Below are positions 1 to 27,588 of a stretch of DNA of 27,588 nucleotides, one piece after another. The stretch is from IMG/VR virus record IMGVR_UViG_3300024518_000175, positions 1 through 27,588 of that record. One strand, given 5' to 3'. The position numbers and the translations under genes are program-made. Source of the stretch: a virus. Each line of letters begins with the position of its first letter. Position 1 is the stretch's first letter. The notes below the pieces were generated by a model. It saw nothing but the letters and a program-made list of their open reading frames with translations. It searched no databases and was not told the DNA's origin.

Positions 1-2
1 AG

Positions 3-179
3 TATGCTACTCGTAATCGTGGTACTCTCTGGTCTGCTTATCAAGCTGCTACATGGTGGTCTAGTCATGATAAGGATGGTCCTAAACAATCCCGTCCATC
101 TCATACTGTCATAGGTGGTAGAGAAGATAAGGTTAGGAAGATGTTACACTCACCACAATGGATGCAACTAGCTGCTTAA
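3..179 (+). CDS. DUF932-family phage protein, C-terminal fragment
   Basis: This is an open frame entering from the left edge, so the start is missing. It gives 58 residues before TAA at 177-179. The segment GTLWSAYQAATWWSSHDK followed by RPSHTVIGGREDKVRKML resembles the C-terminal end of DUF932 (phage/plasmid TIGR03299-like) proteins, which usually carry a T-x-W-x-A-Y/F-x-A-x-T-x-W/Y pattern there. The family is common in phages and plasmids and its biochemical role is not established. A strong intrinsic terminator follows 12 bases after the stop, so this gene ends a transcription unit. The assignment rests on residue pattern alone and on only the last part of the protein. Confidence 0.6.
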   Translation, partial: YATRNRGTLWSAYQAATWWSSHDKDGPKQSRPSHTVIGGREDKVRKMLHSPQWMQLAA

Positions 180-190
180 CTAACTGTAAC

Positions 191-221
191 TAGGGAGAGA
201 TTAAGTTCTCTCCCTATTTTT
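191..221 (+). terminator. Rho-independent terminator after the DUF932 gene
   Basis: A perfect 10-bp stem (191-200 paired with 207-216) has a 6-nt loop and is followed at once by five T (217-221). The right arm and tail (TCTCTCCCTATTT) nearly match the terminator after ssb at 10507-10538. It sits between the DUF932 stop (179) and the next start (235). Confidence 0.88.
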
Positions 222-234
222 AAGGAATAGGATT

Positions 235-633
235 ATGAGGTACTATAGACCTGCCCTTAGAATTATGTTCCCTTATTGTTTCAAACTAGCTAAAAAATCT
301 GAGACAATATTCATGGATAATAATACAAAGATGGCACACTGGAAAACAGTGATCAATGAGGATTCAGATGGGTATGTTTTAGTTGCTTTTAATCGTGACT
401 ATAAGTATATTCCAAGAGGTACTCTCCGTTTTATGAGAAAGCCTAACACATTCAAAGGGATATGGCATGTTATATATAAGGATAGTTTATATATGTATGA
501 TGATGATCCTGATTCAAGAACAGATTATTTTAGACGTTTAGATAAACTTCTTTTACATAAACATGAAGTGGTTAAAGATAACACAGTTAATATTAAAAGT
601 ATAAATGACATACATTATAAGGAGAAGGAGTAG
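235..633 (+). CDS. Hypothetical protein, 132 aa
   Basis: The family is not recognised. The ATG at 235 is preceded by AAGGAATAGGATT, a good ribosome-binding site, and it is the first start after the terminator at 191-221. The protein is basic and aromatic-rich, with many Lys, Arg and Tyr, and a Asp-rich patch (MYDDDPDSR) around residues 87-95. There is no signal peptide or membrane segment. Its stop at 633 is 4 bases before the next start, so it is probably co-transcribed with the small genes that follow. The lack of room for a promoter between the terminator and the start suggests read-through transcription or a promoter further upstream. Confidence 0.65.
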   Translation: MRYYRPALRIMFPYCFKLAKKSETIFMDNNTKMAHWKTVINEDSDGYVLVAFNRDYKYIPRGTLRFMRKPNTFKGIWHVIYKDSLYMYDDDPDSRTDYFRRLDKLLLHKHEVVKDNTVNIKSINDIHYKEKE

Positions 634-637
634 GACT

Positions 638-787
638 ATGGAAAAAATAGAATTAACTGAAGAACAAATTAATTATATTGCTGATCATATAGAGATGAAA
701 TTCCGTATAGAGGAACACAACTATGATCTAGGGATGGCTCTTGGAATAGAAAATGCAATAGAAGCATACAATAGTGGAGCTAGATAA
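638..787 (+). CDS. Small acidic hypothetical protein, 49 aa
   Basis: I chose ATG 638 rather than the in-frame 605 because GGAGAAGGAGTAGGACT lies directly upstream and the 605 start would overlap the preceding gene. The 49-aa product is acidic and helical (TEEQINYIADHIEMKF), with a short glycine-containing segment (LGMALGIENAIEAY) that could pack as a helix-turn-helix-like pair. No family is recognised. It lies between an unknown gene and the GP88-like gene, spaced for translation in series. Confidence 0.6.
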   Translation: MEKIELTEEQINYIADHIEMKFRIEEHNYDLGMALGIENAIEAYNSGAR

Positions 788-797
788 GGAATAGAAC

Positions 798-1424
798 ATG
801 CCATCAGCTATACATATATCTACATTAACAGGTAAGCTAGAAAACTTTCATGCTATCTCTGTTAATACTATAACTAATGAGTTCTGTAATAAGATGCATA
901 AAGCTAAGAAGAAAGATAGCATATGTACTTATTGTTATAGTTGGGCCTTGCTCCAAGGGTATCGTAAGAATGTAGCAACAGCATTGGAACGTAACTCACG
1001 ATTGTTAAGCAGTCGGTTACTATCTATTGATGATGAGCTACCCTTTATTAACGATGCTTACTTTAGGTTCGATGCTCATGGTGAGTTAATAAATCATACA
1101 CATCTTTTGAACTATATAAATATAGCACGTAAGAATCACGGCTGTAACTTTGCTTTATGGACTAAGAGAAAGGATCTAATAAACAGGTACTTTAAGTTAG
1201 GGAATACTAAACCCGATAACTTAATCTTAATATATTCTAACCCTCGTATTAGTAATATCATGGATACACCACCAAAGTATTTTGACAGGACATTTAATAA
1301 TGTGTTAGAGCATGAAGAAATGGACCGTCAGAATTGTACTGGACAACAGTGCAAAGACTGTCTATTGTGTTACACTCCTAACAATGGAGTTACCACGATA
1401 GTTGAGAAAGTTAAGAGGTACTAA
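798..1424 (+). CDS. GP88-like cysteine-rich phage protein, 208 aa
   Basis: The N-terminal half has a Cys cluster (FCNKMHKAKKKDSICTYCY, about residues 29-47) followed by RKNVATALERN, then FRFDAHGELIN near residue 90 and NFALWTKRKDL near residue 117. This order resembles the phage 'gene product 88' family: a CxYCY motif, an RxRN-like helix, an FRxxxxGE/D strand and a W/YTK/R strand. A second Cys cluster (CTGQQCKDCLLCY, near residues 180-192) closes the protein, so it could bind a metal or an Fe-S cluster. The biochemical function of the family is not established. The start follows AAGGAATAGAAC. The stop overlaps the next ATG by one base (TAATG), indicating translational coupling. The family call is from pattern memory, so it is tentative. 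Confidence 0.5.
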   Translation: MPSAIHISTLTGKLENFHAISVNTITNEFCNKMHKAKKKDSICTYCYSWALLQGYRKNVATALERNSRLLSSRLLSIDDELPFINDAYFRFDAHGELINHTHLLNYINIARKNHGCNFALWTKRKDLINRYFKLGNTKPDNLILIYSNPRISNIMDTPPKYFDRTFNNVLEHEEMDRQNCTGQQCKDCLLCYTPNNGVTTIVEKVKRY

Positions 1425-1651
1425 TGAAGAAACGTATTCATGTTAATCAACATAACATTAAAGCTAACAGGAAACAGGATAAGAAAGTACCAGTGTTTAC
1501 TGTTAAGACTTATAAATCAAATACATATGGCAACAGTATAGAAATACAGGGGCCATGTAAATTAGTTTACAGTCCAGATAAACCTCTATCGTGTGGTGCT
1601 ACTGTCTGGATTGAAACCGACTCCAATGTGGAGATACAACCTAACCTATAG
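1424..1651 (+). CDS. Small conserved hypothetical protein, 75 aa
   Basis: It begins with MKKRIHVNQHNIKANRK and ends with LSCGATVWIETDSNV, enclosing a predicted beta-rich core (PVFTVKTYKSNTYGNSIEI). The combination of an HVNQH-x-I-x-AN start and a PDKPLSCGAxVWIET end recalls a small uncharacterised family of phages, prophages and plasmids that I know by sequence only, without a function. It has a single Cys and no membrane segment. The start codon overlaps the stop of the GP88-like gene (TAATG), so the two are translated together. The protein on the opposite strand at 1567-1773 is treated as a shadow. Confidence 0.6.
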   Translation: MKKRIHVNQHNIKANRKQDKKVPVFTVKTYKSNTYGNSIEIQGPCKLVYSPDKPLSCGATVWIETDSNVEIQPNL

Positions 1652-1663
1652 GAAGGAACTATA

Positions 1664-1837
1664 ATGAATATTGTATTACGTCTACGTAAAGAGAAGAGTG
1701 TACCTCGTGGGTCTGTGAAAACAAAGCAGGGCAAGAGGTATGACTGGGGGAAATGGTATCTCCATGTAGCCAAGTCTCCTCACTTCTGGAATATGAAGGC
1801 CATCGTAGATATACGTGGCCGTATATTTGTGGTATAA
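1664..1837 (+). CDS. Small basic hypothetical protein, 57 aa
   Basis: A short frame starts at ATG 1664, behind GGAAGGAACTATA, and stops with TAA at 1835-1837. The product is strongly basic and tryptophan-containing (RLRKEKSVPRGSVKTKQGKR, then WGKWYLHVAKSPHFW). It has no recognised family. Its basic character would suit a nucleic-acid-binding or host-takeover peptide, but that is only inference. The last 36 bases fall inside a region with several inverted repeats (1802-1875), so the end of this gene may be part of an RNA structure. Confidence 0.5.
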   Translation: MNIVLRLRKEKSVPRGSVKTKQGKRYDWGKWYLHVAKSPHFWNMKAIVDIRGRIFVV

Positions 1838-1875
1838 TTACAGACAGGAAAGTGGGGGTGCAATTCCCCCACGAT
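1802..1875 (+). other. Cluster of three hairpins enclosed by a short helix (possible structured RNA)
   Basis: Three inverted repeats follow one another. First is a 7-bp stem 1809-1815/1820-1826 with a 4-nt loop. Second is a 6-bp stem with two G-U pairs, 1828-1833/1837-1842. Third is a 7-bp GC-rich stem 1852-1858/1866-1872 with loop TGCAATT. ATCGT at 1802-1806 can pair with ACGAT at 1871-1875, closing a 74-nt cloverleaf. The outer helix competes with the last two pairs of the third stem. It is not a tRNA: the second arm has no 7-nt anticodon loop and the outer helix is only 5 bp. There is no T run, so it is not a classic terminator. It spans the end of one small gene and the leader of the next (start 1894), so it could act in mRNA processing or translation control. 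Confidence 0.35.
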
Positions 1876-1893
1876 CCTTGAAAGGAATGACTA

Positions 1894-2190
1894 ATGATAG
1901 TAGATGGCATCGAACCTAATCCTATATGCTTGGCAGTACCAGAGGGGTACAACCTACACATCTCTAATATCAAGGAGTGGGCAGAGTATAATAATAAAAA
2001 AGGAAAAGAGTGGGCTAAACGTGCTCGTAAAGGAGAGAAGGGTGCTTTAGCTTATGGCTTGAGATATGAAGGATATCTTAAAGAGATAAGGCATTACCTT
2101 AGAACAGGAGATTGGATCTCTGATTTCTTTGGTAAGTATCAAGAGAGTAAAACATACTGGAGAGTTATCAAGAAAGGATATGGACCATGA
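1894..2190 (+). CDS. Hypothetical protein, 98 aa
   Basis: No family is recognised. The ATG at 1894 sits behind GAAAGGAATGACTA, a clear ribosome-binding site, after the hairpin cluster. The N-terminus looks like a short beta segment (PICLAVPEGYNLHI), followed by a long basic helical region (KEWAKRARKGEKG, YEGYLKEIRHYLR), and the C-terminus is aromatic and basic. It has no Cys and no membrane segment. Its last four bases (ATGA) overlap the next start, so translation of the next small gene is probably coupled. The minus-strand frame at 2047-2265 is a shadow. Confidence 0.6.
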   Translation: MIVDGIEPNPICLAVPEGYNLHISNIKEWAEYNNKKGKEWAKRARKGEKGALAYGLRYEGYLKEIRHYLRTGDWISDFFGKYQESKTYWRVIKKGYGP

Positions 2191-2354
2191 GAGATGATGG
2201 TTTAATATTAACTGATATAGGCTTGAAGATAATGGCAGGATGGTATAAAGAAATAGATCAATCAAGTACGTATACTGCTTTACCTACAGGATTAGTTATG
2301 TGGAATATGTTTGACTTCCCAATTGAAACTCAGGAGATACCAGATATATTATGA
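2187..2354 (+). CDS. Small hypothetical protein, 55 aa
   Basis: It starts with the ATGA overlap of the upstream gene (ATG 2187) and ends with TGA 2352-2354, overlapping the following ATG at 2351 in the same way. The 55-aa product is mildly acidic and ends in a hydrophobic, proline-containing tail (DFPIETQEIPDIL). No family is recognised. Support for it being real comes from the double ATGA coupling, which fills what would otherwise be a 160-base gap in a tightly packed gene row, rather than from homology. Confidence 0.55.
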   Translation: MRDDGLILTDIGLKIMAGWYKEIDQSSTYTALPTGLVMWNMFDFPIETQEIPDIL

Positions 2355-2533
2355 AGAAATTTAGATACATTAAAGTAAAAGATCCTCATTGTGAAAATGT
2401 TAACGACATTCGTGATAGTTATTCTGGACTATGGAAATATTTAAAATTAAATAAGATACAAAGAAGAGATAACAGAGGATACATGTTATGGACAGAGAAG
2501 CATGTATATAAACTAGAGCCGAGAGGGTCATGA
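2351..2533 (+). CDS. Small basic hypothetical protein, 60 aa
   Basis: This 60-aa, Lys/Arg/Tyr-rich product (KKFRYIKVKDPHCENV at the start, KIQRRDNRGYMLWTEKHVY later) has no recognised family. Both ends are ATGA overlaps: with the 55-aa gene upstream and with the cytosine methyltransferase at 2530 downstream. The gene is therefore in an operon with the methyltransferase and may be translated in step with it. Whether it helps the methyltransferase, for example as a DNA-binding accessory peptide, cannot be told from sequence. Confidence 0.55.
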   Translation: MKKFRYIKVKDPHCENVNDIRDSYSGLWKYLKLNKIQRRDNRGYMLWTEKHVYKLEPRGS

Positions 2534-3336
2534 ATATTATTAGTTTATTTGATGGGATATCTTGTGGACAACTTGCATTAAATAAAGCAGGTATAAAATA
2601 TAATAAATATATAGCTAGTGAAATAGATAACGATGCATTGACAATAACAAAAAGAAACTTTCCTAATACAATACAAATAGGAGATGTAAATAATTGGATG
2701 GATCATAAAGATTTATTTAATAATAAAATAGATTTACTATTAGGAGGTAGCCCATGTCAAGGGTTCTCAAGATGTGGAAGTCAACTAAATTTGAGTGATA
2801 AAAGAAGTGAATTATTTTTTAGATTCTTAGAAGTCTTAATAAAAAAGAAACCAAAATATTTTTTATTAGAAAATGTAGTTATGAAAAAAGAATGGGAAGA
2901 TATTATAAGTAAGTATATGAAAACTAAACCTATTAAAATTAATTCTTCTTCTGTATCTGCACAAAATCGAGAAAGATTATATTGGACTAATATTCCTATA
3001 GATAAATCTTTATTTACAAATGTCTCTGTAATGTTAAAAGATATTATTGGAGATTATAAAGGTATCGAAGTTTATCCAAGAGGTAATAATAAAGGTGGAT
3101 TAAAATGGTATAAAGGAAAATGTCCTACAATAACTAGCTCTAGTTGGCAAACTAATTTCTTTATAATAGATAGGAATAATAATAAAAGAAAATTTACAGT
3201 TAATGAATGCGAACAAATTCAAACTCTTCCTTTAGATTATACAAAAGGAATAAGTAATACACGAAGATATAAAGTAATAGGAAATGCTTGGACTGTAGAT
3301 GTTATTTATAATATACTAAAAGGAATAAACTCATGA
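2530..3336 (+). CDS. C5-cytosine DNA methyltransferase
   Basis: It transfers a methyl group from SAM to carbon 5 of cytosine in DNA. Motifs are in standard order: motif I (ISLFDGISCGQLAL), an acidic residue after strand 2 (SEIDNDAL), catalytic motif IV GGSPCQGFSR with the Cys nucleophile at about residue 77, motif VI LLENV, motif VIII SAQNRERLYWTNI, and motif X VIGNAWTVDVI. At 268 aa it is compact, with a short target-recognition stretch around PTITSSSW. No restriction enzyme is adjacent, so it looks like an orphan phage methylase, which usually protects phage DNA from host restriction. It is visibly more A/T-rich than its surroundings: 14 G/C of 60 in 2581-2640, against 30 of 60 in 13261-13320. 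That suggests recent acquisition. The target sequence cannot be read from the protein. Confidence 0.93.
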   Translation: MNIISLFDGISCGQLALNKAGIKYNKYIASEIDNDALTITKRNFPNTIQIGDVNNWMDHKDLFNNKIDLLLGGSPCQGFSRCGSQLNLSDKRSELFFRFLEVLIKKKPKYFLLENVVMKKEWEDIISKYMKTKPIKINSSSVSAQNRERLYWTNIPIDKSLFTNVSVMLKDIIGDYKGIEVYPRGNNKGGLKWYKGKCPTITSSSWQTNFFIIDRNNNKRKFTVNECEQIQTLPLDYTKGISNTRRYKVIGNAWTVDVIYNILKGINS

Positions 3337-3443
3337 GAAAAAGTGATATCATATTCTTTTGTTTTGTTATTTGTTTATTTGGTGTAGGTTTAGGTTCTCT
3401 ACTATCCTATCAAGTAGGGACAATGTTATACGAATGTTTATAA
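3333..3443 (+). CDS. Small single-pass membrane protein, 36 aa
   Basis: It starts with the ATGA overlap at the methyltransferase stop (ATG 3333) and stops at TAA 3441-3443. The product has a short charged start (MRKSD) and one long hydrophobic stretch (IIFFCFVICLFGVGLGSLL) that should span a membrane, followed by a short polar tail. Such miniature membrane peptides are common in phage early regions, and their roles are mostly unknown. The coding call depends on the coupling to the upstream gene and on filling the gap before the next gene, which it overlaps by 10 bases. Confidence 0.5.
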   Translation: MRKSDIIFFCFVICLFGVGLGSLLSYQVGTMLYECL

Positions 3444-3625
3444 TTACTAGAATAGAACCAGATGAATTAATGTTCGATGTACTCAGTGAAGATGATGGTA
3501 GTCCTATCATGTTTGCTAGTAAGTTTGAAGCTAAGATATATATAGAAAAAATTTGTGAAGGTTTCGGAGTAACACCAGATACATTTATGGTAGCCGATGG
3601 TGTAGAAATTTGGCCGATGCATTAA
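3434..3625 (+). CDS. Small acidic hypothetical protein, 63 aa
   Basis: I placed the start at ATG 3434 rather than the first possible in-frame start at 3359. The longer N-terminus (CYLFIWCRFRF) is just the other-frame reading of the small membrane-protein gene, and the protein's character changes abruptly at this Met. From 3434 the product reads as a compact alpha/beta protein (FIITRIEPDELMFDVLSEDD, then a helix KFEAKIYIEKICEGFG). The ribosome-binding site is weak (GGGAC further upstream), and overlap with the upstream gene suggests coupling. No family is recognised. Confidence 0.55.
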   Translation: MFIITRIEPDELMFDVLSEDDGSPIMFASKFEAKIYIEKICEGFGVTPDTFMVADGVEIWPMH

Positions 3626-3629
3626 TCCT

Positions 3630-4052
3630 ATGATAGCATACATTAGAATGATAAGATATATTCATCAAGGACCAGCCAATGGTATTGGTTGGCAAGTGTA
3701 TGTTAATGATTTACTAGGTAACCCATTGATATTACGAGAGTTTATTAATGAGGGTGAGGCTATTACATATTGGAAGAAATTTAATAACGCAACAGGTGAT
3801 AGTATGGATATAGAAAAAGAACTAAGACGTAATGTAAAAGAACTGCAAGACCAATTGCAACGTGCTTACTCACGAATAAAATTGTTACAAGATGAGATAC
3901 ACAATCAAGGAAAACGTGAGCATTACAATGAATACTTTTCAAAGAGAGGTATGTCGGGATGGGCCATGATGGATGATCCTCCTGAGTACTTAGAGAAAGG
4001 AGCAGAAGAACTTCCTTATCCTATAGATAAGAAAGAGAACGATGATACATAA
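3630..4052 (+). CDS. Hypothetical protein with a coiled-coil segment, 140 aa
   Basis: Two parts are visible. Residues 1-55 form a small alpha/beta module with GPANGIGWQVYVNDLLGNP and an aromatic helix. Residues about 59-95 form a charged heptad-like helix (MDIEKELRRNVKELQDQLQ) that should be a coiled coil. The C-terminus is acidic and proline-rich. No family is recognised. The start at 3630 lacks a clear ribosome-binding site, and ATG 3648 is an alternative. An internal ATG near 3804, after AGGTGATAGT, could produce the coiled-coil part on its own. The frame overlaps the next gene by 11 bases. Confidence 0.55.
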   Translation: MIAYIRMIRYIHQGPANGIGWQVYVNDLLGNPLILREFINEGEAITYWKKFNNATGDSMDIEKELRRNVKELQDQLQRAYSRIKLLQDEIHNQGKREHYNEYFSKRGMSGWAMMDDPPEYLEKGAEELPYPIDKKENDDT

Positions 4053-4353
4053 AGATGCACTTGATTTAAGTCGTTCAGATTTCTTGGAAAAATATGGAGA
4101 TCATAAAGAGTGGTTGTTTGATAAGGTACATGGAATATTGATCCAAGAAATATTAAAGGAAAGTTTAAATCAAATAGCTAAAGATAAAGAAAGGAATAAA
4201 CTTATGGGTAGGATAAAAGATTGGTTGATTGACATGGAGGAAGCTGCTACATTCATGACATTACCTGAATGGATAAAAGTATACGGTACTAATCAAAGAG
4301 AAGTTTGGGAACGAGTTAACTCCAACGATGAACAGTATGACTTGGGATTATAG
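4042..4353 (+). CDS. Hypothetical protein, 103 aa
   Basis: It is a mostly helical, charged protein with no Cys and no membrane segment. Notable stretches are LSRSDFLEKYGDHKEWLFDK at the start and MTLPEWIKVYGTNQREVWER near the end. These look like two repeats of a small helical unit in which an acidic or Thr-Leu-Pro turn leads into an aromatic helix (F/W-x-x-x-Y-G). No family is recognised. It overlaps the upstream coiled-coil gene and is followed after two bases by the next small gene. Confidence 0.55.
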   Translation: MIHKDALDLSRSDFLEKYGDHKEWLFDKVHGILIQEILKESLNQIAKDKERNKLMGRIKDWLIDMEEAATFMTLPEWIKVYGTNQREVWERVNSNDEQYDLGL

Positions 4354-4355
4354 TA

Positions 4356-4544
4356 ATGAAAAGTTTTCTACAAAAAGAAAGACAACGGATCTTTCGTGAG
4401 ATAACAAAACAATACCAAGAAGAAGGCTATGGTTTTAAAGAATCAAAGAAGTTAGCTCGACAAGATACAGATGATGTCATGTCTGATAAAGAAACATTCA
4501 TTGATAACTTTATGCATGATGTCTGGGAGGATGTCGATGAATGA
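4356..4544 (+). CDS. Small helical hypothetical protein, 62 aa
   Basis: This is a highly charged, helical 62-aa product (LQKERQRIFREITKQYQEEG, then ESKKLARQDTDDV). It starts basic and ends acidic (FMHDVWEDVDE). The pattern of a helix, a GYG/F turn and a second helix is typical of small phage proteins that bind partners, but no family is recognised. It lies two bases after the preceding stop, and the next gene starts inside its end (ATG 4537), so it is translated in series with both neighbours. Confidence 0.5.
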   Translation: MKSFLQKERQRIFREITKQYQEEGYGFKESKKLARQDTDDVMSDKETFIDNFMHDVWEDVDE

Positions 4545-4809
4545 AGCTATAGTTTGTATAGAATGGATTGATTCTTCAGAGTATGATGATGCTGATTGGA
4601 AGTCTGAAGAAGAAGTAAAAGAGTTAACTCCAATGAGAATTAAATCATGTGGTATCTTAGTTAATGAAGATGATTTATATCTTACATTAGCTAGTTCAGT
4701 TAATAATTATGATAAAGAATGTGAAGCACAATATGGTGGACTAATTACTGTGCCTAAGTGTGCCATACAAAAACGATGGTGTTTTCCAAGGAGTTTTTTA
4801 TATGACTGA
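4537..4809 (+). CDS. Hypothetical protein, 90 aa
   Basis: ATG 4537 was chosen over the longer in-frame start at 4471 because GGGAGG at 4525-4530 gives a good ribosome-binding site six bases away, and because the extra N-terminus would be a shadow of the upstream gene. The product is acidic, with four Cys (IVCIEW, KSCGILV, DKECEAQ, PKCAIQKRWCF contain them; the last has two). It has a predicted beta-rich core (RIKSCGILVNEDDLYLTLAS). A 'Trp/Asp-x-Ser ... SCG...LVxEDxxxLxLA' layout occurs in several small phage proteins of unknown role. It overlaps thyX by 8 bases. Confidence 0.55.
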   Translation: MNEAIVCIEWIDSSEYDDADWKSEEEVKELTPMRIKSCGILVNEDDLYLTLASSVNNYDKECEAQYGGLITVPKCAIQKRWCFPRSFLYD

Positions 4810-5515
4810 GAATGGATGGGTTAGTCTAGAGGATCACTTAGGTACTGATGTTACAGTAGTTAATGCAGCAAGAGTATCCTTTGGTAAACGAATAAATATT
4901 ATGAACGAACCAGATGAAAGGTTGATAGCTTACCTTGCCAAGCATAATCACTGGTCACCTTTCTCTCATTGTTACGTAGTGTTTCGTATTAAAGCACCAA
5001 TCTTTGTAGCTCGTCAGTTAGTTAAGCATCAAGTAGGCTTGGCTTGGAATGAAATAAGTAGAAGATATATTGACAAGCCACCTGAGTTTTGGTATCCCTC
5101 TAAGTGGAGAGAGAAAGCTGAAGATAAGAAGCAAGGTTCAACAGACAATGAAGTACATGGTAATCAATGGGTATATGAGAAGTATAGTAAAGCTATTGAA
5201 CTGTGCCAGAAAACGTATGAGGATATGATAAGGGCAGGTGTTTGTCCTGAACAAGCTCGAACTGTACTACCACAATCATTGTATACTGAATGGTACTGGA
5301 GTGGTAGTCTCTATGCATTTGCCAGAGTATGTAATCTTAGGTTAAGTGCAGATGCACAAGAGGAAACAAGATGGGTAGCCGAATGGATATCATATCATAT
5401 GCATAAGTTATATCCTGTCTCATGGAGAGAACTTATGAAACATAAACTAGAAGAGGAGATGAGTGAACGAATGAAAGAAATATATGACGGCACTTGGCCG
5501 GGACCGGGGGTATAA
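4802..5515 (+). CDS. thyX: Flavin-dependent thymidylate synthase ThyX
   Basis: ThyX makes dTMP from dUMP using FAD, NADPH and methylene-tetrahydrofolate, without the folate oxidation seen with ThyA. The start at 4802 follows AAGGAGTTTTTTAT; the longer in-frame start at 4760 would overlap the preceding gene by 50 bases. The 237-aa product has the early conserved VTVVNAARVSFGKR, then the nucleotide-binding region at residues 71-89 (RQLVKHQVGLAWNEISRRY), and the C-terminal RTVLPQSLYTEWYW and LRLSADAQEETRW blocks, all in ThyX order. The usual signature RHR-x7-S is changed here: KHQ (75-77) with eight residues before Ser 86. The gene opens the DNA-metabolism block and ends on a TAATG overlap with the primase-helicase, so dTTP supply and replication are co-expressed. 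Confidence 0.93.
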   Translation: MTENGWVSLEDHLGTDVTVVNAARVSFGKRINIMNEPDERLIAYLAKHNHWSPFSHCYVVFRIKAPIFVARQLVKHQVGLAWNEISRRYIDKPPEFWYPSKWREKAEDKKQGSTDNEVHGNQWVYEKYSKAIELCQKTYEDMIRAGVCPEQARTVLPQSLYTEWYWSGSLYAFARVCNLRLSADAQEETRWVAEWISYHMHKLYPVSWRELMKHKLEEEMSERMKEIYDGTWPGPGV

Positions 5516-7131
5516 TGCAGCAACAGAAATGGTTAGATCGGGGGCCATGTCCTGAGTGTGGATCAAGTGATGCTAATGTTACACACTCACGGGGATATTC
5601 TTATTGCTTCTCATGTGAGACTAGGTTTGGAAGTAATACTGAAAATATAATATCAATACCAAAGGTAAAGGTAAATCGTATGGCAACAACAGGTGAATGG
5701 GGAGAGATACATGAACGTAGTATCTCTATGGAGACTGCTAAGAAGTTTAATACTAAAGTTAAACGTGCTGGTAATATAACTACCCATCATTTATATAGTT
5801 ATTATAATGATAAGGGAGAACATATAGGTAATAAAGTACGACAGACTAAAGATAAGAAGATGTGGGTTGAAGGAGAGATGACCGATGCTGTACTCTTTGG
5901 TCAAAATATATTTAATCAGAAGGCTAAGTACATAACTATATGTGAAGGTGAAGTGGATGCTATGTCGGCCTATGAATTAATGGGATCAAAGTGGCCCGCA
6001 GTTTCTATCAAGACAGGTGCTGCTGGAGCATTAAGAGATTGTAAGGAAGCCTTTGATTACCTTGATAAATATGACAACATAATCATATGCTTTGATATGG
6101 ATAAGCAAGGACAGGAAGCTGCTCAAAAGGTAGCCCAATTGTTTGCCCCTAATAAGTGTAAGATTATGAGCATGGAACATAAGGATGCTAATGAATATTT
6201 AAAGATGCATCAACGTGAACCATTCACCCAAGCATGGTGGAATGCTAAACCATTTACACCTGCAGGTATTATTAATCTTAAAGACTTAGGTGATAAATTA
6301 TTTGAAGAAGATTATTGTGAGACTTGTCTCTACCCTTGGCCTAAGATGAATGAGAAGACTTACGGAATGAGAACCGGGGAATTAATTACATTCTGTTCTG
6401 GTTCAGGTATGGGTAAGTCTAGTATTATACGAGAACTTATGCACCACTTCTTACGTAATACAGAAGATAACATTGGAGTATTAGCTCTTGAAGAAAGCAT
6501 TAAGAATACTGCATGGAATATAATGTCAGTGGAAGCTAATGCTCGTCTATATATTAAGGAAGTTAGAGAAGGATTTGAACCTGAACAACTGAAACAATTC
6601 CAAGAAGAGACTATTAATTCTGGTAGGTTCTTTGCCTTCGATCACTTTGGATCAGTAGATAACGATGAGATACTAGCCAGAGTTAGGTACATGGCACAAG
6701 CATTGGATTGTAAATGGATATGCCTTGACCATCTAAGTATCCTAGTATCAGGTCAAGAAGATACAGATGAACGTAAGTCCATTGACATCTTGATGACCAA
6801 GCTAAGATCTCTTGTGGAACAGACAGGTATATGCTTACTGTTAGTATCACATCTACGTAGACCTGCTGGTGATATAGGACATGAAGGGGGCAAAGAGGTG
6901 ACACTTTCACACCTCAGAGGGTCAGCCTCCATCGGCCATTTGTCGGACGGGGTGATAGCCTTGGAAAGAAATCAACAGGATGATGATCCGATCCTATCTA
7001 ATACTACAACAGTACGTATATTAAAGAACAGGTATACTGGAGACACTGGAGTAGCTACCTATCTATTTTATAACAAAGAAACAGGAAGGATGTCAGAGAT
7101 TGACAGTCCCTTTGACGTTGGAGATAATTAA
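5515..7131 (+). CDS. Bifunctional DNA primase-helicase (T7 gp4-like)
   Basis: It unwinds the replication fork and primes the lagging strand. Using ATG 5515 (TAATG with thyX), the 538-aa product begins with a zinc-ribbon (C12, C15, C31, C34). A TOPRIM domain follows, with CEGEVDAM at 143-150 and FDMDKQG at 193-199 as the metal-binding acids. Then comes a RecA-like hexameric helicase with Walker A SGSGMGKS (295-302), a catalytic acid pair in LALEES (323-328), Walker B WICLDHLSIL (401-410) and a late SHLRRPAGDIGHEGGKEV loop. This is the same domain order as T7 gp4 (about 560 aa), so both activities are probably intact. The next gene starts at the last base of the stop. A promoter-like sequence lies within the last 32 bases. 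Confidence 0.94.
   Translation: MQQQKWLDRGPCPECGSSDANVTHSRGYSYCFSCETRFGSNTENIISIPKVKVNRMATTGEWGEIHERSISMETAKKFNTKVKRAGNITTHHLYSYYNDKGEHIGNKVRQTKDKKMWVEGEMTDAVLFGQNIFNQKAKYITICEGEVDAMSAYELMGSKWPAVSIKTGAAGALRDCKEAFDYLDKYDNIIICFDMDKQGQEAAQKVAQLFAPNKCKIMSMEHKDANEYLKMHQREPFTQAWWNAKPFTPAGIINLKDLGDKLFEEDYCETCLYPWPKMNEKTYGMRTGELITFCSGSGMGKSSIIRELMHHFLRNTEDNIGVLALEESIKNTAWNIMSVEANARLYIKEVREGFEPEQLKQFQEETINSGRFFAFDHFGSVDNDEILARVRYMAQALDCKWICLDHLSILVSGQEDTDERKSIDILMTKLRSLVEQTGICLLLVSHLRRPAGDIGHEGGKEVTLSHLRGSASIGHLSDGVIALERNQQDDDPILSNTTTVRILKNRYTGDTGVATYLFYNKETGRMSEIDSPFDVGDN
7100..7128 (+). promoter_or_regulatory. Sigma70-type promoter candidate P1 inside the primase-helicase end
   Basis: TTGACA at 7100-7105 is followed after exactly 17 bases by GATAAT at 7123-7128. 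The two bases before the -10 are GA, as in the two other candidates at 9952 and 14891. Transcription would begin near 7135, just past the ATG of the next gene, so it would mainly serve the Fe-S carrier, the CxxC miniproteins and the polymerase. Because it lies in coding sequence, it could be a chance match; the shared architecture argues otherwise. Confidence 0.42.
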
Positions 7132-7643
7132 TGCCGATTAAATTTGATAGAAATTTATATAATAAATATGATTCCTTAACTAAGAATGTTATGAGTTATT
7201 GGTTAATGTCTGAAGGTTATAAGGATATTAATACTGAAGAAACATATGGAGTAGATGTTGTCTGTAAGGATAAGGATGATGTTGAATGTTACTTTGAAAC
7301 AGAGATAAAGACAGGTTGGCGTGACTACTGGCCTGAATCTTGGAAGGAGATACGTATTCCCTATAGGAAACGAAGGCTTATAGATAAGTGGACAAGAGAA
7401 GGATGTCATGGTAACTTAACCTTTGTTATATTTAATAAGTACTTGGATCAGGCATGGTTTATGGATGGTGCAATGGTCAACAAGTGTGAGATTAAACCAG
7501 TGGATAATAGAAGAAGTGCCAACGAATTATTCTTTCATATCAAAGTATCTGATGCTGAGTTAGTGAAGGTGATGTCAAGTCCAGTATTAAAGGAGAAAGG
7601 TTATGACAAAGATACTCTTATCAATAAGAAGTACCCTAGTTAA
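7131..7643 (+). CDS. Putative PD-(D/E)XK endonuclease, 170 aa
   Basis: The core YGVDVVCKDKDDVECYFETE followed by IKTGW gives Asp 42, then Glu 58 and Lys 60 in an E-x-K pair on the next strand. That is the usual active-site layout of PD-(D/E)XK nucleases. The rest is an alpha/beta fold with many aromatics and basic residues (IRIPYRKRRLIDKW). Its place directly after the primase-helicase and before the polymerase matches that of the Holliday-junction or recombination endonucleases of T7-type phages, such as gp3, but sequence similarity to gp3 is not evident to me. The gene begins within the stop of the helicase gene. Family and exact substrate are uncertain. Confidence 0.6.
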   Translation: MPIKFDRNLYNKYDSLTKNVMSYWLMSEGYKDINTEETYGVDVVCKDKDDVECYFETEIKTGWRDYWPESWKEIRIPYRKRRLIDKWTREGCHGNLTFVIFNKYLDQAWFMDGAMVNKCEIKPVDNRRSANELFFHIKVSDAELVKVMSSPVLKEKGYDKDTLINKKYPS

Positions 7644-7964
7644 ATGTTAGTATCAATAACAAACGAAGCTAATAAACATCTATCAGATATTGTTAGCTCA
7701 GAGAATGCAATAGGTATAGAGCTTGGTGTTAAAGGTGGTGGTTGTGCTGGCTTCACTTATCAATGGGATGTTTTGTTTGACATCCCAGATCAACATGATA
7801 TAATTCCACTTAAAAAGGGTAAGTTATATATTAAGAAAGACGCAGAAATTCTAATGATAAATACAACTATAGACTTTTCAAAAGGTATTAATGGTAACTA
7901 CATTGTATTTAAAAATCCTAATGCTACATCTCAGTGTGGATGTGGAGAAAGTTTTGGAATATGA
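7644..7964 (+). CDS. A-type iron-sulfur carrier (IscA/ErpA/HesB-like)
   Basis: It carries or passes on Fe-S clusters to target proteins. The 106-aa length is that of IscA and ErpA, and the three ligand cysteines are in place: C34 in GGGCAGFTY, and C98 and C100 in the C-terminal CGCGESF. E. coli IscA has them at 35, 99 and 101. The middle strand pattern (GIELGVKGGGCAGF, LYIKKDAEIL) also fits. It starts immediately after the nuclease stop and ends on ATGA with a CxxC miniprotein, so it is embedded in the replication operon. Targets may be host enzymes, or the phage's own Cys-cluster proteins such as the exonuclease at 10540. That link is inference. Confidence 0.9.
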   Translation: MLVSITNEANKHLSDIVSSENAIGIELGVKGGGCAGFTYQWDVLFDIPDQHDIIPLKKGKLYIKKDAEILMINTTIDFSKGINGNYIVFKNPNATSQCGCGESFGI

Positions 7965-8215
7965 AAGAGAAAAGAAAGTATACTAGAAGACATTGGAAAC
8001 ATAGACATGAATGTGGAGGTGTTGATGGTGGTGGTTTTGATGACTCATCTAGAAGTGATGGGGTTAAAATCTTTCAAGTTAAAATAGGAGAGGCTTGTAA
8101 ATTCTGTGGGGCTACAGAAAAAGAAGATTATAAATTTATGATAGAAATGAAAGAATTTATGGATTTTATAGAGTCTCAAAGAGATGGAGATCAATACATT
8201 GGATTCAGAGATTAA
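7961..8215 (+). CDS. Small CxxC protein, 84 aa
   Basis: ATG 7961 overlaps the Fe-S carrier stop (ATGA); the longer in-frame start at 7934 would reuse the carrier's coding end. The N-terminus is very basic (MKEKRKYTRRHWKHRH) and is followed by a Gly/Asp/Ser linker. A CKFCGATEKEDYKF unit at about residues 50-63 closes with an acidic helix. The GEACKFCG...KEDY core is closely matched by GEECNWCG-QKEDY in the next small gene, so the two look like paralogues. A CxxC pair plus upstream Cys/His suggests a small zinc-binding protein or a thiol protein. No named family is recognised. Confidence 0.65.
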   Translation: MKEKRKYTRRHWKHRHECGGVDGGGFDDSSRSDGVKIFQVKIGEACKFCGATEKEDYKFMIEMKEFMDFIESQRDGDQYIGFRD

Positions 8216-8351
8216 GAAAAAAATGTGGGAACACTGGTGTCCAGTGGAACATACAATATTGTATATAGGAAAGGGTGAAGAATGCAATTGGTGTGGACAA
8301 AAGGAAGACTATGAAGAATGCAATCGTAGATATCGAAACAGAAAGTCTTAA
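8184..8351 (+). CDS. Small CxxC protein, 55 aa (paralogue of the preceding one)
   Basis: ATG 8184 to TAA 8349-8351 gives 55 aa; ATG 8223 is an alternative start giving 42 aa. The layout is WEHWCPVEHTILYIGKGEEC, then NWCGQKEDYEECNRRYRN. The Cys pair C-x-x-C in EECNWCG lies in the same context as CKFCG in the preceding gene, and one more Cys (WCPVEH) lies about 15 residues earlier. The pattern could hold zinc. The gene overlaps the preceding gene by 32 bases and the polymerase start by 41. A 13-base direct repeat in it (8276-8288 and 8312-8324) encodes EECN twice. Confidence 0.55.
   Translation: MEINTLDSEIKKKMWEHWCPVEHTILYIGKGEECNWCGQKEDYEECNRRYRNRKS
8276..8324 (+). repeat. 13-base direct repeat around the DNA polymerase start
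   Basis: TGAAGAATGCAAT occurs at 8276-8288 and again at 8312-8324, 36 bases apart (a multiple of three). Each copy follows a purine-rich ribosome-binding-like stretch and a start codon in the polymerase frame: GTG 8275 and ATG 8311. In the overlapping miniprotein frame the same repeat encodes EECN twice. It looks like a small local duplication. Confidence 0.6.
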
Positions 8352-9948
8352 TCCATCCAAGATACATTGCATTGTAGCTAAAGATATTACTACATCTGAA
8401 GTTAATGTATGGGATCATACTAATCTTGAAACATTTAAACCTTGGGCATCTACTGTAGATAATTTTATAATGCATAATGGAGTATCGTTTGATGCTCCTA
8501 TTCTAAATAGATTATTGAATACTAATATTAAACTAAAGCAAGTCATTGATACTCTTATATTATCTCAACTCTTTAATCCGATTAGAGATGGTGGTCATAG
8601 TTTATCTGCTTGGGGTGCAAGACTAGGACATCCTAAAGGAGAGCAAGAAGACTTCTCTACATATACAAAAGAGATGTTAGAGTATTGTAAGAATGATGTA
8701 GATGTTACTGAGACTTTATATAAACAACTTAGCTTAGAGAAAGGAAACTTTTCTACATACTCTATTAAACTGGAACATAAGATTAGAGCTATCATAGATC
8801 AACAGGAACGAAATGGTTTCACTTTAAATATGCAGAAAGCTATTGGACTTTTAGCTAGACTAACTGATGAAGCTAATCGTTTAGAGAGTTGGGCCAAGAT
8901 AGAATTTGAACCAACTGTTGTTGAGTTAAAAACTAAAACAAAATACATACCATTTAATATAGGTTCCCGACAACAGATAGCTACTAGATTAGAGGAACGT
9001 GGATGGGAACCTAAACAGTTTACAGATAAAGGTAATATAATAGTAAGTGAAGAGATCCTTAATAAGATTAACATGGAAGAAGCTAAACAATTTTCCCGGT
9101 TTCTTATGTTACAAAAGAGAATAGCTCAGATACAATCATGGATAAATTGTTGTGATGATACTACAGGTAAGGTGCATGGAAGAGTATTAACATTAAGAAC
9201 TGTTACTGGTAGAATGGCTCACCATAATCCTAACGTAGCACAAGTACCAGCAGTACGTAGTCCGTTTGGAAAAGAATGTAGAGATTGTTGGACAGTTTCA
9301 AATCCTCATACTCACACACTAGTAGGGACAGATGCTGCTGGACTTGAGCTACGTGTACTAGCTCACTTAATTAATAATAAAAATTATACTGATGTAGTTG
9401 TGAACGGTGATGTACATACAGTTAACATGGAGCTGGCTGGTTTAACAAATAGAGATCAGGCAAAAACTTTCATCTATGCCTTTTGTTATGGAGCAGGAGC
9501 AGCCAAACTAGGTAAAATAGTGGGAGGAAATAAAGCTGAAGGATATAGATTAATAGACAGGTTCTTAGATCAGATACCAGCTCTGGCTAGGAAACGTAAG
9601 CAAATATTAAAGGCAGCAACGGGAGGAAGAATTAAAGGTCTGGATGGACGTACACTTATAGTTCGTAGTCCTCATACTGCACTTAATACAATAATTCAAG
9701 GAGCTGGTGCATCTATCTGTAAAGATTGGTTAGTTAATATGATACAAAGAATAAATAGTACAGGAGTGGATGCTAAGTTAGTAGCTTCCTTTCATGATGA
9801 ATATCAATTTGAAGTTGCAAAGAAAGATGTGCAACGATTCGGAACTATCACTAAAGAGGCGATCAAAGATACAGAGCATACTCTAAATCTTAGGTGTCCT
9901 TTAGATAGTACATGGCAAGACGGGGAAACTTGGGCCATGACACATTAA
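8311..9948 (+). CDS. Family A DNA polymerase with 3'-5' exonuclease (T7-like)
   Basis: This is the replicative polymerase. The start at ATG 8311 follows AAAGGAAG; an in-frame GTG at 8275 is possible. In the 545-aa product the DEDD exonuclease has D7/E9 (IVDIETESL), D61 (HNGVSFDAP) and Y125/D129 (YCKNDVD). The polymerase domain has motif A VGTDAAGLELRVLAHL with D341, motif B RDQAKTFIYAFCYG with R381, K385 and Y389, and motif C ASFHDEYQF with D496 and E497. Motif B is nearly that of T7 gp5. The residue matching E. coli Pol I 762 is Tyr, a feature linked with virulent phages. At 545 aa it is well short of T7 gp5 (704 aa), with little room for a thioredoxin-binding thumb loop. Promoter P2 follows the stop. 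Confidence 0.96.
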   Translation: MKNAIVDIETESLNPSKIHCIVAKDITTSEVNVWDHTNLETFKPWASTVDNFIMHNGVSFDAPILNRLLNTNIKLKQVIDTLILSQLFNPIRDGGHSLSAWGARLGHPKGEQEDFSTYTKEMLEYCKNDVDVTETLYKQLSLEKGNFSTYSIKLEHKIRAIIDQQERNGFTLNMQKAIGLLARLTDEANRLESWAKIEFEPTVVELKTKTKYIPFNIGSRQQIATRLEERGWEPKQFTDKGNIIVSEEILNKINMEEAKQFSRFLMLQKRIAQIQSWINCCDDTTGKVHGRVLTLRTVTGRMAHHNPNVAQVPAVRSPFGKECRDCWTVSNPHTHTLVGTDAAGLELRVLAHLINNKNYTDVVVNGDVHTVNMELAGLTNRDQAKTFIYAFCYGAGAAKLGKIVGGNKAEGYRLIDRFLDQIPALARKRKQILKAATGGRIKGLDGRTLIVRSPHTALNTIIQGAGASICKDWLVNMIQRINSTGVDAKLVASFHDEYQFEVAKKDVQRFGTITKEAIKDTEHTLNLRCPLDSTWQDGETWAMTH

Positions 9949-9951
9949 GAC

Positions 9952-9980
9952 TTGACAAACAATATAAATTATGAGACACT
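9952..9980 (+). promoter_or_regulatory. Sigma70-type promoter P2 upstream of ssb
   Basis: TTGACA at 9952-9957, a 17-base spacer ending in TATGA, and GACACT at 9975-9980, in the only non-coding gap of this stretch. Expected start of transcription is near 9987, giving a leader of about 30 bases with AAAGGAG before the ssb start. The element TGAGACA at the -10 is shared with P3 at 14891. Confidence 0.62.
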
Positions 9981-10015
9981 TCGTTTTTAAACATTGATAA
10001 AGGAGTTATAAAAAT

Positions 10016-10489
10016 ATGTCAGTAATTTCAGGAATTGCTTATTGGGCTGCTATCACCAACCCGAATACCACCTTCGATCCAGATGGGGTATGGTCTGTTG
10101 ATGTGTGTAATCTTGATGAGAAGAACTTGGATATTATTAAGAAGGATGGTCTTACGGTTAAGAACAAAGGCGATGATCGTGGAGAATTTGTTACGGTCAA
10201 ACGTAGGGTTCGTAGGAAAGATGGTTCCCTAAACCGTGCTCCTGACTTAGTAGATGGTAAGAAAAGAACCATGACCCAAACCCTTATTGGTAATGGATCA
10301 GAGGTTAATGTGCATTACACAACCTATGATTGGGAGTTTAAGGGACGAGCTGGAGTAGGTGCTGACTTGAGGGCAGTTCAAGTTACTAATCTTATTCCTT
10401 ATAACACAGAAGCTGATGAGGCTTTTGATGTAGTTGATGGTGGTTTTGTCAGTGGTGAAGGGGATGAAGACATTCCCTTTGCTACCTAA
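10016..10489 (+). CDS. ssb: Single-stranded DNA-binding protein
   Basis: It coats single-stranded DNA during replication and recombination. The 157-aa protein starts behind AAAGGAGTTATAAAAAT. Its body is a beta-rich OB-like domain with basic stretches (TVKRRVRRKDGSLNRAP) and aromatics. The last part is strongly acidic and ends in GEGDEDIPFAT. This is very close to the DDDIPF tip with which bacterial SSB binds partners, while T7 gp2.5 has a similar acidic tail ending in Phe. The body does not obviously match either, so I call it by tail, length and position after the polymerase. It has its own promoter (9952) and terminator (10507), suggesting high separate expression, as expected for a stoichiometric protein. 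Confidence 0.72.
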   Translation: MSVISGIAYWAAITNPNTTFDPDGVWSVDVCNLDEKNLDIIKKDGLTVKNKGDDRGEFVTVKRRVRRKDGSLNRAPDLVDGKKRTMTQTLIGNGSEVNVHYTTYDWEFKGRAGVGADLRAVQVTNLIPYNTEADEAFDVVDGGFVSGEGDEDIPFAT

Positions 10490-10506
10490 CCTTATAACAT
10501 AGGAGA

Positions 10507-10538
10507 GGGGGGAGATGAAAGTCTCTCCCCTATTTCTT
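10507..10538 (+). terminator. Rho-independent terminator after ssb
   Basis: Stem GGGGAGA (10509-10515) pairs with TCTCCCC (10524-10530) over an 8-nt loop and is followed by TATTTCTTT. The right arm and tail resemble those of the terminator at 191-221. It ends the ssb unit, and the exonuclease start (10540) lies directly behind it. Confidence 0.75.
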
Positions 10539-10539
10539 T

Positions 10540-11406
10540 ATGAAATCAATAGATACATTAGTTAAAGATATCTATAGTTTATTCAATGAGGTTGAAAATT
10601 CTGTAGAGGAAGATGAAATAGATACCGATATTATAAATGAGTTTGGAGATAATATAAAAACTCATTTGTTAACAGCCTTAACTGAAAAGAGAAGGGAAGG
10701 TAAAAATAATCTTAGACTATCTGCTATTGGTAGACCTGATCGGCAGGTATGGTATGATATAAATCTAAATGATAAGGCCACACCCTTTACTCCTTCCACT
10801 AGAATAAAATTTTTATATGGATATATTCTGGAAGAATTACTCATAGCTTTATCTAAACTATCTGGTCATACAGTTACAGATACACAAAAAGAATTGGATA
10901 TTCATGGGGTTAAGGGACATCAGGATTGTGTGATTGATGGGGTGTTAGTTGATTGTAAGTCTACTTCTCCCAGAGGATATGAAAAGTTTGATAAAGGAGA
11001 TCTAGTTAATGATGATCCCTTTGGTTACATAGCACAGATCTCTGCCTATTCAGAAGCTAATGGAATGGATGAAGCTGCTTTCCTAGCTATCAATAAACAA
11101 AGTGGAGAGATATGTTTAGCTCCTGTTCATTCATTGGAAATGATTAATGCAGGAGATAGAGTACAATACTTGAAGTCAATGGTAGGTAATAAAGCTCCAC
11201 CTAATAGATGTTACAGTGATGTTAAAGAGGGAGCTTCAGGTAATCGTAGACTAGGGACTTCTTGTTTGTATTGTAATCATAAGAAAGAATGTTGGAAGGA
11301 TGCTAATGATGGAAAAGGTTTACGAGTATACAACTATGCAAGAGGATACAGGTATCTTACTAAGGTTGTACGTGAACCGGATGTTGAAGAGATCCACGCA
11401 TGGTAG
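10540..11406 (+). CDS. RecB/Cas4-like PD-(D/E)XK exonuclease with a Cys cluster
   Basis: It probably degrades DNA from ends, as gp6 does in T7: host DNA breakdown, recombination or primer removal. In the 288-aa product the core is GHQDCVIDGVLVDCKSTS, with D129, then D138 and K140 as the D-x-K pair, and the RecB-type Q-x-x-x-Y motif is QISAY (166-170). Four Cys follow at 224, 242, 245 and 251 (NRCYSD, SCLYCNHKKECW). Their spacing C-x17-C-x2-C-x5-C resembles the C-terminal cluster of Cas4/AddB nucleases, where they hold a 4Fe-4S cluster; zinc is the alternative. The gene has no evident ribosome-binding site of its own beyond CTCCCC-TATTTCTTT, as the terminator occupies the leader. It overlaps the GIY-YIG gene by seven bases. 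Confidence 0.82.
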   Translation: MKSIDTLVKDIYSLFNEVENSVEEDEIDTDIINEFGDNIKTHLLTALTEKRREGKNNLRLSAIGRPDRQVWYDINLNDKATPFTPSTRIKFLYGYILEELLIALSKLSGHTVTDTQKELDIHGVKGHQDCVIDGVLVDCKSTSPRGYEKFDKGDLVNDDPFGYIAQISAYSEANGMDEAAFLAINKQSGEICLAPVHSLEMINAGDRVQYLKSMVGNKAPPNRCYSDVKEGASGNRRLGTSCLYCNHKKECWKDANDGKGLRVYNYARGYRYLTKVVREPDVEEIHAW

Positions 11407-12050
11407 ATCACCATTGGCTTGTCTACAAAAAGGACGAGGAGTTTGTTCCCAATCTTGATAAGTTTGGATTTGTTTATCTCATAACTAATCTTCAAAGTGG
11501 TAAAGGTTATATAGGTTGTAAGCAATACAAATTATATACTAAGTTAAAGGAGAGAGAATCAGATTGGAAAACCTACACTGGTTCATCTAAGTGGCTCAAT
11601 GAAGATATACAGAATATAGGTAAGGAACATTTTAAATTTGAAATCATAGCTGAGTATAAGAATAAACGTAGCTTACGTTACTATGAGTTATACTATCAGA
11701 TGAAATTTAATGTTCTCTCTTCTACCATTGAGGGTACAGATGAACCAGCCTACTATAACTCACGAGTAGGCGGTAAGTTCTATCGTCCTGTAGAGAGCTA
11801 TGAAGATCCTGATTATAGAAAGAAGTTAAGTGAAAGAGAGTTTTATAAAGATCCTGAATATAGAAAGAAGTTAAGTGAAAGAGAGTATTATAAAGATCCT
11901 GAATTTAAAAAGAAACAATCTGAGATTCAAAAGAAATACCTTGAAGATCCTAAAAATAGAAAGAAAAATAAAATACAACTAGATAGAAATCGTAATACAA
12001 AAAAAGATCCTGTTACTGGTAGATTTATGAAACGTAATGTACAAGCCTAA
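11400..12050 (+). CDS. GIY-YIG endonuclease, free-standing homing type
   Basis: This likely cuts DNA at a specific site and is spread by copying itself. Near the N-terminus of the 216-aa protein, FVYLITNLQSGKGYIGCKQ (about residues 24-42) provides the VYxI and YIG parts of the GIY-YIG fold, and further on YYELYYQMKF holds the catalytic Glu region. The C-terminal half is a basic repeat region (11805-11949): units of DPEYRKKLSEREYYK with tight 15-residue periodicity. Repeats of this DPEY(R/K)KK type are found in the DNA-binding tails of phage GIY-YIG and HNH endonucleases. It starts 7 bases before the exonuclease stop, so it sits in an intergenic position without harming neighbours. It is not inside an intron as far as I can see. 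Confidence 0.8.
   Translation: MVDHHWLVYKKDEEFVPNLDKFGFVYLITNLQSGKGYIGCKQYKLYTKLKERESDWKTYTGSSKWLNEDIQNIGKEHFKFEIIAEYKNKRSLRYYELYYQMKFNVLSSTIEGTDEPAYYNSRVGGKFYRPVESYEDPDYRKKLSEREFYKDPEYRKKLSEREYYKDPEFKKKQSEIQKKYLEDPKNRKKNKIQLDRNRNTKKDPVTGRFMKRNVQA
11805..11949 (+). repeat. 45-base tandem repeat in the GIY-YIG gene tail
   Basis: GATCCT-led units start at 11805, 11850 and 11895, exactly 45 bases apart. A diverged copy starts at 11946 (51 bases on) and a trace at 12005. The first two copies are nearly identical in DNA, and the protein units are DPxYRKKLSERExYK. The copies are in frame, so the array can gain or lose DNA-binding units without breaking the gene. Confidence 0.8.
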
Positions 12051-12372
12051 GAAAAATGAAGAACTATTTATAGATCCTATCGTTCAGTTTGATAGAGAAG
12101 TACCTGAACGTGGATTATACATGGCTATTATCTTACAAGCTCTATTGGATGCTACAAATAAGAGCAATGAATCAATAGCCAAGAGAGCAAGGGCTTGGTT
12201 CTTTTGCAGTGTAGGTGTAACGTGTAATAACTTTGAATTTATATGTGAGAATGCTAATATAGATGCAGGTTCAGTACGAAGCTATGCCTATGAAGCTATT
12301 CATTCTGAGCAAGCTCCTAATTTTAAATATAAAATATATCAGATTATGTCAGATCATGAGAGGAATAAATAA
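12037..12372 (+). CDS. Conserved-looking hypothetical phage protein, 111 aa
   Basis: The family is not named. It is a mostly helical protein with a tryptophan/cysteine stretch (KRARAWFFCSVGVTCNNFEF) followed by ICENANIDAGSVRSYAYEAI, which reads like a small helix-turn-helix ending in a recognition helix. A layout of helix, ARAW(F)xxS, F-xx-IC, D-xx-VR occurs in other phage and prophage proteins near replication genes; I know the pattern but no function. DNA binding is a reasonable guess. The frame starts 14 bases before the GIY-YIG stop and ends with an ATG overlap with the DUF3310 gene. Confidence 0.6.
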   Translation: MYKPKKNEELFIDPIVQFDREVPERGLYMAIILQALLDATNKSNESIAKRARAWFFCSVGVTCNNFEFICENANIDAGSVRSYAYEAIHSEQAPNFKYKIYQIMSDHERNK

Positions 12373-12605
12373 TGTCAGTAAAAGATTATCAAGTAGGTGG
12401 TGATCATTATAAGAAATGTACAATACAACCTATAGCATATATTTATGCTAACGAACTTGATTTCTTTGAAGGCAACATAGTAAAGTATGTAACCCGTCAT
12501 CGTACTAAAGGTGAGGGGGCAAAGGATATTGAAAAGATTATTCATTATGCACAAATGATTTTAGAACTTAGATATGGAGAAGATATAGATGCAACTGCCA
12601 ACTGA
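12372..12605 (+). CDS. DUF3310 family protein, 77 aa
   Basis: The sequence VGGDHYKKCTIQPIAYIYAN, then LDFFEGNIVKYVTRHR and DIEKIIHYAQMIL, is the standard DUF3310 pattern: a V-G-G-x-H-Y start, IQPI, a GN-x-[VI]-KY-x-x-R core and a helical end. DUF3310 is found alone in many phages, and next to or fused with nucleotide kinase domains in T7 gp1.7-type proteins. That fits its position between replication genes and ribonucleotide reductase, but its activity is not established. It starts one base into the previous stop and overlaps the reductase start by 17 bases. Confidence 0.9.
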   Translation: MSVKDYQVGGDHYKKCTIQPIAYIYANELDFFEGNIVKYVTRHRTKGEGAKDIEKIIHYAQMILELRYGEDIDATAN

Positions 12606-14544
12606 GTACCAAAACTTTATCTATCTTTCCAGATATTCTAGATGGCTTGAAGAAGAAGGTCGTAGAGAAACATGGGATGAAACTGTTAATAGATTAATTA
12701 GTTTCTTTAGAATACATGTGGAGAATAACCTTGGAGTTAAGGACCAGCTTGATACCAAGGATTGGACTATGATACGTAATGCTATTCTTAGTCTTGAAGT
12801 AATGCCTAGCATGAGATCGTTGATGACTGCTGGTCCTGCTCTTGAGAGAGAGAATATATCTGGATACAACTGTTCCTATATACCAGTGGACAATCCAAAG
12901 TCCTTTGATGAGATACTTTATATTCTTATGAATGGTACAGGTGTAGGCTTCTCCGTTGAGAGACAGTATGTCAACCAGCTTCCCACTATTCCAGACGTAG
13001 AGTTTGAGAGGACCGATGATGTTATTAGTGTGGCTGACTCCAAGGAAGGATGGGCCAGAGCATTTAAAGATTTAGTATCCTTTCTTTATACTAACAGAGT
13101 ACCTAAGATAGATGTCAGCAAGGTACGTCCTGCTGGCTCCCGATTAAAAACCTTTGGTGGTAGAGCCAGTGGTCCTCAACCGTTGGTAGATCTGTTTGAC
13201 TTTACCATACGTAAGTTTGAAGAAGCCAGAGGTAGGAAATTAAATTCCATAGAGTGCCATGACATAGTTTGCAAGGTAGGTGAAGTTGTAGTGGTGGGTG
13301 GTGTACGTAGGTCTGCTCTCATATCTTTGTCTAATCTATCGGATGATCGTATGAGGGCAGCCAAGTCCGGTGCTTGGTTTAATACTGATCCACAACGAGC
13401 CTTGGCTAATAACTCTGCCGTGTATACCAACCGTCCTGACACTGGTATATTTATGAATGAGTGGCAGTCCCTCTATGAAAGTAAGAGTGGTGAACGTGGT
13501 ATCTTTAATCGTGAGTCAGCACAACAAAAGGCAGCACAGAATAAACGTAGGGTGTGGGATGTAGACTTTGGAACTAATCCTTGTTCAGAGATTATACTAC
13601 GTCCTAATCAGTTCTGTAATCTAACAGAGGTAGTATGCAGGGCTGAAGATGATCGTATCTCTTTGGCAAGAAAGGTACGTGTAGCTACTCTGCTAGGTAC
13701 TATTCAATCTACACTCACTAACTTTGGCTATCTTAGAAAGAGATGGGTAACCAATACAGAAGAGGAAAGACTGTTGGGTGTATCTCTGACAGGCATAATG
13801 GACTGTAATCTATTACACTCTTCACCAAAGAAGTTATCTTACTCTGCTAAAGTACCTTATCTGGAAGATACACTTAGTTATCTACGTAACGTAGCTGTAA
13901 CAACGAATAAGAAGTGGGCAGAGAAACTAGGTATACCTCAGTCCACGGCTATTACTTGTGTGAAACCATCAGGTACTGTTAGTCAGTTAGTGGATAGTGC
14001 CAGTGGTATACACACCAGACATTCACCCTACTACGTTCGTACTGTAAGGGCAGATAACCTTGACCCGTTGACAAAGTTTATGAAGGAGCATGGCATTCCT
14101 AATGAGCCAGATGTTACAAGTCCAGATAATGTTACTGTCTTTTCCTTTCCTATTCACACAAGTTCTAAGTCTAAATTCAGGAATGATCTTAGTGCTATAC
14201 AACAATTGGAAGTATGGAAGATATATGCAGAGTATTGGTGTGAACATAAGCCAAGTGTAACTATATCTGTGAAGGAAAGAGAATGGGTACAGGTAGGTGC
14301 TTGGTGTTGGGATAACTTTGATCACCTATCCGGTGTCTCGTTCCTGCCATATTCTGACCACAATTATAAACAGGCTCCCTACCAAGAGATAAACAAAGAG
14401 GAGTATACTAAGGTAATGAAGACTATGCCAAAGAAACGTATTGATTGGTCACTACTCTCAGAGTTTGAGAAGGAAGATAATACTACAGGAGCACAAGAAT
14501 TAGCATGTACTGCTGGTGTATGTGAGTTGGTGGACCTGATATGA
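12589..14544 (+). CDS. nrdJ: Class II (adenosylcobalamin-dependent) ribonucleoside-triphosphate reductase
   Basis: It makes dNTPs from NTPs with a cobalamin-generated thiyl radical (EC 1.17.4.2). The 651-aa product resembles the monomeric Lactobacillus type. NPCSE (330-334) carries the radical Cys 332 with Asn 330 and Glu 334, Cys 95 and Cys 343 form the active-site pair, and the 11-residue distance from C332 to C343 equals that of C408 to C419 in the Lactobacillus enzyme. The C-terminal tail CTAGVC (640-645) holds the shuttle pair. The substrate loop is near VKPSGTVSQLVDSASGIHTR. All catalytic residues look intact. Ribosome binding is by GGAGAAGATATAG. The enzyme needs host B12, so the host should make or import it. 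It works with ThyX at 4802. Confidence 0.95.
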   Translation: MQLPTEYQNFIYLSRYSRWLEEEGRRETWDETVNRLISFFRIHVENNLGVKDQLDTKDWTMIRNAILSLEVMPSMRSLMTAGPALERENISGYNCSYIPVDNPKSFDEILYILMNGTGVGFSVERQYVNQLPTIPDVEFERTDDVISVADSKEGWARAFKDLVSFLYTNRVPKIDVSKVRPAGSRLKTFGGRASGPQPLVDLFDFTIRKFEEARGRKLNSIECHDIVCKVGEVVVVGGVRRSALISLSNLSDDRMRAAKSGAWFNTDPQRALANNSAVYTNRPDTGIFMNEWQSLYESKSGERGIFNRESAQQKAAQNKRRVWDVDFGTNPCSEIILRPNQFCNLTEVVCRAEDDRISLARKVRVATLLGTIQSTLTNFGYLRKRWVTNTEEERLLGVSLTGIMDCNLLHSSPKKLSYSAKVPYLEDTLSYLRNVAVTTNKKWAEKLGIPQSTAITCVKPSGTVSQLVDSASGIHTRHSPYYVRTVRADNLDPLTKFMKEHGIPNEPDVTSPDNVTVFSFPIHTSSKSKFRNDLSAIQQLEVWKIYAEYWCEHKPSVTISVKEREWVQVGAWCWDNFDHLSGVSFLPYSDHNYKQAPYQEINKEEYTKVMKTMPKKRIDWSLLSEFEKEDNTTGAQELACTAGVCELVDLI

Positions 14545-14894
14545 AGGAAGGAAAAATATGGGGTAACACAATAGACCTATTGAAAAGTCCTGCTATTGAG
14601 ATACATCAGATATATATAAAACCTAAATCATATTGCTCATTGCATAAACATCAGACAAAGTTCAATGCTTTCTATGTTATCTCTGGCAAGCTAATGATAG
14701 AACGATGGAAGAATGACTATGAGCTGGTGGATCAAACTATACTACATGCTGGAGACTTTACCGTAGTACCACCCGGAGAGTACCATATGTTCACAAGTCT
14801 GGATGAGTGTGTCAGTGGGCTTGAGATATATTGGAGTGAGTTGAATCATAATGATATAGTAAGAAAGAACTCTGGAGGTGTAAAAAATACTTGA
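14541..14894 (+). CDS. Single-domain cupin (mannose-6-phosphate isomerase type II-like)
   Basis: A small beta-barrel with YCSLHKHQTKFNAFYVISGK (about residues 32-51) as the first cupin motif and GDFTVVPPGEYHMFTSL (72-88) as the second. The His pair, Lys in place of Glu, and PPGxxH resemble the mannose-6-phosphate isomerase/GDP-mannose pyrophosphorylase C-terminal cupin and small phage cupins. The protein is only 117 aa, a lone cupin without a partner domain. It begins on ATGA with the reductase stop, and its own stop is part of promoter P3. As it leads into a sugar-modification block, a role in sugar-nucleotide metabolism is plausible but not shown by sequence. Confidence 0.78.
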   Translation: MKEGKIWGNTIDLLKSPAIEIHQIYIKPKSYCSLHKHQTKFNAFYVISGKLMIERWKNDYELVDQTILHAGDFTVVPPGEYHMFTSLDECVSGLEIYWSELNHNDIVRKNSGGVKNT

Positions 14895-14919
14895 CATGTA
14901 ACTAAATATGTGAGACAAT
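14891..14919 (+). promoter_or_regulatory. Sigma70-type promoter P3 upstream of the sHsp/glycan block
   Basis: TTGACA at 14891-14896, 17-base spacer ending in TATGTGA, and GACAAT at 14914-14919. The -35 hexamer begins at the base before the cupin stop codon. Transcription should start near 14926, about 40 bases before the sHsp start. The spacer end and -10 match P2 (both TGAGACA). Confidence 0.62.
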
Positions 14920-14965
14920 CCTGCACTGGAATGCCATAATGGGTTCCTAAACAAAGGAGAATGCT

Positions 14966-15373
14966 ATGTTAAATTATGAAATGTGGCCTAGATATTTTAT
15001 TGGGTTCGACAGAATGTTGGATAATATTCCAGCATCTAATAATAACACAGGCAGTGGGTATCCACCTTATGATATCGTTAAATCAGGTGAAGACAAGTAC
15101 TGTATAGAGATGGCTCTTGCAGGTTTCACCAAGGATGAGATTAGTGTTGAAGTTAAAGAAGAGTATTTAACAATAGAAGGAGATGCTAGTGATAGACATG
15201 ATAACTCTGACTATGTTCACAAGGGAATTGGTAGGAGAGCATTTCAAAAGAAGTTCTGCCTTAACGACACGGTTGAAGTCGAAGGGGCTGATCTTACCGA
15301 TGGGGTACTCCATATTCGATTGAAACATAATATCCCTGAAGAGCAAAGACCAAGACAAATAACAGTTAATTAA
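14966..15373 (+). CDS. Small heat-shock protein (Hsp20/IbpA family)
   Basis: An ATP-independent chaperone that keeps unfolding proteins soluble. The 135-aa product has an IbpA-like N-terminus (FDRMLDNI) and an alpha-crystallin domain from about residue 35: YDIVKSGEDKYCIEMALAGF, then DEISVEVKEEYLTIEGDAS, and the late ADLTDGVLHIRLKHNIPEE block in place of the usual A-x-L-x-NGVL-x-I-x-L-P. The start follows AAAGGAG; ATG 14961 is out of frame. Promoter P3 gives it a leader of its own and it is the first gene of its unit, so high expression during infection is likely. sHsps occur in marine phages, perhaps helping capsid or enzyme folding in a stressed host; this is inference. Confidence 0.92.
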   Translation: MLNYEMWPRYFIGFDRMLDNIPASNNNTGSGYPPYDIVKSGEDKYCIEMALAGFTKDEISVEVKEEYLTIEGDASDRHDNSDYVHKGIGRRAFQKKFCLNDTVEVEGADLTDGVLHIRLKHNIPEEQRPRQITVN

Positions 15374-15383
15374 AGGAGACTCT

Positions 15384-16163
15384 ATGAATACAGTCTATAT
15401 TGGCTACGATCCCAAAGAGGATATGGCCTACCAAGTTTTAAAGTTTTCGTTGGAACGTATAACAACGAAACCAATAAGAGTAGTACCTATCCGATTGGAT
15501 GTAGTGCAACGTATGGGACTGTATCGTAGGGAGTTTTCTGTAATGGACGGTCAAAGATATGATACTATTGATGGCCGTCCATTCTCTTCTGATTTTTCCT
15601 TTACCAGATTTCTTGTTCCCTTCCTGAATATGTTTGAAGGTAAGGCTCTATACATGGACTGTGACATGTATATGAGGACAGATGTATCAGACCTGTTTGA
15701 TCTATGTTCTCTAGATTACTATCCCCTCTGGTGTGTACATCACGAGTATGAACCAGAAGCTAGTAGCAAGATGGATAACAAGGTGCAAGAACCATATCGT
15801 AGGAAGAACTGGTCTAGTCTTATAATGTTTAATTGTGCTCATCAGGCACACAAGAATCTTAGTATAGATGATATCAATACACAATCAGGCAGATGGTTAC
15901 ATGGGTTTGAGTGGTTGCCTGATAAAGAGGCAGACATAGGAGCCATACCTGAAGAATGGAACTGGCTTGATGGACATTCACCTGAGAAACTGGAAGCAAA
16001 GAACGTACACTTTACCACTGGTGGTCCTTGGTTTGAGAACTGGCAATGCAGAGGAAAGGTAGATGCAAAGTATGCAGTTGAGTGGACTAACGATGCACGA
16101 TGGTTACAAGCCAATGGCATGGTGGATGGTGAAGTAGATTACTTAATAAGGGCTAAAGATTAA
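15384..16163 (+). CDS. GT8-like glycosyltransferase, 259 aa
   Basis: It probably transfers a sugar from a nucleotide-sugar to an acceptor. The start (RBS AAAGGAGACTCT) leads into VYIGYDPKEDMAYQVLKFSL, like the GT-A fold beginning of family 8. ALYMDCDMYMRTDVSDLF at about 88-105 holds the D-x-D (D92, D94) that binds metal and donor, and HFTTGGPWFENW near residue 211 gives the late His/Gly motif of GT8. The protein lies within an unbroken row with the next GT/methyltransferase/DUF115 fusion (ATG at the stop). Acceptor and sugar are unknown; phage surface parts, host envelope or modified DNA bases are all conceivable. Confidence 0.8.
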   Translation: MNTVYIGYDPKEDMAYQVLKFSLERITTKPIRVVPIRLDVVQRMGLYRREFSVMDGQRYDTIDGRPFSSDFSFTRFLVPFLNMFEGKALYMDCDMYMRTDVSDLFDLCSLDYYPLWCVHHEYEPEASSKMDNKVQEPYRRKNWSSLIMFNCAHQAHKNLSIDDINTQSGRWLHGFEWLPDKEADIGAIPEEWNWLDGHSPEKLEAKNVHFTTGGPWFENWQCRGKVDAKYAVEWTNDARWLQANGMVDGEVDYLIRAKD

Positions 16164-18508
16164 TGACAATAATAAATGTAGTTACAGCATTCAATGAGAA
16201 CTCTCTCAAAGATCATGCACACCAGATGTTTCAACGAGTTGCCAAGTACTGGCATCCAGATATTAAACTAACAGCTTACTATTTTGATTGTGATATAACA
16301 GCCTATGATCTTCCCGATTGTATTGAATATAAAAACCTTGAGGAAGTGGAAGGCTTTAATGAATTTCGTGAGAACATGGATGTACATAATGGTACTGAGA
16401 ATGGTACAATAGATTATAACTGGAGAATAGATACACTTCTCACGGCTCCAAAGGTCTTTGCACTTACAGAAGAGTCCTTCTCCATAGCAGAGAAGACCAA
16501 GGCAGGTGGATGGTTACTGTGGATGAATACTAATATCATACCAGTGGCTGATCTTACACCTAAGTATATGCATAAGTTCTTTCCAGAAGGTTCTGATATA
16601 GTACACCTGAGTGGAGATACTACAGAGGATACTCCTGATCAGTATAGTAATCCTTCCTTCATGGCATTTAATCTGGACCATCAGTCTCCCTTGGATATAC
16701 TTGGTGATCTACGAGGTGCCTATGAGAGCAGTGAGATCCTATCTTATAGAGAATGGCATGCTGCCTTTATTCTTGAAAGGTTACTCAACATCTATAGAGC
16801 ACATGGCATGAGGGTACATACTCTTACTCCAGCCAATACAAATAAGGGTATCTTTGCTACTCCCTTCAGAGACTATCTCACAAACTTGGAAGAGAGTAAC
16901 AGAGCCTTACGTGACAGTGATGGCAACAGGGTATTCCCATTGCCTGAAGATGCTGTTCCACCAGACATCAGACCTAACCGTACCAAGATGCTGGCTGATA
17001 TTATTCGACACTATAAGTCTTCATCTTTTGTAGAGACAGGTACATGGAATGGTGGACGAGCTATAGAGATGGCTCTAGCTGCCTTTGAAAGTAACGATGA
17101 AGTTACCTATACTGGATATGATTTGTTTGAGGATGCCACAGAAGAGACAGACATTGAAGAGTTCAATCACAAAGCTCATGTTAATATGAAGGCAGTTGAA
17201 AAAAGATTAACAGAGTTTAAAGATACCATGAAGAAGGATAAGAATAAAACCTTCAACTTTACCTTGGTTAAAGGGAACACACGGGATACTCTGGTCAAAG
17301 CAGACCCTGACATAGCCTTAATAGGTGGTGGTAATAGTATCACAACTATCCAGAATGACTATGGCAAGCTGGAGAATGCCCGTATCAAGATGGTAGACAA
17401 CTACTTCAGTGAGGATTCAGAGAAGAAGAAGCCTTTGAAGAAGTATCATGGAGTAAACATACTTGCCCAGACATTGGAGAATGTGAAGAGAGTTATCCTT
17501 CCTTCTTCTGATCCTGTTAAGAACGGTGGTATTACTCACTACTGTATGATCTATAGTGAGGCTACTACTCCACCTCTCCCTGATAGTCTTCTTAATGTTC
17601 CTATCGTTGTACATCCACGAGACTGTGTGGATAAGGAATATATACAGAGTAACATCATGGAGAACATGAAGTTAATAGATAAGGATAAGTTCCTTGGTAA
17701 GTGTATACCTAATGAAGGAGAAGTTATAGTTATATCCGGTGGACATTCCACTGACTTCACTAAAGTTAAGGAGCTTATGAAGGAAAGACCAGAAGCTAAA
17801 GTATTATGTGTGAAACATTCCTATCCTAAGTTACTGGAGAATGGTATTAAACCGTGGGCTTGTATCGTACTTGATCCACGATCTATCGAAGGAGAGAGTA
17901 CACATGGTGTAGTACGTAAGGATCTATTCAAGACTATTGATCCTACTACCAAGTTCTTTGTGGCATCCATGACTGATCCTTCTGTTACCAAGTATCTATT
18001 GGAGAAGAAAGCTAACATCTATGGATGGCACGCATTTACCGAATCACTACGTAATGAAGACGAGAGAGAAAAGGAGATAGAGAACCAGAAGGTCCATGTA
18101 ATGCCCAACCTTGGCATACCAGAGGGAGCTACTCTTATTACAGGTGGTACGTGTGCAGCCATGAGATGTCTTGGTATCATGCATACGATGGGCTTTAGAA
18201 AATTCGATCTCTTTGGATTTGATTCTTCCATGCAGGAGCAACCTACAGATGATCAGATGAAAGAGACTACAGGTGCAGAGGATGAAGAGCCAAAGCCAAA
18301 GTATCTACAGGTGAATGTACGAGGTGAAAACTACTGGACTACTGGTGAGCTACTAGCTATGGCACAGGATTGTGAACGTACCTTTAACGATTCATCCATG
18401 AACCTTACATTAAATGTACATGGAAAGAACTCACTCGTGTCTGCTCTATGGAAGCTACATCTAGATGAACGAAAAGTACCAGAGTTTAAGGATGTCTTTG
18501 ATGACTAA
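16163..18508 (+). CDS. Three-domain protein: GT-like, class I methyltransferase, DUF115 (MptE/Maf-like)
   Basis: The 781-aa product reads as three modules. Residues 1-240 look like a glycosyltransferase-like domain (INVVTAFNENSLKDHAHQMF at the start, YYFDCDI at 39-45, GGWLLWMNTNIIPVADL at 115-131). Residues about 274-415 resemble a class I methyltransferase (SSFVETGTWNGGRAIEMA for SAM binding; the later loop FTLVKGNTRDTL). Residues about 485-760 match DUF115 (EGEVIVISGGHSTDFTKV, then KPWACIVLDPRS, VASMTDPSV, ITGGTCAAMRCLG and LFGFDSS). DUF115 includes 6-hydroxymethylpterin kinase MptE and the Maf flagellin-glycosylation proteins. The fusion may modify and then attach a sugar. I do not know the exact architecture from other phages. 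It overlaps the next methyltransferase by eight bases. Confidence 0.75.
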   Translation: MTIINVVTAFNENSLKDHAHQMFQRVAKYWHPDIKLTAYYFDCDITAYDLPDCIEYKNLEEVEGFNEFRENMDVHNGTENGTIDYNWRIDTLLTAPKVFALTEESFSIAEKTKAGGWLLWMNTNIIPVADLTPKYMHKFFPEGSDIVHLSGDTTEDTPDQYSNPSFMAFNLDHQSPLDILGDLRGAYESSEILSYREWHAAFILERLLNIYRAHGMRVHTLTPANTNKGIFATPFRDYLTNLEESNRALRDSDGNRVFPLPEDAVPPDIRPNRTKMLADIIRHYKSSSFVETGTWNGGRAIEMALAAFESNDEVTYTGYDLFEDATEETDIEEFNHKAHVNMKAVEKRLTEFKDTMKKDKNKTFNFTLVKGNTRDTLVKADPDIALIGGGNSITTIQNDYGKLENARIKMVDNYFSEDSEKKKPLKKYHGVNILAQTLENVKRVILPSSDPVKNGGITHYCMIYSEATTPPLPDSLLNVPIVVHPRDCVDKEYIQSNIMENMKLIDKDKFLGKCIPNEGEVIVISGGHSTDFTKVKELMKERPEAKVLCVKHSYPKLLENGIKPWACIVLDPRSIEGESTHGVVRKDLFKTIDPTTKFFVASMTDPSVTKYLLEKKANIYGWHAFTESLRNEDEREKEIENQKVHVMPNLGIPEGATLITGGTCAAMRCLGIMHTMGFRKFDLFGFDSSMQEQPTDDQMKETTGAEDEEPKPKYLQVNVRGENYWTTGELLAMAQDCERTFNDSSMNLTLNVHGKNSLVSALWKLHLDERKVPEFKDVFDD

Positions 18509-19121
18509 TCCATCTGCTGAGTACAAAGAGTTACTGGAAGAATATAAAGATCTTCATAAACATCCCACTATGTTTCCCGGTAGGAGTGTACTAAAGTATG
18601 TACACTATATCAGATCTATACTGAAGGACAATAGATGTAAAACTTTACTGGACTATGGTAGTGGTAAAGGATATTTATATGAAGCAGATCATGCCTATAC
18701 CAAGAAGAACTTAACTAAAGCATTAGATAAGTTCTGGAATCTGAATGAGGTAACCTGCTATGATCCGGGTGTGGAGAAGTTCTCCAAGTTACCAGACGGG
18801 ATGTTTGATGGAGTAATATCTGTCGATGTAATGGAACATATCCCTACTGAAGATGCTGAGTGGGTACTGGATAAGATTATGAGCTACTCCAATAAGGTAG
18901 TATTCCTGAATATAGCTTGTTATCAAGCAGTTAAAACATTTAAGAACGGTAAGAACGTACATGTATCTGTACACTCACCTGATTGGTGGATGGACTTATT
19001 GAATAAAGTATGGTATATTAAGCATAATAAACGTATAACTGTTCATGTAACCTTTGAGGAAGTGGGGGAAAAATTTGTCTCGTCTGGAATATTTAAAACA
19101 CATACTCTGTACAAGCATTAA
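18501..19121 (+). CDS. SAM-dependent methyltransferase, 206 aa
   Basis: A class I methyltransferase: CKTLLDYGSGKGYLYEAD gives the glycine-rich SAM loop, CYDPGVEKFS the acidic end of strand 2, and FDGVISVDVMEHIPTED the motif for strand 4 with the MEH-I-P loop. This is the pattern of Methyltransf_11/25-type small-molecule or sugar methylases rather than DNA methylases; DPPY/NPPY and PCQ are absent. ATG 18501, with AAGGATG upstream, is preferred to 18465, which would overlap the fusion protein by 44 bases. It ends the glycosylation block, so it could methylate a sugar precursor or a glycan made by its neighbours. Confidence 0.8.
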   Translation: MTNPSAEYKELLEEYKDLHKHPTMFPGRSVLKYVHYIRSILKDNRCKTLLDYGSGKGYLYEADHAYTKKNLTKALDKFWNLNEVTCYDPGVEKFSKLPDGMFDGVISVDVMEHIPTEDAEWVLDKIMSYSNKVVFLNIACYQAVKTFKNGKNVHVSVHSPDWWMDLLNKVWYIKHNKRITVHVTFEEVGEKFVSSGIFKTHTLYKH

Positions 19122-19209
19122 GGATGTGCTGGAAGAGTGGGATCTAGTATTAGCTTTGTTTATTATTAGCTTTGTATTTATGTTCTTTGGAGCTATCTAT
19201 TTAACATAG
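19075..19209 (+). CDS. Small membrane protein, TTG start, 44 aa
   Basis: A frame with TTG at 19075, behind GTGGGGGAAAAAT, ends at TAG 19207-19209. The product has a short amphipathic start (SRLEYLKHILCTSIKDVLEE), then one hydrophobic segment (LVLALFIISFVFMFFGAIYL) with a threonine end. It overlaps the methyltransferase end in another frame by 47 bases and lies 9 bases before the holin start. Small membrane proteins next to holin genes can be auxiliary lysis proteins. The TTG start and short length make it less certain; ATG 19180 is another in-frame possibility but would leave out most of the helix. Confidence 0.45.
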   Translation: MSRLEYLKHILCTSIKDVLEEWDLVLALFIISFVFMFFGAIYLT

Positions 19210-19218
19210 GAGAATCAT

Positions 19219-19623
19219 ATGGCTATAGGAATTATTGAATCAGTAGTAGGTGTGGTAGATAATGTACTGGATAAGTTTGTCGAGGACAAAGATCTACGTG
19301 CCAAGTTAAACCATGAACTAAAGACACAGGTGCAACGAGCTAATCTTGCACAGATAGATGTTAATAAGGAACAGGCCAAGCATCCTTCTATCTTTGTAGC
19401 AGGAGCTAGGCCAGCCATCATGTGGATCTGTGCCTTTGGATTGGGTTGGCAATTCGTATTCCAGCCCATATGCCTATGGGCATTAGCTATATGGGCTACT
19501 GATGTTGTCATGCCTGTCATACCAACAGAAGGACTAATGACATTAACCTTATCTCTCCTTGGTCTTGGTGGTATGAGAAGTTTTGAGAAGACAAAAGGTA
19601 TACAAAGAGACAACCTTAAATAA
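19219..19623 (+). CDS. Holin of the 3TM gene-transfer-agent type
   Basis: It should open the inner membrane for release of endolysin. The 134-aa product has a charged N-terminal region of about 60 residues (IESVVGVVDNVLDKFVED, NVNKEQAKHPSIF-like VNKEQAKHPSIF) and then an RP-x-x-MW motif (GARPAIMWICAFGLGWQFVF) followed by further hydrophobic segments (CLWALAIWATDVVMPVI, LMTLTLSLLGLGGMRSFEK). This matches the 'Holin of 3TMs, for gene-transfer release' (GTA_holin_3TM) family, typical of alphaproteobacterial phages and GTAs. It starts behind AGGAGAATCAT. Its stop overlaps the small terminase start by one base (TAATG). The minus-strand frame 19215-19613 is a shadow. Confidence 0.85.
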   Translation: MAIGIIESVVGVVDNVLDKFVEDKDLRAKLNHELKTQVQRANLAQIDVNKEQAKHPSIFVAGARPAIMWICAFGLGWQFVFQPICLWALAIWATDVVMPVIPTEGLMTLTLSLLGLGGMRSFEKTKGIQRDNLK

Positions 19624-20030
19624 TGCTAACAGATAAACAAGAGAGGTTTGCTCAAGCCTACGTGTTACATCGAAATGCAACAGAAGCTGCAAAGACTGCT
19701 GGCTATGCTGCACGATCTGCCTATAATCAAGGTTATAGGATGTTAAAGAACGATGAAATTGTGGAAAGAATATCCGATTTAGAAAATGAATTGGAAACCA
19801 ATATAGATGTTATTGATGAAATAGAAAATCAATATACATTTGCTAAGAATAGTGGGCATACAAATAGTGCCATTAAAGCACTTGAACTTCTTTCCAGAAT
19901 ACGAGGAGCCAAGGGTGGTAAAGATTCTGATATATCCAAAGAAGGATTAGAAACATCTATCATCGAAGCTCTACAAGTACTAGGTAAAGATAAAGTTAAT
20001 CAACTTATTAATAAATGTAATTTTAAATAA
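19623..20030 (+). CDS. Terminase small subunit (Terminase_2-like)
   Basis: It recognises packaging sites and feeds DNA to the large terminase. The 135-aa product begins LTDKQERFAQAYVLHRNATE AAKTAGY in the N-terminal DNA-binding pattern (L-x-x-K-Q-x-x-F-x-x-x-Y, then N-A-T-x-A-A-x-x-A-G-Y, then a helix ending MLKNDEIVERI) typical of the family, and continues as a helical region (ALELLSRIRGAKG). No large terminase follows; the next plus-strand gene is a lipoprotein and then the strand switches. TerL must therefore lie outside the window. It is coupled to the holin by TAATG. Confidence 0.8.
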   Translation: MLTDKQERFAQAYVLHRNATEAAKTAGYAARSAYNQGYRMLKNDEIVERISDLENELETNIDVIDEIENQYTFAKNSGHTNSAIKALELLSRIRGAKGGKDSDISKEGLETSIIEALQVLGKDKVNQLINKCNFK

Positions 20031-20040
20031 GGAGAAATAA

Positions 20041-20391
20041 ATGAAAATTATACTAGCTTTAGTAGCAAGTTTATTTTTAATTGCTGCTTGTAATGAAGAT
20101 AAAGAAGCAGTAGCACAGGAAGTTACTATAGAAGATCTGGCTCCACTGCCTGATAGGACACCAAAGTTAGGTCTTACACTTGGCACTCGTTATGTATTCA
20201 ATGCCGATGATGGTACGAATAATAAAATGAGGATGTTTATTGAGAAGAGATTCTTGGAAAACAACACCCTTGAGATAGCATGGACCCGTACAGTAGGTCG
20301 TACTCTTAACTTCTTCCGTTCTGATACGGTAGATGGTGTGAGCTACAGAGATACAGGAGATATATTCCTAGAATATAGCCGTAGTTTTTAA
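20041..20391 (+). CDS. Predicted lipoprotein, 116 aa
   Basis: The start (RBS AAGGAGAAATAA) leads into a lipoprotein signal: MKIILALVASLFLIAAC, with lipobox I-A-A-C and Cys 17 as the lipid-bearing residue. The mature part is short and beta-rich (LGLTLGTRYVFNADDGTNNK, MRMFIEKRFLENN). No named family is recognised. Candidates are an outer-membrane spanin partner, a superinfection-exclusion lipoprotein that blocks host receptors, or an unknown host-envelope modifier. It is the last plus-strand gene. Its stop overlaps the stop of the minus-strand gene by 3 to 4 bases. Confidence 0.75.
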   Translation: MKIILALVASLFLIAACNEDKEAVAQEVTIEDLAPLPDRTPKLGLTLGTRYVFNADDGTNNKMRMFIEKRFLENNTLEIAWTRTVGRTLNFFRSDTVDGVSYRDTGDIFLEYSRSF

Positions 20392-20540
20392 CTCCGGTCC
20401 CTGTTAAATAGGTCAAAGAGTGTTTTGATTTTATCTTTTATGATTTGAATATCAGAATGCATCTTTGCCAGCACAATGATAAGGGTAGTAAGTGCGAGAA
20501 AGATGGGCCAAGATGTTCGTACAAACTCCATCCAATCCAT
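20388..20540 (-). CDS. Small membrane protein, 50 aa
   Basis: Read on the minus strand from ATG at 20540-20538 behind AAGGAGTAATAA, ending with TAA at 20390-20388. The product has a short aromatic start (MDWMEFVRTSWP), a membrane segment (IFLALTTLIIVLAKM), and an amphipathic helix (HSDIQIIKDKIKTLFDLFN). It sits just downstream of the endolysin, so it may be an auxiliary holin or spanin-type lysis protein. It fills the gap between convergent gene rows; the rest of 20392-20560 has no other frame. Its tail runs 4 bases into the end of the plus-strand lipoprotein gene. Confidence 0.6.
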   Translation of the reverse strand: MDWMEFVRTSWPIFLALTTLIIVLAKMHSDIQIIKDKIKTLFDLFNRDRS

Positions 20541-20561
20541 TTATTACTCCTTACCATTGTG

Positions 20562-20936
20562 TTATTTATAACTCCATATCGTTGGAGTTGTGTACTCATC
20601 CATATCTAAATGAACAAATCTATCTTCCTTAGAACCATGCTGCTTTATACCTATACCTTTAAAGCCATGCTCTGTTGCTAACCTAATTATATTATATGCT
20701 TTTTTACCATGACATGCAATGTCTACTGCTTTGCCTTGTAAATGTGGAGAGTCTCTAGTACCTCCCAGAACATCATTGTAAGCCATGTGTCTATAGCCTG
20801 ATATTATGTGCATGTGCTGATCTAGCTCTCTGCGAAGAGCTACGAGTCTTTTCATAAACTCTTCATCCATATTTATTTCACTTGTTCCCTTACATCTTAA
20901 ATCGTCTTCTGAGAAAAACTCCCATCTCTTCTTCAT
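20562..20936 (-). CDS. M15-family peptidase, probable endolysin
   Basis: It would cleave peptidoglycan cross-links (L,D- or D,D-carboxypeptidase type). The 124-aa product has SGYRH at about 46-50, HLQGKAVDIACHG at 66-78 (H-x6-D zinc motif), and FVHLDMDEY near 108-116 (H-x-D motif), the metal and catalytic layout of Peptidase_M15_3. There is no signal peptide or SAR segment, so release needs the holin. Start follows AAGGAGTTACA. It lies between the small membrane protein and the transglycosylase-like gene on the minus strand, while the 3TM holin is on the other strand. Confidence 0.85.
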   Translation of the reverse strand: MKKRWEFFSEDDLRCKGTSEINMDEEFMKRLVALRRELDQHMHIISGYRHMAYNDVLGGTRDSPHLQGKAVDIACHGKKAYNIIRLATEHGFKGIGIKQHGSKEDRFVHLDMDEYTTPTIWSYK

Positions 20937-20945
20937 TGTAACTCC

Positions 20946-21515
20946 TTATATGGGTCGTGGATTATATGGGTATGGATTACGTTGTATCATACCACCTGTA
21001 TGTCTTTTTAAATGTCCTAAAACATTTGTTATATATTCATCAGTATACTCTTTATCTCTTCCATACCAATCTCCAACTACTTCTGCTAATTGTAGATCGT
21101 CTAATGTATCAGCATCATATCCTTTATAAGAGGCTTTTAATCTAAATAGTCTATCACCTAAATTCCAATAGGTATCCTTTTCTTCGGGAGTTAAGAGATC
21201 TCCTGATCCACCATAATCATATCGTGAATCATACCATTCTTGGTCTTGTTCGTTACCATGTTTAGCAAACAGTTTAGATTGGCTTTTTAATTTCTTTATT
21301 AAACTTTTTTCTTTACTAGATAACTCTGACTGTCCTTTAGCTTTTAAATGTTTATCTTTTAAATCATCTAAAGTAGATCCAGTAATTTGTAGAGGACCAT
21401 AAGCAGTAGAACCACCGGGAGCATTTCGTACCCTAGTTCTAATCCAAGGATCTTCTTCTCCACCTGTTTCTTGAGGAGCTATTCCTCTTAAAAGTATATC
21501 TCTAACAACAGACAT
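20946..21515 (-). CDS. Putative lytic transglycosylase-like protein, 189 aa
   Basis: The N-terminal region has Glu 16 in IAPQETGGEEDPW and then GSTAYGPLQITGSTLDDL, similar to the SLT-type E ... S-x-x-[AG]-x-G-x-x-Q-I pattern of transglycosylases and phage lysozymes. The remaining part is helical and charged, with a Tyr/Asp-rich patch (QEWYDSRYDYGGSGDLL) and the end WYGRDKEYTDEY. It could be a virion-associated lysin that lets DNA cross the wall, or a second endolysin. The position after the two large virion-type genes and before the M15 peptidase fits either. The assignment rests on short motifs. Confidence 0.55.
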   Translation of the reverse strand: MSVVRDILLRGIAPQETGGEEDPWIRTRVRNAPGGSTAYGPLQITGSTLDDLKDKHLKAKGQSELSSKEKSLIKKLKSQSKLFAKHGNEQDQEWYDSRYDYGGSGDLLTPEEKDTYWNLGDRLFRLKASYKGYDADTLDDLQLAEVVGDWYGRDKEYTDEYITNVLGHLKRHTGGMIQRNPYPYNPRPI

Positions 21516-21757
21516 TACTTATCCATCCTCATATAGTCATCTATCTTATCTTCAAGTCTATCGAACCTTGCCATAATCTGGTGCAGGTCGTCTTTAACTT
21601 CTTGTTTGGTTGCATAGGTCAGAGCTATGTGCTCCCTATTAGTCAACCCTTCCTCACGTATCTTTGTAATGGATGCTGAAGTGGTACGTATCCACCACAG
21701 AAATCCACCAATAGCCATCGTGAGAATGGCATTCCAGATCATAGTCATGTCTTGCAT
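21515..21757 (-). CDS. Small TM/coiled-coil protein, 80 aa
   Basis: One N-terminal membrane segment (WNAILTMAIGGFLWWI, about residues 8-23) precedes a charged helix with heptad pattern (KQEVKDDLHQIMARFDRLED). The layout of one membrane helix and a long amphipathic tail is that of an inner-membrane spanin, an antiholin-like protein, or a structural membrane peptide of phages. It starts behind GGAGTTACCTATGC-type purine sequence at the large gene's end and its stop overlaps the transglycosylase-like start by one base. No named family is certain. Confidence 0.6.
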   Translation of the reverse strand: MQDMTMIWNAILTMAIGGFLWWIRTTSASITKIREEGLTNREHIALTYATKQEVKDDLHQIMARFDRLEDKIDDYMRMDK

Positions 21758-21766
21758 AGGTAACTC

Positions 21767-24700
21767 CTATTTATTAGTTATTTTTGTTCCCGACATTGCT
21801 TTTTGATACCTACGTATTTTTTCCCAAGGAATAGGTACGTTAGTATGCCTTCTTGAAATATCCTGTGCGGTACCACTAGGACTGAAAGGATGAAATGTAT
21901 TTCGTCTAGTTTGATCCATATATTTAATTAAATTAGAGGATGGTGTTAATGCATAATCTTTTGTAATTCCTTTACGAATCATATTATCTCTACTACCAGA
22001 AGTTTGGTGAGCATTTTTTAGTAGATCATCATAAATTTCAGTTAAACTGTTTAGTTCCTGATAATTTTCCAATTGGTTCATAACAGCTTTTCTATAGAAA
22101 TCAAATATTTTTTCTTGAGGCATTCCTCTTGGATCAGAAATACTATTAGTAAATTCAGCCGAAGCATTATCTATATTATTAATAACAGGTAATAGATGTC
22201 TTCTCATGCCAGCCGATATATCTAGTCGTTGAGGTCGTATGCCTATCCATCTTAGTAAAGCACCACTATCTCCTTTTCCTTCATCTCCAATATCAAAAAA
22301 TTCTCTATGAGGCATCGTATAACCAAACTTACTTTGTGCTCCTTCCGTTACTCCTGCTCCCTTTCTTCTATTATAATCCCATTGTTTCCTTGCCAATGTT
22401 ATAGCTCCGGGTTCCAGAAGTTTATACATTTCTCCTGCCATTCTTAAACCAAAGCCGGGTATATCTTTAGATGCCTCTTCTAATCCCTCTCTTGTACCTG
22501 CACCTTGCAGGACGTTCATCAGAGCTTCAGAAGCCATTGAAGCTCCCAGAAATGGTTCTAATACATTTGCATAACCTGCCATAAGCATGGCATTTATATC
22601 AGGTCGTTCTAAATTCTTTCCCGATTTTAGATGAGATACTAACATTCTAGCAGGAGCTTTCAAATAAGAGAAAGGATCTATTGGTCCTAGATTTACAAAG
22701 TCTATTCCAAAATGTCCATTCTCATCTTCATTAAGCCCACTTAAAAATATCTTGGCTGTATCTTGTGACCAAGGTGGAGATAGTCTATTTACATTATAAA
22801 CATCTTCTTGACTTAAACCAGCTACGTTCATTGAATAATTCTGAGCTACATCTCCAGCCATAGAAGCAGCTACTAAACCTCCCATTCTTCTATAGCCCTG
22901 ATCTCTAATAGCTTCAGCAGCTTTTGGATTTATATCAAATCCTTTTGCCTTTAACTTTTTAGCAGTATTACCTGTAACATCATCGTAGGTATACTTTAGA
23001 AGATTTTTACTAACTCGCATCATCTCCGAAGGCCACGCAGCAAAATCACTAAGAGGCCAACGTCTTAGCATCTTAACTGCTTTAGGAACTAGAGCATAGT
23101 TGGGCATTAAATCTCGTGTCCTAGCTGCTGCCATTTCTTCCAAAGCATCATCACCTATTCCTAAATTCCACTTCCTCATATCATCCATAGTCTTTTGAAA
23201 ATGGAGCATTTTAAATAGATCGTCTTCTGCCTGATATACTTCAAATGTTTTTTCAACGAATTTACCGGCTTTAGTTTTACCTAGTTTACCCATAAGAGTA
23301 CCGGGATCAAAGGTAAAAGCATCACTTGCCATTCTCTTAACTGTTTGAGCTTTAACACTACTATCTATAATACCAAGTTCCTGTAGTCTTCCTACATACT
23401 TTCCAAGTTGTTCATCACTATAACCTTTAATACGGTTACCTACTATAGCAAAAGGATTCTTTTCTCCACCTAAAGCATAGGGTTTATAACCATTGGCTAC
23501 CATTAGGACAACATTACCCATGACATTACGACCATGAGTAGCAGGAGATAGAACAGTCTTGGCTGTTTGAGAAGCAACCTTTAGCATTAGAAACTTTTGC
23601 CATGTAGCATTCATTGGACTTAGATATTCTATACCTTCATTTAAAAATCTAGCATAGCTTTCATTAACAAAGAGATCTTCTAATGGATTTACAACTCGTG
23701 GGTCGATTTTCCCTGTATCTGGGTTTACTTTAGTTGGGTGAACATTTGATTTTCCAAGAATTTTTTTAAGTCTTTCCTGAGATATATCTTGCAAATTAAC
23801 AAGTACTTCTTCATTGGTCGTACCTTTAGGTCTACCACTAGCAGTAGTAAGCCTATAACCCTGTCGAGATGGTTCACCTATCACAGCTAAATTATGATTA
23901 AGTAAATGCTTTCGTATATCATGCATAAAGTCAGCTTCAGCTTTAGCCACAGATAACTTCTCATATGTTCTGGCAAAGTTTTTATGAGGATCTTTAATTT
24001 CCTGCATAAGATCTTTAATTTCCCAAGGAACTTTACCCCTTGCCAAAAATGCTTTATTACTATCTGAAAATGTTTTGGCAAGTAATTTAATACCATTTTT
24101 AAAATCCTTCTTACTCCCCTTTGCTAGTATCTCTTTTAATACCCATTCAGCATCTTCAGGATTAAGACCTTGCCTATATAGATAGTTCATAGCATTAGAT
24201 TTTACTTCAGTACTAAGTTTATCCCACCCTTCAAAAGAAGGATCATCAAATAAACGATAAGCTCTATTCATATAGAATCCTAAATTAGAATCTATAGTTA
24301 CTTTTAAATCTCCCGTTACAAGAGGATGACCATTTTTACCAGTGACAGCTTCAGAAAACTCATCAAGTTTTCCTCTCATAGAACCTAATAAATCTGCTGT
24401 CTTACTATAACCTGTAGCTCTAAGAGTATCCATAGCTGCTCTTTGTGCTCGTAAATTATGAGCAGGATTAGAATATGATTCTCCACCTAAAGCTCTATTC
24501 ATTCTTTTTAATAATTCTTCTTTACCAACAACTCTTTTATTCTTACGTGCTACGGCACTCTCTTCCTTAACAATCCTCTTAAAATCTTGTGCTAGACCAT
24601 CAGCTTCAGAGATAGCTTTATTAGGAGCAAAGAACCTACGTAACCCCATAGCTAGTACAACATCATCAACTCCATACTTGGATGTTAGCCATTCTCTAGA

Positions 24701-25651
24701 CATCTTAGCTACTTTATCTAGTTTAGTTTTCTCCACTATCGTTTTACTTAATCCTATTCTACGAGCTGCTGAAGCTAACATAGGACCACCTACTATTGCA
24801 GCTCCACCTCCTAAAGCAAAAGGAAGTTCTAGTACAGTGTTATTGAGAAAAGCATTTAACTCCTGTACTAACTTTGGATCATTAGGATCTATAGCTAATC
24901 CTTGAAACATTTCCATTGTTTCAGGATGCTCTTCAATTAGATCTGTTAGCCAATCTTCTTCAGGTCCATTAACAACAGTCATAGCTCCACCAAACCCTAT
25001 ACCTTCTCGTATTAATCCCTTACTTCTTCTTTTCAGTCTTTGTCTTTTAGCCCATGTACCTTTTCCTTTACCAAATAGGTGTGGCTTCAAGACTTGCTCC
25101 TGTACTGAACCAAAGAGAGAAGGAGTAAGTCGTTTAGATTTAACAATCTTTTCAGGTTTATCTAATATTCCTAAACGAGAAAGCTGCTTATTAGACAGTA
25201 AATTTTTAGCTCCTTTATATATTTTCAAACCACCTGTGTAGGGAATTAGAATACTAGCTAATTCTCCAACAAAAGGTTCTATAAGACCATCTCCATGATA
25301 AGGGTCAAATACTTCTGACATAGTTCTTTTAACACCTTCTGAAAGATTTTTATCAAAGAATTTTTCAGCAGCTTCTTCTACTGACTTGGGAGCTAATATC
25401 CTTGCTACACCTTCAACAGTTTCACCAATGGCTCGGCCAGTTAGACGACCTAACATAAATCCCGGTCTATCTAACTCATAGCCAGTATCTTTAAATTCTT
25501 TCCATGCTCCTTGGAACTCTTCAAGATCTACACCTTTATCTTGTAAAAAACTTTCTACTTGATTGGGAGATATACCACCTTGTTCAGCAGCTATCTGATC
25601 TAATCCTTTACGGAGTTTATGAAACTCTGCCGTTTTAGGTGTTAAAGCCAT
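21767..25651 (-). CDS. Large virion-type protein, 1294 aa (internal/ejection protein candidate)
   Basis: No named domain is recognised with certainty. The size, position in the minus-strand structural row, and composition suit a big internal virion or ejection protein like T7 gp15/gp16. It has long helical stretches rich in Lys, Glu, Ala and Leu, with a few short hydrophobic segments: FALGGGAAIVGGPMLASAA at about 272-290 and NVMGNVVLMVANGY near 710, which may insert in membranes. The N-terminus has a helical TPKTAEFHKLRKGLDQIAAE block. No clear transglycosylase motif is visible within it. It follows the 641-aa protein by three bases, so both are expressed together, and precedes the TM/coiled-coil gene. 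Confidence 0.6.
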   Translation of the reverse strand: MALTPKTAEFHKLRKGLDQIAAEQGGISPNQVESFLQDKGVDLEEFQGAWKEFKDTGYELDRPGFMLGRLTGRAIGETVEGVARILAPKSVEEAAEKFFDKNLSEGVKRTMSEVFDPYHGDGLIEPFVGELASILIPYTGGLKIYKGAKNLLSNKQLSRLGILDKPEKIVKSKRLTPSLFGSVQEQVLKPHLFGKGKGTWAKRQRLKRRSKGLIREGIGFGGAMTVVNGPEEDWLTDLIEEHPETMEMFQGLAIDPNDPKLVQELNAFLNNTVLELPFALGGGAAIVGGPMLASAARRIGLSKTIVEKTKLDKVAKMSREWLTSKYGVDDVVLAMGLRRFFAPNKAISEADGLAQDFKRIVKEESAVARKNKRVVGKEELLKRMNRALGGESYSNPAHNLRAQRAAMDTLRATGYSKTADLLGSMRGKLDEFSEAVTGKNGHPLVTGDLKVTIDSNLGFYMNRAYRLFDDPSFEGWDKLSTEVKSNAMNYLYRQGLNPEDAEWVLKEILAKGSKKDFKNGIKLLAKTFSDSNKAFLARGKVPWEIKDLMQEIKDPHKNFARTYEKLSVAKAEADFMHDIRKHLLNHNLAVIGEPSRQGYRLTTASGRPKGTTNEEVLVNLQDISQERLKKILGKSNVHPTKVNPDTGKIDPRVVNPLEDLFVNESYARFLNEGIEYLSPMNATWQKFLMLKVASQTAKTVLSPATHGRNVMGNVVLMVANGYKPYALGGEKNPFAIVGNRIKGYSDEQLGKYVGRLQELGIIDSSVKAQTVKRMASDAFTFDPGTLMGKLGKTKAGKFVEKTFEVYQAEDDLFKMLHFQKTMDDMRKWNLGIGDDALEEMAAARTRDLMPNYALVPKAVKMLRRWPLSDFAAWPSEMMRVSKNLLKYTYDDVTGNTAKKLKAKGFDINPKAAEAIRDQGYRRMGGLVAASMAGDVAQNYSMNVAGLSQEDVYNVNRLSPPWSQDTAKIFLSGLNEDENGHFGIDFVNLGPIDPFSYLKAPARMLVSHLKSGKNLERPDINAMLMAGYANVLEPFLGASMASEALMNVLQGAGTREGLEEASKDIPGFGLRMAGEMYKLLEPGAITLARKQWDYNRRKGAGVTEGAQSKFGYTMPHREFFDIGDEGKGDSGALLRWIGIRPQRLDISAGMRRHLLPVINNIDNASAEFTNSISDPRGMPQEKIFDFYRKAVMNQLENYQELNSLTEIYDDLLKNAHQTSGSRDNMIRKGITKDYALTPSSNLIKYMDQTRRNTFHPFSPSGTAQDISRRHTNVPIPWEKIRRYQKAMSGTKITNK

Positions 25652-25654
25652 TAT

Positions 25655-27580
25655 TTAACCCCTTCTCGGATATAAGTCTTCTGGTATACGTAACCTACGT
25701 TCTCTTTCTTCAGGTGTTTCCTTCTGTAATTTTTTTTGTTCTTCCAAGAGGTTGTTTAATTTTCTTGTTATCTCATCTATCATAAGAGGATACTGCTTTA
25801 ATTTTGGATTTTCAAGTTGAGCTGTTAACTCTTTTATTTGACCAGCCAAATCTAGCTCTGCTTGATCTGGTTCCCTTGGTGGGTTCTCAAATTCAGCATC
25901 AGCTTCCTCTCCTGTCTTTACTGGCTTTACTGTACCTGTAACAGCAGCTGCCACATTTCCTGGCTCATCACCTGTAATTTGGGGTGTTACTTCAGGATCT
26001 CTTTCCATTATTATTTCTATAGCATCCATAGATTTATTTTGAATTTGACCGGGGTTTAATTTGACACCTCCTGCGTGAGCCTCGTCTGTTACCATTTGTC
26101 TAGCTTCATTTATAACTGCTATGATACCTCCACGTTCCTTAATACTCTCTGCATCGTAGCCTTGCATATGCTGTATATATGTTGTCATTTCAGTTATATT
26201 AAATTCAGGAGTTACATCTCCTAATAAGCCAGAACTCTTTGCAAGAATAAACATCTCTTTATTAATCTGTTGTTTAGCTCTTTCATCTGAAGTTTGACCT
26301 TGTAGAATAGAAAGTTTTTGTATCTTCTGCTGAACACCAGTTAGATCTGCTTCATCTAAAGCATCATAGTAACCTTCCATACCTTCAGCAGCTATTGGAA
26401 GACCAGTTTTAATACCTTCTCCTACGGCAGCAGCATATCCTTTTTGTGGATCAGCTCCCATAATACCTGCACCACCTGCAATTAAAGATGCATATAGAGC
26501 TTGCATTCTTCTTTTATCTGCTCTATCTAACCTATCTTCTTTTGTAGGTAAAGTATCTATATCAGCTAAAACATCCTTTATTAGAGCATCTCTATCTTTT
26601 TCAGCTTGAGTTTCTTCATAACTAAATAACTGACTGTATATATCTCCTATTGTACCTTTTTCTGTACCCCCTGCCAAAGAAACAAGACCACCACCACTTC
26701 TACCAGTATATGGTGGAGCACCTGCCATACCTAAGTTTGTCTGTGCTCCTCCTGCTCCCAGATTAACTCCTTGTACATTAGGGATCATCTGTTGAATATC
26801 TCGATCTATTTTATTTTTAAATTGTGGATTACTTTTATACATGTTCATAAGCATAGGAACCATCTTCTGTGCTCCCATCTCTGGTACTTGAGGTACACCT
26901 CCAGTTGTAGGTGCCGTTGGTACTCCACCACCTTGCAGAGAAACTAGACCACCACCTTCACGACCTACTATATTACCTACTCTTCCACCAGTGGCTCCAC
27001 CTCCACCAAATCCACCAAACATACCATACAATCCAGCAGCCGTACTAAGACCACCAGTAAGTGTCTGGGCTAACGATGGAGTAGGTATAGTCTGCTGACT
27101 CTGTTGTGTAAAGCCCATCTGATATGGGAATCCTCTAACGATAGACTGATACTTTCCTAATGTCTGAGCAGGGAATACCTGTTCCTGTCCAAATTCTTGA
27201 CGGGCTATATCCAAAGCCTGTTGGCCTCGTTGCTGTTGAGTTTCCCCAATACCAGCCAGACCACCAATATCACCTCGTGCTCTCTGCCCAGCTACATCTC
27301 CTAATGCGGCAAACTGTCTACCACCTGCCAACTCTCTTTGTCGTTGTGCCTCTGCTGACTGTTGAGCATTCTGAAATGCAGTGGATAATCCTCGTGCTTG
27401 AATGTCACCTAGACGTTCACCAAGATTACGTTCAGCTTCTGATTCTACCAAGGCTTGCCTAGTTCCTCCAAAGGAACCAGCTCCAACAGCCTGTGCTGCT
27501 CGACCTTGTACTGCTGCTTCTTCATCTCTTGTAGCTTCTCTCTTTGCTATATCTACCACATTCTGAATAAATGGGTCCAT
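25655..27580 (-). CDS. Virion-type protein with GGGLVSL repeats, possibly 5'-truncated
   Basis: It is at least 641 aa. The first visible start, ATG 27580, is 8 bases from the window end, and no in-frame stop lies between, so the protein may begin outside the window. The N-terminal third is rich in Gln, Ala and Arg (DIAKREATRDEEAAVQG, GAGSFGGTRQALVE). A Gly-rich section follows (GMFGGFGGGGATGGR) with two copies of GR-x-GGGLVSL-x-GG, at about residues 205-218 and 293-305. The C-terminal part is charged and helical (KELTAQLENPKLKQYP, NNLLEEQKKLQ). The GGFG and 'GGGLVSL' type is often seen in structural proteins of marine podoviruses, without known function. A virion role is inferred from context. 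Confidence 0.65.
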   Translation of the reverse strand: MDPFIQNVVDIAKREATRDEEAAVQGRAAQAVGAGSFGGTRQALVESEAERNLGERLGDIQARGLSTAFQNAQQSAEAQRQRELAGGRQFAALGDVAGQRARGDIGGLAGIGETQQQRGQQALDIARQEFGQEQVFPAQTLGKYQSIVRGFPYQMGFTQQSQQTIPTPSLAQTLTGGLSTAAGLYGMFGGFGGGGATGGRVGNIVGREGGGLVSLQGGGVPTAPTTGGVPQVPEMGAQKMVPMLMNMYKSNPQFKNKIDRDIQQMIPNVQGVNLGAGGAQTNLGMAGAPPYTGRSGGGLVSLAGGTEKGTIGDIYSQLFSYEETQAEKDRDALIKDVLADIDTLPTKEDRLDRADKRRMQALYASLIAGGAGIMGADPQKGYAAAVGEGIKTGLPIAAEGMEGYYDALDEADLTGVQQKIQKLSILQGQTSDERAKQQINKEMFILAKSSGLLGDVTPEFNITEMTTYIQHMQGYDAESIKERGGIIAVINEARQMVTDEAHAGGVKLNPGQIQNKSMDAIEIIMERDPEVTPQITGDEPGNVAAAVTGTVKPVKTGEEADAEFENPPREPDQAELDLAGQIKELTAQLENPKLKQYPLMIDEITRKLNNLLEEQKKLQKETPEERERRLRIPEDLYPRRG

Positions 27581-27588
27581 CCTACGTC

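Follow-up and report, generated by a model that had tools for sequence, protein, structure and literature searches.

The Pfam name of PF01973 (DUF115) is common to two kinds of enzyme, MptE and Maf. Maf glycosyltransferases act on protein, and their published structure has a Rossmann-like domain ahead of DUF115 (PMC11339370). In the GT6 glycosyltransferase family, NXN instead of DXD marks metal-independent, active bacterial enzymes (PMC3961637). Among phages, the glycan clusters of Bertelyvirus (Caulobacter), DLP_6 and Mosig have homologous GT8 and methyltransferase genes with DUF115-, GT29- or GT6-like partners nearby, all encoded separately and without fusion. Our search of the open literature found nothing relevant on phage DUF115/MptE-like proteins, and no description of an architecture joining such a domain to a glycosyltransferase and a methyltransferase in the literature searched. 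The locus described here carries that fusion: the architecture varies known glycan-modification modules in a new way, and its conservation is unusual for a phage. The viruses that carry it probably assemble a sugar chain and cap it, with either their own virions or the host as the target.

Locus and gene order

The source record is a 27.6-kb viral contig (IMGVR_UViG_3300024518_000175), all 27,588 nucleotides of which were analysed and are called the window below. Three open reading frames on the + strand form an unbroken row with end-to-end overlaps (Table 1), as an earlier note on this DNA had stated. An AAAGGAG ribosome site lies 5' of the GT8-like gene, whose stop overlaps the start of the fusion gene as TAATG. 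For the separate methyltransferase gene, the in-frame ATG at 18501 is a more likely start than 18465 because it better matches the start region of homologues; the resulting overlap with the fusion gene is the 8-nt ATGACTAA. The order ribonucleotide reductase, Hsp20, GT8, fusion, optional methyltransferase, holin and terminase is fixed across relatives, and the possibility that related phages would hold the cassette only as scattered, unrelated genes fails, as it is conserved as a unit. The cupin gene overlaps the 3' end of the ribonucleotide reductase gene just upstream of Hsp20; its product matches Pfam Cupin_2 above the cut-off and NCBIfam cupin_WbuC under that model's cut-off, and it is possibly an accessory of the cassette. 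The window also encodes a cytosine-C5 methylase.

Table 1. Features of the glycan cassette and its neighbours in the window (domains and motifs of the fusion protein by residue)
Feature	Position	Strand	Basis or remark
WbuC-like cupin (sugar-metabolism cupin)	14541..14894	+	Cupin_2 5e-8, cupin_WbuC 1.4e-7
Hsp20 chaperone	14966..15373	+	constant left neighbour, position marker only
GT8-like glycosyltransferase	15384..16163	+	259 aa; phrog_28018 1.6e-49
Fusion protein: GT6-like GT-A + O-methyltransferase + DUF115/Maf-like	16163..18508	+	781 aa
Predicted GT-A (GT6-like) domain, residues 1-250	16163..16912	+	predicted structure, fold search
NTN replacing DxD, residues 122-124	16526..16534	+	alignment of relatives
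Predicted class I O-methyltransferase domain, residues 272-470	16976..17572	+	Methyltransf_24/TylF, COMT-like fold
IGGGNS replacing IDGGHS, residues 387-392	17321..17338	+	first metal-ligand Asp and His lost
DUF115/MptE-like (Maf-like) domain, residues 478-781	17594..18505	+	Pfam, fold search, profile alignment
Third open reading frame, longest form	18465-19121	+	218 aa
Separate class I methyltransferase, likelier start	18501..19121	+	motif I, DVMEH conserved
Holin + terminase small subunit	19219..20030	+	usual right neighbours, position marker only

A real gene with three folds

The fusion is a real gene, and a chance open reading frame is excluded. Nearly all close relatives keep it as one open frame of 781 codons, an internal stop being found in one, and dN/dS was about 0.05-0.14 over the whole length. 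An assembly artefact is ruled out by the identical frame in many independent contigs. Between the window and relative L003, dN/dS was 0.07-0.10 in each domain, and the highest value for any single domain was 0.34, in one closer pair; judged by these ratios, the GT6-like, methyltransferase and DUF115 domains are all under purifying selection.

We modelled the fusion protein whole, with 56 diverged relatives (38-90% identity) in the alignment, and obtained a predicted structure with a mean pLDDT of 88.7 and a pTM of 0.60; a previous model from 12 close sequences (pLDDT 47.7) was discarded. Domain borders were set from secondary structure and alignment at residues ~1-250, 272-470 and ~480-781, within about 10 residues of the split points at 245, 270 and 480 that the earlier note had proposed. 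A fold search against the PDB ranked Maf (5MU5; E 4e-8) first, then GT6 enzymes and then COMT-like O-methyltransferases. The GT6 matches were to many structures, including mammalian alpha-1,3-galactosyltransferase and bacterial BoGT6a, with E values from 1.6e-6 to 1e-5. As the listing gives no aligned residues, each match was assigned to its domain by length and type. Sequence matches of the N-terminal domain to alpha-actinin (E 0.001) were judged to be chance because the domain has a GT-A fold. The model supports three different folds and not one known single-family protein, and together with the fold search and the Pfam DUF115 match it bears out the proposed fusion of glycosyltransferase, methyltransferase and DUF115 domains.

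Direct sequence comparison was less informative: for the fusion, solved structures returned no useful sequence match. In the window copy Pfam recognises only the DUF115/MptE-like domain, the first two being too diverged, while among the 56 aligned relatives it finds DUF115/MptE-like in 56, Methyltransf_24 in 30 and TylF in 15. No membrane segments were found in the GT8, fusion or separate methyltransferase proteins.

The Maf-like domain and the acceptor

The DUF115 domain, the best-conserved part of the fusion protein, matched PF01973 at residues 497-691 (47.6 bits against a cut-off of 34.6; E 2e-12). A profile alignment joined it to alphaproteobacterial Maf-like proteins (E 6e-8); the homology was confined to DUF115, and a full-length Maf alignment beyond it failed. 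Shared with Maf are the Pfam match, the top fold match and the presence of a further domain ahead of DUF115, which in the published Maf structure is Rossmann-like. Unlike Maf, the phage protein has an additional GT6-like domain, and the domain before DUF115 has a true methyltransferase fold in the phage sister clade and no sequence similarity to the Maf flanks. The Maf motif GxGPS is altered to SGGHSTD (GGHS) in the window and to SAGPY or SGGxS in relatives. With regard to an identity as MptE, a pterin diphosphokinase, the surroundings of the cassette are glycan genes and not folate genes: in relatives, GDP-mannose 4,6-dehydratase and WbuC-like cupins lie beside it. These data support the reading of the locus as a glycan-modification cassette. 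The suggested link to nonulosonic acids, which Maf/DUF115 proteins attach to flagellin in bacteria, was left without support, as 10 related contigs (seven with lengths of 53-61 kb) yielded neither NeuB nor a CMP-sugar synthetase (CTP_transf_3), and GxGPS is altered; nor does a phage have flagella. CMP-nonulosonic acid could come from the host.

Our preferred reading, which we hold tentatively, is a core cytosolic cassette that builds, attaches and methyl-caps a glycan. The Maf-like domain would place the first sugar on an acceptor, most likely a Ser/Thr residue in one of the phage's structural proteins; further hexoses would come from the GT8-like enzyme and the GT6-like domain; and a methyltransferase would cap the chain through O-methylation. 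Such a glycan coat may protect virions or alter their surface recognition. A protein acceptor is favoured because the Maf family acts on protein, and the lack of membrane segments and of a GtrA-type flippase (none in 11 related contigs) is what a cytosolic route predicts. Against this reading, the Maf motif GxGPS reads GGHS in the window, and the cassette adjoins the holin and terminase genes, outside the structural module.

The same enzymes could instead remodel host surface glycans, namely lipopolysaccharide core or O-antigen precursors, and so block superinfection or the re-adsorption of virions to debris. If sugars were transferred to lipopolysaccharide core precursors in the cytosol, the picture would be the same as for the preferred route, and several neighbours fit a surface role: GDP-mannose dehydratase and WbuC-like cupins, both encoded within the cassette or close to it, are typical of O-antigen loci, a cyanophage GT8 homologue adjoins KdsA/KdsB genes, and the neighbours in Caulobacter phages include a heptosyltransferase-like GT9. 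We nevertheless find this somewhat doubtful: the lack of membrane segments in the three proteins and of a GtrA-type flippase in 11 related contigs counts against it, and Maf enzymes, structurally the nearest to the attaching domain, use protein as their substrate (PMC11339370).

A third target would be the phage DNA itself, carrying a hypermodified base that is both glycosylated and methylated. Phage glycosyltransferases often decorate DNA bases, the Rossmann-type methyltransferase and the glycosyltransferases could use DNA as a substrate, and the cytosine-C5 methylase lies in the same window. However, no protein of the ThyA/dCMP-hydroxymethylase family was found in 15 related contigs (seven of 53-61 kb), the cassette methyltransferases are O-methyltransferase/TylF-like and not base methyltransferases, and no DUF115 enzyme is known to act on DNA, making DNA modification very improbable.

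The two glycosyltransferases

The N-terminal domain of the fusion resembles the GT6 family, and BoGT6a (4AYL/4AYJ) in particular, in its predicted GT-A fold and in having NxN for DxD. It differs from the family in that neither the window copy nor the 56 relatives gave a Pfam match in this domain, and in that most phage relatives have DAD at the motif. DPx forms occur in part of the sister lineages, and NTN in all nine members of the window's close clade (alignment A6). By analogy with the bacterial NXN enzymes, NTN would make the GT6-like domain of the window metal-independent and not dead. On the other hand, the loss of DxD and the several DPx forms in sister lineages count against our preferred reading, and the domain could be non-catalytic.

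The GT8-like protein has an intact DCD and a conserved HFTTGGPW (an HxxGxxW-like motif) near its C end, and DxD is kept in 168 of 178 copies of the gene. Its Pfam GT8 score is 14.5 bits, under the cut-off of 24.3, and the same model matches two of nine homologues (best 4.9e-9). Comparison of the GT6-like domain with the GT8 profile detected no sequence relation, and the two are thus not recent duplicates.

Fused and separate methyltransferases

The fused methyltransferase domain shares its fold and SAM motif with COMT/TylF-type O-methyltransferases (TomG, SafC and Rv0187). The D..DD metal residues of these enzymes are kept in the clade without a separate methyltransferase, as IDGGHS and DD, whereas in the window's clade the metal-ligand Asp is gone; the window itself reads IGGGNS and DN. 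The SAM motif VETGTWNGGR is retained. Judging from these residues, the fused methyltransferase of the window has probably lost metal-dependent activity.

Among the distinct sequences whose motif could be classed, 66 combined IDGGHS and DD with the lack of a separate methyltransferase and 33 combined IG[GS]GNS and DN/DH with its presence; five sequences with unclassified methyltransferase motifs stand outside these counts. The exceptions to the match were L148, truncated by the contig end, and L183, with DGGNS and no separate gene. On the tree, the swap falls on one fully supported branch, which rules out repeated independent swaps, and the match does not therefore represent 99 independent observations. 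The coupling of ligand loss with a separate gene, as a single unreplicated event, is suggestive of a handover of the role. Capping would then be performed by the fused domain in the clade without the separate gene, and would have been taken over by the separate downstream gene in the window's clade, where the fused domain may persist as a scaffold or a sugar/SAM-binding module. The methyltransferase is in this respect a clean case, the role of a catalytic domain seemingly having passed to a neighbouring gene.

A more extreme version would make both the GT6-like and the methyltransferase domains of the window's clade mostly non-catalytic relics or scaffolds, leaving only DUF115, the separate GT8 and the separate methyltransferase at work. 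The clade-wide replacement of DxD by NTN/DPx and of IDGGHS by IG[GS]GNS points that way, as does L160, a relative outside the clade whose fusion has the methyltransferase domain wholly deleted. We consider it unlikely: the dN/dS of both domains against L003 is low, the SAM motif is retained, and NXN GT6 enzymes work without metal (PMC3961637).

Distribution and phage group

We found 106 distinct full-length relatives of the fusion, all adjoining a GT8-like gene and 38-90% identical in the subset compared. Scans with the fusion as query gave about 20 close relatives, and a scan with the GT8-like gene at least 599. Of the 80 best GT8 relatives, 76 had the GT6-like domain that opens the fusion directly after GT8, and four lay on contigs that end too soon. 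This sample is anchored on the cassette, and the test was repeated from the neighbouring terminase small subunit: among the 65 contigs that extended upstream by at least 4.5 kb, 64 had both GT8 and the fusion. This count is limited to the nearer part of the group, as it was drawn from the best 80 of 365 terminase relatives and includes some contigs identical to or near copies of earlier ones. The pair is therefore near-core in its marine podovirus group.

The replication proteins of the window are 40-47% identical to those of Pelagibacter phages HTVC104P/115P (polymerase 43% to HTVC104P), and its ribonucleotide reductase is 61% identical to that of HMO-2011. Gene order and homologous replication genes are common to the window and the HTVC103P/HMO-2011-like marine podoviruses, but the cassette is absent in the stretches read of the named phages. 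Three diverse queries found no fusion among 50,697 named phage genomes, and the matches in bacterial genomes amounted to one contig, in a Sneathiella MAG and identical to a viral contig. Candidate hosts lie among the Alphaproteobacteria, for instance Sneathiella, SAR11 or SAR116. On these sequence comparisons, the carriers are uncultured marine podoviruses with a near-core cassette.

Accessory glycan genes of phages are usually gained and lost. Here, almost all sampled members of a group seen nearly exclusively in metagenomes keep a large multi-domain glycan gene, and such retention implies that its role is central. A bolder proposal is that these widespread marine podoviruses share, as a core trait, a Maf-like protein-glycosylation machine in which one polypeptide attaches, extends and caps the glycan, with natural switches in metal dependence and between fused and separate methylation; we regard it as rather less than probable. 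Should the virion be the acceptor, the cassette would represent a new way in which phages glycosylate proteins. The cassette also offers enzymes to probe, among them a phage Maf-like domain and, for the study of metal independence, a natural DxD/NxN pair within one family.

Stand-alone homologues of the modules occur in glycan clusters of other phages, and the fusion thus joins modules that are encoded separately elsewhere. The GT6-like domain has a homologue encoded on its own in Pelagibacter phage Mosig, directly before the GT8 of that phage, and GT8 lies within about 3.5 kb in 70 of 80 relatives of that Mosig gene. In Caulobacter phage CcrSC, a DUF115-like gene is three genes ahead of GT8, with a small methyltransferase, and in Stenotrophomonas phage DLP_6 a GT29-like gene adjoins GT8. 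A full-length alignment (796 columns, 25% identity, E 2e-59) was obtained with A0A6J7X5Q0 of an uncultured Caudovirales phage in a viral structure library, a protein of 714 aa with automatic annotation only ('methyltransferase domain'). The same library contains other MptE-like phage proteins.

A Sharply Hypervariable Virion Gene amid Conserved Neighbours

In comparison with relatives, the gene for a 1,294-aa virion or ejection protein shares about 22% identity with its counterparts or shows no detectable relation to them, whereas its neighbours, such as the one at 21515–21757 of the window, are 86–96% identical. The gene is sharply hypervariable.

Coordinates of features in the window and in contigs of relatives (L-numbers)
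Feature	Coordinates	Strand	Basis
Virion or ejection protein, 1294 aa	window 21767–25651	-	comparison with relatives
C5-cytosine DNA methylase	window 2530–3336		
Homing endonuclease, GIY-YIG/SegE-type	window 11400–12050		
T5orf172/GIY-YIG gene	L010 11489–12118		
Split fusion	L005 4165–6507		
Split fusion	L145 2610–4922		
GDP-mannose 4,6-dehydratase	L179 5132–6151		
2OG-Fe(II) oxygenase	L183 5601–6176		
GT8 homologue, Synechococcus phage S-SCSM2R	L039 8102–9523		

Variation at the Cassette Locus

Two terminase relatives, L245 and L224, lack a nearby cassette. The former extends far enough upstream, and there the cassette's place is taken by different genes that run in the reverse direction; the 4.4 kb upstream in the latter hold small genes and a long ORF whose start resembles a portal protein. 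A stop or frame break splits the fusion in two single contigs and may be either an error or a real break.

Among genes near the cassette in relatives, a full GDP-mannose 4,6-dehydratase exceeding the NCBIfam gmd cut-off lies downstream of one fusion, and similar genes occur at 7 loci; a 2OG-Fe(II) oxygenase, located upstream of Hsp20, is present at 6 loci. The S-SCSM2R homologue lies close to genes annotated KdsB and KdsA.

Host and Mobile Elements

One phage contig, L043, was binned with the MAG of a Sneathiella sp. (PAKP01000072.1), which hints weakly at this bacterium as a possible host. The DNA methylase gene belongs to the window's early region. In a relative, the T5orf172/GIY-YIG gene is an insertion separating holin from terminase.
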